Of a stretch of DNA of 64,000 nucleotides, positions 1 through 64,000 are shown piece after piece. The translations under genes were made by a program, and so were the position numbers. The first letter of the stretch is position 1; every line of letters starts with the position of its first letter. This DNA comes from Planctomycetaceae bacterium (GTDB lineage: Bacteria; Planctomycetota; Planctomycetia; Planctomycetales; Planctomycetaceae), in NCBI GenBank assembly GCA_002726205.1, contig PBSL01000047.1:1-64000 (forward strand), given 5' to 3'. The notes beneath the pieces are model-generated. The model worked only from the letters and a program-made list of their open reading frames with translations, was not told the DNA's origin and searched no databases.

Positions 1-870
1 AAACAGGCCCCATGTGGACGCTGTGGCTGCCGTCATTAGCGCCAGCTCCTCGGCACTTTCATCGTTTCGTGGCCTGATGACCTCGAACGTGTAGGTCCCG
101 GGATAGTCGACTTCTGCAAGTGCCTCGAAGATCGACGGCCAGTCCAGGCCACCTTGCAGCGGCGCCCAGTGATCGTCCTGCGGATCGTCGTGATCGACGT
201 CCTGGAGATGCGTTCCCCAAAGCCGGTCGCCGGCAATGCGGATCTCGGAAGCGGGATCCGACCCGTCGGTCCAGGCATGTCCCACGTCGACGATCAATGC
301 GACCTGCTCGGAGGGGAACGGATCAACGAACTCGCGGAGATCGCTCATCCGCATCAACGGGTAGTCGCCCTCTTTTCCCTCGGCCCGAAGATCCCGGTTG
401 TAGGGCAGGTTTTCCAGCAGCATCCTCACACCCGCCTCAGCGGCCACCGGTACCAGGTCCTCGACCGATCGGCGCATTGCATCGACCATTGTCTCGTACA
501 ACGACCTGGGATCGCGATCCTCGGGCAAGAACATCGGGTTCGGGATGCCATGGATGACCATCCCCCTGGCGCCGATCTCTCCGGTCATCCGCAGTGCGTC
601 GGCCAGGACCGGGATGCTCGCGCTGCGCCACTCTTCGGTCACTGCGCCCAGGACGTTCCGGCGAGCCGGTCCGTGAACGGTCGTGGCCATCATCTCGCGT
701 TCTTCCAACTGGCGACGGACCCGTGTCGCCATTTGGCTTGGGTGATCCCCCGCGACGTGCCGGTCACAGGCAAGTTCCACGCAGCGAAAACCCGCGGCGG
801 CGATGTGGTCCAGGGCCGGGCCGAGATCCAGGCTGCCAAACCCCGCCGTGGAGTAGCTCAACTGGGGCAT
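1..870 (-). CDS. Sugar phosphate isomerase/epimerase-like TIM-barrel protein (3' end beyond window)
   Basis: The frame is open for 290 codons from an ATG at 870 to the left edge, so the C-terminus is missing. It starts MPQLSYSTAGFGSLDLGPAL and contains ENLPYNRDL, VALIVDVGHAW and WGTHLQDVDHDD. The E, D, H and H residues in these stretches are the usual metal-binding and catalytic positions of the xylose-isomerase-like TIM barrel (AP endonuclease 2 family). No leader is visible, so it is probably cytoplasmic and acts on a sugar or ketose. A GGAG lies about 9 nt upstream of the ATG. The exact substrate cannot be read from sequence. Confidence 0.88.
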   Translation of the reverse strand, partial: MPQLSYSTAGFGSLDLGPALDHIAAAGFRCVELACDRHVAGDHPSQMATRVRRQLEEREMMATTVHGPARRNVLGAVTEEWRSASIPVLADALRMTGEIGARGMVIHGIPNPMFLPEDRDPRSLYETMVDAMRRSVEDLVPVAAEAGVRMLLENLPYNRDLRAEGKEGDYPLMRMSDLREFVDPFPSEQVALIVDVGHAWTDGSDPASEIRIAGDRLWGTHLQDVDHDDPQDDHWAPLQGGLDWPSIFEALAEVDYPGTYTFEVIRPRNDESAEELALMTAATASTWGLF

Positions 871-923
871 GATGGAATCTCCATGATGAAACAACGGCGA
901 CCAGGGGTGGGGACAGGGCGACG

Positions 924-951
924 ATTCTACCATGTGAAACAAGACTGTGAA
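924..951 (-). promoter_or_regulatory. Putative sigma-70-type promoter of the isomerase-like gene
   Basis: On the minus strand there is a -35 TTCACA (946-951), a 16-bp spacer and an extended -10 TGG-TAGAAT (TAGAAT at 924-929). Transcription would begin near 917 and leave a leader of about 47 nt before the ATG at 870. This is read by eye against the E. coli consensus; planctomycete promoter rules are poorly known. Confidence 0.45.
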
Positions 952-1154
952 CGGACGAGCATTGCGTCCGAGGGGCCGTTGGGTACATCAACCGGGCAAG
1001 CAACGACGCGATTCCGCCAACGGCCTTTCGCTCGGGTTCTTTCCTGTGCCGGCAGACGACGTTATCGTGGAACTGTTGTGGTGAACTGTGGTGGGCCGAC
1101 GAACGTGCCAGGTCTGCCCCGCGAGTCGTCGTCGGTGCGTACGGGAATCCAGTC

Positions 1155-3416
1155 ATGCTCTCCAGTCGCGACGGCCAATCCCTGGCAACGAGAGAGTCGA
1201 CTCGTCGCGAATGGTTGCGATCCGGTGGCCTGGGGCTTGCCGCTTCGCTGTCGATGGTGCCGGATCGTCCGATCCTGGCTCGAGATGGTCAGAACAACGG
1301 TCCTTTCTTCGGTCGCGCCAAGTCCTGTATTTTCGTTTTCCTCTCCGGTGGTCATCCACAGCACGAGACGTTCGATCCAAAACCCGAAGCCGCCGTCGAG
1401 TTGCGCGGGCCGTTCAAGCCCATCAGCACCAATGTCCCGGGCATCCAGTTCTGCGAACTCCTTCCCCGCATCGCGAGGATCGCCGATCGCCTGTGCACCG
1501 TGCGGTCACTGGCCACCGATGACAACACGCACGGCAGCAGCGCCTACTACTATTACACGGGGACGAACAAGGTCCGTGGGGGGTTGCCGCTGGGCAAGAC
1601 CGATCGCGCTGCGAATCGCCTGATCGACTGGCCTTCGATCGCCGCCGTCGTCGGCAAGCTTCGGCCCAGCCTCAACTCGCCGTTTTCCTCGGTCATACTC
1701 CCCGAACTGATCCTGAACAATCCAGGCTACCTGTTTGCCGGCCAGGACGGCGGTTTCATGGGGCGTGGCTGGGATCCGCAGGCCTTCGAGTGTGATCCGT
1801 CACGTCCAGGTTACGAGACCGACATCCTCGGACTGGTCAACGAAGTGACCAGTACCCGTCTGGCCGAACGTCGTTCGCTGCTGCGCGAACTCGGCAACCG
1901 CTTCGACGCCAGGCAACTGGGACCGGCCGCGGCGACGTTTTCCCGCCACGTGCGGCAGGCGTTTGACGTGTTGATGTCGGGGCCGGCACGAGCGGCCTTC
2001 GATCTCGATCGCGAACAGGACTCGCTGCGAGATCTTTATGGCCGCAACAAGTTCGGGCAAAGCCTGCTGCTGGCTCGGCGACTGATCGAATCCGGGGTCC
2101 GCTGCGTGCAGGTCAACTGGCCGCGCGAGCCGGGCGACCTGTCGGTGGGGAATCCCGTTTGGGACACGCATTTCGACAACATGGGACGCTGTCGCGACAC
2201 GCTTTGCCCGCCGTTTGACCTGGGGTTTTCGACGTTCATCGACGATCTCGGTCGCCGTGGCCTGCTCGCGGAAACGCTGGTCGTGGTTCTCGGCGACTTC
2301 GGTCGCACGCCCAAGATCAACGGCAACGGGGGGCGCGATCACTGGGGACCGGTGATGAGTGGCGTGTTGGCCGGAGCCGGAATCGGTACCGGCCAGGTGA
2401 TCGGTGCCAGCGATCGCAACGGATCTCTCCCGATCGATCGTCGCATCCGTCCCGAGGACCTGTCGGCCACGATCTTTCACCTGCTGGGAATCGATCCCCA
2501 GACACATATCGAGGTCACCGGTCTTCCCTTCAAGATCAGCACCGGCCAGGTTGTGACCGGGGTGTTCGGCTCGGGACCGACGACGGATGCGCGAACGGCT
2601 GCCGGCGGATTCGTTGCCGGGTTGCCTGACTTCAACCGCGGCCCACTCAGCAACGGCGACTTTGACCGCGGTCGTGTCATCCGGGACCGTTTCGGCGAGG
2701 CCGAGTTCTGGTCGGCACGTCCCGCCTGGGACCCCGACCAACCAACGGCGTTTGGCGTGGCGGGCCGGGTCTCGACTCTTGTCGGGCGTGATCAGCGCGG
2801 CGGAGAACGGTACGAGGCACAACTCGGTTTCGGGCTGGCGGATCGTCCGGCCACCGGGGTGATCAGGCCGGGCCAGACGGTGATGCTGGCCCAGGAAATC
2901 TACAACCAGCGACCCGGTCGTTACACGTTTCAGGTCGGCGTGGCCGCCGCTGCCGACAAGCGGACTGCCGCAGCCTGGAGTCGTCACTTCCGAGCCCGAC
3001 TGGTGATCTTTCGGTTCACCGACCTCACCCGCGATGTCGGCAAGATCGCCGAACTGGCGTCAACGCAATTCGAACCGCCATTCAACGCCGGACCGCTGGA
3101 ACTGAAGGTCAGCAGGCTGCTGAAGGATCAGCAGGGTGGTGGCGGCGAGTTGCTCAAGGGAATCGGTGTGGCGGTGGTCGTCGAGAAGCAGGGTTCGGAG
3201 TTGGACCTCGCGGCAGCCGGCCTCGAGTACGCCGTGTTAAGAGTTCTGCGTGCCCGGGTTCGCTTCCTGCCGCGGGATTTCAAGTTTTCCGATCACGACC
3301 GCAATCAGGACGGCAAGCTGGATCGTGGTGAGATACCGGGGTTCCTGGAAAATGACTTTGAGGATCTCGACGTCGACCACGACGGGTTCCTGGTGCCCGG
3401 TGAACTGGACTCGTGA
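1155..3416 (+). CDS. DUF1501 protein with C-terminal EF-hand pair
   Basis: The 753-residue protein begins with a Tat-type leader (STRREWLRSGGLGLAASL). Residues 1 to about 450 are a DUF1501 domain, a family of the alkaline-phosphatase/sulfatase-like fold clan with no settled function. Visible marks are HETFDPKPEAAVELRGPF, WDTHFDN, GDFGRTPKIN and GRDHW. Most DUF1501 proteins stop near 450-490 residues. This one continues through about 250 residues that I do not recognise, and ends with two calcium-binding-type loops (DRNQDGKLDRGE from about residue 715, then DVDHDGFLVPGE). Solo class: no DUF1549/1553 neighbour. Confidence 0.93.
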   Translation: MLSSRDGQSLATRESTRREWLRSGGLGLAASLSMVPDRPILARDGQNNGPFFGRAKSCIFVFLSGGHPQHETFDPKPEAAVELRGPFKPISTNVPGIQFCELLPRIARIADRLCTVRSLATDDNTHGSSAYYYYTGTNKVRGGLPLGKTDRAANRLIDWPSIAAVVGKLRPSLNSPFSSVILPELILNNPGYLFAGQDGGFMGRGWDPQAFECDPSRPGYETDILGLVNEVTSTRLAERRSLLRELGNRFDARQLGPAAATFSRHVRQAFDVLMSGPARAAFDLDREQDSLRDLYGRNKFGQSLLLARRLIESGVRCVQVNWPREPGDLSVGNPVWDTHFDNMGRCRDTLCPPFDLGFSTFIDDLGRRGLLAETLVVVLGDFGRTPKINGNGGRDHWGPVMSGVLAGAGIGTGQVIGASDRNGSLPIDRRIRPEDLSATIFHLLGIDPQTHIEVTGLPFKISTGQVVTGVFGSGPTTDARTAAGGFVAGLPDFNRGPLSNGDFDRGRVIRDRFGEAEFWSARPAWDPDQPTAFGVAGRVSTLVGRDQRGGERYEAQLGFGLADRPATGVIRPGQTVMLAQEIYNQRPGRYTFQVGVAAAADKRTAAAWSRHFRARLVIFRFTDLTRDVGKIAELASTQFEPPFNAGPLELKVSRLLKDQQGGGGELLKGIGVAVVVEKQGSELDLAAAGLEYAVLRVLRARVRFLPRDFKFSDHDRNQDGKLDRGEIPGFLENDFEDLDVDHDGFLVPGELDS

Positions 3417-3533
3417 CGTTCGACGAAATCATCCGGTTGGAGGGCCCGGTTGTTTCGGTGGATACGGAAATCCCGGCCGGCGTCGGGTTCTGTGGTAGGC
3501 TGGTCTGCCGATAGACAATCCGGACTGGTGTTG

Positions 3534-3551
3534 GCGGTCCGATTCGACCGC
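3534..3551 (+). repeat. Perfect 6-bp inverted repeat upstream of the lactonase gene
   Basis: GCGGTC and GACCGC flank a 6-nt loop, 24 nt before the ATG at 3576 and just upstream of the ribosome binding site AGGAGC. It could be an operator or a leader hairpin, or chance in G+C-rich DNA. There is no T-tract. Confidence 0.3.
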
Positions 3552-3575
3552 TGCCGATGAAAACAGGAGCACGAG

Positions 3576-4718
3576 ATGAACGACCGATGGCGAAGCCCGT
3601 GGCCGGTGGCACTGGGACTGTTCTGCAGCGTGTTGGCGAGTCCGTCAGCTGGTGAAGATCAACAGCTCGTGTTCATCTCGGCATTCGCCAAGGGAGACGA
3701 GGGGGCAATCCACGCCTTTCAGCTCGACACAAAGCAGGCCTCGATGAAGCTCGTCCATCGCACGACCGATGTCGAGCATCCGTTCTTCCTGGCCCTGTCT
3801 CCGGATCGCAATTACCTGTACTCGATTCACGCCGCCCAGTTCGGGGGCAAGGAGCACGAGCAGATTGCGGCCTACCGGTTGGAGGGAAGGACCGGGCGGA
3901 TGTCGTTGATCAACCGGCAGTCGGCCCTGGGTTCGTCGGCCTGTTATCTCGACGTGGCCCGCGATGGCCGGACCGTCGTCGTCGCCAACTACTCGACGGG
4001 AAGTGTCGCCTCGTTGCCCGTCGGCAGGGATGGCTCGCTGGGCAAGGCCGCATCGTTCGTGCAACACGAAAGCGCCAGCGTTGTTCCCTCTCGACAGAAA
4101 GGACCACACGCCCACTGCATCGTCATCAGCCCGGACAATCGCTTCATCCTCTCCGCCGATCTCGGGCTGGATCGCGTGGTCAGCTATCGCCTTGATGCCG
4201 ACAAGTCGACCATCACCCCGGCGCGGCAGGCTTTTGTCCGCACGCCTCCCGGGGCGGGACCCCGGCATCTGACCTTCCATCCGAGCGGACGATGGGTTTA
4301 CGTGATCAACGAACTGGCCAACTCGGTGACCGTATTTGGCTATGACAAGAACAAGGGCCTGCTGATCGAACGGCAGACGATCTCGACCTTACCCGAGGAT
4401 TTCGAGGGGACCAGTTACTGTGCCGACCTGAAGATCACTCCCAACGGCCGTTTTCTCTACGGCACGAACCGGGGCCACGACAGCCTGGCCTCGTACCGGA
4501 TCGGTGACGATGGGCGATTGAAGCGACTGGCAATCATCCCCAGCCGGGGCAAGGGGCCACAGAACCTGGCGATCACTCCCGACGGGCGGCTGCTGTTGTG
4601 CGCCAACATGCCGGGACAGAACGTCGTCCTGTTTCGGATCGATCGGAAAAACGGTGGCCTGGAGGCGGTTGGCGAGCCGATCGGAATGCCGAGTCCGTCG
4701 TGCATCATGCTTCGGTAA
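3576..4718 (+). CDS. Secreted lactonase-family seven-bladed beta-propeller
   Basis: The 380-residue protein has a cleavable leader (WPVALGLFCSVLASPSAG) and repeated propeller motifs, for example LALSPDRNYLYSIHA, GPHAHCIVISPDNRFIL, GPRHLTFHPSGRWVYVINE and GPQNLAITPDGRLLLCAN. These match the lactonase/6-phosphogluconolactonase (YbhE/Pgl) family, whose cytoplasmic members hydrolyse 6-phosphogluconolactone. With an export signal it more likely acts on an extracytoplasmic sugar lactone or has no phosphate substrate. AGGAGC lies about 10 nt upstream of the start. Confidence 0.9.
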   Translation: MNDRWRSPWPVALGLFCSVLASPSAGEDQQLVFISAFAKGDEGAIHAFQLDTKQASMKLVHRTTDVEHPFFLALSPDRNYLYSIHAAQFGGKEHEQIAAYRLEGRTGRMSLINRQSALGSSACYLDVARDGRTVVVANYSTGSVASLPVGRDGSLGKAASFVQHESASVVPSRQKGPHAHCIVISPDNRFILSADLGLDRVVSYRLDADKSTITPARQAFVRTPPGAGPRHLTFHPSGRWVYVINELANSVTVFGYDKNKGLLIERQTISTLPEDFEGTSYCADLKITPNGRFLYGTNRGHDSLASYRIGDDGRLKRLAIIPSRGKGPQNLAITPDGRLLLCANMPGQNVVLFRIDRKNGGLEAVGEPIGMPSPSCIMLR

Positions 4719-4761
4719 TTCACCGGCGGCTCGGCAGATCACCGTCGGAAGACAAGCTTGC

Positions 4762-4781
4762 CGTCGGCTGGGTAGCCGACG
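4762..4781 (+). terminator. Strong 8-bp hairpin after the lactonase gene
   Basis: CGTCGGCT and AGCCGACG pair perfectly around a 4-nt GGGT loop, 43 nt after the stop codon at 4718. No T-run follows, so this is a possible factor-dependent terminator, mRNA-stabilising hairpin or REP-like element rather than a classical intrinsic terminator. Confidence 0.4.
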
Positions 4782-4830
4782 ACAATGCCTGCTGTCTGCG
4801 GGCCTGTTGGCAATCGCGTTCGGTTGTGGA

Positions 4831-6318
4831 ATGACGATGCTGGGAATCCAGGGAAATCGGCGAACGCTTTGCGACGGCATCAGCCGTCGCGACCTGTTGC
4901 AGATCGGCGCGTTGGGTCCCCTGGGCGTGGGACTGGCCGACGTGCTGGCTGCCGGGACGGGGTCGGCCGGATCGGGTGCGGCCAAATCGTGCATCCTGCT
5001 GTTCCCCTACGGCTCGCCTCCCACGCACGAGACCTTCGATCCAAAACCCGAGGCGCCCGTCGAGATCCGGGGTGAACTGGGATCGATCGAGTCGAACGTA
5101 CCCGGCCTGCGGGTCTGCGAACTGCTGCCGCGCGTGGCCGGCGTGATGGACAAGGTCACCGTGGCCCGTTCGTTGACTCATTCCTTCCCGGTCCACGGCG
5201 TGGCCTACGCGGTGACGGGGATCCCCACCTACACCCCGGCACTCGAGACAAAGGCCCGGGACCTGAAGCACTGGCCCTACGTCGGTTCGGTCGTCGAATA
5301 TCTCGACGGCCAGCGAGGGATTCGTCCCCCCGAGGGCATGCCGGGCAATATCGGTTTGCCCTGGCTGCTCAACTCCAAGACCGACAATCCGCTGGTCAAC
5401 GCCGGTGTTTTCTCGGGGTTTCTCAACAGCCGTTTCGACCCGGTCTGGACCGACTTCGACGGCCCGGGACTGCATGTTGCTCCCAGGAGCACGGTGGGTC
5501 AGAAGACGCGGTATCGTAATCCCTACGGTGGCACCACGTCCGGGGGGCGGTTCCACATGGCCCCGGCAGCGCGGTTGTCCGGGGACCTGTCGATTGACCG
5601 CTTGAATCTGCGACGGTCGTTGCTCGAGCAGTTCGAGCGGGAACGCCGTGACCTGGACAACAGCCTGGCGGTCCAGGCGATGGGTCGGCAGCGTGAAATG
5701 GCGATGTCGCTGCTGACATCGGGCCGGGTCCGCGAGGCGCTGGATATCGGCCGCGAGTCACCGGCCATGCGCGAGCGTTACGGCATGACGCTGTTCGGCC
5801 AGACCTGCCTGGCGGCGCGACGGTTGATCGAATCGGGAGCACGGTTCGTCACCGTGTTGTGGGATTGCTTCGGCCAGTTCGGCAACGGCGCGTGGGATAC
5901 TCACCAGTACCACTATCCCCGGCTCAAGGAACTGCTGTTGCCCGGTTTCGACCTGGCCTATTCGGCGCTGATCGAGGACATGTCGTCGCGGGGGCTGCTC
6001 GACGAGACGCTGGTGATGTGGATGAGCGAGCACGGGCGGACTCCCAAGATCAACTCCAAGCCCGGCGGCGGTCGCGACCACTGGTCGCGGGCCTACACGG
6101 CGGTCGTGGCCGGCGGTGGTACGCCGGCCGGCCGGGTCGTCGGCCGGACCACGCCCGATGGCGGTGACGTCCGCGAGACACCGATCTCGCCCAAGGACAT
6201 GCAGGCCACGCTCTACCACCTGCTGGGTTACGACCCGCGAATGACGATGCCCGATCGCAACGGGCAACCGCACCCGATCGCCGGCACCGGCAGCCTGAGG
6301 CCGGAGTTGTTGGGCTAG
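4831..6318 (+). CDS. DUF1501 protein (solo class)
   Basis: The protein has 495 residues from the ATG at 4831. The frame is open further upstream to 4654, but that would overlap the lactonase and lacks a leader. The N-terminus carries a Tat-like segment (GISRRDLLQIGALGPLGVGL), then LLFPYGSPPTHETFDPKPEA, AWDTHQYHY and TPKINSKPGGGRDHW. It is followed 101 nt later by another DUF1501 gene in the same direction, which has its own promoter-like signal. It is predicted to be exported folded and to act outside the cytoplasm. The substrate is unknown. Confidence 0.93.
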   Translation: MTMLGIQGNRRTLCDGISRRDLLQIGALGPLGVGLADVLAAGTGSAGSGAAKSCILLFPYGSPPTHETFDPKPEAPVEIRGELGSIESNVPGLRVCELLPRVAGVMDKVTVARSLTHSFPVHGVAYAVTGIPTYTPALETKARDLKHWPYVGSVVEYLDGQRGIRPPEGMPGNIGLPWLLNSKTDNPLVNAGVFSGFLNSRFDPVWTDFDGPGLHVAPRSTVGQKTRYRNPYGGTTSGGRFHMAPAARLSGDLSIDRLNLRRSLLEQFERERRDLDNSLAVQAMGRQREMAMSLLTSGRVREALDIGRESPAMRERYGMTLFGQTCLAARRLIESGARFVTVLWDCFGQFGNGAWDTHQYHYPRLKELLLPGFDLAYSALIEDMSSRGLLDETLVMWMSEHGRTPKINSKPGGGRDHWSRAYTAVVAGGGTPAGRVVGRTTPDGGDVRETPISPKDMQATLYHLLGYDPRMTMPDRNGQPHPIAGTGSLRPELLG

Positions 6319-6362
6319 TGGTCCGGGAATGCTCTTGCGGGGATCCTGTGCTCGCGGAGTCG

Positions 6363-6371
6363 TGATATACT
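6363..6371 (+). promoter_or_regulatory. Extended -10 promoter element
   Basis: TG-A-TATACT (hexamer 6366-6371, five of six consensus bases) lies about 50 nt before the GTG start at 6420. No convincing -35 is seen at 16-18 bp, as is usual for extended -10 promoters. It suggests this DUF1501 gene can be transcribed separately from the one before it. Confidence 0.35.
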
Positions 6372-6419
6372 GTTGGACGAAGCTCCTTCCGGGTCGACTC
6401 GAACCGAGGAATCTCTCCG

Positions 6420-7847
6420 GTGATTATCAGCTCGTCGAGTTCGCGAATCGGCCGACGCCAGGCGATGTCGTCATTGGCCGCCGGCGGGCTGGGGCTGTCG
6501 CTGGGTGGGTTGTTGCAGGCCGGCGAACTTGTCGGGCGGGACCGGCCGGCAATCCGTTCGTGCATCATCGTCTTCTATTACGGTGGGTCCAGCCACCTGG
6601 ACACCTACGACATGAAGCCCGAGGGGCCGATGGCGATCCGGGGAGAATTTCGCCCGGTGCCCTCGAATGTTCCCGGGATGCCCGTCTCCGAGCACCTGCC
6701 ACAGATGGCCAGGGTGATGGACCGCTGTGCGGTGATTCGCAGCATGCACCACACCAACCGGCTGCACGATTCGGCCTCGACCGAGTCGTTGACCGGGCGG
6801 CAGGGACCGATGGGAGACCGCGAGGAATTCGCGGTGATGGACCAGTTCTTCCCCTGCTACGGCGCGGTGGTCAACCACTTCAACCAGCACCGCGACATCG
6901 ACATTCCCCACGCGGCGTTGCCGTGGGTCTTTCACAACGTCGTGCCGACGCCGTGCCAGGGTGGGGGGTTCCTGGGCAAGGCCTTCGACCCGTTTCAGAT
7001 TACCGGCGATCCGAAGACCTTGACCTATCGCAACGAGGCGTTGAAATCGCCCGAGACGCTGACGTCGGGTCGGCTGGCCGGCCGCCGTGGCCTGCTCGAC
7101 CAGATCGACTCGGGTTTGTCGGCAGCGGCCATCACCCCGGCGATGACTGAGTTGCGGTCGTTCTACGAGCGGGCCTACGAGTTGATCGGGTCGCCGATGG
7201 TCTCCCGCGCGTTGGATATCGACAGCGAGCCCAAGGCGTTGCGCGAGCGATACGGGATGATGAAGGAGATTCCCCGTGGAGGAGGCAACGGGGCCGAGAA
7301 GGGTTACGGTCGCAACATGCGAGGCCAGAACCTGTTGCTGGCCCGGCGGCTGGTCGAAGCGGGCGTGCCGTTCGTCAATGTTTATGACTTCCTGCAGCAG
7401 GGCCAGAACTGGGACTCGCACCGCGACAATTTCAACCAGAACAAGAAGTACCTGCTGCCCCAGGCCGACCAGGCGTTATCGGCTCTGATCGAGGACCTCG
7501 ACGACCGGGGCCTACTCGAGACGACCCTGGTGGTGGCGATGGGGGAATTCGGCCGAACCCCGAAGATCAACGCCAGCGCGGGCCGCGACCACTGGCCCGA
7601 CTGCTACTCGGTCCTGCTGGCCGGTGGTGGTGTCCGTGGCGGAACCTACTACGGCGCCAGTGACGAGTCGGGCGCCTACCCGGCCGATTTGCCGGTGACA
7701 CCGGCCAACCTGGCCGCCACGATCTACTGGCGGTTCGGCATCGACCCGCGGCGGATGATCCACGACCGCACCGGTCGCCCCTGGCGGTTGGCCGACGGCG
7801 CGCCGATTCGTGCGTTGTTCGATGATGCGGCAGCACAGGCCGGGTAA
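6420..7847 (+). CDS. DUF1501 protein (solo class), GTG start
   Basis: The 475-residue protein starts at GTG 6420, with GAGGA about 10 nt upstream. An ATG at 6465 would cut into the leader, which runs SRIGRRQAMSSLAAGGLGLS. Family marks are SHLDTYDMKPEGPMAIRGEF, NWDSHRDN, GEFGRTPKIN and AGRDHW. The C-terminal part PVTPANLAATIYWRFGIDP is typical of the solo DUF1501 group. It is shorter in the middle than the preceding paralogue and clearly not a recent duplicate, since identity is confined to motifs. Confidence 0.93.
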   Translation: MIISSSSSRIGRRQAMSSLAAGGLGLSLGGLLQAGELVGRDRPAIRSCIIVFYYGGSSHLDTYDMKPEGPMAIRGEFRPVPSNVPGMPVSEHLPQMARVMDRCAVIRSMHHTNRLHDSASTESLTGRQGPMGDREEFAVMDQFFPCYGAVVNHFNQHRDIDIPHAALPWVFHNVVPTPCQGGGFLGKAFDPFQITGDPKTLTYRNEALKSPETLTSGRLAGRRGLLDQIDSGLSAAAITPAMTELRSFYERAYELIGSPMVSRALDIDSEPKALRERYGMMKEIPRGGGNGAEKGYGRNMRGQNLLLARRLVEAGVPFVNVYDFLQQGQNWDSHRDNFNQNKKYLLPQADQALSALIEDLDDRGLLETTLVVAMGEFGRTPKINASAGRDHWPDCYSVLLAGGGVRGGTYYGASDESGAYPADLPVTPANLAATIYWRFGIDPRRMIHDRTGRPWRLADGAPIRALFDDAAAQAG

Positions 7848-7862
7848 GGCAGTCGCCCTGCC
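7848..7862 (+). terminator. Small hairpin between convergent genes
   Basis: GGCAG-TCGCC-CTGCC follows the stop at 7847 directly and lies 10 nt before the end of the convergent esterase gene. The stem is only 5 bp with no T-tract, so a bidirectional terminator is a weak suggestion. Confidence 0.25.
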
Positions 7863-7871
7863 GGAATCTGT

Positions 7872-8786
7872 CTACAGGGCGCCTCGGGTCTTCAACCAGG
7901 CCTCGAAGGCTGGCAACCAGGACGGGTTTTTCCGGAAGGCTCCCGGTCCGTGGCTTCCGGATTCAAACAGCAACAGTTGGCAGCGGACATTGTGGGCCAC
8001 CAGTTGGCGGTAATACCGCAGGCTGTTTTCGACCGGCACCGCGCGATCGTCGGCGCAGTGCAGCATGAACGTCGGCGGCGTCTGTCTGGTGACCCGGGTC
8101 TCGTTGGAATACCGCTTGACCAGCGAGTCATTCGGTGACGCGCCGAGCAGGTTGTGTCGTGAACCACCGTGGGTGACGCCGGCAGCCATCGTGATCACCG
8201 GGTAGAAGAGGATCGAGAAGTTTGGACGAGAGGACTGGCGTTCTACGGGATCACTGGCAGCGGGTTTCCCCGCATCGAAGACGGTTGAAACGGTGCTGGC
8301 CAGGTGGCCACCGGCCGAAAATCCCCAGACGCCAACGCGCCTGGGATCGATGTTCCACGTCGTGGCGTTGTGTCGGACGGTGCGGATGGCACGGCGGGCG
8401 TCGTTGGCCGGAATCAGGTGATGACCGTTGGGCAGGCGGTACTTGACGACAATCGCGGCGATTCCGTGGGGCAGCAGGATATCGGCGATCTGCTTTCCCT
8501 CGGTTTCCATGCAGACCACGCCGTAGCCTCCCCCCGGGGTGACCACCACCGCGGCCCCGGTCGCCCGGTCCTTTTCGGGCAGGTAGATGGTCAGCGACGG
8601 TTTCGAGATGTTCCCGATGCAACCGCCGGCCTTCTCCTTGCCCGAAAGCCCGTTGTCGTCGGGGACCCCGCTTGGCCACAGGGGAATCGTCATCGGCTTG
8701 CCCTGGGACCTGGCCAGGACGTGGGTGCTGCTGCCCAGCAACACGGTCAGCCCGATCAGGACTGTCAAGCAGGGCTGTCGAGGCAT
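7872..8786 (-). CDS. Secreted alpha/beta-hydrolase, acetyl-esterase type
   Basis: The 304-residue protein has a Sec-type leader (CLTVLIGLTVLLGSSTHVLA). The alpha/beta hydrolase fold is shown by the oxyanion segment TPGGGYGVV, the nucleophile elbow GFSAGGHLAS, the acid region CADDRAVPVENS and the C-terminal SGSHG histidine. The MTIPLWPSGVPDD opening is common in planctomycete hydrolases annotated as endo-1,4-beta-xylanase B or acetylesterase. It probably removes acyl groups from plant or algal glycans. RBS GGAAGGA precedes the ATG. The next gene upstream lies 46 nt away on the same strand. Confidence 0.9.
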   Translation of the reverse strand: MPRQPCLTVLIGLTVLLGSSTHVLARSQGKPMTIPLWPSGVPDDNGLSGKEKAGGCIGNISKPSLTIYLPEKDRATGAAVVVTPGGGYGVVCMETEGKQIADILLPHGIAAIVVKYRLPNGHHLIPANDARRAIRTVRHNATTWNIDPRRVGVWGFSAGGHLASTVSTVFDAGKPAASDPVERQSSRPNFSILFYPVITMAAGVTHGGSRHNLLGASPNDSLVKRYSNETRVTRQTPPTFMLHCADDRAVPVENSLRYYRQLVAHNVRCQLLLFESGSHGPGAFRKNPSWLPAFEAWLKTRGAL

Positions 8787-8832
8787 GGGATTTCCTTCCA
8801 GGGTGTGCGATCGAATCGGGGTGTGGCGGGGC

Positions 8833-9747
8833 TCAGCCGTCGAGGAACTCCCGGCAGCGTTGCTCGGCCTGTTCGGGAGTCAGCGTGCCGTCATGCGCGA
8901 TCAGCCGCAAGCGACAGGCGAGTGTTTCTCCGGCCTCGAGCAGGTGGGCCTGTTGTCCCAGCGGGTTGACGTCGACGGTTCCCCAGTCGTGGAGACTCCA
9001 GGGTTGGCTTGCCGTCGCGGCGTCCCGGCAGATGACCAGGCCGGCGTGGTGGTCGGCAAGGGCTTCGCCGGTCAGGTGGATCCAGTGTCCTGTCTGTCCC
9101 CGGATCGCGCTGGTTCCGGTTCGGCCTTCCGAGTCGACCACCGATCCACCCGATCCCGGTCGCAGCGGCTCGATCACGCGAACACCGAAGTAGGCATGAC
9201 GGGTCGGTCCGATCCGCAGGTCCCACTGCGTCGGGGCAAGCTGTGAATGCAGGTCAATCGTGTGGCCGTCTTCAGCGGGGCAAATATCGACGGTCCGAGT
9301 TTCTTCGGCGATCACCCGGCCGTCCGCCGCGCCCCACTCGACCGGGCCGATCCAGTCGATGGTCTGGACCAGTTGCAGGTGATTCGCGGCCGGTTCAGCG
9401 TGCTGGATCGAGCGAGAGATGATACGGCCGGGGGCCCGGCCCTGGAACGTCTCGTTGATGTAGAAACTGTAGGTGGCTTCCTCGTAGAGATTCTCAGCGA
9501 ACGGCAGCAGCGCGGTGACGTGATCGGCTCCGATCCAGACCGAGTTGTGGTGCGGGTGATCTGTGGGCGTCTCGGTCGTCACCGGCAACCCCGCCGGCGT
9601 GCAGACGGGAAACAGGTAGGCGCGGTGGTCGTTCTGGCTGAAGCCCAGGACGGTTCGGTCGTTCCAGGTCACGCAGGTTCGCGGGGCCTTGTGGTAGGCT
9701 CCTCGCGGCAGGTCGATCTGTTCGGCCCGCACCGAAAATCCCGCCAT
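8833..9747 (-). CDS. DUF6807 (PmoA-like) family protein
   Basis: The protein has 304 residues from the ATG at 9747. The upstream extension of the frame overlaps the DUF1501 gene and was not used. TDHPHHNSVWIGADHV, EETRTVDICP and RIGPTRHAYFGVRV fit the DUF6807 family, often labelled PmoA only from a misleading name; nothing suggests methane oxidation. No leader is visible. It follows a DUF1501 gene by 16 nt on the same strand, with its ribosome binding site (GAGGCGG) inside the end of that gene, so the two are likely co-translated. Function unknown, probably glycan-related by context. Confidence 0.85.
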   Translation of the reverse strand: MAGFSVRAEQIDLPRGAYHKAPRTCVTWNDRTVLGFSQNDHRAYLFPVCTPAGLPVTTETPTDHPHHNSVWIGADHVTALLPFAENLYEEATYSFYINETFQGRAPGRIISRSIQHAEPAANHLQLVQTIDWIGPVEWGAADGRVIAEETRTVDICPAEDGHTIDLHSQLAPTQWDLRIGPTRHAYFGVRVIEPLRPGSGGSVVDSEGRTGTSAIRGQTGHWIHLTGEALADHHAGLVICRDAATASQPWSLHDWGTVDVNPLGQQAHLLEAGETLACRLRLIAHDGTLTPEQAEQRCREFLDG

Positions 9748-9763
9748 GGCGATCCGCCTCGAT

Positions 9764-11137
9764 TCAGGCGACCTCGTGGATCGGCTCGATGCCGGGAGTG
9801 ACCATGTACTGCGGAATCCCGGAGGCATCGAAGAAGCGAACCGAGGTCGAGTCGATGCCGACGTTCTTGTAGAGCGTGGCAAAGACTTCCTGGAACTTCA
9901 CGGGCCGGTCGACCGCGTGCTCTCCCTTGCGATTGGTCGATCCGATGACCTGGCCGGTCGCCATGTCGCCTCCGGCAAGCATGGCACAGGAAACGCGTGG
10001 CCAGTGATCGCGGCTGTTGTTCTTGTTGATCTTCGGTGTTCGCCCGAATTCTCCCCAGAGCACGATCGAAACGTCTCGGTCGAGACCACGTTCGTGCAGG
10101 TCAGTGACCAGGGCACTGAGTCCCTGGTCGAGCAATGGGAATTCCTGGCGGCTGCGCGGGAAGTTCAGTCCGTCGGAACCGTGCCAGTCCCAGCGGCTGT
10201 AGTTCATCGAGATCACCCGGGCGCCGGCTTCAATCAATCGACGGGCGATGCAGAAGTTCTGCACCATCTTGGGTGCTCCGTCCCGCTGGTAGGACTTGTT
10301 GTTGGTCCCGTAACGGGCCAGGACCCGCGGGTCTTCCTTGCTGAGATCCAGGGCATCGGCGAGTGTCGAGGTGGTCAGGATTCCCAGGGCCTGTCGGTGG
10401 TAGGCATCCATGGTCTCGATCAGCCCGCTGGAGTCCACGTCCCGGCGGAAGCGGTCGAAGGACGATCTCAGTCCCTCGCGATCTCGCAGACGTTCCAGCG
10501 AGATGCCCTTCAGGACCATGTTGTCGGACTTCTTGCCTGGCTGTTTCTCGACCAGTCTGAAGGGGGCGTTGGCGACACCCAGGAAGCCGCCGTGCTGGGT
10601 TTCACCCCACTCGCGATGGCCGGTCGGGTAGGTCAGCGATACGTTGGGAGGAACCGATTCGTTGACCCGGCCCTGGGCACGCGAGATCCAGGCGCCGAAG
10701 TTGGGGCGACCTTCGCGGGGTTGCAGTCCTCCCTTGCGCCAGCCGGTCATGCACTGGAAGGCATCGTGGCGACCGTCGGCGTCGCAGATCGAACGGACGG
10801 GGATGAACTTGTCCATCATCTGCGCCACGCGAGGAAACAACTCGCAGATCTCGATTCCCGGGACGTTGGTGGCGATCGGCCGAAAATCTCCACGGATTTC
10901 TTTTGGCGCTTCGGGTTTCAGGTCCCACAGATCGATGTGAGACGGTCCACCGGGCATGTAGATGTTGATGATCGCCCGGTGGTTGGAACCGGTTCCGGCC
11001 TGGGCGTCGGCCTCGAGCATCTGGGCCAGTGACAGGCCTCCACAGGCCATGCCGCCGATCTTCAGGAAACCGCGGCGTGAAACGCCGTCGCAGAAATTAT
11101 CGCGGTTGCGAGACGAGGAACCGAGAATGTTGAGCAT
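9764..11137 (-). CDS. DUF1501 protein (solo class) leading a pair with DUF6807
   Basis: The 457-residue protein has the Tat leader DGVSRRGFLKIGGMACGGLS, then INIYMPGGPSHIDLWDLKPE, DWHGSDGLNF, GEFGRTPKIN and SRDHW. The usual WDTH position reads WDWHGSDG, a divergence from the other solo members. The C-terminus ends FFDASGIPQYMVTPG, which differs from the GRP..DG.PI.EL ending of its paralogues. It lies 16 nt upstream of the DUF6807 gene, the only such pairing in the window. Confidence 0.93.
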   Translation of the reverse strand: MLNILGSSSRNRDNFCDGVSRRGFLKIGGMACGGLSLAQMLEADAQAGTGSNHRAIINIYMPGGPSHIDLWDLKPEAPKEIRGDFRPIATNVPGIEICELFPRVAQMMDKFIPVRSICDADGRHDAFQCMTGWRKGGLQPREGRPNFGAWISRAQGRVNESVPPNVSLTYPTGHREWGETQHGGFLGVANAPFRLVEKQPGKKSDNMVLKGISLERLRDREGLRSSFDRFRRDVDSSGLIETMDAYHRQALGILTTSTLADALDLSKEDPRVLARYGTNNKSYQRDGAPKMVQNFCIARRLIEAGARVISMNYSRWDWHGSDGLNFPRSRQEFPLLDQGLSALVTDLHERGLDRDVSIVLWGEFGRTPKINKNNSRDHWPRVSCAMLAGGDMATGQVIGSTNRKGEHAVDRPVKFQEVFATLYKNVGIDSTSVRFFDASGIPQYMVTPGIEPIHEVA

Positions 11138-11319
11138 GTTCCGATGTCCTGACGAGGAAACGACTTCAACCCGAACCGCCGAACTGTAAAGAATAGTATC
11201 GGTATTCGGCCAGCCTTTCTATCACGAAGACGCGGTTGGCGTGAGGGTTGGCGGCACGCCGCGGCTGTTTCTGGGGTTATTTCGATCCGGGTGGGCGGAA
11301 AAATCGGTGACGGCAGTTC

Positions 11320-12768
11320 TTAGAACAACTCGCGGATCGGCTCCCCGTCGATGACGATGTTGTTGGGCCGGCCACGGTTGTCCAGGTAGGTGGTGTCGAG
11401 TGGCACCTGCATGTGCCTGTAGATTGTTGCGGCCAGGTCGCCGGGGGTCACCGGGCGTTCCTTGATGTGTCCGCCGTCGTGTTCGCTGGCACCGATGACC
11501 TGGCCGTGTTCGAGGCCTCCGCCGGCCATCGACAGGCTGCTGATCGAGGTGTAGTGATTGCGTCCGTCGGTGCTTCCCTGGGTTCCCATGTTGGGCGTTC
11601 GACCGAACTCGCCCATCGCGATCACCAGGCAGTCCTCGAGCAGGCCATGGTCATCGAGATCACCGACGAGGGTGGTGATCAGGTGATCAAACAGCGGCAG
11701 CAGGGGACCGAGTCCCTTGGAGATTCCGCCGTAGGGCGGGATGTTGTCACCGTGAGTGTCCCAGGTGCCCGAGGCGGTGTGGTAGCTGAGGTCGAGCGTG
11801 ACGAAACTGACACCGGCCTGGATCAACCGTCGCGCCAGCAGCGTTTGCTGGCACCAGAGATGCTTGCCAAAGCGCTGGCGAACCTTCTCGGGTTCGAGGT
11901 TGATATCAAGTGCCTTGCGGGCCCGCTGGCCCAGCACCATCTCGACGGCTTTTTGCTGGTACGCGTCCAGGGCGTTCATCGATCCCGATTGGTCGAGGTC
12001 GCGACGGAGCCGGTCGAACTGGTCGGCCAGCGACTGCCGGTTTCTGAGCCGGTCGGACGTCAGCCCGGTGGGGATCTGCAGCAGGTTGGCCCCGCTGACC
12101 TGTCCGGTGTCGACGCCGACCTTCGTGTAGACGGGCAGACGGGTGGCGAGGTTGGCGACGAACGGGTCGTATTGCTTGCCCAGGTAACCGGCGAAGGCCA
12201 GGTGCGAGCGGGATCGCATGAAGGTCGCATAGGCCGGCATGCTGGGGTGGTTGGGACCGTGGAATTTCGAGACCACCGAGCCGATGGCCGGGTAGAGACG
12301 TCCCTTGGGGTTGGTCCGTGGGGCCGCTGCCCGGTTGCCCGTCTGCAAGACCATGTTCGGTTCGTGGCTGCTTTTCTTTGGGTCAACCGAGCGGATGATC
12401 GTGAACTTGTCGAGCATCGCGGCCTGCTTGGGCAGGTGCTCACAGATGATCACGCCCGGCTGCGCCGTCTGGGTCACCCCGAAAGGGCCGCGATTGTTGA
12501 AGGGCCGATCGGGCTTGGGATCCCAGGTGTCGATATGGCTGGGGCCACCGGCCATCCACAGCAGGATCACGCTCTTGCCCGTGCCAATCGCCTGTCCGTT
12601 TTCCACGGCCTCGGCGCGGGACTGCAGCAGCCCCGGCAGGCTCAGGCCGGCCATGCCTGCCAGCGACGCTTTCAGCATGCTGCGGCGGTTGTTGATCACC
12701 AGGCCCTCGCGGACCCGTGGGTTCAACCCGGTGAAGGCATGGTCGTGGCTGTGAACGGGATCGTGCAT
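11320..12768 (-). CDS. DUF1501 protein with variant GRNHY motif
   Basis: The protein has 482 residues from the ATG at 12768. A Tat-like core (NNRRSMLKASLAGMAG) begins only at residue 26, unusually far in. A GTG at 12699 with GAGGG just upstream is an alternative start that would place the twin arginine at the N-terminus. The usual RDHW motif reads GRNHY here (Asp to Asn), and TPKIN reads TPNMG, while WDTHGDN and GEFGRTP are kept. It ends TTYLDNRGRPNNIVIDGEP. A near-consensus promoter sits immediately upstream. Confidence 0.92.
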   Translation of the reverse strand: MHDPVHSHDHAFTGLNPRVREGLVINNRRSMLKASLAGMAGLSLPGLLQSRAEAVENGQAIGTGKSVILLWMAGGPSHIDTWDPKPDRPFNNRGPFGVTQTAQPGVIICEHLPKQAAMLDKFTIIRSVDPKKSSHEPNMVLQTGNRAAAPRTNPKGRLYPAIGSVVSKFHGPNHPSMPAYATFMRSRSHLAFAGYLGKQYDPFVANLATRLPVYTKVGVDTGQVSGANLLQIPTGLTSDRLRNRQSLADQFDRLRRDLDQSGSMNALDAYQQKAVEMVLGQRARKALDINLEPEKVRQRFGKHLWCQQTLLARRLIQAGVSFVTLDLSYHTASGTWDTHGDNIPPYGGISKGLGPLLPLFDHLITTLVGDLDDHGLLEDCLVIAMGEFGRTPNMGTQGSTDGRNHYTSISSLSMAGGGLEHGQVIGASEHDGGHIKERPVTPGDLAATIYRHMQVPLDTTYLDNRGRPNNIVIDGEPIRELF

Positions 12769-12776
12769 GGGAGTTG

Positions 12777-12806
12777 ATTATAACATCGGGTCCCCGATCG
12801 TGTCAG
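12777..12806 (-). promoter_or_regulatory. Near-consensus sigma-70-type promoter; implies a leaderless mRNA or a later start
   Basis: On the minus strand a -35 CTGACA (12801-12806), an 18-bp spacer and a consensus TATAAT (12777-12782) preceded by TGT form the best promoter seen in the window. The expected transcription start (about 12770) is only two or three nucleotides from the ATG at 12768. Either the mRNA is nearly leaderless or translation begins at the GTG at 12699. Confidence 0.6.
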
Positions 12807-12924
12807 CTTGTGTCCGCCTGGAACGCGGACCGGTGTTTCCGATCGGGCCGGATCCGCCGGTCGCCTGCTTTCGGCGAGGTGGTGGTGATAGACTGCTGGT
12901 TTCCCAACCCGATGGACCCGCACG

Positions 12925-13878
12925 ATGGATCAACAGCAACTTCGGCAGCGGCTGCAGGGATGCTATGTCACGATTCCCACGCTTTTCGAGGACGACGATC
13001 TTGCGGTGAACCTGCCCGGGATTGGCCGGCACGTCGAGTTCCTGCTGGCGGGAGGATTGCAGGAAGGCACCGGCATCATCCTCTCGGGTGGCGGTGCCGG
13101 TGATTTTTCGACGATGACGATTGCCGAACGGTTGGAGGTGGCTCGGACGGTTGTCGAGGCGGCTGCCGGGCGGATTCCGGTGACCGTCGGAGCCCAGACG
13201 ACCAGCACAGCCGAACTGGTGGAACTGGCCCGGGCCGCCCAGGCGATGGGAGCCGATTACATCCAGGTCTCGCCGCCGTTTTATTTCTCGCACACCGAGG
13301 ATGACTTCTTCGAGTACATCCAGGCGGCGTCGCAGGCGGCTCCGGAGATCGGGCTGATTGTCTACAACACCTACTGGACCAGCATGGGGGTTTCGCATGG
13401 CATGGTCGAGCGATTGATCGAGCTGCCGAACATGGCAGGGCTGAAATGGAGCAGCCCCGGGAATGACTTTTTCGGGTTCGAGCGGGTTGTCGAGGAGTTT
13501 GCCGGGCAGGTGGCGATCATCGACAACCAGCTGAAATTCGTCACCAGCCACATGCTCGGCGCCCGTTCGATCGAGCTGCATATCTGCAACCACTGGCCCG
13601 AGTGGGGTGTGGGGTTGTGGGGACTGCTTGAAGCGGGTTCCTACTCCGAGGCACACCACGGATTGATGGAGGTCGTTGCACCCTATTACCGCCTGTGGGC
13701 CGAGATGGAGAAATTCACCAGCGGTGACGGCTATCTCGACAAGCTTTGCATGGAACTGGTGGGGCTGGATTCCAGCCGTTGCCGCCCGCCGACCCGTGAC
13801 GTCCGCGAGCGGTTTCGCGAGACGACCCGGCAGATGCTGATCGACTGTGGGACGCCCAACGTGGCCGATCGGGTGTGA
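12925..13878 (+). CDS. DapA/NanA-type class I aldolase family protein
   Basis: The 317-residue TIM-barrel protein of the dihydrodipicolinate synthase/N-acetylneuraminate lyase family has no leader. The Schiff-base lysine is seen in MAGLKWSSPG and the family tyrosine in LIVYNTYW. The GTTGE-type loop reads GGGAGDF, so the classical threonines and glutamate are changed and the true substrate is unlikely to be dihydrodipicolinate. It lies 4 nt upstream of a Na+/solute symporter and just before a hydrolase, so it probably cleaves or forms an imported sugar acid. An extended -10-like TG-A-TAGACT occurs at 12886-12894. Confidence 0.88.
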   Translation: MDQQQLRQRLQGCYVTIPTLFEDDDLAVNLPGIGRHVEFLLAGGLQEGTGIILSGGGAGDFSTMTIAERLEVARTVVEAAAGRIPVTVGAQTTSTAELVELARAAQAMGADYIQVSPPFYFSHTEDDFFEYIQAASQAAPEIGLIVYNTYWTSMGVSHGMVERLIELPNMAGLKWSSPGNDFFGFERVVEEFAGQVAIIDNQLKFVTSHMLGARSIELHICNHWPEWGVGLWGLLEAGSYSEAHHGLMEVVAPYYRLWAEMEKFTSGDGYLDKLCMELVGLDSSRCRPPTRDVRERFRETTRQMLIDCGTPNVADRV

Positions 13879-13882
13879 GGTG

Positions 13883-15547
13883 ATGAGCGGGTCACTGCAC
13901 GGGATCGACATGGCGATCGTGGCGGGGTATCTCGTCGTGTCGCTGGGCCTGGGGTTGGCGTTGCGCCGTCAATCAAGCCGGGACGAGTTCCTGACGGCAG
14001 GGCGGTCGATGGGCCGGATCACGGTGGGACTCAGCGTGATGGCCACGCTGTTTTCGGCCAACAGCTTCGTGATGTTTCCGTCGACGGCCTACGGCAGCAG
14101 CCTGCGGATCCTGATGGCCGTGGTGGCGTTCTGGTCCACCATTCCGCTGGTGGTCTGGGTTTTCATTCCCGTCTATTCGCGGCTGAACTGTGATACCGCC
14201 TACGAGTACCTCGAGCACAGGTTCCACGTTGCCGTGCGCTGCCTGGCCAGCGGGCTGTTCGTGATCCTGCGGATCGGCTGGATGGCCGCAGCGACCTTTG
14301 CGGCCTCGGTGGCGATCTCGGGAATTTCGGGTTTGAACCAGTACGCGGTGATCGTGGGCCTGGGAACCGTTGCCGTCGTCTACACGATGTTTGGTGGTCT
14401 CCGCGCCGTGATGTGGACCGACGTGATCCAGTTCTTTGTCTTCTTCGGCACGATCCTGTTTGCCGCCGGGTTGCTTGTCGCCGGAACCGAGGGCGGGGTC
14501 ACCCGGATCGTCGATACCTATTTCCAGGATCGCGAGCGGATGCTGTTTGATTTCCGGCTGGATCCGACGATCCAGTTCGGGACGATCGCGATCCTGGTCG
14601 GCAGTTTCCTGGAGGGGCTGTCGGCCTACGGAGCCGACCAGGTGGCCGTCCAGCGTTTCATTGCCGCCCGGGACACCCGGACATCACAGGTCGGGTTCGT
14701 GATCGCGCAACTGGCGACACTGATCGTGGTGCCCGGCCTGCTGGCGATCGGGATGGGCCTGTTCGCCTACTTTCATCACCATCCCGCCGAACTGGCCGGG
14801 GTGGTCGGCGACACGATCCGGGAATCGGGGAGCGAGACCGTCCGGGAGGTTCGGGATCGTGTCGAGGCGACCGCGGGAGGGGCGGGCCGGGACGAGGTCA
14901 CCGCGTACTACGAGTCCCGTCCCCGGCAATTGCACTCCGACGTGGTTGCCCTGGGCCTGAGCGACCAGGCGATGTCGCAGTTCGTACGATTGAGGTTTCC
15001 ACCCGGGGTGGTCGGCCTGCTGGTGGCGGCACTGATGGCCGCGACGATGTCGAGCATCGATTCGGGGATCCACTCGATCACCACCGCATTGATCGTTGAT
15101 TTTCGTGACCGGTTGCGACCCGGTTGGCGACCCAGGACTCAGGCCGGCGAGATGTTGACGGCGCGGGCGATGGTGGTTGTCATCGGCGTGATTTCCATCG
15201 TGCTGGCCTGTTTTGTCGGGGAGTTGGGCGATGTGTTTACCGTGGCCAAGAAGACCGTCGGGGCCTTCGCCGCCCCGTTGCTGGCGGTGTTCGTGCTGGG
15301 CCTGTTCATTCCGTGGGCAACACCGACGGGGGTCTTCTTCGGGACCTTCGCTGGCGCCACGTTGACGGTGCTGTTCACCTTTTCGGACGCCTTCGCCGAG
15401 TGGTTCTCGATGTGGGTCTTTGTCGTCGGTTTCGCGAGTTCTCTGGTATTCTCGTTGGCACTGAGCCTGCTGCCCGGATTGAAGCGGATGCCTCAACCCC
15501 CATCACCGCCGACGTTCTGGAAGGTGATTCGCGGAGACGATTCCTGA
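13883..15547 (+). CDS. Sodium:solute symporter (SSS family)
   Basis: The 554-residue polytopic membrane protein is called from the ATG at 13883, 4 nt after the aldolase stop; its GAGG overlaps that stop codon, suggesting translational coupling. SSS marks include the N-terminal GIDMAIVAGYLVVSLGLGLA, SANSFVMFPSTAYG, GLRAVMWTDVIQ and MAATMSSIDSGIHSI. A hydrophilic stretch of about 60 residues (from about residue 300 to 365, around TVREVRDRVEATAGGAGRDE) enlarges one loop beyond what is usual. By context it imports the substrate of the neighbouring aldolase and hydrolase. Confidence 0.92.
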   Translation: MSGSLHGIDMAIVAGYLVVSLGLGLALRRQSSRDEFLTAGRSMGRITVGLSVMATLFSANSFVMFPSTAYGSSLRILMAVVAFWSTIPLVVWVFIPVYSRLNCDTAYEYLEHRFHVAVRCLASGLFVILRIGWMAAATFAASVAISGISGLNQYAVIVGLGTVAVVYTMFGGLRAVMWTDVIQFFVFFGTILFAAGLLVAGTEGGVTRIVDTYFQDRERMLFDFRLDPTIQFGTIAILVGSFLEGLSAYGADQVAVQRFIAARDTRTSQVGFVIAQLATLIVVPGLLAIGMGLFAYFHHHPAELAGVVGDTIRESGSETVREVRDRVEATAGGAGRDEVTAYYESRPRQLHSDVVALGLSDQAMSQFVRLRFPPGVVGLLVAALMAATMSSIDSGIHSITTALIVDFRDRLRPGWRPRTQAGEMLTARAMVVVIGVISIVLACFVGELGDVFTVAKKTVGAFAAPLLAVFVLGLFIPWATPTGVFFGTFAGATLTVLFTFSDAFAEWFSMWVFVVGFASSLVFSLALSLLPGLKRMPQPPSPPTFWKVIRGDDS

Positions 15548-15575
15548 TTCCGACAACCAAGAAGAGAGAATCCCG

Positions 15576-16694
15576 ATGACACGCTTTGCGACCCGGATCC
15601 CGCTGGCCGGCCTCGTATTGGTCTCCTGCCTGTTGACTGTTCGGATCGGTGACGCGGCCGACAGGCAGCGGCTCGATCCCGACAACCTGTTGCTGTTTCG
15701 CGATGCCGGGAAAACAGTCCACCCAGTCAAGACCGCCGCCGACTGGGAGAAGCGTCGTGCCGAGATCATTGCCGGGATGCGGGCGGTGATGGGACCGTTT
15801 CCCGGCAACGATCGACGCGGTCGGCTGGATCTGAAAGTCATCGAGGACGTCGACGCGGGGGCGTTCCGGCGGCAACTGATCACTTATCAAAGCGACGGGG
15901 ACATTCCGACCCCCGCCTACCTGTGTATTCCCAAGGACGTTCTGGCGGGGAAACGCAAGGCCGCGGCCGTGCTCTGCCTGCATCCGACCGACAGTACCCA
16001 TGGGCACAAGGTGGTCATGGGCCTGGGAGGCCGCAAGGGCCGGGCTTATGGGAAGGAGCTGGCCGAGCGGGGCTATGTCACACTGTCGCCCTCGTATCCG
16101 CACCTGGCCGCGTATTACCCCAACCTCGGTGGCCAGGGTTTCATCAGCGGCACGATGAAGGCCATCTGGGACAACTCGCGTGGACTCGATCTACTGACCT
16201 CGCTTGACCTCGTCGATGCCCGCAGGGGGTTTGGAGCCATCGGCCATTCCCTGGGTGGACACAACGCGATCTACACCGCGGTTCTCGACAAGCGGATCAC
16301 GGTCGTGGCCAGCAGTTGTGGATTCGACTCCTACCAGGATTACTACGGCGGCGCCGAACGGGTCTGGTACTTCGGCAAGGGCTGGTGCCAGATTCGCTAC
16401 ATGCCCCGGCTCTCCGACTATCGCGGCAAGCTCAAGACGATCCCCTACGACTTCCAGGAACTGCTCGGCGCGCTGGCGCCTCGACCATTGTTCGTGAACT
16501 CGCCTCTGGGAGACGGGAACTTTCGTCACCAGAGCGTCGATCGCTGTGCAAAAGCGGCCCGTCCGATCTACCGGCTCCTGGGAGCCAAGAAACGACTGGT
16601 GATTCGTCACCCGGATTGCGGGCACGATTTTCCCCCGGAGATGCGGGAAGAAGCCTACCGGACGATCGACTCGGTACTCCGCTCGGGCAACTGA
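15576..16694 (+). CDS. Secreted alpha/beta-hydrolase, acetyl-xylan-esterase/dienelactone-hydrolase type
   Basis: The 372-residue protein has a signal peptide (IPLAGLVLVSCLLTVRIGDA). The fold is shown by LCLHPTDSTHG, the nucleophile elbow GAIGHSLGGHNA and the C-terminal RHPDCGHDFP histidine. The N-terminal region with KRRAEIIAGMRAVMGPFP is shared by planctomycete acetyl-xylan-esterase-like proteins. It starts 28 nt after the symporter, on the same strand, so it is probably the third gene of the aldolase-symporter-hydrolase unit, freeing a substrate outside the cytoplasm for import. Confidence 0.88.
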   Translation: MTRFATRIPLAGLVLVSCLLTVRIGDAADRQRLDPDNLLLFRDAGKTVHPVKTAADWEKRRAEIIAGMRAVMGPFPGNDRRGRLDLKVIEDVDAGAFRRQLITYQSDGDIPTPAYLCIPKDVLAGKRKAAAVLCLHPTDSTHGHKVVMGLGGRKGRAYGKELAERGYVTLSPSYPHLAAYYPNLGGQGFISGTMKAIWDNSRGLDLLTSLDLVDARRGFGAIGHSLGGHNAIYTAVLDKRITVVASSCGFDSYQDYYGGAERVWYFGKGWCQIRYMPRLSDYRGKLKTIPYDFQELLGALAPRPLFVNSPLGDGNFRHQSVDRCAKAARPIYRLLGAKKRLVIRHPDCGHDFPPEMREEAYRTIDSVLRSGN

Positions 16695-16883
16695 TCGTTC
16701 CGGCCGGGAATTCCACAGGCCTGGTCTTGTTTGCCGTTGACTTTGGTGACCCGGGGAACGCTTCAATGGTCAACACAGCGGCAATTCTTACCACGAAGCT
16801 CAGGAGGAGCCGGGCCACGGTCAGTCGTCCGCAGACCGAGTGACAGGAACAGACTGCCGCAGCCTGACCCCGGGAGGGGGCGG

Positions 16884-17396
16884 ATGTCGGGACGGCAAGG
16901 GAATGTCAGAATGGACTGGTCATTGGAGTTCGAGGAGGCGTTGGAGTCACGCGGTGATGTGACCGTTTCGGCCGAGGAAGATACCAGCGACTGGGTATTT
17001 GACGACGAGAACGGCGATGCCCTGGCATCGGATGGGATCACATGGGGACCAGGACCGTCGGCAGCGACTGTTCTGGACCTCTCGAGGTCTCTTGCCACGG
17101 CCTTCCTGGTCGCCGACATCGGGATTCGGTTGATCTGCCTGCAACGGGAACTGGAGACCGCGGAACCGTGTGAGGGGTGGGGCGAGTCGATCCAACGCTA
17201 TTACGACACGTTGTGTCATTCGGTCGAGCAGGATGACCGCTGGCGGGTCGAAAACGCGATGGACTGCCTCAGGGAACGCCTCGACGTGGTCGTCGCCACC
17301 AATCGCGGCTGTGCAGGGGCGGTTGCCGAGATCGAGACCTTCTTCCGGCGATTGCGGGGGCGGTGCCTGCAGGCGACCGGGTGCCGGGCGAAGTGA
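16884..17396 (+). CDS. Hypothetical acidic protein
   Basis: I do not recognise this 170-residue protein. The ATG at 16884 follows a strong GGGAGGGGG; the frame is open back to 16731, but without a good start. The N-terminal half is acidic (for example EEDTSDWVFDDENGDAL). The C-terminal half looks helical with cysteines (DIGIRLICLQRELETAEPC, GCAGAVAEIETFFRRLRG). There is no leader or membrane segment. It stands alone, 189 nt after the hydrolase and converging on a DUF1501 gene 9 nt away. It could be lineage-specific. Confidence 0.6.
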   Translation: MSGRQGNVRMDWSLEFEEALESRGDVTVSAEEDTSDWVFDDENGDALASDGITWGPGPSAATVLDLSRSLATAFLVADIGIRLICLQRELETAEPCEGWGESIQRYYDTLCHSVEQDDRWRVENAMDCLRERLDVVVATNRGCAGAVAEIETFFRRLRGRCLQATGCRAK

Positions 17397-17405
17397 GCCG
17401 GGGGA

Positions 17406-18851
17406 CTACAGCAATTCGTAGATCGGTTCGCCGTAGTAGATGCGATGCGGTCGGTTCAACTCGTCCTTCCACGCCGTCGTGTCGGGCAGGCCGAGCGAAT
17501 CATAGATCGTGGCGGCGACGTTCTCGGGCCGCTGGGCCGAGGAGGCCGGGTGGCCGGCGATCTCGTCTGAACTGCCCACCACGGTGCCTCCCTTGATGCC
17601 GCCGCCGGCGAAGAAAGCCGATTGCACCGCGCCCCAGTGGTCACGGCCGGGCAGCTTGGTGTTGATCTTGGGAGTCCGGCCCATTTCGCCGAGCATCACG
17701 ATCAGGGTCTCGTCGAGCAGGCCACTCTCTTCGAGGTCATCGAGCAACGCCGAAATGCCCCGGTCGGTCGGGGGCAACAGGCAGTCCTTCAACAGCGGGA
17801 AGGCATTGTCGTGCGTGTCCCAGGTCTCGTTGTTACCCAGGTTGACCTGGACCAGGTTGACGCCAGTCTCGACCAGCCGCTTGGCCATCAACAGCGACCA
17901 ACCGAAGGCGTTCTTGCCGTACTTCAACTGCAACTTCTCGGGTGCCCGCGTGACGTCGAAGGCCTCCTGGACCGACTTGTCGGTCAGCAGCGAAATGGCT
18001 CCCTGCCGTGAACGACTGAAATTCTTCGTTGATGCGTGACGGTCCAGATCCCGTCGCTGGGATTCGATCAGTTGCAACAGGTTGGTCCGCTCTCCCAACC
18101 GGTGCTGAGACAGGCCCTGGGGCAGGCTGAGATTGGGGGCCTGGAAGTTCAGTGACTTGGTTTGCTGGCGGCCACGAGTGAAGTGGAACTCGTAGTCGGG
18201 GTAGGCACCGTAAGACGTGGCGTTGAACGGGGAGGCCTCGATGAACCACGGATCCCGACGGCTGCCCATTTCTCCGGCAAACTGCCCGGGGATGACACGA
18301 GTCGTCCGGTGAATGATTCGCTCGGGCAGCACGATGGCCGGCGGCAGGTTGTTGTTGCGCCGAGTGGTGACGTCTCCGACGATCGCAGCGATCGAGGGCC
18401 AGTCCTCGGGCATCGGCTTGCTGCCGTTGAACGTGCGCGGCATTGGCGTACGGCCCGAGAGCAGCGCCATGTGTCCCGAGGAGTGGCCGTTGTAGGGGGT
18501 CGTCAGCGAGCGGAGGATGGCCCACTTGTTGCTTCGCTGTGCCAGCATCGGCAGGTGTTCGCAGATCTGGATGCCCGGCGTTGCCGTGGAGATCGGGTTG
18601 AACTCACCACGAATTCCCTTGGGAGCCTCGGGTTTTGGATCGAAGCTCTCGTGCTGCGTCAGTCCGCCCGAAAGAAAGACGAAGATCACCGACTTGGCCC
18701 GCGCCGTGGTCGTGTCACCAGCCTGCTCGGCAGCGTGGAGCCGCAGGTCGTCGACGTGGTTCATGCCCAGCCCGAGCAGGCCCACCGAACCGGCCTGCAA
18801 TGCGGTCCGCCGCGTCAATCGGGGGTGCGAGACGATCGGAAGGCTCTTCAT
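17406..18851 (-). CDS. DUF1501 protein (solo class)
   Basis: The 481-residue protein has the Tat-like leader LTRRTALQAGSVGLLGLGM. Motifs are GLTQHESFDPKPEAPKGIRG, WDTHDNAF, GEMGRTPKIN and PGRDHW. The GEFGRTP consensus has Met for Phe, as in the DUF1501 at 30217-31644. The C-terminus NRPHRIYYGEPIYELL is the normal solo ending. The middle (NGHSSGHMALLSGRTPMP and the ATRRNNNLPPAIVLPE-like region) is closest to the longer solo subtype. It is divergent from the ammonium transporter across a 313-bp gap. Confidence 0.93.
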   Translation of the reverse strand: MKSLPIVSHPRLTRRTALQAGSVGLLGLGMNHVDDLRLHAAEQAGDTTTARAKSVIFVFLSGGLTQHESFDPKPEAPKGIRGEFNPISTATPGIQICEHLPMLAQRSNKWAILRSLTTPYNGHSSGHMALLSGRTPMPRTFNGSKPMPEDWPSIAAIVGDVTTRRNNNLPPAIVLPERIIHRTTRVIPGQFAGEMGSRRDPWFIEASPFNATSYGAYPDYEFHFTRGRQQTKSLNFQAPNLSLPQGLSQHRLGERTNLLQLIESQRRDLDRHASTKNFSRSRQGAISLLTDKSVQEAFDVTRAPEKLQLKYGKNAFGWSLLMAKRLVETGVNLVQVNLGNNETWDTHDNAFPLLKDCLLPPTDRGISALLDDLEESGLLDETLIVMLGEMGRTPKINTKLPGRDHWGAVQSAFFAGGGIKGGTVVGSSDEIAGHPASSAQRPENVAATIYDSLGLPDTTAWKDELNRPHRIYYGEPIYELL

Positions 18852-19164
18852 CGAGGGCGATCCCGCTGGGGTCTTATGTATCGGCCACCACTGATATTAT
18901 CGGACATTTCTCCGGCAAACAAGATGGGGAACCGGCGGCGAGGAGGTTCGGCACTGCGCGAACGCCCCGATGGCTGCGTGGCTGGCTGTCGTTCTACGAG
19001 GGAATGGACACAAAAGGCGATTTGAAACGAATCGACCGGGCCGACTGGCACAAGCCCGTGGCAGCCAATCTCTGACCTGTCGCGGCTTCCGATCGTGGCG
19101 CTCGGCGGGTAGTCTTGTCAGGCGAGTTTCCGGCGGACTGTGGAGCGATCCAGGAGCGTGACGC
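18852..19164 (+). other. 313-bp divergent intergenic region with overlapping -10-like elements
   Basis: The region has no gene. On the plus strand an extended -10 TG-A-TATTAT (18892-18900) would give the ammonium transporter mRNA a leader of about 260 nt. On the minus strand the same spot reads GATAAT (18897-18902), suitable for the DUF1501 gene. Neither has a convincing -35. I see no riboswitch I can name and no clear terminator in the leader. Confidence 0.35.
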
Positions 19165-20481
19165 GTGGAAGGTGATGCCAGGCTCTTCGCCGAGAAGACG
19201 ATCGAGACGTTCTATTTCTGGACCGGCGTGTTGATGTGGTTGATCCACGCCGGCTTCATGATCTACGAGGCGGGTGTGACTCGTCAGAAGAACGTCCTGA
19301 TGACGATGATGAAGAACCTGCTGACCTGTGCGGTCGTCACGCCCACGTTCTTCCTGTTCGGCTGGTGGATCTACTACGCGTTCCCGTCCGGGCTGGTGCC
19401 CGTGTCGAGCGAGGCGGCTGGCGCGGCACTGCCCTGGAGCCAGCAAATGGGCCCCAACCTCCAGGACAACATTACCGGCGTCTTCTGGTTCGCCTTCCTG
19501 CTGTTCAGTTTCACGACGGCCTCGATCATGTCGGGGGCAGTGATCGAGCGGATCCGGCTGGGGGCCTACCTGCTACTGGCCACGGTGCTGGGCTCGATGG
19601 TCTGGATCCTGGCGGCGGCCTGGGGATGGAGTGGCGAAGCGTGGCTCTACAAGAAGTTCGGCTTTCATGACTGGGGTGCCGGCGGCTGCGTGCACACCGT
19701 GGCGGCCGCCTTCACGCTGGGCGTGCTGTTGAACCTGGGGCCCAGGATCGGGAAGTACGACGAACAGGGGCGGCCCCGGCAGATCATGCCTCACAACCTG
19801 CCGATGACCATGCTGGGGCTGATGCTGATTTTCACCGGATTTTATGCCTTCTATGCCGCCTGCGCCGTGTTCCAGGTTGCCGCCCCGGGCGCTGATCCGG
19901 AACCCTGGCGGAGCATCTACCTGACTCCGATGACGCTGGGTTCGCTGGCCTTCACCGTGACGATGGGGTTTGCCGGTGGCGCGATGGGCGCCTTCATTGT
20001 CTCCAGGGGTGATCCCTACTGGACGATCAGCGGCGGACTGGCCGGCATGATCTCGATTGCCTCCGGCGTCGATGTCTACCACCCCGCACTGGGCTACCTG
20101 ATCGGATTTGCTGGCGGAGCGCTGGCCGTCTGGGTCGGCAATCAACTCGAACGACGCGGGATCGATGACGCCGTCGGGGCGATTGCCGTTCACGGGGGGG
20201 CCGGGCTGTGGTCGATGCTGGCGATGGGCTTGTTTGCTTCGGGTTATCCCCAGCACGGCAATTTCACTTCGTTGACCGGTCAGTTGATCGGCATGGCCGT
20301 GATGGTTGGCGTCGGCTTCGTCCCCGGCTACCTGCTCAGCCTGCTGCTGGACCGGTTCGGCACATTGAGGGTCTCGCGGGAGACCGAACTGGCCGGATTG
20401 GACGTGGCCGAACTGGGAATCGAGGGAGTCGTTCCGGCCGGTGATCGGTCGGCAGCCGGTCCTGCGGAGAAAGACCGGTGA
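19165..20481 (+). CDS. amt: Ammonium transporter (Amt family)
   Basis: The 438-residue protein starts at GTG 19165 (CAGGAG about 10 nt upstream) and has about eleven hydrophobic segments. Amt signatures are MIYEAGVTRQKNVL, TTASIMSGAVIERIRLGAY and the two pore histidines in GGCVHTVAAAF (His177) and AIAVHGGAGLW (His343), so the twin-His site of AmtB-type channels is intact. It moves ammonium across the inner membrane. The C-terminal tail is hydrophilic and extended. No PII (glnK) gene follows; a tiny membrane protein gene does. Confidence 0.94.
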   Translation: MEGDARLFAEKTIETFYFWTGVLMWLIHAGFMIYEAGVTRQKNVLMTMMKNLLTCAVVTPTFFLFGWWIYYAFPSGLVPVSSEAAGAALPWSQQMGPNLQDNITGVFWFAFLLFSFTTASIMSGAVIERIRLGAYLLLATVLGSMVWILAAAWGWSGEAWLYKKFGFHDWGAGGCVHTVAAAFTLGVLLNLGPRIGKYDEQGRPRQIMPHNLPMTMLGLMLIFTGFYAFYAACAVFQVAAPGADPEPWRSIYLTPMTLGSLAFTVTMGFAGGAMGAFIVSRGDPYWTISGGLAGMISIASGVDVYHPALGYLIGFAGGALAVWVGNQLERRGIDDAVGAIAVHGGAGLWSMLAMGLFASGYPQHGNFTSLTGQLIGMAVMVGVGFVPGYLLSLLLDRFGTLRVSRETELAGLDVAELGIEGVVPAGDRSAAGPAEKDR

Positions 20482-20518
20482 AAGCGCGAGAGAACCTGTT
20501 GTCACGGAGCCAGTGCCG

Positions 20519-20692
20519 ATGAATTCCAGCCCCGTCACGACCTGGACCGAGTTTGACTCGCGTTCGACCCAGGCCATCTTCACCTTCGCCGACCAGCCGC
20601 TGGTCGTGCAGGGCATCTGCCTGCTGGCGGCGGTGGTCGTCGGCTGGTTCCTGGTCGCTGCCTTCCGTTTCGAGAAACGGCACGATCGCTGA
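20519..20692 (+). CDS. 57-residue single-span membrane protein downstream of amt
   Basis: From the ATG at 20519 the product is 57 residues. A polar N-terminal half (NSSPVTTWTEFDSRSTQAIF) is followed by one membrane helix (VQGICLLAAVVVGWFLVAAF) and a basic end (RFEKRHDR). It starts 37 nt after the amt stop on the same strand, with CGGAG in front, so it is probably co-transcribed. The frame extends upstream into amt to 20441, but that part is not convincing. It could be a small Amt accessory subunit; I know of no named family. Confidence 0.6.
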   Translation: MNSSPVTTWTEFDSRSTQAIFTFADQPLVVQGICLLAAVVVGWFLVAAFRFEKRHDR

Positions 20693-20698
20693 TCCGTT

Positions 20699-22111
20699 TC
20701 AGCGAGATGGCAACACCGGGTCCTTGAGCGCGGTCATCTGCTGCAGGATCCGTCGGGCCAGGTCGGCCTTGGCCGCGACGTGCCGGGCGGCGGTGCTGGT
20801 GGCCAGGTTGTGGAATTCATCGGGGTCGTTCTTCAGGTCGTAAAGTTCCTCGCGGCCAGCGTGGGCAAAGTCCCGCATGTACTTCCACTCGGGTGTCCGC
20901 CAGGCCCGCATGTGGGTGGTGGCCCCATGGTGCATGCTGTACTCGGCGTAGAGATCGTTGTCCCAGGGAATACGTTTGCCTTGCAGCAGTGGCGTGAAAT
21001 CACGTCCGCGGACGCCGGTGTTTTTCGGGAGCGCGACCCCGGCCATCGCCAGCAGCGTGGGGAACCAGTCGAGGTTGGTGATGGTCTGGGTGATCTTCGT
21101 GCCCGGCTTGATCACGCCGGGCCAGCGAACAGCTGCCGGGACCCTCAGGCTGGTGTCCCACAGGTTGGGCCGTCGCAATGCCGGGATCTGCTTCCACCGC
21201 TTCGGCGGCAACGGCTTGCGGACCCAGTGGGCGTTGCCCTTGAACCACACGCCGTGGTCGCCCAGGTTGTAACCGTGGTCGCTGGTGAAGATGACGATCG
21301 TGTTCTCGACGAGTTTCAGTTCCTCGAGCAGCCCCAGCACCCGTCCCACGTTGCGATCGACACTCTTGACCGCCGCCAGGTATTCGCGGGTTCGCTTCTT
21401 GACCAGCGCAACGTTGATGTCGTCGTAGATGGTCTTGGGGATCATGGGATCGAGATCCTTGAATGGTGCCCAGTCCTCGGGGCGGACGGGCAGCCAGGCG
21501 GCGTGCGGGGCGCGAAAGTGCAGCGAGACGGCGAACGCGTGCTTGCGTTCCTGGCGGATGAAGTCGAGAACGTGGTCGGTGAAGATGTCGCACGTGTAGC
21601 CGTCGAACTTGCGGGTTACCCCGTCGAGTTGTTCCAGGCGGGCGTTTTTCGGAGGACAACCGCCGGTGCGGATGCCCATGAACTGCTGGTAGCCGAACCG
21701 GGTGGGGTGAAAGCGGTCCTGGGTGCCCAGGTGCCACTTGCCCACCAGCGCCGTTTTGTAGCCGGCCTGGACGAGGTGCTGCGGCCAGGTCGGGGTTGCG
21801 ACGGCCAGGCCCAGGGTCTTTTCGGCCCGTGGATTGATCCAGTCGGTGATGTTGATTTCGCTGCTGTAGCGGCTGGCGATCAGCCCGGCGCGGCTGGGGC
21901 TGCAGACCGGGGTCGTGACAAACGCGTTGGTCAGGTGCGCGCCTTCGTGAAAGATCCGGTCGATGTTGGGAGTGATGAACCGCTTGTCTCCGGCCGCGTT
22001 GACCGCGCGCGGTGCCTGGTCGTCGGTATAGATGAAGACGATGTTGGGTCGCGCGGTCGCCGTGTTGACCAGGCCGACCAGCAGCAACAGCAGTCTGTAG
22101 AGGTTATTCAT
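20699..22111 (-). CDS. Secreted sulfatase (formylglycine type)
   Basis: The protein has 470 residues from the ATG at 22111; the frame is open to 22171 but the leader begins at MNNLYRLLLLLVGLVNTATA. Sulfatase marks are PNIVFIYTDDQAPRA (metal-binding Asp pair), the modification motif CSPSR with the Cys that becomes formylglycine, GKWHLG, and FTSDHGYNLGDHG. The usual TG after the CxPSR block reads AS (LIASRY). The C-terminal DLKNDPDEFHNLA is typical of the arylsulfatase/iduronate-2-sulfatase branch. It is predicted to remove sulfate from a sulfated polysaccharide. No maturase gene is in the window. It converges on the small membrane protein gene with a 6-nt gap. Confidence 0.93.
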   Translation of the reverse strand: MNNLYRLLLLLVGLVNTATARPNIVFIYTDDQAPRAVNAAGDKRFITPNIDRIFHEGAHLTNAFVTTPVCSPSRAGLIASRYSSEINITDWINPRAEKTLGLAVATPTWPQHLVQAGYKTALVGKWHLGTQDRFHPTRFGYQQFMGIRTGGCPPKNARLEQLDGVTRKFDGYTCDIFTDHVLDFIRQERKHAFAVSLHFRAPHAAWLPVRPEDWAPFKDLDPMIPKTIYDDINVALVKKRTREYLAAVKSVDRNVGRVLGLLEELKLVENTIVIFTSDHGYNLGDHGVWFKGNAHWVRKPLPPKRWKQIPALRRPNLWDTSLRVPAAVRWPGVIKPGTKITQTITNLDWFPTLLAMAGVALPKNTGVRGRDFTPLLQGKRIPWDNDLYAEYSMHHGATTHMRAWRTPEWKYMRDFAHAGREELYDLKNDPDEFHNLATSTAARHVAAKADLARRILQQMTALKDPVLPSR

Positions 22112-22203
22112 CAAGGAGATCTCGAGGAAAATCACGGGGCGGACCGGTTCAATCCCGGCGCACGAGGGCATTCTAACGCCTCCCGATCCGGCGATGCACG
22201 TCT

Positions 22204-22219
22204 CGTGGCATTTGCCACG
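22204..22219 (+). promoter_or_regulatory. 16-bp perfect palindrome, possible operator between divergent genes
   Basis: CGTGGCA-TT-TGCCACG has 7-bp arms and a 2-bp centre. It lies 10 bp upstream of a -10-like TAGAAT (22230-22235) that would serve the gene at 22266, and 92 bp upstream of the divergent sulfatase start. The position over the -35 region fits a repressor or activator site for a dimeric regulator. The regulator is not identifiable here. Confidence 0.4.
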
Positions 22220-22265
22220 GTAAATTGCCTAGAATACCATTCCGAATTCAGCCCGGTTCCGCCAC

Positions 22266-22898
22266 ATGTTATCAAAGGCCCGGATCATGTCGCTTGCCAT
22301 TCAATCTCGCCGCCCGTTGTTCACCCCGGTCGCTTGCCTGGTGATATTCTTGGTCGGCCTGTGTACTCCGTCCGTCGAGGCCGACGAACTGGCGGTTGTC
22401 GGACCGGCCGAGGGGATTCTCTACACGAAACTCGGAACCCAAACGCATCGCACGATGTTTCTGCTGGAGGGCGGATTCACCGGCCTCGCACAGCAACTCG
22501 AGGAGGATGACTTCTACAAGGCGATTGTCGGTCGCGTGAAGCGGACCGACACGACGTTGTTGGTCAAGAACGTGTCGAAAAAGAAGATCATCAAGTCGAT
22601 CCTCAAGCAATCCAAGAGAGTTCGGAAGGACCACAAGGATTTCTACACCAAGCAGGACACGAAGAACCTCGAAGCCTTTCTCGAGTCAGTCGAATTGGCC
22701 AAGGAGTACTTCCACGGCACGCGATTCGTCGTCGAGAGCGGCAAGGGGGATCGCAAGCCGGCCTACATCGTCTACGGGGCGGATGGAAAGATGGTCAGCC
22801 GCAGCGAGGTGACCGACGCCAAGCATATCGAGTCGATCAGGAAGTTCCTGAATTACCAGGAACACTGGTTCGATCACTATGAAAGAGGCCGACGCTAG
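22266..22898 (+). CDS. Secreted lysine-rich hypothetical protein
   Basis: The 210-residue protein has a signal peptide (FTPVACLVIFLVGLCTPSVEA). The mature part is rich in Lys, Glu and Asp, with a very basic middle (NVSKKKIIKSILKQSKRVRK) and no cysteine. I do not recognise the family. A second in-frame ATG at 22287 is an alternative start. It is divergent from the sulfatase and 82 nt upstream of the SASA-sulfatase fusion, so it may share their glycan context. Confidence is in the gene, not in any function. Confidence 0.72.
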   Translation: MLSKARIMSLAIQSRRPLFTPVACLVIFLVGLCTPSVEADELAVVGPAEGILYTKLGTQTHRTMFLLEGGFTGLAQQLEEDDFYKAIVGRVKRTDTTLLVKNVSKKKIIKSILKQSKRVRKDHKDFYTKQDTKNLEAFLESVELAKEYFHGTRFVVESGKGDRKPAYIVYGADGKMVSRSEVTDAKHIESIRKFLNYQEHWFDHYERGRR

Positions 22899-22980
22899 GC
22901 CGAGGCGACGACGTCCATCGGGTCCGGGGGGCCGGGAGGGGACGGTTCACGTTTCCAGGGCAGCTCATTCGGAGTCCACG

Positions 22981-24234
22981 ATGACGAGTCGATGTCCCGG
23001 CAGCCCCGGTTGTTTCGGGTCCGCTTTTCCGGCCCTGGTTTTCTGGCTGCTCCTGACCTTGCCGGCAGCCGCCATGGCCTGGGGTGAGGGCGACCTTCCG
23101 TCGAAGGAGAACTTCCATCTTTACCTGCTGGTGGGCCAGTCGAACATGGCGGGTCGTGGACGCGTGGCCGCCACCGACAGGAAACCGATTCCCGGGGTGC
23201 TGGCCTTTTCCAGGGATCAGCGGTGGGTGCCCGCCGTTGACCCGCTGCATTTCGACAAGCCCTCGATCGTCGGTGTCGGCGTGGGGCGTTCGTTTGCCGC
23301 GGTGGTCCTGGCCGCCACGCCCAAGGCGACAATCGGGTTGATCCCGTGTGCAGTGGGCGGGTCACCGATCGCCAGCTGGGAGCCGGGTGGTTTTCACGCC
23401 TCGACCAAGACACATCCGTGGGACGATGCGATCAAGCGGGCCCGGGCGGCGTTGAAGCACGGAACGCTGAAAGGCATTCTCTGGCACCAGGGAGAATCGG
23501 ACTCCAATCCGAAACTCGCCGCAGTCTACAAGAAGAAACTCCACGCGCTGGTCACCCGCTTCCGCAAGGACCTCAAGGCTCCCGTCGTGCCATTCCTGGC
23601 CGGCCAGATGGGTCGCTGGCCCGAGCGACCCTGGAGCGAGGCGAAGATCCGCGTCGACGCGGTCCATCGGCGATTATCGAGTGACGTGAAACACACCGCC
23701 TTTGTGTCGGCCCGGGGGCTGGCCCACAAGGGAGACAAGGTCCACTTCGATTCCGCGTCGTACCGCGTGCTGGGACGACGGTACGCGAAGGCCTACCTGG
23801 AGCTGGTGGGATTGCCTGGAAAACGCGGTGCGGGGAAATCCGTCCGTCCCAACGTGATCCTGGTCATGGCCGATGATGTCGGCTACGAGTGTTTCGGCTG
23901 CTACGGCAGCCGGCAGTACAAGACGCCGCACATCGACCGGCTGGCACGCCGTGGCATGATGTTTCGTTACTGCTATTCGCAGCCACTGTGCACGCCGAGC
24001 CAGGTCAAGTTGATGACCGGGTTGTCGAACGCGCCACGGAGATTCGTTCGCGACACCCGGTTCAAGCTCTACGGAGATGGCCGTTTCCTGGACGTGGCTG
24101 CCGACGTTCCCGCGCCACATCCGATCACCGATCCGTCGGCGGATTCCGAGGCCGCCGCGGCACATTCCCGCCTGGCCCGGGCCCTGGCGTCGATGCCGGG
24201 CAAGGGGCGTTCGCTGCGGAAGTTTGCCCCCTGA
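22981..24234 (+). CDS. SASA-type esterase fused to an internally deleted sulfatase
   Basis: The protein has 417 residues from the ATG at 22981; the frame is open to 22879 but the leader is SAFPALVFWLLLTLPAAAMA. The first 280 residues are an SGNH/SASA carbohydrate esterase (LLVGQSNMAGRGR, GGSPIASWEPGG, ILWHQGESD, DKVHFDSASYRVLGRRY). At residue 289 a sulfatase begins (RPNVILVMADDVGYE, then LCTPSQVKLMTG). After about 64 residues it jumps near nt 24031-24039 straight to a sulfatase C-terminus (RFVRDTRFKLYGDGRFLDVA). The central 300 or so residues of a normal sulfatase are missing and CxPSR reads CTPSQ. The esterase should work; the sulfatase part should not. Confidence 0.85.
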   Translation: MTSRCPGSPGCFGSAFPALVFWLLLTLPAAAMAWGEGDLPSKENFHLYLLVGQSNMAGRGRVAATDRKPIPGVLAFSRDQRWVPAVDPLHFDKPSIVGVGVGRSFAAVVLAATPKATIGLIPCAVGGSPIASWEPGGFHASTKTHPWDDAIKRARAALKHGTLKGILWHQGESDSNPKLAAVYKKKLHALVTRFRKDLKAPVVPFLAGQMGRWPERPWSEAKIRVDAVHRRLSSDVKHTAFVSARGLAHKGDKVHFDSASYRVLGRRYAKAYLELVGLPGKRGAGKSVRPNVILVMADDVGYECFGCYGSRQYKTPHIDRLARRGMMFRYCYSQPLCTPSQVKLMTGLSNAPRRFVRDTRFKLYGDGRFLDVAADVPAPHPITDPSADSEAAAAHSRLARALASMPGKGRSLRKFAP

Positions 24235-24331
24235 GATTGCTGAAGCGTCGCCGGTCGCTTTCAAGCGGCGTCAACAGTGGGCACAATGACACGTCCATTC
24301 GACATTGCCTCGTTTTCCGGAGATTCTCCCC

Positions 24332-25117
24332 ATGCGTGGTTCCCTGTTTCGTATTTTTCTCGCGGTTCCCCTGCTGGCGTCGCTGGGCTTTGCCGGCGAG
24401 AAATCTCCCGAGGGGAAATGGATCCAGTTGTTCAACGGCAAGGATCTCTCCGGGTGGAAGGTCAAGATCAAGGGGCACGACCTTGGTGAAAACTTTGGTA
24501 ACACCTTTCGCGTGGAAGACGGCGTGATGAAGGTCGGTTACGACAAGTACACCAAGTTCGGCGCGAAGTTCGGCCACGTGTTCTACGAGAAGCCGTTCTC
24601 GCATTACATCATCCGCTGCGAGTACCGGTTCCTGGGCAAGCAGGTCCCCGGGGGGCCGGGCTGGGCCTTCCGCAACAGCGGCATCATGCTGCACTGCCAG
24701 TCGCCTCAGTCGATGGGCAAGAACCAGAACTTCCCGGTTTCGATCGAGGTCCAATTGCTTGGTGGCCGCGATCAGGGCAAACGGCCCACCGCCAATCTCT
24801 GCACGCCCGGCACACACGTTGTTTTCAAGGGCAAGCTGCTCAAGCGACACTGCACCAACTCGTCCTCGAAGACCTACCGGGGTGACCAGTGGGTCAAGGT
24901 CGAAGTCGAGGTCCATGGCAACAAGGCGATCCGGCACAAGATCGACGGCCAGACGGTGATCGAGTACACCAAACCCCAGCTGGACGAGAACGACAAGGAC
25001 GCCCAGAAGTTGCTCAAGGGGCAACCCAAGCTGCTTGACGGCGGGTACATCTCGTTACAGTCCGAGAGTCACCCGGTCGAGTTCCGCAAGGTCGAACTGT
25101 TGCCGTTGAAGCCATGA
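24332..25117 (+). CDS. Secreted DUF1080 (3-keto-disaccharide hydrolase) protein
   Basis: The protein has 261 residues from the ATG at 24332, chosen over 24305 because GGAGA lies 10 nt upstream and the signal peptide (LFRIFLAVPLLASLGFAG) then starts at residue 4. WIQLFNGKDLSGWKV, the RNSGIMLHC segment and YISLQSESHPVEFRKVEL are the DUF1080 hallmarks. Family members fold like concanavalin-type lectins, and several hydrolyse 3-keto-glycosides. It is the first gene of a five-gene unit; its last four bases overlap the next start (ATGA). Confidence 0.9.
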   Translation: MRGSLFRIFLAVPLLASLGFAGEKSPEGKWIQLFNGKDLSGWKVKIKGHDLGENFGNTFRVEDGVMKVGYDKYTKFGAKFGHVFYEKPFSHYIIRCEYRFLGKQVPGGPGWAFRNSGIMLHCQSPQSMGKNQNFPVSIEVQLLGGRDQGKRPTANLCTPGTHVVFKGKLLKRHCTNSSSKTYRGDQWVKVEVEVHGNKAIRHKIDGQTVIEYTKPQLDENDKDAQKLLKGQPKLLDGGYISLQSESHPVEFRKVELLPLKP

Positions 25118-26055
25118 ACGGGATCGATCGACGCAGCTGTCTGGGACGTCTGGCGGCCGGCGGATTGGCAGCCGCCGGCGTGACGGCGGTCGCTCCCGAA
25201 CCGGTCGAGGCCGCCGGGGAACCGGCCATCGAAATCGTCAACGGGGCCGAGCACGCCTGGGTGATCAACGACAAGACGTTTCCGATCAACCCGAAGATCT
25301 CCAACTGCCCCAACAGCGAGCCGAATCGCAATTACTCGATGGCACATTTGCTGGCCGAGATGAAGGTACACGGCATTGCCCGGACCGTCATCAGTCACGT
25401 CTGTTATTACGGCACCGACAACTCGTATTCGAGTCATTGCGTGAAGACGCATCCGGACAAGCTTGCGGCGATCGGCTTGCTGGTCGGCCACCGGTTGCAC
25501 CGCCCCGGTGATCCCGAGAATCCTGGAAGACTCGAACGGCTGATGAAGCGGGACGCGCTGGTGGGACTGCGGTTGAGTCCGATCTACGACCGTGATCGGG
25601 TCTGGATGAATGACCCGGTCAGCTATCCGCTGTGGAAGAAGGCCGAGCAACTCGGAGCCGTCTTCAACATCTTCCTGGCCCCGCACCAGATCGGCCAGGT
25701 TGCCGACATGGCCCGGCGATTCCCCGGCGTCAAGATCGTGATCGACCACTTCGCGATGATCGACATCACCAGGCCCGACAGCGAGGGCATCGACCAGATT
25801 CTGGCTCTTGAAAAACTGCCCAACGTCTACATCCGCACGTCGCTGCACAATCCCTCGCAGCAGAAAATCCCGTTCCGTGACATGTGGCCGTACCTGCGGA
25901 AGGTCTACGACACCTTTGGTCCGCGACGGATGATCTATGCGAATTTCTACGAGCTGCTGATCATGAAGGACCTGGTGCCGTTCTTTTCCGCCGAGGACAA
26001 GCGATGGATCCTGGGAAAGACGGCCCGGTCGGTGTACCGGTTCGGCAAGAAGTGA
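25114..26055 (+). CDS. Amidohydrolase-2-like TIM-barrel protein with altered metal site
   Basis: The 313-residue protein has a Tat-type leader (GIDRRSCLGRLAAGGLAAAG). The overall pattern (VGLRLSPIYD, MARRFPGVKIVIDHFAMID, YIRTSLHN) is that of amidohydrolase-2 family metal-dependent hydrolases. The expected HxH on the first strand reads EHAW, and the late GSD-W motif is replaced by YANFYEL, so several canonical metal ligands look lost. It may be a degenerate or differently built enzyme, or a binding protein. The start overlaps the preceding DUF1080 stop by 4 nt, which indicates tight co-translation. Confidence 0.85.
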   Translation: MNGIDRRSCLGRLAAGGLAAAGVTAVAPEPVEAAGEPAIEIVNGAEHAWVINDKTFPINPKISNCPNSEPNRNYSMAHLLAEMKVHGIARTVISHVCYYGTDNSYSSHCVKTHPDKLAAIGLLVGHRLHRPGDPENPGRLERLMKRDALVGLRLSPIYDRDRVWMNDPVSYPLWKKAEQLGAVFNIFLAPHQIGQVADMARRFPGVKIVIDHFAMIDITRPDSEGIDQILALEKLPNVYIRTSLHNPSQQKIPFRDMWPYLRKVYDTFGPRRMIYANFYELLIMKDLVPFFSAEDKRWILGKTARSVYRFGKK

Positions 26056-26084
26056 ACACCTGCAGAGATGGTCGAGGAGTCAAC

Positions 26085-26795
26085 ATGAGAACGCTGGTGC
26101 TGTGGATGGCGATGGGCCTGCCGATTCCAGGCGCCGTCCTGGCGGCTGACGGGTTCGAGCCGATCTTCGACGGGAAGACATTGAAGGGCTGGAACGTGAT
26201 TCCGAAGGCGAAGCAGGGTCACTGGTCGGTTCGCGATGGTCTGCTGGTCGGCAAGACCGACGGCAAGGGGTCGGATCTGATCTTTCACGATAAGAACCTG
26301 GGTGACTACGAGTTGAAGCTCGGCTACCGCTTTCGCACCAAGGGGAACTCGGGTATCCACATCCGTGGCCTGCTGGGCATCTCGAAGACACACAAGGTCA
26401 GCGGCTACCACGCCGACTTTGGCCATGTCGGCATCGGACCGGAGGTGCTGGGTTCGTGGGACTTTCACGGTTACCCTCGTGGTTCGTACCTGGTCAAGCG
26501 TGGTCACCGCGTGGTGATCGCCGCTGATGGAAACAAGACAGTGACGAGCCTCAAGCAGGCGCTCGAGGCCCGCCACGTCAGGCGACGTGGCTGGAACGAT
26601 GTCCACGTGGTCGTGAAGGGCTTCCGGATGTTCTTCAAGATCAACGGGCGAGTGGCTTCGGAGGTCGTCGACAATCAGGCGTCGAAGCGGATTGCCCGCG
26701 GTATCATCGGCCTGCAACTGCACGGAGGGCCACCGATGGAGATCGAGTTTCGTGATGTCCGGTTGAAACGGTTGAAGCAGGTTTCCAACCGATGA
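26085..26795 (+). CDS. Secreted DUF1080 protein, second copy
   Basis: The protein has 236 residues from the ATG at 26085, with GAGGAG 6 nt upstream. The frame is open back to 25884 inside the previous gene and that part was rejected. The signal peptide is MAMGLPIPGAVLAADG. FEPIFDGKTLKGWNV, TKGNSGIHIRGL and GIIGLQLHGGPPMEIEFRDV are classical DUF1080 blocks. It is only distantly similar to the copy 970 nt upstream, so the pair probably differ in substrate. The stop overlaps the start of the flavoprotein gene by 4 nt. Confidence 0.92.
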   Translation: MRTLVLWMAMGLPIPGAVLAADGFEPIFDGKTLKGWNVIPKAKQGHWSVRDGLLVGKTDGKGSDLIFHDKNLGDYELKLGYRFRTKGNSGIHIRGLLGISKTHKVSGYHADFGHVGIGPEVLGSWDFHGYPRGSYLVKRGHRVVIAADGNKTVTSLKQALEARHVRRRGWNDVHVVVKGFRMFFKINGRVASEVVDNQASKRIARGIIGLQLHGGPPMEIEFRDVRLKRLKQVSNR

Positions 26796-28564
26796 AGTCC
26801 CGACAAGATCCTGTCGTTGTCCTGTTGGTTGCCGTCTTGTTGCTGGTGATCGGGGTTGGCCTGTTCCGCGGTGTCGGCAACGAGGTCACTCCGGAAAAGG
26901 TCGGGCCGCGTGTCGTTGTCGTCGGTGCCGGGCTCTCGGGGCTCTCGGCCGCCCTGGAGCTGGCCGAAGGCGGAGCCGAAGTCACGGTCGTCGACATGTC
27001 GAGCGTCTATGGCGGTCACGCGGTGATGTCGCAGGGCGGGTTGTCGATCATCGGGACACCCGTGCAGGAGGCCGAGGGGTTGCAGGACACGCCGGAGCTG
27101 GCCTTCAAGGACTTCATCGAGTGGGGCGAGGGGGCCGATCGCGAGTGGGTCAGGTATTACGTCGATCACTCGCGGACGGAGATCCACGACTGGTTGATCG
27201 ACCTCGGCGTCGAGTTCACCGGTGTCGAATCGTCACCGGGGAACTCCGTCAAGCGGTTTCACCAGCCGGCCGGCCGTGGCATCGGGCTGGTGACACCCGT
27301 CTACCGCGCGTGCCTGGAACGAGACAACGTGGAATTTGTCTGGAATACCCGGGCCGATTCGTTGTTGATCGAAGATCAACGCGTCATTGGTGTGAGGGTC
27401 ACCGAACTTCGTGAGGGGGGGGCCCGGAGACTGGAGGCTGACGCGGTGGTCCTGGCGACGGGGGGATTCCAGAGCAACCTGGCCATGGTTCGGGAATTCT
27501 GGCCGTCCGAGTTCAAGTTCCCCGGCAAGATCCTTGCCGGCTCGGGCCGCCATTCGGTCGGGCTCGGGCACCGTATGGCCGAGCGGGTCGGAGGTGACCT
27601 GGTCAAGATGGACTACCAGTGGAACTACTATTCCGGCCTGCCCGACCCGCAGAATCCCGGCAGCAACAAGGGACTCAACGCCGCGAACATGTGGGGCATT
27701 CTGGTCAACTGGCAGGGCCGACGGTTCGCCAACGACCATGGCTGGGCCAAGGATGTGATGCCCGCCCTGCTTTCGCAGGAACAGGTCACCTGCTGGACGA
27801 TCTTCGACGAGGCGACGAAGAAGGAATTTAGTGTCTCGGGTTCAGACTGGGCCGACGCCGAGAAGGTCGACCGGTTGGTACTGCAGAATCCCGAACTGGT
27901 CAAGCAGGCCGACACGATCGAGGAACTGGCCAGGCTCTCGGGGCTGCCGTCGCGAAACCTGGTCGAGACGGTTGCTCGCTACAACGCGATGATCGAGCGG
28001 GGCGTGGATGAGGACTTCGGGCGGTTCGGGCCGGGCAAGAGCGAGTTCAACAACAAGGCGTCGGTGAAGATCCAGACGCCACCCTACTACGCGATGAAGA
28101 CCTACCCGCTGACACGCAAGAGCATGGGCGGTGTGGCGATTGATCTGAAGTGCCGTGTGGTCGACAAGCGGAAACGACCGATTCCCGGGCTGTTTGCCGT
28201 CGGGGAACTGACCGGGCTGGCGTTGATCAACGGCAAGGCGGCGTTGGAAGGGACCTTCCTGGGACCCTGTGTCGTGACCGGCAGGGTGGCTGCCAGATCG
28301 ATTCTGGCGGCCAGCGGCTGGAAGCGGTCCGCCGGGCTGGTTGCAGAACAGCGTTGCATCGACTGCCACGACGTGGCCGAGGAGATCGTCGAATCGCGGC
28401 CGGGTTTCTGGCATTTCGAACGCGTGCACTCAAAGGTGCTCGAGCAGAAGATCGACTGCCGCCAGTGTCACGGCGAATTGTCGCCGTACCGCGAGGACGA
28501 CCACCGGATCAACCCGCGGGTGTTGACGGCTGCCTGCATGAGGTGCCACACCGGGCGCGAATAG
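26792..28564 (+). CDS. Membrane-anchored FAD flavoprotein with three C-terminal haem-c motifs
   Basis: The 590-residue protein is anchored by one N-terminal helix (VVVLLVAVLLLVIGVGLF). A Rossmann FAD site follows (RVVVVGAGLSGLSAALELA), with fumarate-reductase/ketosteroid-dehydrogenase-type blocks (GGHAVMSQGGLSIIGT, SMGGVAIDLKCRVVD, RPIPGLFAVGELTGLALING). The last 75 residues carry three CxxCH motifs (CIDCH at 522, CRQCH at 556, CMRCH at 582). Haem-c attachment means the domain is outside the cytoplasm. Known relatives such as Shewanella flavocytochrome c carry haems at the N-terminus; here they are at the C-terminus. It probably passes electrons between a substrate and the respiratory chain. 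It overlaps the upstream DUF1080 by 4 nt. Confidence 0.9.
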   Translation: MKSRQDPVVVLLVAVLLLVIGVGLFRGVGNEVTPEKVGPRVVVVGAGLSGLSAALELAEGGAEVTVVDMSSVYGGHAVMSQGGLSIIGTPVQEAEGLQDTPELAFKDFIEWGEGADREWVRYYVDHSRTEIHDWLIDLGVEFTGVESSPGNSVKRFHQPAGRGIGLVTPVYRACLERDNVEFVWNTRADSLLIEDQRVIGVRVTELREGGARRLEADAVVLATGGFQSNLAMVREFWPSEFKFPGKILAGSGRHSVGLGHRMAERVGGDLVKMDYQWNYYSGLPDPQNPGSNKGLNAANMWGILVNWQGRRFANDHGWAKDVMPALLSQEQVTCWTIFDEATKKEFSVSGSDWADAEKVDRLVLQNPELVKQADTIEELARLSGLPSRNLVETVARYNAMIERGVDEDFGRFGPGKSEFNNKASVKIQTPPYYAMKTYPLTRKSMGGVAIDLKCRVVDKRKRPIPGLFAVGELTGLALINGKAALEGTFLGPCVVTGRVAARSILAASGWKRSAGLVAEQRCIDCHDVAEEIVESRPGFWHFERVHSKVLEQKIDCRQCHGELSPYREDDHRINPRVLTAACMRCHTGRE

Positions 28565-28620
28565 TCGACCGCGGGCGCCTTGACGGCAATCGGCTGGTTC
28601 GGACCAGGAGAGAGGACATC

Positions 28621-30201
28621 GTGAACAGCAACGTGCCCAGGCGGGAGGCGGATCGCTACCTGTCGGAACCGAACATCTCGGTGATTACGCGAATCGCAAA
28701 AGTGATCGAGATGTTGATCGGCCTGAGAAAGCAGGACTTCCAGGCAGCCGGCCACTTTGTCCAACTGCAGTGGGGACACCTGCCGTGGCCGGTCCGCTGG
28801 GCCAGGTTTCTTGGCTGGGGAATTTATCAGTTGTTCATCAACTTGCCCCAGAGGACTTGTGGCCTGGTCATCCGCGGTCGGATTTCGCGGACCCCGATGT
28901 GGCTGCTGGACGAGAATCGCTGGGCCGAGCATCCCTGGCGGGATGACGGAGCGGCCCGCCTGCCCGGCGAAGTCGACACGGTGGTGATCGGGGCCGGATT
29001 CACCGGCGGCGCGGTCGCCTACCACTGGGCCCGCCGGGCCTCGAGCGATCAGTCCCTGGTCGTGCTCGAGATGGATGATCCCGCCAGCGGAGCCTCGGGC
29101 CGCAACGAGGGGCTGGTCGTGATGGGACGTTATTTCAAGATGGTCCGTGACACCGTCGGTCACCATCTGCCCCGGGTGCGACCGGACCTGGAGAGTTCCG
29201 CCCGCAAGCAACTGGCCAGCCAGTTCGCGATGGCCTATTGCCGGGCGGCTTACCGCAATGCCGACCTGATTGCCGAGACGATCGAGGAACACGGATTCCG
29301 TTGTGATTACCAGCGAGCCGGTTGGGTGCAGGCCCGGACCAGCGATGAACAGAAGGCGTTGAGGCTGTCGGTGAAACTGGCCGAGCAGTCCGGCTGTGAC
29401 GACTGGACGATGATCGAGTCCTTCGAGGTCAAGCAACGGTCGGGGATGCGGGTCACCCAGCCGGCGGGTTTTTCGAGACAGGCCGCCAGCTGGCACCCGG
29501 CCAAGTGGGTCTGGTGCCTGCTCGACGTGGCCCTGGCGTCGGACAACGTCGAGCTGTACACGCGGACACGCGTCGACCGGGTCCTCGAGCAGCAGAGGGG
29601 ATACCTCGTCGAGACGGCTCGCGGCGTGATCCGGGCTCGCAACGTCGTTTATGCCACCGAGTCCTACACACCGAATCTCGAGACCGGTTTTCGGGACGTG
29701 ATCCTGCCGATGCAGGAACAGGCCGCTTCGGGCGAGGGAGGGCCCGTGTCGATGGAACCTCATATCGGCATCAGTGGCTCCTGGTACTTCGCCGGTCGGT
29801 ACGGCCGCGACGTGCTGTTCGGTTCGGGAGGATCGCGGGTGCCAGATCACCAGGCGGGACGCAATCTTCCTTCGCGGTTCCTGACACGGTTCGCTGCCGC
29901 CGAAATGCGAGACCACTTCGGTCCCTACGAGCTGGAACTGGAGAACGAGTGGAGTGGGACGGTCGGCTACACGCCCGACGAGTTTCCAGTCGTCGGGTCG
30001 ATCGATGGTGCGGGTCGCTGGATCATCGGGGGCATGTGCGGATCGGGAAGCGGCGTGGCGTTCAACGGGGGTCGCTGCATCGTCAACCGGATTCTCGGCC
30101 TCGACGATGAACCCGACGATTACCCACCCGAGTATTTTGCACCCGGCCGTCTGCTTGACCCGGCCGGTCATTGCTGGCCGGACGTGAACCACGGCCGATG
30201 A
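28621..30201 (+). CDS. FAD-dependent oxidoreductase (DAO family) with N-terminal extension
   Basis: The protein has 526 residues from the GTG at 28621, preceded by AGGAGAGAGG; upstream open frame lies inside the flavoprotein gene in another phase and was rejected. The dinucleotide fold VDTVVIGAGFTGGAVAYHWA begins only near residue 120, after an unassigned region with many aromatics (LQWGHLPWPVRWARFLGWG). GASGRNEGLVVMG and the closing EWSGTVGYTPDEFPVVG / GMCGSGSGVAFNGG are DadA/glycine-oxidase-type blocks. No signal peptide is seen. It follows the haem flavoprotein by 56 nt and probably completes the operon. Confidence 0.9.
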   Translation: MNSNVPRREADRYLSEPNISVITRIAKVIEMLIGLRKQDFQAAGHFVQLQWGHLPWPVRWARFLGWGIYQLFINLPQRTCGLVIRGRISRTPMWLLDENRWAEHPWRDDGAARLPGEVDTVVIGAGFTGGAVAYHWARRASSDQSLVVLEMDDPASGASGRNEGLVVMGRYFKMVRDTVGHHLPRVRPDLESSARKQLASQFAMAYCRAAYRNADLIAETIEEHGFRCDYQRAGWVQARTSDEQKALRLSVKLAEQSGCDDWTMIESFEVKQRSGMRVTQPAGFSRQAASWHPAKWVWCLLDVALASDNVELYTRTRVDRVLEQQRGYLVETARGVIRARNVVYATESYTPNLETGFRDVILPMQEQAASGEGGPVSMEPHIGISGSWYFAGRYGRDVLFGSGGSRVPDHQAGRNLPSRFLTRFAAAEMRDHFGPYELELENEWSGTVGYTPDEFPVVGSIDGAGRWIIGGMCGSGSGVAFNGGRCIVNRILGLDDEPDDYPPEYFAPGRLLDPAGHCWPDVNHGR

Positions 30202-30216
30202 ACCGTCCGCCCGGTT

Positions 30217-31644
30217 TCAGGACAGCAGGGCGTCGATCGGGGTGCCGTCGGTGATGTGGCGAGGCCGTCCGGCGATGTCGTTGATCACCGTGCCGTGCGG
30301 AATACCGAGAGCCTCGTAAAGCGTGGCAGCGATGTCGTCTGGCGACACCTTGGCGTGGATCACGCTGGCCGCGTGCTTGTCGGTGGCCCCGTGGACAAGG
30401 CCCTCGCGGACACCTCCGCCGGCCCACAGCACCGAGTAGGCGCGGCCCCAGTGGTCACGACCCCCGTCTTTCGCCTTGTTGATCTTGGGGGTTCGCCCCA
30501 TCTCGCCCATCACGATCACCAGTGTTTCGTCGAGCAAACCGCGGCTGTCGAGATCCTCGAGCAACGCCGAGAGCGCCTGGTCGAATTCCGGCAGCAGCGT
30601 TTCGTTGTAGAGCCGGAAATGGTCGAAGTGCGTGTCCCAGATCTGGAACGAAGAGAGCCGCGTGTTCTTCGGGTTCGACACGGCGTTGGCGGTGACAAAC
30701 CGAACTCCCGATTCGATCAACCGCCGGGCCAGCAGCAGCACCTGCCCCATCTCGAAACGGCCGTAGCGATCGTGGGTGGCCGCGGATTCCCGGGACAGGT
30801 CGAAGGCGGCCTGGCATTCCGGCGAGAGGATCAGGTTGAGCGCCTTGTCCTGGTGCGCCTGCAGGGTCCGGGTTGCGGCCGCGTCGCGGGCGGCGGAAAA
30901 CTCCGCATCAAGTGTTCCCAGCAGGTGGCGTCGCGAGGCCAGTCGGTCGTGAGAAATCTCGGCAGGCAACACCAGCGAGCGGGGGCCGGGCAACTTGCCG
31001 TTCCAGGCGGGCGCCTTGGACATCATCCGGTTGCGGGCGACCGGGAACGGATCGTGACGACGGCCCAGCCAGCCCCCACCGGCACTCGGTGTCGGGAAGC
31101 CCATGTCAAAGAGCAAGCGGGGGGTCAACACGCTGCTGGGCAGACTGGCCGCGGCCGGTTTGATTCGCGAGAGTACCGAGCCGTAGGTCGGATGGTCCAT
31201 CGGCGTCGGCCGGATGCTGGCGTCAGTACCGGGAGTGTGTCCACTGAGAACGTAGGCGGCGCTGCTGTTGTGGGCCGAGAGCGGGTGCGAGGCGGACCGG
31301 AGAATCGAGTACTTGTCGGTCAACGTGGCGAGTCGCGGGAGTTTCTCACAGATCCGCGTGCCGGCGACCCGTGTCGCGATCGGCCGGTAGGGACCCCGGA
31401 TCCCGTCGGGGGCGTCCGGCTTCATGTCGAACGTGTCGATCTGGGCCTGGCCCCCGTTGAGGAACATGAAGATGCAGTTGCTTGCCGGCCGCTTGACTCG
31501 CGACGGCAGAGTCGCTGCCGTCGCCTGGGCTCCGAACAGGTCGGCCACTGTCAGCCCACCCACTCCCAGCAAACCCGCCTTGAGCAGGTCACGTCGAGTG
31601 AAGTTGCCTTGTCGATCGCCGAGAGTGTCGAAGACGGTCAGCAT
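30217..31644 (-). CDS. DUF1501 protein (solo class)
   Basis: The 475-residue protein has the Tat leader FTRRDLLKAGLLGVGGLTVA. Visible marks are FLNGGQAQIDTFDMKPDAPD, IWDTHFDHF, GEMGRTPKIN, GGRDHW and the ending IAGRPRHITDGTPIDALLS. The stop lies 15 nt from the stop of the convergent FAD oxidoreductase. Its start is divergent from the M20 amidohydrolase across 116 bp. No DUF1549/1553 partner is adjacent. Confidence 0.93.
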   Translation of the reverse strand: MLTVFDTLGDRQGNFTRRDLLKAGLLGVGGLTVADLFGAQATAATLPSRVKRPASNCIFMFLNGGQAQIDTFDMKPDAPDGIRGPYRPIATRVAGTRICEKLPRLATLTDKYSILRSASHPLSAHNSSAAYVLSGHTPGTDASIRPTPMDHPTYGSVLSRIKPAAASLPSSVLTPRLLFDMGFPTPSAGGGWLGRRHDPFPVARNRMMSKAPAWNGKLPGPRSLVLPAEISHDRLASRRHLLGTLDAEFSAARDAAATRTLQAHQDKALNLILSPECQAAFDLSRESAATHDRYGRFEMGQVLLLARRLIESGVRFVTANAVSNPKNTRLSSFQIWDTHFDHFRLYNETLLPEFDQALSALLEDLDSRGLLDETLVIVMGEMGRTPKINKAKDGGRDHWGRAYSVLWAGGGVREGLVHGATDKHAASVIHAKVSPDDIAATLYEALGIPHGTVINDIAGRPRHITDGTPIDALLS

Positions 31645-31749
31645 GAGGAACGAAGGTCCCAGGCAAGGAAGTCAACCTGCCGTCTATGCTAATATCTTTC
31701 CCGGCGCGTTGTCACGTGCGTCTTGGCTGCCGTCTCGAACACCGGATTC

Positions 31750-31755
31750 AGGAGG
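31750..31755 (+). promoter_or_regulatory. Consensus Shine-Dalgarno that fixes the M20 start
   Basis: AGGAGG followed by 5 nt and GTG at 31761. The frame is open 75 nt further upstream, but those codons overlap the likely leader, so the GTG is preferred. A TG-C-TAATAT extended -10-like element is at 31687-31695. Confidence 0.6.
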
Positions 31756-31760
31756 CTCTC

Positions 31761-33098
31761 GTGAGTACCGCTCCCGCCCTGAAAGAACAGGTCTGCCTGG
31801 CCATCGACGAGTGTTGTGACCGGATCATCGATGTCGGTGAGGCGATCATGGATGATCCCGAACTGGGGTTCCGGGAACATCGCACGTCGGAGAAGGTGCA
31901 GGAGATCTTCTCCGGCATCGATCTCGAATTCGAGTCAGGACTCGGGTTGACCGGTGTCAAGGCGGTGCTGCGAGGCGGTCGGCCGGGGCCGACGGTGGCG
32001 CTGATGGGGGAACTTGATGCGCTGCAGGTCCCCGGTCATCCGCGGGCCAACCCCGAGACCCAGGCTGCCCATGCCTGTGGTCACAATGCCCAGATTGCCG
32101 GCCTGATGGGGGCGGCCATCGGACTGACCTCCACCGGGATTGCCTCGGAACTTGCCGGCAACGTCGTCTTCCTGGCGGTTCCGGCCGAGGAGTACGTCGA
32201 GATCGATTACCGGCTGGGTCTGGTTCGAGAAAACAAGACATCGTTTTTGTGCGGCAAGCAGGAGTTGATCAAGCTGGGACACTTCGATGACGTCGACATG
32301 GCCGTGATGATCCATACCAAGAGTCCCTGCCGTGACGATGGCACCCACGGCGTGGGAGTTTCCTCGAATGGTTTCCTGGCCAAGACCGTCGTGTTTCACG
32401 GCAAGGCGGCCCATGCCGGCGGTGCCCCCGAGCAGGGGATCAACGCCTTGTACGCGGCTCAACTGGCCCTCTCGGGGATCAACGCTCATCGCGAGACCTT
32501 CCGCGACCAGGATTGCGTTCGGGTCCATCCGATCATCACCAAGGGGGGCGACCTGGTGAACGTGATCCCGTCGGAGGTCCGTCTCGAGACATACGTCCGG
32601 GCCAAGACGGCCGAGGCGATCGAGGATGCTTCTGCGCGGGTTGATTCCTGCCTGAAAGGTGCAGCCCTGGCGATGGGCTGCCGTGTCGAGATTGACACGG
32701 TGCCGGGCAACCTGCCGCTCGACAACGACCCGAACCTCCGCGACCTCTTCCGCCGAAATGCCGAAACACTCTTCGGTGACGACGGCTTCCGCGATTACCC
32801 GCACGGCGGCGGTTCGACCGATGCCGGCGATCTCAGCCAGTTGATGCCTGTCGTGCATCCGGTGATGGCCGGTGCCAGCGGGGAGCCTCACAGCGTCGCC
32901 TGGCACATCTCCGATACCACCAGCGGTTACGTTGCTCCGGCGAAGACCCTGGCGATGATGGCCGTCGATCTGCTGGCCGATGATGCCGGCGAGGGCCGCC
33001 GTGTGCTCGAGGAATTTACCCCCGCGCTGAGCCGTGACGAGTATCTCCAGAAGCAGGAGCAGATTTTTCGGACCGAAGTGTTTGACGGGGGAGAGTGA
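31761..33098 (+). CDS. M20-family amidohydrolase (aminoacylase/AbgB-like)
   Basis: The protein has 445 residues from the GTG at 31761 and no leader, so it is probably cytoplasmic. M20D marks are the metal-binding GELDALQVPGHP and HACGHNAQIAG, the general-base pair in VPAEEYVEID, the dimer-domain segment HGKAAHAGGAPEQGINAL and the late GGGSTDAGDLSQLMP. Such enzymes remove acyl or aminobenzoyl groups from amino acids. The neighbours are DUF1501 and PSCyt/PSD1 genes and do not reveal the substrate. Confidence 0.93.
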   Translation: MSTAPALKEQVCLAIDECCDRIIDVGEAIMDDPELGFREHRTSEKVQEIFSGIDLEFESGLGLTGVKAVLRGGRPGPTVALMGELDALQVPGHPRANPETQAAHACGHNAQIAGLMGAAIGLTSTGIASELAGNVVFLAVPAEEYVEIDYRLGLVRENKTSFLCGKQELIKLGHFDDVDMAVMIHTKSPCRDDGTHGVGVSSNGFLAKTVVFHGKAAHAGGAPEQGINALYAAQLALSGINAHRETFRDQDCVRVHPIITKGGDLVNVIPSEVRLETYVRAKTAEAIEDASARVDSCLKGAALAMGCRVEIDTVPGNLPLDNDPNLRDLFRRNAETLFGDDGFRDYPHGGGSTDAGDLSQLMPVVHPVMAGASGEPHSVAWHISDTTSGYVAPAKTLAMMAVDLLADDAGEGRRVLEEFTPALSRDEYLQKQEQIFRTEVFDGGE

Positions 33099-33121
33099 TC
33101 CGGACGGGACGTGGACGGTCG

Positions 33122-33130
33122 TGCTACAAT
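33122..33130 (+). promoter_or_regulatory. Extended -10 promoter element before the PSCyt1/PSD1 gene
   Basis: TG-C-TACAAT (hexamer 33125-33130, five of six consensus) lies 38 nt before the ATG at 33169, which would give a leader of about 32 nt. No clear -35. Confidence 0.4.
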
Positions 33131-33168
33131 CGTCCGGGTCCGCATCGAAACGGGACTTTTGGTTTCAG

Positions 33169-36100
33169 ATGGCTGGTAAACCTCTTTCGAACTGGTTGAT
33201 GTTTCTCGCCGCGTTGGTCGTGTCCGCGTCGGGTTTGTCTGCGGCTGCCGCCGAACCGTCGGTTGATTTTCTTCGTGACGTGCGGCCGATCCTCAAGGCC
33301 CATTGCTTCGTGTGCCACGGGGCAGGCAACCAGGAGGGAGGGCTGCGGCTGGATCGCAAGCCGCAGGCGATCAAAGGCGGTGACAACGGTCCGGTGATCG
33401 TTCCCCGAAAGTCAGCGGCGAGTCTGCTCGTGCAGCTGGTGAACGGGAAAGGTCCCGAGGGAACCCGGATGCCTCCCAAGGATGGTGGCCGGCCGCTGCG
33501 GGCCAACGAGGTGGCCGTGTTGCGGTCCTGGATTGACCGGGGTGCGGCATGGCCGGACGGAATCGATGACACGGCCGACCGGCTCAGCCTCTGGTCACTG
33601 CGACCGATCGCGCATCCGGCGGTGCCGCCGGTCAAGGACAGCGAATGGGGGCAAAACCCGATCGACGCCTTCATTCTCGCGCAGTTGGAGGAGCGGCGGA
33701 TGAGGCCTTCTCCACGGGCCCGACCGCGACACCTGGTTCGACGTGCCTGGATCGACCTGCTCGGTTTGCCACCGGACCCCTCGGATGTCGATGCGTTCGT
33801 CGACGATGACTCGCCCGGCGCGTTTGCCCGCGTCGTCGACCGCCTGCTGGCCAATCCACACTACGGCGAACGCTGGGGTCGCCATTGGCTGGACCTGGTC
33901 CGGTATGCCGACACGAACGGGTATGAGGTCGACGGGGTGAAACCGTTGGCCTGGAAGTACCGCGACTGGGTCGTCCGGTCGCTCAACGCCGACTTGCCAT
34001 ACGATCGCTTCGTGGTCGAACAACTCGCCGGCGACGAACTGCCCGACGCCAATACCGACACCATCCTGGCAACGGGTTTTTATCGTGTGGGTCCCTGGGA
34101 TGCCGAGCGGGGAGCGAGTGTCCAGCCGAGCGAGGTGGTCGAGGAACTCTACAACGAACTCGATGACATGGTCAGCACCACCTCGCAGGTCTTCCTGGGA
34201 CTGACGATGGGTTGTGCGCGGTGTCACGACCACAAGTTCGATCCGTTGACGACTCGCGATTATTACTCGATGGTCGCCATCGTTCGGGGCCTGAAACGTG
34301 AGCACAAGGGGCGGACCGAGTTGTCTCGGGCGGCCGTGCCGCCTGCCCAACTGGCCGGCAAGGACCCCAAGACGCTGCCCCAGGGTTACTTCTTCTTTGA
34401 GTCTTCGCCCACACCCCCCGGGACACGCGTGCTGCGGCGCGGCAATCCGGCGCAGCCGGGGATCGAGGTCCCCGCGGCCGTTCCCGCGTCGCTGGTCGAG
34501 ACCCAGCCAACGTTCGAGTCTGCCGACAAGTTCACCAGTCGCCGGCGGATTTCACTGGCTCGCTGGATCATGTCCGAGGACAACCCCCTGCCGCGACGGG
34601 TGATCGTCAACCGGATCTGGCAGTACCACTTTGGCAGCGGGCTGGTTCGTTCGGCCAACGATTTTGGTGTTCGCGGAAGTTTGCCCAGCCATCCCGAATT
34701 GCTCGACTGGCTGGCCACGTGGTTCGGCGACGAGGCCGGGTACTCGATCAAACAACTGCACCGCCTGATCATGACCAGCCGGACCTATGCCACCAGCAAG
34801 CGGGCCATCCCGGCCAACAGGCAACGGGATGTCGACAACCTGCTGCTGTCACATTTTCCGACCCGTCGCCTGGAAGTCGAGGCGATTCGCGACGTGATGC
34901 TTGCCGTCAGCGGTCGGTTCAACGATCGGCTCTACGGTCCGCCGATGTACCCCTACATCCCCCGCGACGCGCTGCGCAGCGGGTACAACCCCGCCGGAGT
35001 CTGGCAGCCGTTCAACGAAATCGACGCCTCACGCCGCACGGTCTACTCGTTCCTGAAACGAACCCTGGTCGTGCCGTTCCTGGAAACACTCGATTTCTGT
35101 GACACCGCCCGCAGTGCCGAACGACGTGAGGTGACGACGGTCGCGCCGCAGGCGCTGGAACTGTTCAACGGCGAATTCGTCAACCGCCAGGCCGGGCACT
35201 TCGCCGATCGCCTGATTGCCGAGGTCGGGGACGATTCCGGTGCTCAGCTTCGACGCGGGTTTCGCCTGGCGTTGGGCCGTGTCCCCACCGCCGATGAACG
35301 TTCCAGCCTGCTTGAGTTCCTGGAGGAACAAAGCGGGTACGTGCTGGCCGAGGATCGCCGTCGGTTTGGACTGGACCGGAAGCAGAAAGTTTCGGGAGAG
35401 GTCGTTCGTGACGGGTTGACGCTGTGGCTGGACGCGTCGCGGGGAGTCGTCGCCGGGCCGGACGGCACGATCAAGGGATGGGAAAGCCGGGTTGGCAAGC
35501 TCCGTGCAAATTCCGCGGGCGATCCGCAGATCATCGCCAAGGGCATCGGCGGACGCGCGGCCGTCGAGTTCGATGCCGACGGCGACTGGTTCCAGCTCAG
35601 CGGACCGGTGGTTACCGGCCAGCAATTCACCATGATCGCGGTGGTCACCGATCGCGCGACCGGTGCCGCCGGCAGTCGCAACCTGATCGGCAACTGGGAT
35701 GGTGGCAAGGGCAACAGCACCTCATCGTTGTTCCTGGGAACCTCGACCGCTGCAAACAACGCCCGCCGGGTTCGATTCAGTGACGCCTACGCACCGGCCG
35801 ACAAGCTGGTGCTTTCGAAACCCGCGACCGCGTTCAGTCTGACGGGTGTTTCCGGCAAGAACGATGCCCGGGTCTATCAGAACGGTCGTGAACTGGGGCG
35901 GCAGGGCGGGCCGTTGGCCACACGGCGACTCGACACCGCCTGGACGATCGGCCGGCAGGGGACACTTGCGGGCGAGTACTGGAACGGACTGGTGGCCGAA
36001 GTGCTGGTGTGGAACCGGGAATTGTCTCCGGTCGACCTGTCGAGCGTGTGGCGTCATCTGTCGGCGAAGTACGATCTGCCCGACGCGCAGGCTCCCCCCG

Positions 36101-36192
36101 AACCGCTCACACTCGCCCAGGCCCGTCGCCTCGCGCTGGTGCAGGTCTGCCGCGTGCTGCTCAATCTCAATGAATTTGTCTACACCGACTAG
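33169..36192 (+). CDS. PSCyt1-DUF1549-DUF1553 protein with LamG-like insertion
   Basis: The 1007-residue protein has a signal peptide (LMFLAALVVSASGLSAAAAE). PSCyt1 carries a haem-c motif (AHCFVCHGAG) and ends RMPPKDGGRPLRANEV. DUF1549 follows, with the second CxxCH in MGCARCHDHKFDP. DUF1553 runs from about residue 450 (RISLARWIM, IVNRIWQYHFGSGLV). Near residue 747 DUF1553 is interrupted by about 230 residues of concanavalin/LamG-like fold (GLTLWLDASRGVVAGPDG to WRHLSAKYDLPD). It then resumes with its last block (QVCRVLLNLNEFVYTD). It pairs with the DUF1501 gene 36 nt downstream. Probably a periplasmic electron-transfer protein; the reaction is unknown. Confidence 0.9.
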   Translation: MAGKPLSNWLMFLAALVVSASGLSAAAAEPSVDFLRDVRPILKAHCFVCHGAGNQEGGLRLDRKPQAIKGGDNGPVIVPRKSAASLLVQLVNGKGPEGTRMPPKDGGRPLRANEVAVLRSWIDRGAAWPDGIDDTADRLSLWSLRPIAHPAVPPVKDSEWGQNPIDAFILAQLEERRMRPSPRARPRHLVRRAWIDLLGLPPDPSDVDAFVDDDSPGAFARVVDRLLANPHYGERWGRHWLDLVRYADTNGYEVDGVKPLAWKYRDWVVRSLNADLPYDRFVVEQLAGDELPDANTDTILATGFYRVGPWDAERGASVQPSEVVEELYNELDDMVSTTSQVFLGLTMGCARCHDHKFDPLTTRDYYSMVAIVRGLKREHKGRTELSRAAVPPAQLAGKDPKTLPQGYFFFESSPTPPGTRVLRRGNPAQPGIEVPAAVPASLVETQPTFESADKFTSRRRISLARWIMSEDNPLPRRVIVNRIWQYHFGSGLVRSANDFGVRGSLPSHPELLDWLATWFGDEAGYSIKQLHRLIMTSRTYATSKRAIPANRQRDVDNLLLSHFPTRRLEVEAIRDVMLAVSGRFNDRLYGPPMYPYIPRDALRSGYNPAGVWQPFNEIDASRRTVYSFLKRTLVVPFLETLDFCDTARSAERREVTTVAPQALELFNGEFVNRQAGHFADRLIAEVGDDSGAQLRRGFRLALGRVPTADERSSLLEFLEEQSGYVLAEDRRRFGLDRKQKVSGEVVRDGLTLWLDASRGVVAGPDGTIKGWESRVGKLRANSAGDPQIIAKGIGGRAAVEFDADGDWFQLSGPVVTGQQFTMIAVVTDRATGAAGSRNLIGNWDGGKGNSTSSLFLGTSTAANNARRVRFSDAYAPADKLVLSKPATAFSLTGVSGKNDARVYQNGRELGRQGGPLATRRLDTAWTIGRQGTLAGEYWNGLVAEVLVWNRELSPVDLSSVWRHLSAKYDLPDAQAPPEPLTLAQARRLALVQVCRVLLNLNEFVYTD

Positions 36193-36228
36193 CCGATCCT
36201 GTGAACCGGCGGGGACGCGAAGATCAGA

Positions 36229-37674
36229 ATGGACATGGACAACAACACGACGACATTTCTTGCCAATCACACGCCCTGCGGTAACACGCGGCGCGAGTTC
36301 CTCTGGCAATGGGGAGGAGGATTCGCGGCGCTGCCGCTGGTGGACCTGCTGACCCGCGAGGCCGCGGCGCAGACGGCGTTGAGTCAGAAAGCGGCACATT
36401 TTCCGGCCAAGGCCAAGCAGGTCGTCTTCTTCTTTCTCAACGGCGGTCCCAGCCAGGTCGACACCTTCGATCACAAGCCGGCGCTGACGAAGTACGCGGG
36501 GAAGAGTTACGACGGGGGGTTGCAGATCGGCTCCAACGGTCGGGCGATCGGCAAGCTGGCCCCCTCGGTCTTCCCGTTTCGCAAGCACGGTGACAGCGGG
36601 CTGGAGATCAGCAGCCTGTTCCCTCACGTGGCCAGGTTTGCCGACGACCTGTGCGTGCTCAACTCGATGTACGCCGAGACGCCGACGCACAGTCCCGGGA
36701 TCCTGCAGATGAATTCCGGCAGCATCGTGCTTGGCCGTCCCAGCCTGGGCAGTTGGCTCGGTTACGGACTGGGCACGCTCAACGAGAACCTGCCCAGCTA
36801 CGTCGTGATGACCGATCACCGTGGCGGGCCACGGGGTGGTGCCGGCGCGTGGAGCAGCGGGTTCATGCCGGCCCAGTTCCAGGGGACGCTGTTTCGCAGC
36901 CAGGGGGCCCCGGTGCTGAACCTGAAGGCACCCGTGGGAATCGATGACAAGACCCAGCGACGCAGCCTCGACCTGCTCGGCCGGCTCAACCGGGAGAATC
37001 TGCAGTCACGTGGCGGCAACTCCGAACTTGCCGCCCGAATCGCTTCCTACGAACTGGCCTTCCGGATGCAGACCGAGGCGACCGAGGCGGTCGACGTGGA
37101 GTCCGAACCGGATGCGATCCGCGAGATGTACGGGCTCAACGAGAAGCGGACCGAGTATTTTGGGCGTCAGTGCCTGCTGACGCGTCGACTGCTGGAGCGA
37201 GGAGTGCGGTTCGTGCAGCTGTATTCTGGCGGTGGTGGGGATTCGTGGGACGCCCACGTTGATGTGCCCGACAATCATGGACGTCATTGTTTCGAGATCG
37301 ACCAGCCGATCGCCGCGTTGATGGCCGACCTGAAACGGCAGGGCATGTGGGAAGATACGCTGTTGATCTGGGGAGGTGAGTTCGGTCGGACACCGACCAG
37401 CGAGGGCGTTGGCAAGCCCGGTCGCGACCATAACCACTACGGATTCAGCATGTGGCTGGCCGGAGGCGGCGTGAAGGGAGGCCAGACGATCGGGGCAACC
37501 GACGAAACCGGTTTCAAGGCCGTCGAGAAGCGTTTCCACGTCTCTGATCTGCACGCCACGATCCTGCACCTGCTGGGACTGGATCACGATCACCTGACGT
37601 TTCTTCACGAGGGGCTCGACCAACGCCTGACCGGTGTCAATCCCCGAAAGGTGATCCAGGAGGTCCTTGCCTAG
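36229..37674 (+). CDS. DUF1501 protein (PSD1-paired class)
   Basis: The 481-residue protein has the Tat leader NTRREFLWQWGGGFAALPLV. It belongs to the class that sits beside DUF1549/1553 genes: GGPSQVDTFDHKP, LGSWLGYGLGTLNENLPSYV, SWDAHVDVPDNHGRH, GEFGRTP, then GRDHNHYGFSMWLAGGG and ATDETG. The end reads FHVSDLHATILHLLGLDHDH. The RDHW of solo members is replaced by RDHNHY. It is 36 nt after its PSCyt1/PSD1 partner. Confidence 0.94.
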   Translation: MDMDNNTTTFLANHTPCGNTRREFLWQWGGGFAALPLVDLLTREAAAQTALSQKAAHFPAKAKQVVFFFLNGGPSQVDTFDHKPALTKYAGKSYDGGLQIGSNGRAIGKLAPSVFPFRKHGDSGLEISSLFPHVARFADDLCVLNSMYAETPTHSPGILQMNSGSIVLGRPSLGSWLGYGLGTLNENLPSYVVMTDHRGGPRGGAGAWSSGFMPAQFQGTLFRSQGAPVLNLKAPVGIDDKTQRRSLDLLGRLNRENLQSRGGNSELAARIASYELAFRMQTEATEAVDVESEPDAIREMYGLNEKRTEYFGRQCLLTRRLLERGVRFVQLYSGGGGDSWDAHVDVPDNHGRHCFEIDQPIAALMADLKRQGMWEDTLLIWGGEFGRTPTSEGVGKPGRDHNHYGFSMWLAGGGVKGGQTIGATDETGFKAVEKRFHVSDLHATILHLLGLDHDHLTFLHEGLDQRLTGVNPRKVIQEVLA

Positions 37675-37728
37675 TCGGTTGGTCTTGAATTGATCGATTG
37701 GATTTGGATGGGAGAGATCAAGAGACAC

Positions 37729-37737
37729 TGATACAAT
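37729..37737 (+). promoter_or_regulatory. Extended -10 promoter element before a solo DUF1501 gene
   Basis: TG-A-TACAAT (hexamer 37732-37737) gives a leader of about 52 nt to the ATG at 37796. A second -10-like hexamer, TAGAAT, is at 37754-37759. Together they suggest separate transcription from the preceding paired DUF1501 gene. Confidence 0.4.
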
Positions 37738-37795
37738 CTGGCGATCGTGGCGGTAGAATGATTCGAGAGGAGCGATTGGTTCGGGAGGAGATCCG

Positions 37796-39175
37796 ATGAT
37801 GGGCACCGGTTGCAGCGGATTTCGACAGTCGATCAGGCGACGTTCCTTCCTGGGGACGGGCCTGGGCCTGGGGCTGGGCCAGCTGGCGATGCCGACGGCG
37901 CTGCCGGCCGCCGACGATTTTCCCAAGGACACCGCGGTCATCCAGTACTGGCTCAACGGGGCCGCCAGTCATTTCGAGACCTACGATCCCAAGCCGGACG
38001 CTCCGCTGGGTATCCGCAGCCCGTTCAGGCCGATCGCGACGAATGTTCCCGGCACGTTTATCTGCGAATCGTTGCCGTTGCATGCAAAAATGATGGACAA
38101 GGTGACGCTGATCCGCAGTGTTCACCACGACAACAGTGATCACCAGCACGGAATGCACTGGTGCCAGACTGGCCACGACGCGAAGGCCAACGGGGTGAAC
38201 CCGTTCAAGAAGTCGAGCCATCCCTGCAGCGGTTCGCTCATCTCGCTGGTCCGCGGTCCCAACAACCCCGGCATGCCGCCCTACGTGTTCATCGGTTACC
38301 CGCTCGACAACCAGGGCGGCCACCGCATGTACCCTCACCGGGGTGCCTATTTGCCGGCGCGATACAACCCGATGGAGATCCTCACCAAGCGGACCGGTGA
38401 CGGCAAGGATCCTTCCAAGGACAAGGACTTCGTCGTTCGCAGCCTGGCTCCGATTGGCGGACTCTCGCGAGAGAAATTCGTCGAACGGCGGAAATTGCTT
38501 GCACGGTTCGAGCGGATCCGCGGCCAGTCGGATCCGTCGGCGACCGCATCGTGGATGGCCTTTCACGAGAGTGCCTTCGATCTGGTGGCCGGCGAGAAGA
38601 CCGGGGCGGCCTTCGATCTCGAACAGGAAGACAAAGCCACCCGTGATCGCTATGGCCACCACCGGGCGGGACAGTCGGCGCTACTGGCCCGGCGACTTGT
38701 CGAGCGTGGCGTGACCTTCGTGACGCTGATCGACCCGGGGGTGGGATTGAGCAGCTCCGGCTGGGATTTTCACAAGAACCTCGAGTGGGCGACCAACAAG
38801 GCCAGCCCGCCGATGGACCTGGCCGTGACCACGCTGATCAACGATCTCCAGGAACGCGGACTCGCCAAGAAGGTGCTTGTCGTCGTCTGGGGCGAGTTCG
38901 GTCGGACGCCCAAGATCAACGAGAACGGTGGCCGGGATCACTGGGCTCCGGTTCAGTCGGCGTTGCTCGCCGGTGGCAACTATCGCCATGGGCAGGTCAT
39001 CGGCTCGTCAAACGCCAAGGGCGAGGTGCCTCACGAGCGACCGCTGTGGCCCTACGATATCGTCGCCACGATGTATCATCACCTCGGAATCGACCCTCGC
39101 ATGGCACCGATCACCGGGGCGACGCGGACGCGGCGATTGCTGGAACGCGGCGAGGTGATTCCCGAACTCCTGTAG
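37796..39175 (+). CDS. DUF1501 protein (solo class)
   Basis: The protein has 459 residues with a strong GGGAGGAG before the ATG. The Tat leader is IRRRSFLGTGLGLGLGQLAM. Marks are ASHFETYDPKPDAPLGIRSP, GWDFHKNLEW, GEFGRTPKIN and GGRDHW, so it is of solo type although it directly follows a paired-type DUF1501 by 121 nt. The ending TGATRTRRLLERGEVIPELL replaces the usual GRP..DG block. It is followed by a PQQ-like propeller gene on the same strand. Confidence 0.93.
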   Translation: MMGTGCSGFRQSIRRRSFLGTGLGLGLGQLAMPTALPAADDFPKDTAVIQYWLNGAASHFETYDPKPDAPLGIRSPFRPIATNVPGTFICESLPLHAKMMDKVTLIRSVHHDNSDHQHGMHWCQTGHDAKANGVNPFKKSSHPCSGSLISLVRGPNNPGMPPYVFIGYPLDNQGGHRMYPHRGAYLPARYNPMEILTKRTGDGKDPSKDKDFVVRSLAPIGGLSREKFVERRKLLARFERIRGQSDPSATASWMAFHESAFDLVAGEKTGAAFDLEQEDKATRDRYGHHRAGQSALLARRLVERGVTFVTLIDPGVGLSSSGWDFHKNLEWATNKASPPMDLAVTTLINDLQERGLAKKVLVVVWGEFGRTPKINENGGRDHWAPVQSALLAGGNYRHGQVIGSSNAKGEVPHERPLWPYDIVATMYHHLGIDPRMAPITGATRTRRLLERGEVIPELL

Positions 39176-39281
39176 GTCGGGGCCGACGCCGTTGAGCGAC
39201 CGGGGAGTTGCTGCAGGGTGGTGGTGCAGCCGCTACCATGTGACCAGCCCCGTGCATGGTCCCGAATTCGCGAGATGCCTC

Positions 39282-40565
39282 ATGAAGATCCTGACGCCGC
39301 TGTTTCTTACCGGTTTCTGCCTGCTCGTTCTTTCCGGCCTTTCGCCCGACGCGGTCACGCCGGCCGCCGACGAGAAGGTGGCGCCGATCCGGGAGGACTG
39401 GTCCGACTGGCGCGGGCCTCGCCGTGACGGTATCTCCCGGGAAACCGGACTGATGCTCGACTGGCGGGCGAGCAAACCTCGCCGTCTCTGGCAGCGTGAT
39501 CTGCCGGTCGGCTACTCGTCGATGACCGTCGTCGGTGACCGACTGTTCACGATGGGAGCCGAGGCCGACGCCGAGTACATCTATTGTCTCGGTACCGGCG
39601 ACGGCGGGACACTCTGGAAAGTTCACTCGGGAACCACCTTCAAGAATTCCTACGGCAATGGGCCGCGGGGAACCCCGGTGATCGACGGGAACCGGGTCTA
39701 TGCCCTCGGCGCCAGCGGTGACCTGCTCTGCCTCGCCAGGGACAGCGGCAAGGTTCTCTGGCAAAAGAACATCATCAAGGACTTCGGTGGCAAGAACATT
39801 CGCTGGGGCGTCTCGACGACGCCGCTCGTCGACGGCAAGAAACTGGTCGTCCACGTGGGAGCGAAGACGGCCTCGATCGTCGCTTTCGACAAGACCAACG
39901 GGAAAGTGATCTGGAAGTCGCACGACGACGTGGCCGGATACTCGGCGCCCATCCGCGTCGATCTTCCCGGCCCGGATGGCAAGGTGCCTCACCTGGTTGT
40001 CTACTGCGGGCGGTCGCTGGTTGGGCTCTCGCCGTCCGATGGACGCGTGCACTGGCGGCACGAATGGCTGACGACCGACAACATGAACATCGCCACGCCG
40101 ATCTTCGAACCGCGAACACGGACACTCTACGTCTCCGCGTCTCGCAATACCGGCCGTTGTGCGGCGTACCGGTTGACAGCCGCCGCGGGCACCGTGGCCA
40201 GCAAGCCGTTGTACACGAACAAGGAGATGAAGAATCACTACAACAGCTGTGTTTTGTTGGACGGCTTCCTTTACGGATTCGACAACTCGGTGCTGAAGTG
40301 CCAGGAACTGGCCACCGGGAAGGTTCGCTGGTCGAACCGGTCGGTGGGCAAGGGGGCCGTCATTTCTGCACAGGGGCACCTGTTCGTCCTGGGTGAGAAA
40401 GGTGAGATGGCCGTGGTCGAGGCGAAGCCGGAGGCCTACACCGAGAAGGGGAGGTTCCAGGCATTGGCGAGCAAGCGGGCATGGACACCGCCGGCACTGG
40501 CTGGTGGCAAGCTCTACGTGCGGGACCTCGAGCGGATCACCTGCATTGACATCAGCGGCAAGTGA
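39282..40565 (+). CDS. Secreted PQQ-like beta-propeller (BamB/quinoprotein-dehydrogenase-like)
   Basis: The protein has 427 residues from the ATG at 39282; the longer frame from 39192 lacks a leader. The signal peptide is LTPLFLTGFCLLVLSGLSPD. Propeller repeats with the PQQ-like G.W / V.A.D pattern are visible (RRLWQRDLPVGYSSMTVVGD, DGGTLWKVHSGTTF, GKVIWKSHDDVAGYSAPI, KLYVRDLERITCID). WSDWRGPRRDGIS near the start is frequent in planctomycete proteins of this family. Cofactor binding cannot be judged by eye; most such proteins are scaffolds. Confidence 0.9.
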   Translation: MKILTPLFLTGFCLLVLSGLSPDAVTPAADEKVAPIREDWSDWRGPRRDGISRETGLMLDWRASKPRRLWQRDLPVGYSSMTVVGDRLFTMGAEADAEYIYCLGTGDGGTLWKVHSGTTFKNSYGNGPRGTPVIDGNRVYALGASGDLLCLARDSGKVLWQKNIIKDFGGKNIRWGVSTTPLVDGKKLVVHVGAKTASIVAFDKTNGKVIWKSHDDVAGYSAPIRVDLPGPDGKVPHLVVYCGRSLVGLSPSDGRVHWRHEWLTTDNMNIATPIFEPRTRTLYVSASRNTGRCAAYRLTAAAGTVASKPLYTNKEMKNHYNSCVLLDGFLYGFDNSVLKCQELATGKVRWSNRSVGKGAVISAQGHLFVLGEKGEMAVVEAKPEAYTEKGRFQALASKRAWTPPALAGGKLYVRDLERITCIDISGK

Positions 40566-40611
40566 GCCACCAACGGGTTTCTCGGGCCCGCCAGGTGGAT
40601 GCACGGTGTCA

Positions 40612-41718
40612 TCAGTCAAACACCAACCGGTGAATGGTCGCGGCATCCATCGCGTCCCAGTCCACGCCGACGCCCAGTCCGGGTCCATCCGGCGCGGTGA
40701 CGTTGCCATCGGGATCGGTACGGATCACGTCGAGCATCCCGTACTCGTAGGGCTCGTAGGGGACCGATTGTTCGAAGTAGCTGCAGCAGTCGTTGCTCAG
40801 CATCAGGTGGAGGTTGGCTGCCGAGATCAACGTGTTGCCCCAACCCAGCACCTCGCACTTGATTCCCTCGGACTCGCACAACTTCAACGCCTGCCACGCC
40901 GGGGTCAGCCCGCCCAGGCAGGTGATGTCGGTTCGGGCCCGCGACCAGGCCCCCGAACGCACCGCGTGTCCGAAGGACTGCAGGTCCATCAGCCAGTTGC
41001 CCGAGGGAATGATCGGCACGTCGACCTGGGCGGTAAGTTCGCGGTAGCCGTCCAGGTCCCAGTCGGCGAAGGGGGCCTCGAACCAGGCGAAGTTCAACCC
41101 GGCGAGTTCGTGGGCGACCGGCAAGGCGTCCTCGTGCGAGTAGTTGTTCTCGACATCGTGCATGAAGGCCACATCGGGGAACGCTTCCCTCGCGGCACGG
41201 CAGAGCGCCAGGTCCTTCTCGGGCAGGCACCAGCAATGGAACTTGACCGCGGTGAAACCCATCTCGAGTCGCTGTCCGATCAGTTCGAGGTAGGCCGGTA
41301 CGTCGTCCATCAACGGTGTGCTGGCGTAGGAAGGAATCGACGTTCGGGTCGCCCCGAGTAACTCGTGAAGTGGCTTCTCCTGGATCCGTCCCGCCAGATC
41401 CCACAGGGCGACGTCGATCACAGCCAGGGCGCCCGGTGAGAGCGGGAAGACCCGCGGGCGGAGATCGTAATACAACTCGTCCCGTTCCCGGGGATCGCGG
41501 CCGAGCAGAACCGGTGCCAGGTGGCGGACCGTTTCGGCCGTGTAACGGTCGAAGTCGTAGGAGGTGTAGTTCGAGACGCCCGCGATTCCCTCCACGCCGG
41601 CATCGGTTTCGATCCGCACGACCGTGTTGGTCATGAACTGTTCGGGCAGGTCGAAAGACCAGGTGAACCGTTGGACCTGGGGTGCCACGGTGCGAACTTC
41701 GATGCGGGTGATCTTCAT
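40612..41718 (-). CDS. Enolase-superfamily protein (mandelate racemase/muconate lactonizing type)
   Basis: The protein has 368 residues from the ATG at 41718 (a TTG three codons earlier was rejected). The capping domain is followed by the barrel with TAVKFHCW (KxH where most members have KxK), MHDVENNYS and WFEAPFADWD as the first two metal ligands. At the usual third Glu position it reads IIPSGNW, so an Asn is likely there. LGWGNTLISAANLHLML closes the barrel. It is cytoplasmic and probably a sugar-acid dehydratase or racemase of uncertain substrate. It converges on the PQQ-like gene with a 46-nt gap. Confidence 0.9.
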   Translation of the reverse strand: MKITRIEVRTVAPQVQRFTWSFDLPEQFMTNTVVRIETDAGVEGIAGVSNYTSYDFDRYTAETVRHLAPVLLGRDPRERDELYYDLRPRVFPLSPGALAVIDVALWDLAGRIQEKPLHELLGATRTSIPSYASTPLMDDVPAYLELIGQRLEMGFTAVKFHCWCLPEKDLALCRAAREAFPDVAFMHDVENNYSHEDALPVAHELAGLNFAWFEAPFADWDLDGYRELTAQVDVPIIPSGNWLMDLQSFGHAVRSGAWSRARTDITCLGGLTPAWQALKLCESEGIKCEVLGWGNTLISAANLHLMLSNDCCSYFEQSVPYEPYEYGMLDVIRTDPDGNVTAPDGPGLGVGVDWDAMDAATIHRLVFD

Positions 41719-41754
41719 GGCGTGCAATCAGGGAGGTTCGGGATGGACCGGATG

Positions 41755-41783
41755 ATTATGCGTCAGCCCCGCGTTGCAGACAA
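41755..41783 (-). promoter_or_regulatory. Putative promoter of the enolase-superfamily gene
   Basis: On the minus strand TTGTCT (41778-41783), 17 bp and CATAAT (41755-41760), giving a leader of about 30 nt to the ATG at 41718. Confidence 0.4.
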
Positions 41784-41813
41784 CGAACCCATCTGCCGTG
41801 GAACGAGTCCGCG

Positions 41814-41834
41814 GGATGTGTCATCCTGACATCC
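41814..41834 (+). repeat. Imperfect inverted repeat upstream of a PSCyt2/PSD1 gene
   Basis: GGATGTGTCA and TGACATCC pair around TCC, with a 2-nt bulge in the left arm; the inner TGTCA/TGACA is perfect. It is 30 nt before the GTG at 41865, in a divergent intergenic region. It could be an operator or leader hairpin. Confidence 0.3.
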
Positions 41835-41864
41835 CGCCTGTTTTCCGGCTGTCCGTCCGATGAA

Positions 41865-43754
41865 GTGATCGTGAACGTGAAGACCGTTTGCCGAACCACG
41901 CTCCTGCTGCTTGTCGCCACCGCTCCACTGACGGCCGGCGAGCCGGTCGGGTTCTGGTCGTTCCAGCCTCTGCGGTTCAGCGTTCCCGACGTGACGAACT
42001 CGGACTGGCCGGCCAACACGCTGGACCGGTTCATCCTGCACCGAATCGAGCGGAACAGGCTGCAGCCGGCCGGACGTGCCAGCGATGAGGTCCTGTTGCG
42101 TCGAGCCTGTTTCGACTTGTTGGGGCTGCCACCGATGCCCGGCCAACGAGACACCTTTCTGGCCGACCGTCGTCCGGGTGCGTGGTCCCGATTGGTCGAC
42201 CGCCTGCTGGCCAATCCCCATATGGGCGAACGCTGGGGACGGCACTGGTTGGACGTCGCCCGGTTTGCCGAGAGCTACGGCTTCGAACACGACCTCGACA
42301 ATCTCAATGCCTACCACTACCGCGACTTCGTGATCCGGGCACTCAACGATGACATGCCATTTGATCGGTTCGTCGGCTGGCAACTGGCCGGTGACGAACT
42401 GGCCGGAGAAAATCCCCTGGCCCGGATGGCCACAGGGTTCCTGGCCGCCGGCGTGCGGAATGCCGACATCGCCGCCGTGCGGGTCGAGCAGGAACGCTAC
42501 GACGAACTCGACGACCTGGCCTCGACCGTCGGCAGTTCGCTGCTGGGACTTTCAATCGGCTGCGCCCGGTGTCACGACCACAAGTACGATCCGATCAGCC
42601 AGGAGGAGTACTATCGCTTCCTGGCCGTGTTTGAACGGACGATTCGTGGCGAGGTCAAGCTCTCGACGGCAGCGACGATGGCCGCGGGAGTGCGTCCGGT
42701 CCTGGTGGCCGGGGAGGGGTTGAAACCGCTGGCCCGGGTCTACAATCCGGGTCCGGCCTTCTACACCAGCACCTGGTACCTCAGGCGTGGCGACGTTCGA
42801 CTCAAGGACCACCAGGTCCGTCCGGGGTTCCTGGACGTGTTGACGGCCGAGGGCGGAACCTACGACTCGTACCGGCGGCCAGAAGTCGAAACGGCCAAGT
42901 CGAGCTATCGCCGCAGTCGGCTGGCGCGATGGATCACTGATTCGCAGAATGGTGCCGGGCGGTTGCTGGCCCGGGTGATCGTCAACAGGCTCTGGCAGCA
43001 TCACTTCGGGCGCGGCCTGGTCACCACGCCCAACGACTTCGGCGAGCGGGGAGAGCGGCCAAGCCATCCGGGCTTGCTGGACTGGTTGGCCACGGAGTTG
43101 ATTCGCGCCGGCTGGCGATTGAAGCCGGTCCATCGCCTGATAGTCTGCAGCGAGGCGTACCGGCAGGCTGTACTGGACGTGGGACGGGTCGAGGGGGATG
43201 CCGGCCTGTTTCGCGGGCGGCCGTTGCGGAGGCTGGAGGCCGAGGCGATTCGTGACAGCCTGGTTGCGGCGGGCGATCGTTTCGATGCCCGGATGTTCGG
43301 TCCTGGCTCCCTCGACACACAACAGCCACGCCGCAGTGTTTACTTCCGCGTCAAACGCAGTCGGCTTGATCCACTGCTGACGCTTTTCGATGTTCCCGAC
43401 ACATTGCAGGGGACGGCGACGCGGCCGGTGACGATTGTTTCGCCACAGGCGCTGGCATTGATGAACGGCACTTTTGTGCGGTCGGCCGCGGCATCGTTTG
43501 CACGGCGACTGATGACCGGAACTTCCGCACCGTCGCCGGCGAACCTGGTGAACCGGGTGTTCCTGCTGGCACTCGGTCGGGAAGCGGCCGGTGAGGAACG
43601 TGCCGCTGCCCTGGTGTTTCTGCACGAGCAGCGTGCGGTTTACGCGTCGACGCCGCGGGGCGAGAGCGACCTGACCGGCGATCCTCTGCAACGGGCGCTG
43701 GTCGACTTGTGCCAGGCGGTGTTTTGTTTGAATGAGTTCGTCTATGTCGAGTAG
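41865..43754 (+). CDS. DUF1549-DUF1553 (PSCyt2/PSD1) protein without PSCyt1
   Basis: The 629-residue protein has a signal peptide (TTLLLLVATAPLTAG) and starts at GTG 41865 (a second GTG at 41871 is equally possible). DUF1549 comes directly after the leader, including MGERWGRHWLDVARFAES and the haem-type IGCARCHDHKYDP. DUF1553 follows (RLARWI, VIVNRLWQHHFGRGLV) and ends VDLCQAVFCLNEFVYVE. The first cytochrome domain of the homologue at 33169 is absent, so only one CxxCH remains. It is paired with the DUF1501 gene 82 nt downstream. Confidence 0.93.
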   Translation: MIVNVKTVCRTTLLLLVATAPLTAGEPVGFWSFQPLRFSVPDVTNSDWPANTLDRFILHRIERNRLQPAGRASDEVLLRRACFDLLGLPPMPGQRDTFLADRRPGAWSRLVDRLLANPHMGERWGRHWLDVARFAESYGFEHDLDNLNAYHYRDFVIRALNDDMPFDRFVGWQLAGDELAGENPLARMATGFLAAGVRNADIAAVRVEQERYDELDDLASTVGSSLLGLSIGCARCHDHKYDPISQEEYYRFLAVFERTIRGEVKLSTAATMAAGVRPVLVAGEGLKPLARVYNPGPAFYTSTWYLRRGDVRLKDHQVRPGFLDVLTAEGGTYDSYRRPEVETAKSSYRRSRLARWITDSQNGAGRLLARVIVNRLWQHHFGRGLVTTPNDFGERGERPSHPGLLDWLATELIRAGWRLKPVHRLIVCSEAYRQAVLDVGRVEGDAGLFRGRPLRRLEAEAIRDSLVAAGDRFDARMFGPGSLDTQQPRRSVYFRVKRSRLDPLLTLFDVPDTLQGTATRPVTIVSPQALALMNGTFVRSAAASFARRLMTGTSAPSPANLVNRVFLLALGREAAGEERAAALVFLHEQRAVYASTPRGESDLTGDPLQRALVDLCQAVFCLNEFVYVE

Positions 43755-43836
43755 CTGTTTGTCGATGTTTCCGACCGCGTCCCGGCGGTAACAGCCTGCT
43801 GTTGTGATCGGCAGGAAACCCGAAGAGTCCCCCAGC

Positions 43837-45288
43837 ATGTCCGCACCGGAAGTTCATTACCGCGATACCAGTTACGCGTCCCGGCGAGATTTCCTTTCGC
43901 GGGCAGGGGCCGGTTGTGGTGCACTGGCATTGGCGGACCTGCTGAGCGATCGGGTCGTGGCCGCACCCGATCCCAGATCGCCGCTGGCACCGCGACCGGC
44001 TCACCACAGCCCGAGAGCCACCTCGGTGATCTGGCTGTTCATGCACGGGGCGCCCAGCCAGGTCGACACCTGGGACTACAAGCCGACCCTGGCCCGTCGC
44101 GACGGGCAGACACTGGAGGGTTTTGACCAATCGACGGGTTTTTTTGCCGGCCGTGGGGGGCCGATCATGAAGTCCCCGTTTTCGTTTCGCCAGTACGGTG
44201 ACTCGGGAACGTGGTGCTCGGAAATTTTTCCGAACCTGGCCCGCCACGTCGACGAGATGGCAATCGTGTACTCGTGTTTCGCTCATGAGAACAATCACTC
44301 GCCGGCCCAGTTCCAGATGAATACCGGCAAGGCTCGGATGGGTTTCCCCTGCGTGGGATCCTGGGTGACCTACGGGCTGGGCAGCGACAACCGGAACCTG
44401 CCGGGTTTCATGGTCATGTACGATTCGCGCGGACGGGGGACACCAAAGTCCCGGGCATCAGCCTGGGGAGCCGGTTTTCTGCCGGGTGTCTTCCAGGGTA
44501 CTGCGGTCAACAGTCAGGGTCCCCCGATCGCCAATCTTGGCCGTCCCCATCAACTGACCGGCAGGATGCAACGCCGGCAACTGGAATTGATCGCGAGGCT
44601 GAACCGGCGTCACCGTGATCGGTTGCCGGAACGCTCCGACCTGGACGCGAGAATCCGCAGCTTCGAACTGGCATTTCGGATGCAGCTGGCCGCGCCCGAA
44701 GCACTTGACCTCTCGGGCGAGACCGAATCGACGCAAAGACTCTACGGCCTGGATGACCCGCGTTGCGGCCACTTCGCACGGCAGGCGCTGATGGCCAGGC
44801 GGTTGATCGAGCGTGGCGTGCGATTCGTTCAGCTCTACAGTGGCGGCTTCAACAACGACGACTGCTGGGACGGTCACAACAATCTCGACAAGAACCATCG
44901 CCAGTTCGGCGGCGAAACCGATCGGCCGATTGGCGGGTTGCTGACCGATCTGAAGCAGAGAGGCCTGCTTGACTCGACGTTGGTCGTTTGCTGCGGTGAG
45001 TTCGGGCGGTTGCCGCTGGTGCAGAAGGGAGGCACCGGTCGCGATCACAACCCCAACGCTTTCACGACCTGGATGGCCGGCGGTGGGATCCGGGGCGGTG
45101 CCCGCCACGGGGCGACCGACGAGATCGGACTCAACGCGGTGACCGACCGCGTCAGTGTCCATGACCTGCACGCCACGATCCTGCACCAGTTGGGACTGGA
45201 CCACGAACGGCTGACGTTCCGTCGCAACAGCCGGGACTTTCGGCTGACCGACATCGCCGGGCGGGTGATTGGCGAGGTGGTCTCGTAG
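43837..45288 (+). CDS. DUF1501 protein (PSD1-paired class)
   Basis: The protein has 483 residues from the ATG at 43837; a GTG at 43804 in the same frame is possible but has no ribosome binding site. The Tat leader is ASRRDFLSRAGAGCGALALA. Paired-class marks are GAPSQVDTWDYKP, VGSWVTYGLGSDNRNLPGFM, CWDGHNNLDKNHRQ, GEFGRLPLVQ, GRDHNPNAFTTWMAGGG and ATDEIG. The end is VHDLHATILHQLGLDHERL. GRTP is changed to GRLP here. It is convergent with the S9 peptidase (32-nt gap). Confidence 0.94.
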   Translation: MSAPEVHYRDTSYASRRDFLSRAGAGCGALALADLLSDRVVAAPDPRSPLAPRPAHHSPRATSVIWLFMHGAPSQVDTWDYKPTLARRDGQTLEGFDQSTGFFAGRGGPIMKSPFSFRQYGDSGTWCSEIFPNLARHVDEMAIVYSCFAHENNHSPAQFQMNTGKARMGFPCVGSWVTYGLGSDNRNLPGFMVMYDSRGRGTPKSRASAWGAGFLPGVFQGTAVNSQGPPIANLGRPHQLTGRMQRRQLELIARLNRRHRDRLPERSDLDARIRSFELAFRMQLAAPEALDLSGETESTQRLYGLDDPRCGHFARQALMARRLIERGVRFVQLYSGGFNNDDCWDGHNNLDKNHRQFGGETDRPIGGLLTDLKQRGLLDSTLVVCCGEFGRLPLVQKGGTGRDHNPNAFTTWMAGGGIRGGARHGATDEIGLNAVTDRVSVHDLHATILHQLGLDHERLTFRRNSRDFRLTDIAGRVIGEVVS

Positions 45289-45320
45289 GGTTGGCGATCG
45301 TGAATCCGTGTCGGCCTTGC

Positions 45321-47372
45321 CTAGCGGTGGACCTCGAACCACTTCAACACATGGGCCACCTTGACCATCAGCCGGCTGGGGCGGGCAACGATTCGGTGAC
45401 CGGCCCCGGGAATGCGGACCATCATCGTGTCGATGCCTCGCAGTTTCAGGGCCTGGTAGAACTGTTCGGATTCGGAGATCGGCGTCCTGTGGTCGTCTTC
45501 GCCGGTCAGCAGCATCGTGGGCGTGGTGACCTTGCCGACCAGCGAGATCGGTGAACGGGCCAGATACCGTTCGGGTTCCTCCCACGGCAGATGGTGAAAC
45601 CAGTAGCGGGCGATCCCGGGGTAGGCGTCGGTGACACCGATGAAGCTGTGCCAGTTGATGACTGGTTTCTGGGCGACCGCGGCCCGGAATCGTCCGGTCT
45701 TGCCGACGACCCAGGCGGTGAGGATTCCACCGCCGCTGCCACCGGTGATGTATTGTTGCTGTGGATCAGCCCAGCCCCGTTCGATCAGCGTGTCGAGGCC
45801 GGACATCATGTCCTGGAAGTCGCCTTCGCTTGGGTAGTTGTGGTCGATCAGGTCGGCGAATTTCTTTCCATAACCGGTGCTGCCCCGGGGATTGGTGTAG
45901 AGCACGATGTAGCCGGCAGCCGCGTAGAGCTGGACCTCGAACGAGAACCGCTCGCCGTAGTTGGCAAACGGCCCGCCGTGGATTTCGAGCATCACCGGGT
46001 GGCGGCTGGATGTCTTGGTGCGGTTCTTGGCATCGAAGCCGGGAGGAGTGACGACCCAGCCATGGATTTCCCGGCCGTCGAACGATGACTTGTAGCGGAT
46101 CGACTCGGTGTGTCCGAGTTGACGTTGTGAGAAGAGGTCGTCGTTGAGCCGGGTGATGCGACGGGCCGGCTTGTCGCGCCGGGCGATTGCCACGTCGGCT
46201 GGATATTCGGGACGCGTTTGCGTGTAGGCGAGGGTGCCATTCTTCGAGACGCTGAAACTGCCGCTGGCGTAGGGGCGGCCGATCGTGGTCCCGCCAATGT
46301 TGCTGGCAACCGGCACGATGCGTTCCGGATCCTTCAACGACACGAATCCGACCCTGGTCACGCCCTGGTCGTCGTACTGCACGAACAGTCCGGTGCCGTC
46401 GGCAGCCCAGGTGCAACTCCAGAGGTTGCGGTCGAGTGATCCGGCCAGGCGGCGAGGGGCGGCCTGCTTGTCGTCGAGGCGGAACAGGGTCAACTCGTCG
46501 TCCTGGTAACTCTTGCCGATGTCCCGGTAACCGAGGTAGGCCACCCACTTGCCGTCCGGCGAAACCGTCGGACCGTGGTCGGGACCCTCACGGTTGGTCA
46601 GTTGTGCGATCGCCCTGTTCTCGACCGTGACGGCGAAGAGATCTGAACGCCGCGTCTCCAGTTCCCAGCCCTTGCGGCGGGTGGCCGAGAAGACGATGCG
46701 GTTCCCGTCGGCAGTCCAGGCGAGTTGACCCGAGTGGTTGTAGTTGCCGCTGGTGATCTGCCGGGGCCGTCCGCCGTCGGCGGGGATGACAAAGACGTGC
46801 GAGAATCCCCGTTCGAGGTAGCCTTGACCGTCGGAGCGATAGCGAGCCCGGTCGATCACTCGTGCCGGCTTGGCCCAGTCGGCGCCCTTGGGTGCCGCCG
46901 GCAGCGTGACAAACGGTTTGCGGGGCGAGGGGACCAGCATCGTGAAGGCCAACCAGCTGCCGTCGGGCGACCAGGCGAGGTTGCCCGGCGAGCGATCCAG
47001 TTGAGCGATGCGGGCGGTTTGCCCGGTACTCGCCCAGCGAACGATCAACTCGCTGCCGGAGTCACCGCTGACACTGTAGGCCAATCGCTGGCCATCGCGG
47101 GACCAGCGGGCTCCGGAGGCGCGGACCGAATCATCCAGCAGCGGGCGGTGGTTGCTGCCGTCGGCGTCGATGGTCCACAGTCGTCCGCGGACGCGATCGG
47201 CGATGATGTCCATCGAGTTGCGGGTGTAGACGACCCGTTTGCCATCGGGGGAGATCTGAGGGTTCGAGGCAAACTCGATCGCGAAGGCGTCGATCAGTTC
47301 CAGGGGGCTGGCGGCGGTCAGTACCTGGCCGCTGGCCAGGAAGATCGTCAGTGCGAGCAGTGGGCGAATCAT
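45321..47372 (-). CDS. Secreted S9-family prolyl oligopeptidase-like peptidase
   Basis: The protein has 683 residues from the ATG at 47372; the upstream open frame lacks a leader. The signal peptide is MIRPLLALTIFLASGQVLTA. An N-terminal TolB-like beta-propeller (NPQISPDGKRVVYTR, GPTVSPDGKWVAYLGYRD) is followed by an alpha/beta-hydrolase catalytic domain. The Ser is in YITGGSGGGILTAW (about residue 546), the Asp in LLTGEDDHRTPI (about 622) and the His in PGAGHRI (about 658). This is the dipeptidyl-peptidase/acylaminoacyl-peptidase arrangement. It acts outside the cytoplasm on short peptides. Confidence 0.94.
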   Translation of the reverse strand: MIRPLLALTIFLASGQVLTAASPLELIDAFAIEFASNPQISPDGKRVVYTRNSMDIIADRVRGRLWTIDADGSNHRPLLDDSVRASGARWSRDGQRLAYSVSGDSGSELIVRWASTGQTARIAQLDRSPGNLAWSPDGSWLAFTMLVPSPRKPFVTLPAAPKGADWAKPARVIDRARYRSDGQGYLERGFSHVFVIPADGGRPRQITSGNYNHSGQLAWTADGNRIVFSATRRKGWELETRRSDLFAVTVENRAIAQLTNREGPDHGPTVSPDGKWVAYLGYRDIGKSYQDDELTLFRLDDKQAAPRRLAGSLDRNLWSCTWAADGTGLFVQYDDQGVTRVGFVSLKDPERIVPVASNIGGTTIGRPYASGSFSVSKNGTLAYTQTRPEYPADVAIARRDKPARRITRLNDDLFSQRQLGHTESIRYKSSFDGREIHGWVVTPPGFDAKNRTKTSSRHPVMLEIHGGPFANYGERFSFEVQLYAAAGYIVLYTNPRGSTGYGKKFADLIDHNYPSEGDFQDMMSGLDTLIERGWADPQQQYITGGSGGGILTAWVVGKTGRFRAAVAQKPVINWHSFIGVTDAYPGIARYWFHHLPWEEPERYLARSPISLVGKVTTPTMLLTGEDDHRTPISESEQFYQALKLRGIDTMMVRIPGAGHRIVARPSRLMVKVAHVLKWFEVHR

Positions 47373-47438
47373 GATGCTGTCGGAGTCCTTGAGTAACGGA
47401 AAAAACCAGGGCCTCGTCTGAAACACCCGCTGCCGGGA

Positions 47439-48116
47439 TCAGTTCCAGCCCATCAAGGCAAGTAGAGACCTGCCGCTGTTCAATGCATCGAGAATCAGGA
47501 AATTGGCGATCCCGGTCCATCCCCCTGCCAGATGCGCGAGGATGACTCCATGAAAGACAATGTGGAGGGGGACGAAAATGCTGAAAGAGTAGAGGGTCCC
47601 GTGGACGGTGATGTCGGTCTGGTGAGTCCCCGTTTCATGAATTGTGCTCATGATCTGGTACCCGAAGAAAATGCCCATGACCAGAAAATAGGTCCCCAGG
47701 AGTTCTTCTTTGCAGATGAGATGGAAAGGCAACCACAGGTAGCAGGCCGTCGGGAAGAAATAGGGAGACAGGCAGATCATCAGGTCAGAGAAGGTACCCC
47801 CGGGCCTGTGAGTAAACTTGCCGTGTCCTTTTGCGTACACGTGAAAACCAACCGGTTTCCTGAAAAACAGCAGTGCCCAGATGTTGTGTGTCAACTCGTG
47901 TTCAAACGTGGTGAAGAAAACCAGTCGCTTGCGGAATTTTGAGACCGTCAACAGTGACAGCACCGTTCCGACAAAGAAGAAAACGGCGTGTTGAGAAAGA
48001 GCCGTGAGCAGACCACCGACGATGACAAGCAGGTTGTATCCACAGAGCAGCCCCAGCAGGCCGCTGGCGATGGGTGTGAGGACGATCGTGAGTGCCTTGC
48101 ACAGTTGACGAATCAT
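47439..48116 (-). CDS. Polytopic membrane protein with HExxH motif, possible metalloprotease
   Basis: The 225-residue protein has about five or six hydrophobic segments. HELTH at residues 73-77 (in FFTTFEHELTHNIWAL) is a zincin-type motif at the edge of a membrane helix, as in site-2/M50B-like proteases. A later FSDLMICLSPYFFP may hold a further ligand but is not a textbook motif. I do not recognise the family firmly. The gene is visibly A+T-richer than its neighbours (28 of 60 bases G or C at 47641-47700 against 42 of 60 at 46261-46320), which suggests transfer. It lies 66 nt upstream of the S9 peptidase on the same strand. Confidence 0.78.
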   Translation of the reverse strand: MIRQLCKALTIVLTPIASGLLGLLCGYNLLVIVGGLLTALSQHAVFFFVGTVLSLLTVSKFRKRLVFFTTFEHELTHNIWALLFFRKPVGFHVYAKGHGKFTHRPGGTFSDLMICLSPYFFPTACYLWLPFHLICKEELLGTYFLVMGIFFGYQIMSTIHETGTHQTDITVHGTLYSFSIFVPLHIVFHGVILAHLAGGWTGIANFLILDALNSGRSLLALMGWN

Positions 48117-48170
48117 GTTGTCACGTTCCTGGTTTCCAGGCGAGTCGCGAGGACCCGGGATTGGCGTGGT

Positions 48171-49148
48171 TTACCGCCGGGTTGGCTTGGCCAGCAGTTT
48201 CAGCATGCCACGACCCAGCGCGTCGCCGATCAGGAAGTAGCTTTCGGCGTTACCGAACCAGTGGTGTCCGTGTCCGACGTTGGGCGAGTCCTGGGCGGGT
48301 CGGGCGAAGGCGGTGGTCGAGACGAACGCCACTCCCTCGGACCGCCGGGCGGCCTCCGCCTGGGCGGCGCGGATTGCCAGCATGTTCTTGCCAGCCTTCG
48401 GTCCCCCGTTGCCCAGTTCTCCGATGACAACCGGCAGGCCTGGTGATCTCAGGTCGCGACGAACATCGTTGACCAGGTGGACGAGGTTCTGTTGGTACTC
48501 GGAGCGGGCCTTGCCGTCGAACATGTCGTTCCAGCCCTGGAACCAGACGAATCCCGCCAGGCGATACCCTCCGGCCGACGGCTTGGGCAGTTCCTGCTGC
48601 AAGCGGGCCAGTCCCGCGTGAACCTCGGAGAGCATCCGGTGGTAGTAGGCCCCGGTTGGTCCGGTGGCACTGGGAGGACGGAAGTCCCGGTGGAGGCTCT
48701 TGCCCCCCCAGGCGGTCTTGATCAACAGGACCGGCGCCTGGATCGCGTCACCGACGACGTGACCGAACTGGAATTCGGGTCCGATGTGGTGCTTGCCGGG
48801 GTAGCCGGCGAACCCGATCGAGAGGCCGCCGCTCTTGAGTTTCTCGCGGGTCCGGAAACGGACGAACACGTCATCACGGACGACCCAGTCTCCCCCGGCG
48901 GTACGAACGTGCGCGTACCGTTTCGCGTTGGCCGGGACCTGGATCACTTTCAGCAGCGTGCCCCGCCCCCCGTTGTAGTGCTTGGGATGATCGAGATCGA
49001 CGACTCCCTGGCCCTGCATGTTGGACTGGCCGGCAAGGATGAAGACCTGCAGCGGCGGGGGCGGTGGATCGGCAGCCGACGTCGTCGTGGCCAGCCAACC
49101 TGCCAGCAGCAGTGTGGCCAGGCCGGTGATGGTGCCAGAAGCAGGCAT
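48171..49148 (-). CDS. Secreted SASA-type carbohydrate esterase (sialate O-acetylesterase-like)
   Basis: The 325-residue protein has a leader (GLATLLLAGWLATTTSAAD) followed by a proline run. The SGNH/SASA blocks are FILAGQSNMQGQG (nucleophile Ser), the oxyanion Gly/Asn regions, GFVWFQGWNDMF and the terminal GHGHHWFGNAESYFLIGDAL. It is predicted to deacetylate polysaccharide residues outside the cytoplasm. It follows the paired DUF1501 gene by only 3 nt, so it belongs to the same operon as a DUF1549/1553 + DUF1501 pair. Confidence 0.92.
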   Translation of the reverse strand: MPASGTITGLATLLLAGWLATTTSAADPPPPPLQVFILAGQSNMQGQGVVDLDHPKHYNGGRGTLLKVIQVPANAKRYAHVRTAGGDWVVRDDVFVRFRTREKLKSGGLSIGFAGYPGKHHIGPEFQFGHVVGDAIQAPVLLIKTAWGGKSLHRDFRPPSATGPTGAYYHRMLSEVHAGLARLQQELPKPSAGGYRLAGFVWFQGWNDMFDGKARSEYQQNLVHLVNDVRRDLRSPGLPVVIGELGNGGPKAGKNMLAIRAAQAEAARRSEGVAFVSTTAFARPAQDSPNVGHGHHWFGNAESYFLIGDALGRGMLKLLAKPTRR

Positions 49149-49151
49149 GGG

Positions 49152-50558
49152 CTATCCCTGCACCAGTCGCTCGGCGAGATTGTTCTGGCCACCGACGTCG
49201 GTCAGCCGGTGGTAACGGCCTTCGAAGTAGTAGGTCAATTCCTCGTGGTCGAGGCCGAGCAGTCCGAGCATCGAGGCGTGCAGGTCGTTGACGTGGACCT
49301 TGTCTTCGACTGCCGCGAAGCCGAAGTCGTCGGTGGCACCAATCGCCTTGCCGCCGCGAATGCCGCCCCCGGCCATCCAGGCACTGAAACCGTAAGGGTG
49401 ATGATCGCGGCCGTTGGAACCCTGCATGATCGGGGTGCGGCCGAACTCGCCGACCCAGACCAGCAGGGTGCTTTCGAGCAGTCCGCGTTGTTCCAGGTCG
49501 CTGATCAGCCCGGCAATCGGTTGGTCCACCTTTTTTCCCTGGCTGGTGTGGTTGCCCTGGCAGTCACCGTGAGCATCCCAGCCACCGCTGATCAGTTGCA
49601 CGTAACGCACACCCCGCTCGACCATCCGCCGGGCCATCAGGCACATCTTGCCGAAGCGGTCGGCCGGTCCTGCCCCGATACCGTACAGGTCGCGGGTGGC
49701 CTTGGTTTCGTGGGAGAGGTCGATCAGTTCCGGGGCCGCCGTCTGCATCCGGAAGGCCAGTTCGTAGTTGGCGATGCGGGCATCGAGGCGGCTGTCGCCG
49801 GGGCGAGTCGCAAGGTGTTGGCGATTCCAACGGTTGATCTGGTCGAGCAGCATCCGTTGTTCGCCGGCAGCGATGTTCTTGTGACGCGCCAGGTTCTGGA
49901 TCGGGGTTCCCTGGGCCCGCATGTCGGTGCCCTGGTAGACGGCCGGCAGAAACCCGGAGCTGTACATCGAAGCTCCGTTGCGGAAAATGCCGTCGGTCAT
50001 GGCGATGTAGGCCGGCAGGCTGTTGCTCTGGGTTCCCAGGCCATAGACGACCCAGGCGCCGGTACTGGGGTGTCCCAGCAGGCGGGTGCCCGAGTGCATC
50101 ATGATCATCGCCGAACCGTGAATGAACAGGTCGTGGTGCAGTGAACGAATGATTGCCAGTTTGTCGGCGTGCCGGGAGAGGCGGGGGAAGATACTGGAGA
50201 TTTCCAGGCCACTCTCGCCGCACCTGTTGAACTGGAATCGCGGGGCCATCACTTTCGCGTCGGCGGTGTTGATCTGGGCCAGGTCATAATCCTGCAGGCT
50301 CTTGGGAAGGAGTTGCCCGTCGAACTTCTTCATGACGGGCTTGGGGTCAAAGGTCTCCAGTTGACTGGGGCCCCCCTGCATGAACAGGAAGATGACATTC
50401 CTGGCGGTCCCGGGCAGATGGGCCGACCGGGCCAGCAACGGATTGGCCGCCGACGCCGCCTGGCCGCGGGCCTCGTTTCTTAACAGCTCCCCCAGGGCCA
50501 GGCCGCCAAAGCCCAGCCCACCGGTCTGGAGGAACTCGCGTCGTGAAGAAATGGTCAT
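49152..50558 (-). CDS. DUF1501 protein (PSD1-paired class)
   Basis: The protein has 468 residues from the ATG at 50558; the frame is open to 50939, but that part lies inside the upstream gene. The Tat leader is SSRREFLQTGGLGFGGLALG. Paired-class marks are GGPSQLETFDPKP, GAWVVYGLGTQSNSLPAYIA, GWDAHGDCQGNH, GEFGRTPIMQ, GRDHHPYGFSAWMAGGG and ATDDFG. The C-terminus is VHVNDLHASMLGLLGLDHEE. The partner DUF1549/1553 gene ends 32 nt upstream and an esterase starts 3 nt downstream. Confidence 0.94.
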   Translation of the reverse strand: MTISSRREFLQTGGLGFGGLALGELLRNEARGQAASAANPLLARSAHLPGTARNVIFLFMQGGPSQLETFDPKPVMKKFDGQLLPKSLQDYDLAQINTADAKVMAPRFQFNRCGESGLEISSIFPRLSRHADKLAIIRSLHHDLFIHGSAMIMMHSGTRLLGHPSTGAWVVYGLGTQSNSLPAYIAMTDGIFRNGASMYSSGFLPAVYQGTDMRAQGTPIQNLARHKNIAAGEQRMLLDQINRWNRQHLATRPGDSRLDARIANYELAFRMQTAAPELIDLSHETKATRDLYGIGAGPADRFGKMCLMARRMVERGVRYVQLISGGWDAHGDCQGNHTSQGKKVDQPIAGLISDLEQRGLLESTLLVWVGEFGRTPIMQGSNGRDHHPYGFSAWMAGGGIRGGKAIGATDDFGFAAVEDKVHVNDLHASMLGLLGLDHEELTYYFEGRYHRLTDVGGQNNLAERLVQG

Positions 50559-50590
50559 GACCGGGTGGCCTGTTGTGATTTCCTGGCTTG

Positions 50591-52792
50591 TCAGTCCGCG
50601 AACGCAAACTCGGTGAGGTTGAAAACGGCCAGGCAGAGTTTGGAGAGGGCATGCCCCTTGGCCGGCGGCAGGGCGGCCAGTGCCGGGGGCGAGCCATCCA
50701 GGGGGCCGGCCTTGGTCTGTTCCAGGGCCTCGAGCAGCTTCAGGGCCGAGGCGGATTCCTCGGCCCGGGGCGGGCGGCCCAGGGTGATTTGCCAGAGCCG
50801 CTCGACGCGGGCCTTCGAGTCGGCGCCGGCCTCCTTGGCCACGCGGCCGGCCAGGTGCATCGCCTGGCGGAAGACGGACTTGTTGTTGAGTCCCCACAGC
50901 GCCTGCGGGGCGACGGTGGTCACATCGCGGGTCGGACAACTGACCGACGTGACCGGCGTGTCGAAGACATCGAACATCGGGAACTTGAAGTTGCGACGCA
51001 CGAGGATGTAGAGACCGCGGCGGGTGTGCTGGGCCGGATCAGCCGAGACGACCCAGTGCCATTTTTCCCGCAGCGAGGCGATCTCGTCGGCCGCCAGCGG
51101 CGGCACCACCGGAGGACCCCCCATCGCCGGGTTCAACGTGCCCGCTGACACGTGGACCGCGTCCCACAGCGCTTCGGCCTCGAGTCGTCGCCGGCTGAAT
51201 CGCCACAGCAACCGGTTGTCGGGATCCTCGGCCAGGTGCTTGGCAGTGGCAAACCGGCTGGTTTGCCGGTAGGTCGCCGAGTTCATGATCAGGCGGTGCA
51301 GGTTCTTGACCTTCCAGCCGTCGGCGACGAAGCCGGTGGCAAGCCAGTCAAGCAGGCCGGGATGCGAGGGCAGCTGGCCCATCTTGCCGAGATCGTTGGG
51401 TGTCTCGACGATGCCACGGCCGAAGTGCCACTGCCAGATCCGGTTGACCATCACGCGGGCTGTCAGGGGATGGTCGGGTCTTGTCAGCCAGAGGGCGAAT
51501 TGTGCACGGCTTCCGAAGGGCTGGGGCAACGCTGCGGGCGTGCCGGTGGCCTGGGCCAGGGATGCCGGCAGCGCCGGCGACATCCGTTGCAACGGCTTGT
51601 TCAGTTCGCCTCGCTCGAGCAGATGGACGGGCCGGATCAACGCGGGATGCTGCCGGCCGAGCACGCTGGCGGTGGGGATGTGCATCAGGCCGACGTAATC
51701 GACGGCCGCCTGGCCGGCGGCACGTTCTGGCAACTTGAGCACCGACTCGGCGACGGCGGTGAGCAGCGTCTGCTTGCGGGCGGATTGTTCGGGAGTCAAC
51801 GGCTTGCCCTTGGTCCGGGCTTCGAACTGCCGGTAGGTCTTCGTCGCCTCCTGGACCGCAACCACCTTGGGGTACGCTTGCCGCCAGTCGGCTTCTTCCA
51901 TTGCCGTCCACAGCGGGAGCTCGACTTCCCGGGCCGAGGCGAAGATGGCGTGCAGGGCAAAGTAATCGGCCTGGGTGAACGGGTCGAACTTGTGTTCGTG
52001 ACAACGGGCGCATCCCAGCGTCAGTCCCATGAACGCCGACGCGGTCGTGTTGACCCAGTCGATGGTGGTCTCGTAGGCCAGTCGTCGGGCGTCAAGGCCG
52101 GACTCGTGGACTCGTGGACCCAGGCTGAAGAAGCCGGTCCCGACACGGGCCTCGAGGTGACGCCGCTTCTTGGCCGGGACGATGTAGACGCGACGAGGAT
52201 CCAGGTCGAGATTGTCGGGCCAGAGTTCGTCACCGGCGATCTGTTCCTGGACGAAGGTGTGATAGGGCTTGTCGTCGTTGAAGCTGTTGACGACGTAATC
52301 CCGGTACCGCCAGGCATTGCGGTAGTAGATGTCGGTTTCGTAACCCCCGCTGTCGGCGTAGCGAGCGACGTCCAGCCAGTGCCGGCCCCATCGCTCGCCG
52401 TAGTGCTTCGAGTCCAACAGCGTGTCGATCAGTCGCGACCAGGCGCCGGCTGACTTGTCATCGAGAAATGCGGCGACCTGGTCGGGCGAGGGAGGCAGGC
52501 CGATCAGGTCGAAATAGGCTCGGCGGACCAGTGTCCGGCGAGATGCTTCGCCGGCCGCCTCCAGGCCGGCTTCCCCGAGTTGCTGCAGGACAAACTGGTC
52601 GATGGGGTTTCGCACCCGCGCGGTCGGCTTCAGCGACTTGCGATCCGGCGGCGTGGGACGTGTCGGTTTTCGGAAGGCCCAGTGGATTTCCTCGGGCGGC
52701 TTGGCCGGATCGGCTGCCACCGCGCGTTCGGCCTGTACCGCACACGCCAGTACGACGAGCGTGGCCAGAGCCTGAGGAAGCGTCGGTCGCAT
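50591..52792 (-). CDS. DUF1549-DUF1553 (PSCyt2/PSD1) protein without PSCyt1
   Basis: The 733-residue protein has a signal peptide (LATLVVLACAVQAERAVAAD). DUF1549 includes YGERWGRHWLDVARYADSG and the haem-type LGCARCHEHKFDP. An extra stretch of about 110 residues between DUF1549 and DUF1553 (from WRQAYPKVVAVQEATKTYRQ) is rich in Ala and Gln and looks helical. DUF1553 ends LCLAVFNLTEFAFAD. There is only one CxxCH. First gene of the operon DUF1549/1553, DUF1501, SASA esterase. Confidence 0.93.
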   Translation of the reverse strand: MRPTLPQALATLVVLACAVQAERAVAADPAKPPEEIHWAFRKPTRPTPPDRKSLKPTARVRNPIDQFVLQQLGEAGLEAAGEASRRTLVRRAYFDLIGLPPSPDQVAAFLDDKSAGAWSRLIDTLLDSKHYGERWGRHWLDVARYADSGGYETDIYYRNAWRYRDYVVNSFNDDKPYHTFVQEQIAGDELWPDNLDLDPRRVYIVPAKKRRHLEARVGTGFFSLGPRVHESGLDARRLAYETTIDWVNTTASAFMGLTLGCARCHEHKFDPFTQADYFALHAIFASAREVELPLWTAMEEADWRQAYPKVVAVQEATKTYRQFEARTKGKPLTPEQSARKQTLLTAVAESVLKLPERAAGQAAVDYVGLMHIPTASVLGRQHPALIRPVHLLERGELNKPLQRMSPALPASLAQATGTPAALPQPFGSRAQFALWLTRPDHPLTARVMVNRIWQWHFGRGIVETPNDLGKMGQLPSHPGLLDWLATGFVADGWKVKNLHRLIMNSATYRQTSRFATAKHLAEDPDNRLLWRFSRRRLEAEALWDAVHVSAGTLNPAMGGPPVVPPLAADEIASLREKWHWVVSADPAQHTRRGLYILVRRNFKFPMFDVFDTPVTSVSCPTRDVTTVAPQALWGLNNKSVFRQAMHLAGRVAKEAGADSKARVERLWQITLGRPPRAEESASALKLLEALEQTKAGPLDGSPPALAALPPAKGHALSKLCLAVFNLTEFAFAD

Positions 52793-52828
52793 CGGGTACC
52801 TCCGGGGGGGTGGCGTCGAGATCCGGGT

Positions 52829-53659
52829 TCAGCGGTCGCCTGCGTCGACGGTTCCCTTGCACTCAGGATACTTCAGGCAGCCGAAAAACGCGCCGTACTG
52901 GCCCTTGCGGAGTTTCATGGGGCCATCGCAGCGGGGGCAGTTGGGAACGTCGATTGTCTCGCCGCCGTCCTCTTCCGCCGATGAGCTGGAACCGCCGAGA
53001 CGTCGCATGTCGCCACGGTAACTGCACCACAGGCAGCCCTCGATTGGATCGGGGGGATCGCCGTCGAGCACCCCGGCGACCTCGGCCAGGAACGCATCGA
53101 ATGTCGTGTCGTCGCGGTCCACCTCGGTCCACTCCAGCGACCCGCCCAGCAGTTGCCGATCGGGTGATTCCAACTGCACGTCCCCGGGAACGAAAGAGAG
53201 CAGTCCCATCCGCGTGATCGGCTTGATGCTCGGGAAACCTTCGGCCGCCTGCTCCATGGCCTTCACGTAGGCATGCAACTGGCGGCTGTACATGGTCGCC
53301 TTGTCCTTGCCGGGCTGTCCGGTCTTGAAGTCCACCAGGACCCAGTTGCCGTCATCGAGTTCAACAAGGCTGTCGAAGCGGCCATTGATGACCAGCGGTG
53401 TCGGGCTGCCGGGAAATTCCAACGGCACCGAGCGGACTCTCTCTTCGCCAAAACGGATCACGCCCGGTGGCAATGACGGCAACACGTCCTCGGTCCGTTT
53501 CCCGGTGAAGAATGTCTCCTGGGCTTCGGCGATCGACGAGAAGATGCTCGGCATCGGGATCGACGGCTGGGTGACCCCGTGTCGGACCTTCAGCGTGAAA
53601 CACAGCGGACAGCCACCGTAGAGGAAGGTCAGGTCCGACGGGCTGATCCAGTAAGCCAT
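52829..53659 (-). CDS. PD-(D/E)XK nuclease (Cas4/RecB-like) fused to a topoisomerase-type zinc finger
   Basis: The protein has 276 residues from the ATG at 53659 (CGAGGTG upstream). The nuclease core is NGRFDSLVELDD (Asp96), VLVDFKTG (Asp110, Lys112) and SRQLHAY (Gln127, Tyr131), the Cas4/AddB/RecB-type active site. Cysteines 17 and 20 (GGCPLCF) together with 209 and 212 (CLWCSY) could hold an iron-sulfur cluster, as in Cas4-type nucleases. After an acidic linker, residues 241-267 form a four-Cys finger (CPRC, then C261 and C267 around KYPEC) like the C-terminal fingers of topoisomerase I. No cas or rec gene is adjacent. Confidence 0.85.
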   Translation of the reverse strand: MAYWISPSDLTFLYGGCPLCFTLKVRHGVTQPSIPMPSIFSSIAEAQETFFTGKRTEDVLPSLPPGVIRFGEERVRSVPLEFPGSPTPLVINGRFDSLVELDDGNWVLVDFKTGQPGKDKATMYSRQLHAYVKAMEQAAEGFPSIKPITRMGLLSFVPGDVQLESPDRQLLGGSLEWTEVDRDDTTFDAFLAEVAGVLDGDPPDPIEGCLWCSYRGDMRRLGGSSSSAEEDGGETIDVPNCPRCDGPMKLRKGQYGAFFGCLKYPECKGTVDAGDR

Positions 53660-53720
53660 GGCGGGTGCACCTCGCGCGAGGAAACGTCTGGTCGCCGGGC
53701 CGGCACTCAAGCGGAGCCGG

Positions 53721-54995
53721 CTAGACGATCGGTTTCCATCCCGGCTCGTAATCACGGGCCCACAACGCGGCGGCCTTGGGATTGCCGAGGATGTGTCCGT
53801 CGCTGGCCCGGCAGTTGATCGCGCCGCTGGTCCGCTGGGCGATGTTGCCCAGGTGGCACAGCAGCGTGCTCTTGTGGCCCTCGGTGATCTCGCAGTTGAG
53901 TTTCTCCGGCGCGTCGTTGCGGATCGCGTCGGTAAAGTTGTCGATGTGCTCGATGTCTCCGCGGCTCTTGCCGGTCACCTTCTCGATGACCTTGTCGGCC
54001 GCATCGTAGACGGTGTGCCCACCGTTGCCGTCGAGTTCCAGGGAACCCTTGTCGCCATAAAAGGCGACGAACCCGTCCCGGTGACGATTGCAACTGAGTC
54101 CCTGCCAGGTGATGGCCCGCTTGCCGGGGAACTCGAAGGACACCTGGTGGGTGTCGGGCGTCTGTTGGTCATCGGTCCAGTGGTAGCGGCCGCCGCTGGA
54201 GGTGACCCGGATCGGAAAATCGACACCCAGGCCCCAGCGGCACAGGTCCAGCGTGTGGACACCGTTGTTGCCCAGTTCGCCGTTGCCCCAGTGCCAGAAC
54301 CAGTGCCAGTTGTAGTGCACCCGGTTGTCGAGATAGGGGAGACGCGGAGCGGGGCCTTGCCAGAGATCGTAGTTGAGATGTCCGGGGACGGCGGCGGGTT
54401 TGCCGTGGCCCAGCGATCCCCGGGCGCTGTTGTAGTAAGCCCGGACGAGGTAGACGCGTCCGATGGCTCCCTCGTGCAGTTTTCGCATCGCATCGATCGT
54501 CTGCGGCCCGCTGCGACGCTGGGTGCCGACCTGGACGGCCCGCTTGTGCTTGTGCGCCGCTTCGACCATCCACTCGCCCTCCTGCGGATTGTGGCAGCAG
54601 GGCTTCTCGCAGTAGACGTGCTTGCCCGCGTTGACGGCCAGGATTGTCGCCGGGGCGTGCCAGTGGTTGGGTGCGGCACACACGAGTGCATCGACCGACT
54701 TGTCATCGAGGATGCGGCGAAAGTCGGTAACTGGAGTCGGTGCCTTGGCCCCGGTGCCGGCAACCAGCTTGGCACAGGCGCTTGCCCGGTTGCTGTCGAC
54801 GTCGGCGACATACTTGACCTCGACGTTGGGACGGCCGGAGAAACTGACCGAGAGGCTACGGCCCCGGCTCAGGCCCATCACGCCGACGACAACCTTGTCG
54901 TTGGCGGCTGCGGCGCGAGCCGTGCCGGCCAGTGACGTGGCGGCCACCGCGGCCGTGCTTCCCAGGAACGTGCGTCGATTCAGCGTGGAGGTCAT
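53721..54995 (-). CDS. Gfo/Idh/MocA-family oxidoreductase, Tat-exported
   Basis: The protein has 424 residues from the ATG at 54995, with CAGGAGA upstream; the frame opens at 55103 but has no leader there. The Tat leader is LNRRTFLGSTAAVAATSLAG. The NAD(P)-binding fold follows (KVVVGVMGLSRG), with the substrate-domain motif GKHVYCEKPCCHNP (EKP lysine) and WHWFWHWGNGELGNNGVHTL containing the family's catalytic His region. Exported members of this family oxidise or hydrolyse glycosides with a bound cofactor. It is on the same strand as the nuclease 61 nt downstream. Confidence 0.93.
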   Translation of the reverse strand: MTSTLNRRTFLGSTAAVAATSLAGTARAAAANDKVVVGVMGLSRGRSLSVSFSGRPNVEVKYVADVDSNRASACAKLVAGTGAKAPTPVTDFRRILDDKSVDALVCAAPNHWHAPATILAVNAGKHVYCEKPCCHNPQEGEWMVEAAHKHKRAVQVGTQRRSGPQTIDAMRKLHEGAIGRVYLVRAYYNSARGSLGHGKPAAVPGHLNYDLWQGPAPRLPYLDNRVHYNWHWFWHWGNGELGNNGVHTLDLCRWGLGVDFPIRVTSSGGRYHWTDDQQTPDTHQVSFEFPGKRAITWQGLSCNRHRDGFVAFYGDKGSLELDGNGGHTVYDAADKVIEKVTGKSRGDIEHIDNFTDAIRNDAPEKLNCEITEGHKSTLLCHLGNIAQRTSGAINCRASDGHILGNPKAAALWARDYEPGWKPIV

Positions 54996-55145
54996 CAGTC
55001 GGTCTCCTGTCCTGTTTCGTGTGCGTCTCGACCAGTCACAACATACTAACCCAACTCGCCCGCCACGGCGACCACCCACGGATCGCCGTCGACGGGAGTT
55101 CATCCGGCAACGGGCGGCCGCGGCAGCTGGAATCCTTGGGAATTT

Positions 55146-56417
55146 CTAGTGGTCGGTGACGGCTCCGTCCCCGAACCGCATCCGGGGCCGGTTGGCCGGC
55201 ACATAGGGCCGCTTGGCGGCGACCTTCTCGTCGAGCGTGACACCCAGGCCCGGCTTGCCCGGGATCAGCGCATAACCATCCTTGAACCGCGGCCCGTCAC
55301 CGCGGAACAGGTCCTGGAAGAACTGCGACGGCGGCCGGCTGATTTCCTGGATCGCGAAGTTCGGCGTGGTCACATCGACGTGCAGCGAGGCCAGCGTACT
55401 GACGCTACTTTGCGGATTGTGCGGGGCCGTCTGGATTCGGTAGGCCTCGGCGATCGTGGCAATCTTCTTCAGTTCGAGGATTCCACCGCAGTGAACCACG
55501 TCGGGTTGCACGTAATCCACCAGGTGCCGTGAACAGATCGGTGCAAAGCCGTACTTGGTGAACAGCCGCTCGCCGGTCGCCAGCGGGACCCGCGTCTTGT
55601 TTCTCAGATGTGCCAGTTCGTCGACATCTTCGATCTGCGTGGCCTCCTCGACGAAGTAGGGGGAGTACTGCTCGGCGCGGGCGCAGAATTCCACGGCCAT
55701 CGGCGGCGTGGGAAATCCGTGCAGGTCGATCAGGATCCGGAAGTCCGGTCCCACGGCTTCGCGAACTGCCTTCAACCGGGCAATCGCATCGCGGACGTCC
55801 CTGGAAGGATCGACGACCAGGCCGCGTGGCCTGAGGAATCCGCCCTTGGCGGCGACCCAGCCGTCGGCCTTGGCCTGGGCCCAGTTCTTCGCGTAATCCT
55901 CGGGTGTTGTTCCGCCGGCGTGCACATACATCTGCATCTTGTGCCGGGCACGGCCGCCGAGGAGTTTCCAGACCGGCAGGCCAACCGACTGCCCGAGAAT
56001 GTCCCAGAGGGCGATTTCGACGGCGCTGATGGCCGAGTTGAGGATCGGGCCGCCTCGCCATCGCGGCCAGCGATACATCGCCTGCCAGTGCATTTCGATG
56101 TCGGTGGGGTCCTGTCCAACCAGGTAGCGGCGGTGCTCCAGGATCGCCTGCTCGACGGTCCGGGCCTTGCTGGTGATCGAGCCCTCGCCCAATCCGACCA
56201 GCCCGCGGTTGGTCACAACCTTCACGAAAACGTAGTTCTTGCCACCGGCATTGACGACGATCGTCTTCAGGTCGGTGACCTTCAGTTTCGCCTTGCGGGC
56301 TTCTTCGCGGGCGAGGGCGAACCGGCTGCCGGGGCCGGACAACAGGCCCAGGCCACCGGCCGCGGCGGTGGCGGCGGAAACAAGAAAATCACGGCGGTCC
56401 AACTGGCGAATTGACAC
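55146..56417 (-). CDS. Galactonate-dehydratase-like enolase-superfamily enzyme with Tat leader
   Basis: The 423-residue protein starts at GTG 56417, with GGAAGGAG upstream. The Tat leader is LDRRDFLVSAATAAAGGLG. The enolase-superfamily barrel shows metal ligands in RILIDLHG, YFVEEATQ and PLATGERLFTKYGF, the DVVHCGGI strand and the acid/base His in IQTAPHNPQSS, close to DgoD-type D-galactonate dehydratases. An exported dehydratase is uncommon; the leader is clear. It is followed downstream, 150 nt away, by the Gfo/Idh/MocA gene on the same strand. Confidence 0.92.
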   Translation of the reverse strand: MSIRQLDRRDFLVSAATAAAGGLGLLSGPGSRFALAREEARKAKLKVTDLKTIVVNAGGKNYVFVKVVTNRGLVGLGEGSITSKARTVEQAILEHRRYLVGQDPTDIEMHWQAMYRWPRWRGGPILNSAISAVEIALWDILGQSVGLPVWKLLGGRARHKMQMYVHAGGTTPEDYAKNWAQAKADGWVAAKGGFLRPRGLVVDPSRDVRDAIARLKAVREAVGPDFRILIDLHGFPTPPMAVEFCARAEQYSPYFVEEATQIEDVDELAHLRNKTRVPLATGERLFTKYGFAPICSRHLVDYVQPDVVHCGGILELKKIATIAEAYRIQTAPHNPQSSVSTLASLHVDVTTPNFAIQEISRPPSQFFQDLFRGDGPRFKDGYALIPGKPGLGVTLDEKVAAKRPYVPANRPRMRFGDGAVTDH

Positions 56418-56492
56418 GGCGACGCTCCTTCCGGAAACAGGTGAGGAAACGTCGTCAGCTTGGACGATCGCCGATGCGGTTGCAAACGCCGG

Positions 56493-57527
56493 CTACTCCG
56501 CCTCTTCGACGGTGAATCCGTGCTGCAGCCGGTGGTGCGGCCCATCAAAATGCTGCGTGCTCTTGAAGAGCTCGTGGCGGCCATCGCCGGCGTGCTGCTC
56601 GACCTGCTTTCGCAGGGCGAGCAATTCGTCCTTGCCGGCCGGCCGGAAGCCGCGACCGACCTTCAGGGCCTGGTCGAGGTCGCGCTGCAGGCGAATGCCC
56701 ACGACCTGGCTGGAGACCGGCTGCGAGAGCGAGTAGCGGATGCACTCGGCGGCGGTGGCCATGCCCGTTGTCGGGATGGCCCCGTTCTTGCCGTCGGGGC
56801 TTCCCCCGAGGCTCTTCATCCCGATCACCCCGACACCCCGCTTCAGGCATTCCGGGATCACCGTCCGCTGGAAACTGCGGAAGAAGTAGTCGCAGATGTT
56901 GATCGGCATCTGGGCGGTGGCCCACTTGTAGGGCTGCCCGAGCATGTTGAGGTGGATCCGCGGATCCTTGTGGCCGGTGAATCCGATGTAGCGGACCTTG
57001 CCGGCTTTTTGTGCCTCGAGGGCCGCCTTCAGGCCGCCTTTTTCAAAGACCCAGGCCGGGTCGTTGTCGTAGTTGATCTCGTGGAATTGCCAGAGATCGA
57101 TGTGGTCGGTCTTCATCCGCTTCAGGCTGTCGTTGAGGTTGGCGATCGAACCCTTGTAGTCCCGTTCACAGTTTTTCGTCATCAGGAAGACCTTGTCACG
57201 GCGGTCCTTGATGGCGTCGCCCATCAGTTCCTCGCTGTACCCGTCGTGGTAATCCCAGGCGTTGTCGAAAAATGTCATGCCCTTGTCGATCGCCTGGTGC
57301 ATCAGCTTGATCGCCACCGGTTCCCCATCGTCCTTGCCGGCCTGGCCGATGTGCCAGCCACCCAGGCAGAGGATCGACACCCGTTCGCCGGTCTTTCCCA
57401 GCGGTCGGGTCGGCAACCCGGCCCCGTCGTCCTTTTGGCTTCCCAGCAGTTCCTCGCCCAGTCCCAGTGCCACGCCGGCGGCGACGCCGGCCTGCAGAAA
57501 ATCACGGCGGGTGGATTCGTCAGTCAT
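56493..57527 (-). CDS. Aldo/keto reductase with Tat leader
   Basis: The protein has 344 residues from the ATG at 57527; the open frame continues to 57866 antisense to the next gene and was not used. The leader is STRRDFLQAGVAAGVALGLG. The catalytic tetrad of the family is in place: Asp in TFFDNAWDY, Tyr in HDGYSEEL, Lys in VFLMTKNC and His in LWQFHEIN. It probably reduces or oxidises a sugar-derived carbonyl. It is the first gene of a minus-strand series with the dehydratase and the Gfo/Idh/MocA oxidoreductase. Confidence 0.93.
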   Translation of the reverse strand: MTDESTRRDFLQAGVAAGVALGLGEELLGSQKDDGAGLPTRPLGKTGERVSILCLGGWHIGQAGKDDGEPVAIKLMHQAIDKGMTFFDNAWDYHDGYSEELMGDAIKDRRDKVFLMTKNCERDYKGSIANLNDSLKRMKTDHIDLWQFHEINYDNDPAWVFEKGGLKAALEAQKAGKVRYIGFTGHKDPRIHLNMLGQPYKWATAQMPINICDYFFRSFQRTVIPECLKRGVGVIGMKSLGGSPDGKNGAIPTTGMATAAECIRYSLSQPVSSQVVGIRLQRDLDQALKVGRGFRPAGKDELLALRKQVEQHAGDGRHELFKSTQHFDGPHHRLQHGFTVEEAE

Positions 57528-57563
57528 CTGCAACACTCCGGGTGAATCGGGTTCCAGGCGGAG

Positions 57564-57572
57564 ATGATACCA
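57564..57572 (-). promoter_or_regulatory. Extended -10 promoter element of the aldo/keto reductase
   Basis: On the minus strand TGG-TATCAT (hexamer 57564-57569, five of six consensus) with a leader of about 30 nt to the ATG at 57527. No good -35. Confidence 0.35.
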
Positions 57573-57657
57573 CAGGTCCAGCACGACTGGCACACCTGCC
57601 AACCGGCTCGCTAGGATCGGCCCTGCAGTCAGTACCCCTTCCCGGAGTGTTCCCTGA

Positions 57658-59418
57658 ATGCCTGGCCTGTTCAACCGGTTGCCTCGTGTCCCGCTCCTGC
57701 TGCCGCTTCTTGCGGTCGTGATGGTTCCGCTCCTGCTGCCGGCCGCCGACAAGCCGGCCCCGTCGGCGGCGGCCACGATCCGCAAGGCGCTGAAGGCGCG
57801 AGGCGTGCAGGTTCGGCGGGCAACCCCCGAAACCGTCTCGGGTGACCGGGCGATCAAGGTCCACACCGACCTGGTCTATGCTCGCTACGGCGATCGCTCG
57901 ATGGCACTGGACCTGTTTGAACCTCCGCCGACGGGCCGCTTGCGACCGGGGATCCTCGTTGTCCACGGGGGCGGCTGGTTGAAGGGTGACAAGCAGAAGT
58001 TTCATGCCCTGGCCAAGGCGCTGGCGCTGAGAGGATATGTTGCCGCAGCGGTGGGATACCGCCTGGGCGGTGAAGCACGGTTTCCGGCAGCCATCCATGA
58101 CTGCAACGCGGCCACGCGCTGGCTGAGGGCAAATGCGGCCCGCTTCGCGGTGGACCGGAAACGCATCGGGGCGGTGGGAGGATCGGCCGGTGGGCATCTG
58201 GTGGGGTTGATGGCCGCAGCAGCTCAGGTGAAATCGTTGCAGGGACGAGGTGGGCATCCGGACTGGTCCAGTCGACTGCAGGCGGCGGTGGTCCTGGCCG
58301 GGCCAATGCAACTGGCGACCGGTTCGGTGGCCCGCAAGTCCCGCGAACAGCCCGATGCGTCCAATGCCAACAAGTGGTTTGGCAAGACCGTCGACGAGGC
58401 GCCCGCGCTGTACCGGCTGGGGGCACCCTTCACGCACTTCTCGGCTGCGACACCCCCGATGTTCTTCCTGCGTGGTCAATTCGACAGCCCGGCTGCCAAC
58501 GTGCCCGCCCGCGAAAAACTTGCCCGGCTCAAGGTCGCCAGCATCGCCCGGGTTTATCATCAGGGCCGTCACGGCTGCTGGAACCAGCACCCGTGGTTCG
58601 ACGTGATGGTCGACGACATCGACGAGTTTCTTGCCGATTCGCTGGGGGATCCAGACCCGGCGGGACTGCACCGCTGGACCCGCTGGCTGTCGATTCCCGG
58701 AGTCGACGTGTTTCGGGGCCGCGATCGCGTGGAACTGGTCGTCGGCCCCGAATTTTCCGGCAAGGTGCTGCAGCTGCCGCGATTGAACAACCCGGTTCGT
58801 CATGTCGAGTTGATTGATCCCGGAGCGCGCTCCGGGAAGCCGCAGAAACTGAAGCTGGTTTCCCAGGTCAACCGCTGGGACATCCCTCTTCCCGAATCTT
58901 CGGCGGCCGGGTCCCGCCGGGTGCGTGTCGCCACGGTTGGCCGGCCATGGGTTTCGAAGTTGCCCCGGGTGGTTTCAGCGAAAACGGCCGCGTCGTCGAC
59001 GATCGTGCTGGCCGCACACGACGCGGTTCCGGTCGGCAAGATGCTGCGGTACGAACCCCCGCCACACAAGAACACGCTGGGTTACTGGGTCAACGTCAAG
59101 GATTGGTGCTGGTGGCAGGTGTACATCGAACGGCCGGGGCGGTACGAGATCGTCGTGTTCCAGGGGTGCGGCAAGGGACACGGCGGCAGTCGCGTGGCGG
59201 TGAGCCTGGCCGGACAGACCCGGGAATTCACCGTCGAGGACACCGGCGGGTTTCAGGCCTTCCGTGACCGCGAGATCGGCGGCGTGACCATCGAGCGACC
59301 GGGGTTGTACCGACTCGAGGTCCGGCCCAGGAGCAAGGCTCGCGTGGCGGTGATGGATGTTCGCCGGATCGTGCTCAACCGCAGCGGCGATCCGCGGGCG
59401 GTCAGCGGCGGCGAATGA
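57658..59418 (+). CDS. Secreted esterase (BD-FAE/alpha-beta hydrolase) with C-terminal beta domain
   Basis: The 586-residue protein has a leader (VPLLLPLLAVVMVPLLLPAAD). Residues of about 75 to 325 are an alpha/beta hydrolase with GILVVHGGGWLKGD (oxyanion hole), GAVGGSAGGHLVGL (nucleophile Ser) and HQGRHGCWNQH (His). From about 340 there is a second region with repeated strand patterns. It starts like an alpha-L-fucosidase C-terminal/DUF5077-type domain (RDRVELVVGPEFSGKVLQL) and ends in a likely carbohydrate-binding fold (PGRYEIVVFQGCGKGHGGS). The last 17 bases overlap the 3' end of the convergent gene. Confidence 0.9.
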   Translation: MPGLFNRLPRVPLLLPLLAVVMVPLLLPAADKPAPSAAATIRKALKARGVQVRRATPETVSGDRAIKVHTDLVYARYGDRSMALDLFEPPPTGRLRPGILVVHGGGWLKGDKQKFHALAKALALRGYVAAAVGYRLGGEARFPAAIHDCNAATRWLRANAARFAVDRKRIGAVGGSAGGHLVGLMAAAAQVKSLQGRGGHPDWSSRLQAAVVLAGPMQLATGSVARKSREQPDASNANKWFGKTVDEAPALYRLGAPFTHFSAATPPMFFLRGQFDSPAANVPAREKLARLKVASIARVYHQGRHGCWNQHPWFDVMVDDIDEFLADSLGDPDPAGLHRWTRWLSIPGVDVFRGRDRVELVVGPEFSGKVLQLPRLNNPVRHVELIDPGARSGKPQKLKLVSQVNRWDIPLPESSAAGSRRVRVATVGRPWVSKLPRVVSAKTAASSTIVLAAHDAVPVGKMLRYEPPPHKNTLGYWVNVKDWCWWQVYIERPGRYEIVVFQGCGKGHGGSRVAVSLAGQTREFTVEDTGGFQAFRDREIGGVTIERPGLYRLEVRPRSKARVAVMDVRRIVLNRSGDPRAVSGGE

Positions 59419-60505
59419 CCGGGACTTTTCGCCAACCTGAAAAACTCTCGGTGTATTCCCGGATCGAGAAGCACCAGATCACGAGTTTTTTTCCCTGGAG
59501 ATTGTCGCGGCGGCGGAGCAACGTGATCCGGGTTGCCGTGGCCCCCGACCCGCGGACACCGACAAGGTCGACCGGGATCCCCAACCCCGCGGCGACGTGG
59601 TCGGGGAACCCGGCACCCCGGGCGAACAACGCCGGATCGTGAAAGACCAGGGTGTGGCTGTCGCCCATCACCAGGACCGGGCTGCTGCGGGAGACGGGCA
59701 CGGGTTGTGGTTTGCCGTTCTTTCCGGAGGAACCCGCGAAAGTCAGTGGCAGCGTTTCGGTGACCGGGTCGTCGGGGGACTGCCGTCGGGCGAGGTCACC
59801 GGTGATCGTAACCGGTCGGGTCTCGGCAGCCGACTTGAAGCGGACAAGTCCCTTTCGCCATTGGGCCTTTTTGAGTGTGTCGAGAAGTGCCACCGCGGCA
59901 ATCGCCGCGCCGCGACCCGACCAATGTGAATCGGTCCGGCAATACAGGGGGCCGGCGCGATCGTCTCTTCGCTTCAGGAACACCGGCAGCAGGTCCAGCA
60001 GTCCAACACCGCGTTGCTTCAACACCCGGTGGAATTGTCGGTGGTAGGGGTCCAGCCGCGGCGGTGATCTGTCACGACCGATCTTGACCAGGGGCGAGAG
60101 TTTTTCGGGATAGACGGACGCTTTGGCCGGAACCGGGACCACCACCAGCTGGATCCCGGCGGCCTTCAACTGGCGATCGAAATCGACAATCGCTGCCAAC
60201 GGGTCGGCGTATTTCCTGTTGTTGGCCCGGCTGACTGCTGCCGCCTGTTTTCCCCAGAACGGCCCGACCGTCATCGCTCGTAACTCGGGTACAAGAAACA
60301 GCCAGCCCTCGACCCCGGTGACGTAGGAGTGTTTCAAGGCGGTGGCACGATCGAGTCGGTTCCGGGCGAATTCGAGGAAACCGTTGACCTCTGCTGCCGG
60401 AGCTTTCGGCGGTGGGTCGGACGCGTGGACCGCGCCCTGGCCGAGCGTGGCGGCGATGGAAACGACCAGCAGGCAGCGGGCCAGGCGTTCGCGGCAACGG
60501 ATCAC
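59402..60505 (-). CDS. AlgJ/AlgX-like SGNH acetyltransferase, second copy
   Basis: The protein has 367 residues from the GTG at 60505, which overlaps the TGA of the upstream gene (GTGA). The leader is RLARCLLVVSIAATLGQGAV. The family marks are GVEGWLFLVPEL near the N-terminus, the catalytic Asp-His pair in CRTDSHWSGRG (about residue 193) and the Ser in VLVMGDSHTLVF (about residue 279). In alginate synthesis AlgJ/AlgX move acetyl groups onto the polymer in the periplasm. Third gene of an AlgI-AlgJ-AlgJ unit. Confidence 0.88.
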   Translation of the reverse strand: MIRCRERLARCLLVVSIAATLGQGAVHASDPPPKAPAAEVNGFLEFARNRLDRATALKHSYVTGVEGWLFLVPELRAMTVGPFWGKQAAAVSRANNRKYADPLAAIVDFDRQLKAAGIQLVVVPVPAKASVYPEKLSPLVKIGRDRSPPRLDPYHRQFHRVLKQRGVGLLDLLPVFLKRRDDRAGPLYCRTDSHWSGRGAAIAAVALLDTLKKAQWRKGLVRFKSAAETRPVTITGDLARRQSPDDPVTETLPLTFAGSSGKNGKPQPVPVSRSSPVLVMGDSHTLVFHDPALFARGAGFPDHVAAGLGIPVDLVGVRGSGATATRITLLRRRDNLQGKKLVIWCFSIREYTESFSGWRKVPVIRRR

Positions 60506-62172
60506 TCGAGTTCTCCCCAGGAAGTCGGCAGGTCGATCAACTGGAAATCCGGGTCGTCGAGTTCGATTCGAACCAGGCGCCCGTATTGTCGTTGGACGGT
60601 TGTCCAGGGGACGAGCCTGGCGGTCAAGAGGTCTCCGGGCCCGAGCCGGGAAACTGCTTGCAGGCGATTGTCCTTCATTCCCAGGCAAAACACGATCCTC
60701 TGGTGACCGTCGGCATCGACGACGTGCAGCGAGAGGATCGCGTTTCGGTAGGGAACGGTCCCGGGAGCGGGGACACCCGATGTGGCCAGGACCGTGCCGC
60801 GGAATCTGATCGCCCCGGCCGCAGCGGGCGGGGCGGATGGGGCCCCGGCAGTCGCCAGAGCGATCAACGGCCAATCACCCGAAGTCAATTCGCGGACGGC
60901 AAACTGCCAGACGACCACCCGTTTGCCTGCCAGCCGATCGCGGCCCGAGGCCAGTTCCCGCGCCAACTGGCGACGTGTTGCATGGGCGCCGTCGGCGTTG
61001 CGGGCGACACGGTCCACCGGCTGGTTCAAATGCCAGGCCAACTGTTCGGCCAGCCCGGCCGACGAGCCCCAGCCCATCGGTGCCGCCGAGTAGATATTCG
61101 AATAGCTGTCGCCGAGCAGCAGGACCTCGGAGACCGTGTCGGGTTTCCATTCCCCCCCGTCAGTCTCGAGCACGCGGTGCAGGGCAACGGTCTCGTCCGC
61201 AAACACCGAACCGGGATCTGAGAGCCTGAGCATGTCGACAAGGTCACCCCGGTTGGTCACCTTCACGGTTTCGTGTTTCCAGGCCGGTGAAGATCCGGCA
61301 CGGTTGGCGTGGCCGTGTGCGACGAGGAACCGTGTGAGTGTCTCGGCAACGTGTTGCATGGCCCCGGGCCGCCAGTGGGTGTCGCCGGCAAGGAACTGGT
61401 TCTTTCCGGACAGTCGGGCTCGATCCCTCATCAGTTCCAGGGGGTCGAACACCCTGATTCCGGCCGCCCGCAATTCACGGCAGAGCGTTTGGAACGAGGA
61501 GTTGTGGAGCAGCTTGTCGGAGTCCCAGCCGAAGCGGCCGGGATGGACCATCGCTTTTGACGGCGTTGGGACCAGCACCAGGCCGATACCGCGTTGCGAA
61601 AGTTGGCGGGCCAGGTCGAGAATTGCCGGACGGGGATCGGGATGCCGCTGGGTAGAAAACGCTCTTCCACCATGGGACCGTCGTACCAGCACCGGTGGGG
61701 CCAGAAAGCCCGGTCCGGTGACGTAGTCAAGATCGGGGCGGTAGAACAGCCACCCGTCGCGACCGATCCAGGCCTCGTCGGTTCCCCAGCCGAACCACCG
61801 CGCCAGCAGGCCACGGGTGGGACCCAGCAACCAGCCTGTGGTCACGTCGAGATCTTCCAGCCCTTCCTCGTACCGCTGGATCTCGTTGAGCAGCTGGGCA
61901 TTGGCTTTGAACAGCCTTCGAGCGGCGTGGCCCTCGGCCGATGACCAGGTACGGATCGCCACCGAGGGAGCCGAGACGATTTCGGTGGCGGTGGGCCACG
62001 GTGCCGCACGTCGGCCGTTGACGAATTCCCGCAGGTCCGAACCCCACTGGATCGCCGGAACCGCCAGCAGGCTCAACAGGAATCCCACCGACAGTGCCCG
62101 GGCGACACCGCGGGAGACGTCGGTCGTGCCGATCTCGCGTACGGCCTGCTGTTCTCGGGTGGTTGTGACCAT
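60502..62172 (-). CDS. AlgJ/AlgX-like SGNH acetyltransferase, longer copy
   Basis: The 556-residue protein has one N-terminal helix (ALSVGFLLSLLAVPAIQWG) acting as an anchor or leader. The body has EAWIGRDGWLFYRPD, the Asp-His pair in AGDTHWRPGAM (about residue 264) and the Ser in VLLLGDSYSNIY (about residue 355). About 110 residues after the catalytic domain, from TAGAPSAPPAAAGAI on, form an additional beta-rich region absent from the second copy. It follows the MBOAT gene by 13 nt and overlaps the next by 4. Likely O-acetylates an exported polysaccharide. Confidence 0.9.
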   Translation of the reverse strand: MVTTTREQQAVREIGTTDVSRGVARALSVGFLLSLLAVPAIQWGSDLREFVNGRRAAPWPTATEIVSAPSVAIRTWSSAEGHAARRLFKANAQLLNEIQRYEEGLEDLDVTTGWLLGPTRGLLARWFGWGTDEAWIGRDGWLFYRPDLDYVTGPGFLAPPVLVRRSHGGRAFSTQRHPDPRPAILDLARQLSQRGIGLVLVPTPSKAMVHPGRFGWDSDKLLHNSSFQTLCRELRAAGIRVFDPLELMRDRARLSGKNQFLAGDTHWRPGAMQHVAETLTRFLVAHGHANRAGSSPAWKHETVKVTNRGDLVDMLRLSDPGSVFADETVALHRVLETDGGEWKPDTVSEVLLLGDSYSNIYSAAPMGWGSSAGLAEQLAWHLNQPVDRVARNADGAHATRRQLARELASGRDRLAGKRVVVWQFAVRELTSGDWPLIALATAGAPSAPPAAAGAIRFRGTVLATSGVPAPGTVPYRNAILSLHVVDADGHQRIVFCLGMKDNRLQAVSRLGPGDLLTARLVPWTTVQRQYGRLVRIELDDPDFQLIDLPTSWGELE

Positions 62173-62185
62173 CGGGCGGGAGAAT

Positions 62186-63640
62186 CTAGAAGATGAAGTA
62201 GATGAACGGGTTGAAGGACTGGGTGGTGAGTACGAGCAGCGAGATCCAGAACAACCCCAGGATCACCGCGGCTCGCGGTGCGGTGATCCGTCGTGTCCAG
62301 TCCCAGCTCTGCGGTGCCGTCCAGGTGACGATGGCCGCGATGAGCATCCAGGCGACGAGCCACGGTTGAGCGATCATCCCTTTCAGCAGTATGGCGCCGG
62401 CTGCCGGATCGCCGAGGCCGATCAAGGCGCCGAGATAAGCGGCGGCGGCCGTGATCGATTCGGCACGAAAAAAGCCCCAGCCGATACCGACGATGACGAA
62501 GGTGATCGCGACACGCACCGGTCGCGGCCAGCGGCGGTAGAGACTGTCCCTGCCGATCAGTCGTTCCAGGGCCAGTGCCCCTCCGTGCAACGCCCCCCAG
62601 GCCACGAAGTTCCAGGCGGCACCGTGCCAGAGTCCTCCCAGCAACATGACCATCGCCAGGTTGGCGTAGGTTCGGACCGGTCCCCGCCGGTTGCCGCCCA
62701 GGGCGATGTAGAGGTAGTCGCGCAACCAGGTTGACAGCGAGAGGTGCCAGCGTCGCCAGAACTCGGTGATCGAGGCGGCGTGGTAGGGAGAATCGAAGTT
62801 CTTGGGGAAGGCAAAGCCCAGCATCAGGCCGAGGCCGATCGCCATGTCGCTGTAACCGCTGAAGTCGAAGTAGATCTGGAAGGCGTAGGCCAGGACACCG
62901 ACCCAGGCTTCCAGGCATCCCCGGCTGCCGGCGTCGAAGACGATGTCGGCCACCAGCCCGCAGGAATTGGCGAGCAGGATCTTCTTGGCCAGGCCCAGGC
63001 AGAAGAAAGCGACGCCCCGGGTGAATTTTTCGAGCGTGTGGTCCCGCTGCTGGAGCTGATCGGCCACCTCCTGGAAGCGGATGATCGGCCCGGCGACCAG
63101 TTGAGGGAACATCGAGACGTAGCAGGCGAAATCGATCGGGTTTCGGATCGCGGCGGCCTCGCCGCGGTAGACGTCGATCGTGTAACTCATCGACTGGAAC
63201 GTGTAGAAGCTGATCCCCAGGGGCAGCGTGATCCGGAAGAAGGTGTCCCATTGGGCGACGGGAGCGCCGACCGAGTTGACCAGGGCGTTGTAGCTGTCGA
63301 CCCCGAAATGGAAGTACTTGAAGAATCCCAGCAGCGAGAGGTTGGTGACGATCGAGATGACCAGCGCGGTTCGCTGGGACCGGCTGCGAGGAGTTTCGGG
63401 CACCAGTCGCGGGAGGCGGCCGTCCCGCTCAGCCGGGCCGGGGGCGATCAGCCGGCCACAGGCATAATCGACGATCGTCGAAAAGGCCATCAGGACCACG
63501 AACAGCGGGTTGGCCCAACCATAAAAGAGGTAGCTCAGTACCGTCAGCAGCAGGTGTCTTGCCCGGGCCGGCGCGGCAAAGTACAGCAACAGTGCCAGCG
63601 GCAGGAAGTAGAACACGAAAAGGTGTGAACTGAAGACCAC
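62186..63640 (-). CDS. MBOAT-family O-acyltransferase (AlgI-like)
   Basis: The 484-residue polytopic membrane protein starts at GTG 63640 (VVFSSHLFVFYFLPLALLLY, the standard AlgI opening). MBOAT marks are FPQLVAGPIIRFQEVADQL, FWRRWHLSLSTWLRDYLYI and the catalytic His in GGLWHGAAWNFVAWG (about residue 340). AlgI-type proteins carry acetyl groups across the inner membrane for AlgJ/AlgX-type transferases, which are encoded by the next two genes. First gene of that operon. Confidence 0.95.
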   Translation of the reverse strand: MVFSSHLFVFYFLPLALLLYFAAPARARHLLLTVLSYLFYGWANPLFVVLMAFSTIVDYACGRLIAPGPAERDGRLPRLVPETPRSRSQRTALVISIVTNLSLLGFFKYFHFGVDSYNALVNSVGAPVAQWDTFFRITLPLGISFYTFQSMSYTIDVYRGEAAAIRNPIDFACYVSMFPQLVAGPIIRFQEVADQLQQRDHTLEKFTRGVAFFCLGLAKKILLANSCGLVADIVFDAGSRGCLEAWVGVLAYAFQIYFDFSGYSDMAIGLGLMLGFAFPKNFDSPYHAASITEFWRRWHLSLSTWLRDYLYIALGGNRRGPVRTYANLAMVMLLGGLWHGAAWNFVAWGALHGGALALERLIGRDSLYRRWPRPVRVAITFVIVGIGWGFFRAESITAAAAYLGALIGLGDPAAGAILLKGMIAQPWLVAWMLIAAIVTWTAPQSWDWTRRITAPRAAVILGLFWISLLVLTTQSFNPFIYFIF

Positions 63641-63783
63641 GCGAAATGACTTGTTGTTGCCGGGTTGGTCGGGGCGGAAACGGCCGTGCCGTCACCGGAA
63701 AGAAAACGCCACCCCAGCAGACCGCAATCGCGAGGGCATGACAAGTTCGCATCGCGGCGGCCGGGAAGCGTCGGTCGCTGATC

Positions 63784-63813
63784 GTGACAAATTACCACAG
63801 TCCGCGTTAGGAT
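63784..63813 (+). promoter_or_regulatory. Putative promoter before the last gene
   Basis: GTGACA (63784-63789), 18 bp and TAGGAT (63808-63813) lie about 64 nt before the ATG at 63877. They match five and four of six consensus bases. Confidence 0.35.
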
Positions 63814-63876
63814 GCCGTTGGAGGGACAGTCGGGAAAACCATGGTTGGCCAGTCGCTGGCGCCCGGAGACGAAGCA

Positions 63877-64000
63877 ATGCGAAACATGAAGATGCTGCTG
63901 GCAACGGCGGTCCTGCTCGTCCCGGCTCCCCCGGCGATGGGGCAGCAACGGCTCGACGATTCCACCTCGCCTCGCCGACGACAGCGGGAGGATTCGTCGC
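63877..64000 (+). CDS. Secreted protein, N-terminus only (continues past window)
   Basis: An ATG at 63877 with CGGAGA about 8 nt upstream opens a frame through the right edge (41 codons seen). It begins with a signal peptide (MKMLLATAVLLVPAPPAMGQ) followed by a polar, Arg- and Asp-rich start of the mature chain. Too little is visible to assign a family. Confidence 0.55.
   Translation, partial: MRNMKMLLATAVLLVPAPPAMGQQRLDDSTSPRRRQREDSS

What the first reader, a model, noticed from the sequence alone, without database searches (positions are those of the whole stretch)
25114..26055. Amidohydrolase-fold protein that appears to have lost its metal ligands
The first-strand HxH reads EHAW and the late GSD-W block is replaced by YANFYEL, although the fold-level motifs (KIVIDHFAMID) and the Tat leader remain. 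It is co-translated with a DUF1080 gene. It may be a pseudo-enzyme or a lectin-like partner in the operon.
Basis: partly seen in the sequence, partly recalled or inferred. Interest (0 to 1): 0.5.

Follow-up and report, generated by a model that had tools for sequence, protein, structure and literature searches.

The report
Amidohydrolase relative lacking usual metal ligands
A bacterial protein with the fold of metal-using hydrolases has lost the usual metal-holding residues, but so has a whole, tightly conserved group of relatives in several phyla, so it looks more like a re-tooled sugar-pathway enzyme than a dead or decaying one.

Summary
Window 25114-26055 (+) is an Amidohydro_2 barrel whose HxH reads A45-E46-H47 and whose strand-8 Asp is gone (RMIYANFYE); it has a Tat-like leader and overlaps an upstream DUF1080 gene by ATGA. 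It is neither unique nor decaying: 38 of 38 distinct full-length relatives compared (four phyla, one clade, 100/100 support) share these changes, and dN/dS is about 0.1. E46, C65, C97, N246 and N277 are fixed in 38 of 38, H245 in 36; H47, R153, S155, Y158, D211 and H212 are kept. The sister clade already has Gly for the strand-8 Asp; solved homologues 4mup and 6uvz have Asn. Nearest folds are LigI-type COG3618 proteins, some metal-free (recalled), some solved with Zn. Some neighbourhoods point to acid-sugar or lactone catabolism (enolase-superfamily genes near 7 of 40 loci; a single-copy flavocytochrome c shared with a sister-clade operon); no partner is fixed. Best reading: a metal-independent sugar-lactone or sugar-acid enzyme with a rebuilt active site (0.5). 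Activity and substrate are unproven; a pseudo-enzyme or a relocated metal site is not excluded. DUF1080 is near only 3 of 40 loci, so 'lectin-like partner' has little support.

The parts
25114..26055 (+). Amidohydrolase-2 barrel protein, 313 aa, Tat-like leader, no canonical first His or strand-8 Asp
25246..25254 (+). A45-E46-H47, in place of HxH on strand 1 (first His lost, E46 new, second His kept)
   Evidence: E46 and H47 in 38 of 38; non-His at 45 in 38 of 38 as printed
25306..25308 (+). C65, loop after strand 1
   Evidence: 38 of 38 subfamily rows, not in the sister rows' three commonest letters
25402..25404 (+). C97, after strand 2
   Evidence: 38 of 38; sister rows Ile or Arg
25570..25572 (+). 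R153, strand 4, kept pocket arginine
   Evidence: 38 of 38 and 25 of 25 sister rows
25744..25749 (+). D211-H212, strand 6, kept
   Evidence: 38 of 38 and 25 of 25 sister rows
25846..25851 (+). H245-N246, after strand 7
   Evidence: H245 36 of 38, N246 38 of 38
25942..25953 (+). N277-F-Y-E280, in place of the strand-8 Asp and following loop; N277 subfamily-specific, E280 shared with the sister clade
   Evidence: N277 38 of 38, sister rows Thr; E280 invariant in all 29 rows of A1
24332..25117 (+). DUF1080 / 3-keto-disaccharide hydrolase family gene, ATGA overlap with the barrel gene
   Evidence: PF06439 134.9 bits; overlap also in L047, L048
26085..26795 (+). second DUF1080 gene
   Evidence: PF06439 101.3 bits
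26792..28564 (+). flavocytochrome c-like gene: FAD_binding_2 plus three CXXCH motifs at the end
   Evidence: one copy in each of 7 of 10 genomes searched
28150..30201 (+). next ORF, conserved in L047, L048 and L050; FAD-dependent oxidoreductase by eye (not searched); true start probably near 28.6 kb by comparison with L047
22879..24234 (+). SASA esterase plus truncated sulfatase domain, same strand upstream

Best explanation
The gene encodes an exported member of a distinct, uncharacterised subfamily close to the LigI-type (COG3618) branch of amidohydrolase-2 barrels. Shown: the first His of HxH and the strand-8 Asp are gone, a new set of residues is fixed across phyla, R153, S155, Y158, D211 and H212 are kept, the fold is intact in the model and purifying selection is strong. 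Inferred: it is an active enzyme working without the usual metal. It would bind an acidic sugar or sugar lactone at the C-terminal mouth of the barrel (R153, S155, Y158, N185) and use E46/H47, H212 and H245/N277 for acid-base catalysis of lactone opening or isomerisation or a related sugar-acid step. In the window operon it would act in the periplasm beside two DUF1080 proteins and a flavocytochrome c, on an oxidised sugar.
For: Altered residues in 38 of 38 relatives, one clade at 100/100. dN/dS 0.09-0.10 against 0.11-0.18 for three operon mates. AlphaFold model pLDDT 89.0, pTM 0.84; best PDB matches 4i6k, 2ffi, 4dlf, 4do7, LigI 4d8l, Z 25.9-27.8. Strand-8 Asp replaced by Gly in 25 of 25 sister rows and by Asn in 4mup and 6uvz. 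Enolase-superfamily (MR_MLE) genes within 3 kb, same strand, at 7 of 40 subfamily and 2 of 11 sister loci; SGL plus ABC permeases at 2 of 11 sister loci; single cases of HpcH/HpaI aldolase (L068), Ldh_2 (L054), alpha-L-fucosidase (L124). The single-copy flavocytochrome c beside the window gene is beside a sister-clade barrel and an MR_MLE gene in L078.
Against: No activity known. Two of the four closest structural matches (4dlf, 4do7) were solved with Zn. NCBIfam lactonase models score far below cut-off (34.1 of 500, 11.8 of 400). No fixed genomic partner; the window operon has no MR_MLE or aldolase gene next to it. Six of the seven MR_MLE loci are one clade, and those genomes are rich in MR_MLE genes (66-110 each), so about 0.1 per 7 kb is expected. 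The MR_MLE and aldolase neighbours reach no NCBIfam cut-off. The flavocytochrome has no such barrel beside it in three other genomes. Conservation of catalytic-face against opposite-face loops was inconclusive (38 of 99 against 6 of 24, entropy p=0.78).
Confidence: 0.5

Rival explanations
1. Pseudo-enzyme or binding protein: catalysis was lost and the conserved barrel mouth only binds a sugar or a partner.
For: Both canonical positions are gone in 38 of 38; genomic partners vary; the conservation-by-face test gave no support for an active site.
Against: Many polar residues at the mouth are fixed over four phyla, including kept R153, D211 and H212; homologues with a changed strand-8 residue exist; some members sit in tight operons with metabolic enzymes.
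Confidence: 0.25
2. Metal or thiol enzyme with relocated ligands: H47, H212, H245, E46 and the fixed C65 and C97 form a new centre.
For: C65 and C97 are in 38 of 38 and lie in loops after strands 1 and 2; H47 and H212 in 38 of 38, H245 in 36. The closest folds include Zn-bound 4dlf and 4do7.
Against: No coordinates were available to measure distances; H245 is Gly in two members. The two Cys could be structural.
Confidence: 0.15
3. Decaying gene, frameshift or assembly error.
For: The neighbouring SASA-sulfatase gene lacks most of its sulfatase domain relative to L047.
Against: Open frame, dN/dS about 0.1, the same residues in 38 of 38 relatives.
Confidence: 0.02

Closest known systems
LigI, 2-pyrone-4,6-dicarboxylate lactonase (PDB 4d8l, 4di8, 4dia)
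   Same: Same barrel, Z 25.9, rmsd 2.7 over 254 residues; strand-6 His kept; metal-independent by recall
   Different: LigI keeps the D248 block (WGTDWP) and DAHCHV on strand 1; the window protein has neither; 17% identity
Atu3138 (PDB 4mup), by recall galactarolactone isomerase
   Same: Same barrel (Z 24.2); no strand-8 Asp (WGTNWP); by recall an active enzyme; a sister-clade barrel in L078 sits by an MR_MLE gene whose best PDB match is 4ggb
   Different: Asn rather than loss of the loop; 14% identity; its strand-1 motif was not seen here; the window operon has no such MR_MLE gene beside it
6uvz, Amidohydrolase 2 of Bifidobacterium longum subsp. infantis
   Same: Best single-sequence PDB hit (E 4.3e-06); strand-8 Asp is Asn (YSSNWP)
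   Different: Keeps HxH (IDSHFHIW); its function was not verified (recalled as a fucose-pathway protein)
Sister clade of planctomycete barrels (for example L017, L028, L019)
   Same: 33-40% identical; share R153, Y158, W164, N185, D211, H212 in 25 of 25 and Asp loss
   Different: Keep the first His; strand-8 loop present as GTGFPG/GTGYPR; 10 of 25 have HxE

Membership tests
Amidohydro_2 (PF04909) | profile score over the curated cut-off | tested here: met
   106.7 bits against 26.4
Metal-dependent amidohydrolase superfamily enzymes | HxH on strand 1 and Asp on strand 8 | tested here: not met
   A45-E46-H47 and no Asp, in 38 of 38 relatives
Metal-dependent amidohydrolase superfamily enzymes | bound divalent metal | not testable with these tools
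   needs protein; relocated ligands not excluded
LigI-type / COG3618 fold group | closest fold among solved structures | tested here: met
   4i6k, 2ffi, 4dlf, 4do7, 4d8l at Z 25.9-27.8; a shared fold shows no function
LigI-type lactonase | strand-8 Asp (D248 of LigI, general base by recall) | tested here: not met
4-sulfomuconolactone hydrolase / L-fucono-1,5-lactonase (NCBIfam equivalogs) | score over the curated cut-off | tested here: not met
   34.1 of 500 and 11.8 of 400 bits
Galactarolactone isomerase (4mup-like) | strand-8 Asp absent | tested here: met
   Asn in 4mup, loop lost in the window protein
Galactarolactone isomerase (4mup-like) | lactone isomerisation | not testable with these tools
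   no assay; orthology not shown
Pseudo-enzyme | no catalytic turnover | not testable with these tools
   needs assay

The most novel reading that the evidence does not exclude
A subfamily of the amidohydrolase superfamily found in four phyla has swapped the ancestral HxH...Asp machinery for a new fixed set (E46, H47, C65, C97, H212, N246, N277, nearly always H245) and still catalyses a sugar-lactone or sugar-acid reaction, exported in some members and leaderless in others: a rebuilt active site on an old barrel, next to a sister clade that had already lost the Asp.
Probability: 0.35. Interest if true: 0.6.

Novelty: new variant of a known kind. Interest (0 to 1): 0.43.

Why it matters
Annotation calls such proteins 'amidohydrolase family protein', and a reader looking for ligands calls them dead. 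If active, they are a stepwise case of catalytic-residue turnover on one barrel and a missing step in sugar degradation by planctomycetes and other mostly uncultured bacteria. If they are binding proteins, they are an unusually conserved pseudo-enzyme family across phyla. Either way the AEHAW / [AGT]N motifs separate them from true metal hydrolases.

Tried and rejected
Lectin-like partner of DUF1080 as a general role: rejected; DUF1080 is within 3 kb of 3 of 40 subfamily loci, plus L050 by gene order alone. Decay: rejected. A fixed operon partner: none found. E280 as a new compensating carboxylate: dropped on re-reading, because it is also invariant in the sister rows. Sugar ABC transporter beside L078: wrong; it is a phosphate-type cluster (BPD_transp_1, ABC_tran, PhoU, response regulator). 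ABC genes beside L108 and its cluster-mates are ABC-transporter ATPase proteins and gave no clue. Conservation by barrel face: inconclusive. The flavocytochrome beside a barrel in every lineage: no, absent in L133, L134 and L135.

Literature: searches listed no paper that I recognised as being about this subfamily; I saw listings with the starts of abstracts, and passages only of PMC6353982, PMC12076931 and PMC9007349. The library lacks most subscription papers. Plasmid relatives: 77 records, every best place under 60% identity; ten rows were shown.

Rows dropped: four hits with masked bases (L089, L114, L016, L050) and duplicates, 129 hits to 74 rows; groups are score bins that I set (over 350, 150-350, under 150 bits to profile A2). 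Two of the 74 rows were too short for the tree, 72 used. L064, L119 and L041 were left out of the 25-row sister set. Of the 41 loci, L128 was left out as a copy of L060; the 40 include the cut L064 and the partly masked L114, and several contigs are too short to hold 3 kb on both sides. The sister set of 11 loci was my choice among more hits. Gene calls are a simple ORF picker of my own; starts are unverified.

Full report
What is there. The ORF 25114-26055 (+) encodes 313 aa and matches one Pfam family, Amidohydro_2 (106.7 bits). Its start overlaps the stop of a DUF1080 gene by ATGA, also in two relatives. A second DUF1080 gene (26085-26795) and a flavocytochrome c-like gene (26792-28564) follow. 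The first motif is VNGAEHAW: the first His of HxH is Ala, the second is kept. The last motif is RMIYANFYE: no Asp, and the loop after strand 8 is gone.

It is a family trait. A scan of the named genome collection with the window protein gave 21 loci: 16 with a full gene, one masked inside (L050), one cut by a contig end (L064) and three short fragments. Whole-genome searches found close orthologues in 4 of 170 genomes of its family including its own, 17 of 64 in the phylum of a Latescibacteria genome, 9 of 349 in one class of Acidobacteriota and 1 of 84 in the phylum of the Poribacteria genome. A 392-genome sample of its own phylum gave one more besides the window genome (G228; two other matches there are sister-clade proteins). 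Some records labelled Gemmatimonad fall in the Latescibacteria search group, so I count four phyla. After removing duplicates and four masked hits, 38 distinct full-length members remain: 38 of 38 lack the first His and the strand-8 Asp, and 38 of 38 have E46 and H47. They form one clade with 100/100 support on a long stem, beside a clade of 25 rows (96/93), 24 from the window's family and one from another family of its class. The tree tool warns of long branches among distant rows, including where L128 meets the rest, and its root is a midpoint for drawing only.

Not decay. dN/dS among the window, L047 and L048 is 0.09-0.10; three operon mates give 0.11-0.18 (division values). dS is near one, so these are rough.

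What changed and what stayed. Kept in 38 of 38 and in 25 of 25 sister rows: W49, R153, Y158, W164, D211, H212; S155 in 38 and 24, N185 in 37 and 25. Subfamily-specific: E46, C65, C97, T242, N246 and N277 in 38 of 38, H245 in 36 of 38. E280 is in 38 of 38 as printed but is also invariant in the sister rows, so it is not a new ligand. The sister clade has Gly for the strand-8 Asp in 25 of 25 and HxE for HxH in 10 of 25. So the Asp may have been lost first and the first His later (inference). The Asp is not universal elsewhere: of five other family members of this genome read, two have Asp (L001, L002), two Asn (L003, L006), one Gly (L005), and solved homologues 4mup and 6uvz have Asn. A test of whether catalytic-face loops are more conserved than opposite-face loops was inconclusive: 38 of 99 against 6 of 24 near-invariant, entropy p=0.78.

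Fold. The AlphaFold model has mean pLDDT 89.0 and pTM 0.84. The best matches are 4i6k, 2ffi, 4dlf, 4do7 and LigI 4d8l, Z 25.9-27.8, rmsd 2.3-2.7, with 4mup at Z 24.2, rmsd 3.3 (Foldseek also puts these chains on top). 4dlf and 4do7 were solved with Zn, which tells against calling the whole branch metal-free. That LigI works without metal, that its D248 is the general base, and that Atu3138 (4mup) is the galactarolactone isomerase, are recalled; those papers are not held. That Gli precedes Gci in the pathway was read in passages of PMC6353982.

Neighbours. No partner is fixed. MR_MLE enolase-superfamily genes stand within 3 kb, on the same strand, at 7 of 40 subfamily loci. Six of the seven are one clade, the seventh (L116) lies elsewhere in the tree. 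The seven genomes carry 66-110 such genes, so about 0.1 per 7 kb is expected by chance (my arithmetic); the link is suggestive, not proof. None of the MR_MLE neighbours tested reaches an NCBIfam cut-off. Single cases: HpcH/HpaI aldolase in L068, Ldh_2 in L054, DHDPS on the opposite strand in L049 (another in L114), alpha-L-fucosidase in L124. Sulfatases lie within 3 kb of 8 of 40. In the sister clade, MR_MLE stands at 2 of 11 loci and SGL plus ABC permeases at 2 of 11. The strongest link: the flavocytochrome c of the window operon is present once in each of 7 of 10 genomes searched; it adjoins the subfamily gene in the window, L047 and L048, and its 65% identical counterpart in L078 directly follows a sister-clade barrel and an MR_MLE gene whose best PDB match is 4ggb (by recall a galactarolactone cycloisomerase). 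Against this, in the three other genomes with the flavocytochrome no such barrel is beside it. DUF1080 stands near 3 of 40. Passages of PMC9007349 name one characterised DUF1080 protein as a 3-ketotrehalose hydrolase, another as an endo-xanthanase/lichenase, and propose a periplasmic 3'-ketolactose hydrolase.

How it most likely works. Shown: lost canonical residues, fixed new residues, kept pocket arginine and strand-6 His, LigI-like fold, purifying selection. Inferred: an active, metal-independent step on an oxidised sugar, lactone or sugar acid, with acid-base work by E46/H47, H212 and H245/N277; periplasmic in the window operon (Tat-like leader), cytoplasmic in leaderless members such as L058, L059 and L061-L063 (sequences, starts unverified).

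Verdict. Observation confirmed; interpretation partly supported. It is an uncharacterised variant within a known superfamily as far as the searches show.

Noticed in passing
window 22879-24234 (+): The SASA-sulfatase fusion lacks about 280 residues of the sulfatase domain present in L047 (685 aa), in frame: a deletion or an assembly error.
   Followed up: partly
L065 4438-4629, L066 4095-4286, L067 9932-10123: Three Bryobacterales loci carry only a 63-aa piece matching the last about 50 residues of the subfamily (MIYANFYEL...), between a beta-helix gene and, as called in L065, a GFO/IDH/MocA gene: remnants of the barrel gene or something else.
   Followed up: partly
window 55224-55889 (-): An enolase-superfamily (MR_MLE_C) gene lies in the same window about 29 kb away.
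   Followed up: no
L003, L005, L006 (other contigs of the window's genome): Other Amidohydro_2 paralogues of this genome also lack the strand-8 Asp (GSNFP, GGGFN, GSNYP).
   Followed up: no
L061, L062, L063 upstream of the barrel gene: A 625-aa protein (no Pfam match for the L062 copy; beta-propeller-like by eye) ends across the start of the barrel gene in all three.
   Followed up: partly
window 26792-28564 (+): The flavocytochrome c-like protein ends in three CXXCH motifs, also in the L078 counterpart; its substrate is unknown.
   Followed up: partly

Follow-up and report, generated by a model that had tools for sequence, protein, structure and literature searches.

How did a comparatively A+T-rich gene for a membrane protein with an HExxH motif come to lie among planctomycete genes, and what might its product do? 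An earlier note had suggested a horizontally acquired intramembrane protease, or alternatively an immunity- or secretion-associated protein. We analyzed the gene within the window, the whole 64,000-nt stretch of DNA in which it lies, and in comparison with relatives from other genomes. The gene and its boundaries are as follows.

47439-48116, minus strand: gene for a predicted M50B-like membrane metalloprotease of 225 aa, well supported as horizontally acquired (from the ORF, its relatives and the tree)
48117-48170, minus strand: upstream boundary, 54 bp separating the gene from SASA (48171-49148); three relatives have S9 immediately after SASA
47373-47438, minus strand: downstream boundary, 66 bp separating the gene from the S9 peptidase ATG at 47372, from the locus comparison

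The ORF begins with ATG and encodes a hydrophobic protein with several hydrophobic stretches. An HExxH motif lies in or beside a hydrophobic segment, in the form of HELTH at residues 73-77 (sequence VFFTTFEHELTHNIWALLFF), confirming the earlier description of a multi-span protein with this motif near a hydrophobic segment. The deviant base composition was likewise confirmed, with the window serving as the reference: GC is 53.0% in the M50B gene, whereas 678-bp stretches in the rest of the window average 63.8% (SD 1.9%, minimum 55.5%), and all five of the lowest-GC 678-bp stretches in the whole window fall on the gene. Of the two 60-nt counts originally cited, 42 of 60 G+C at 46261-46320 is exact, while the count at 47641-47700 is 29 of 60 and had been given as 28, one base too low. 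Stretches of 60 nt with 28 or fewer G+C make up 0.5% of all 60-mers, and 229 of them lie outside the gene; the outlier is the shift in GC over the length of the gene, a single 60-mer at such a level not being rare on its own.

Three membrane proteins in the window with an equal hydrophobic fraction (0.51-0.53) are encoded at 63-64% GC. Hydrophobicity alone therefore does not explain the low GC, and the gene falls outside the range of like membrane proteins within the window. At codon positions 1 and 2, GC is 0.51 and 0.38 in the M50B gene versus about 0.60 and 0.47 for these three proteins, and the low GC comes mainly from these two positions, that is, from amino-acid choice. GC3 is 0.69, only a little lower than in typical genes (0.72-0.85), and it is 0.64-0.75 in copies from the same family and 0.20-0.32 in two close relatives, L005 and L036; the gene is not among the eight ORFs with the worst codon-usage fit. 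These values suggest that GC3 is partly ameliorated, the synonymous sites having moved hostward while the amino-acid make-up did not. The window lacks tRNA genes, and neither terminator-like nor promoter-like sites were found around the M50B gene.

The neighboring genes belong to the S9 peptidase, SASA esterase, DUF1501 and DUF1549/DUF1553 families, and the PSCyt2/PSD1/DUF1501 genes suggest a genome of planctomycete type. In three genomes from another genus of the same family (G076, G103 and G123), the row DUF1549-DUF1501-SASA-S9 is present at 72-84% identity with SASA directly before S9, the two genes overlapping by 4 bp in G076 and lying about 34 bp apart in G123. No M50B match was found in these stretches of the three genomes, which apparently fell within the family-wide search for relatives as well, where none is listed from them. 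The M50B gene is placed exactly between SASA and S9 of this conserved row, and the sharing of the row around the gene with relatives speaks against assembly contamination. The SASA-M50B-S9 group is itself flanked by two DUF1549/DUF1553 plus DUF1501 pairs (41865-45288 and 49155-52792), which lie on opposite strands and face inward.

On its own, the window protein matched no relevant Pfam or NCBIfam model and no M50 model, and did not match Peptidase_M50B (PF13398) even at E 10. Whole genomes of the same family, of further families in its class and phylum, and of Bacteroidota supplied relatives; of the 27 that were aligned, 26 match PF13398 with E values no higher than 1 (best 2e-9). The ortholog L005, which shares 53% identity with the window protein, scores 26.0 bits at a cut-off of 26, and L036 falls below the cut-off with 22.3 bits; in a second set of relatives, L051 (E 8e-13), L064, L023 and L007 score above it. 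These matches suggest that the window protein is a divergent member of the Peptidase_M50B-like, site-2-protease-like group. The family shares with PF13398 the HExxH motif, a Gly-rich stretch and then a PYFxP segment, whereas the window protein is too divergent to score and has QTDI, not LDG, as its third motif. Matches to DUF3267 ('putative zincin peptidase', PF11667) were weak, occurring in 9 of 27 relatives (best E 0.0016); this model fits the relatives less well than PF13398 and was not matched by the window protein.

CPBP/CAAX and M48 proteins are also membrane proteins with Glu/His metal sites, but the family differs from them in that neither the CPBP/CAAX (PF02517) nor the M48 Pfam models matched any of 27 members. 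Of the M50- or CAAX-like affinity that the earlier note had proposed, the M50 part was supported and the CAAX part was not; among the remote homologies considered, M50B was recovered through the relatives, and CPBP and M48 were not recovered. The genome also encodes ordinary M50 proteins, making the M50B-like gene an addition. When the family profile was compared with these M50 proteins, in an alignment of only three, 14 columns around HExxH were aligned at a probability of 3.4%. The protein type is already known, and the window protein would add a divergent member to it; a literature search found no paper on this M50B-like subfamily.

In an alignment of 32 relatives, selected as bearing HExxH, the invariant columns are H73, E74, H77, P118, Y119, P122 and D168, so that HELTH proved to be conserved among the homologs examined. 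These residues lie in three motifs.

47886-47900, minus strand: HELTH, residues 73-77, the predicted catalytic zinc-binding HExxH (H73, E74 and H77 invariant, n = 32)
47748-47768, minus strand: SPYFFPT, residues 117-123 (P118, Y119 and P122 invariant, n = 32)
47610-47636, minus strand: ETGTHQTDI, residues 161-169, with D168 at 47613-47615 (D168 invariant, n = 32)

D168 is the probable third zinc ligand and would be the counterpart of the Asp in the LDG motif of site-2 proteases. It sits 95 residues after H73, in a local motif that reads QTDI rather than LDG; if D148 is the ligand in MjS2P, the spacing there is 94 residues. In a planctomycete-side clade from family f5 of the same class (L069, L070, L072, L073 and L074), HExxH is lost and the Asp is replaced by Glu or Ser in all five members, which are probably pseudo-proteases kept as long ORFs. 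This joint loss supports the assignment of D168 as the third metal ligand. Like the site-2 proteases (M50; MjS2P, RseP, SpoIVFB), the window protein has HExxH, a downstream Asp and a predicted membrane-embedded core; it differs in having neither a PDZ domain nor LDG, and the similarity in sequence is marginal, the family profile aligning HExxH with HELGH of MjS2P (3b4r; H54-H58, printed numbering) only weakly, at E 2.3. An AlphaFold model of the window protein, for which the input alignment held two sequences (the window protein and L005), had a pLDDT of 37 and was unusable, which leaves conservation as the basis for the metal site.

A tree of 55 rows groups the window gene with L036 (support 100/95) and then with L005 (100/100), at 53-58% identity, and the same-family copies form a clade apart from it. 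L005 comes from a Crocinitomicaceae MAG and L036 from a 9-kb contig of the same Bacteroidota order, both being Flavobacteriales-side. Forcing the window gene together with the same-family copies changed the log-likelihood by -194 units (p 2e-71), forcing it into the wider planctomycete-side clade gave p 1.6e-4, and holding L005 and L036 together without it was weakly rejected (AU p 0.02); the groups were tested after the tree was seen, and these p values are a guide, not a formal test. The margin of rejection is wide for both planctomycete-side groupings. The amino-acid make-up of L005 and L036 differs from that of the other rows, a bias that can distort trees. The L005 gene has 26% GC and its locus 27%, and a neighbor of L036 has a T9SS-like C-terminal domain at its end (read by eye); both features fit a Bacteroidota source. 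Horizontal transfer of the M50B-like gene, as the earlier note had supposed, is well supported by the nesting among Bacteroidota copies, the rejection of a same-family grouping and the gene-free locus in three relatives. The donor was very probably a marine Bacteroidota lineage, and the nesting, though with few rows, points to transfer from Bacteroidota to the planctomycete.

Two other histories were weighed against this one. The group does have members in further genomes of the same family, as well as in additional families of this class and phylum, and in GC3 the window gene is close to the same-family copies, as would be expected had a planctomycete M50B gene been inherited vertically and its composition drifted through a hydrophobic, Phe/Ile-rich protein. 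This account is highly improbable and already largely contradicted: the same-family copies are a separate clade whose union with the window gene was rejected in the tree tests, the locus exists without the gene in three relatives, and equally hydrophobic window proteins retain 63-64% GC. It is also possible, but unlikely, that the transfer was real and that a third, unsampled lineage outside Bacteroidota was the donor to both sides. Close Bacteroidota copies numbered just two, and the gene is rare there: it is present in 1 of 39 family genomes, and of the 399 genomes in the order, 16 had any relative, a close one in only two cases. Both closest copies nevertheless come from one Bacteroidota order and have Bacteroidota-like neighbors, and the window gene nests within them rather than beside L005 and L036 as a pair.

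As to function, the wider family includes probable pseudo-enzymes (L069, L070, L072-L074), and the window protein could by the same token be a non-catalytic membrane protein acting in immunity, as a chaperone or as a regulatory pseudo-protease. We regard this as very unlikely, given that all metal-site residues were kept despite the change at third positions (GC3 0.69 versus 0.20-0.32) and that defence and phage families gave no match. A daptide-like protease for RiPP maturation or export is highly improbable: three relatives weakly match the model of the daptide HExxH intramembrane protease (best E 0.017), but the window protein does not, and inspection by eye showed no maturation genes next to the window gene, L005 or L036, and no precursor-like neighbor common to them. 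The association with immunity or secretion raised in the earlier note was not sustained. An anti-phage defence or immunity role found no support, since PADLOC and PHROGs gave no match for the window protein and the neighbors are SASA and S9; no relatives were found in plasmid and phage collections or on viral contigs. A secretion-associated role likewise found no support, with no toxin, secretion or RiPP gene recognized beside the M50B gene.

We therefore favor, with a probability of roughly 0.75, an intact polytopic M50B-like intramembrane zinc metalloprotease, horizontally acquired, most likely from Bacteroidota, as a single-gene insertion. In this enzyme, H73 and H77 of HELTH would hold zinc and E74 would serve as the general base, with D168 on a later segment completing zinc binding. 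The enzyme would then cut a membrane-embedded or membrane-proximal substrate, to which the neighboring gene families do not point. Both zinc binding and proteolytic activity are predictions from the conserved residues, and the gene is presumably expressed jointly with its neighbors. The single gene would have been inserted between the SASA-esterase and S9-peptidase genes, its third codon positions drifting towards host GC afterwards. Transfer of a known protein type is fairly ordinary. The case would offer a clean example of a single membrane-protease gene crossing between phyla, in which relatives still show the unoccupied locus and synonymous sites have ameliorated sooner than the protein sequence. 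The loss of Asp alongside HExxH backs a third-ligand role in a region of M50B-like space where our searches turned up no close solved structure.

A possible trace of the insertion is present at the start of the gene.

48102-48120, minus strand: 19-nt near-repeat, 84% identical to 47358-47376; the M50B and S9 start codons lie within the pair

For the first 60 nt of the M50B gene, the best match in the window is the S9 start, with a score of 31 versus 27 for the next (120-base chunks). Among 2000 shuffles, none reached the S9/M50B score when scoring was strict and one did when it was lax; among 435 pairs formed by other gene starts, one did. The near-repeat was noticed post hoc and is weak evidence, a lead, for how the gene was joined in. 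A more specific scenario is one in which a lone foreign protease entered the DUF1549-DUF1501-SASA-S9 row without mobile-element remnants, its first 40-60 bases being similar to the S9 start and perhaps a copy of it, and in which it uses the host start region and works jointly with the enzymes of the row; we consider this quite unlikely.

Several observations concern the wider set of relatives. L071, the sister of the HExxH-less clade, keeps HEATH and has Glu in place of the Asp. L037-L048 form a distinct M50B-like clade, mostly with HE(S/A)LH, in twelve genomes of the order of G402, and their loci have a GC of 54-65%, which is high for that order. One further member, L013/L015 (G115:C6:637299-637980), is spread over two overlapping frames, reflecting a frameshift, a sequencing error or recent decay.
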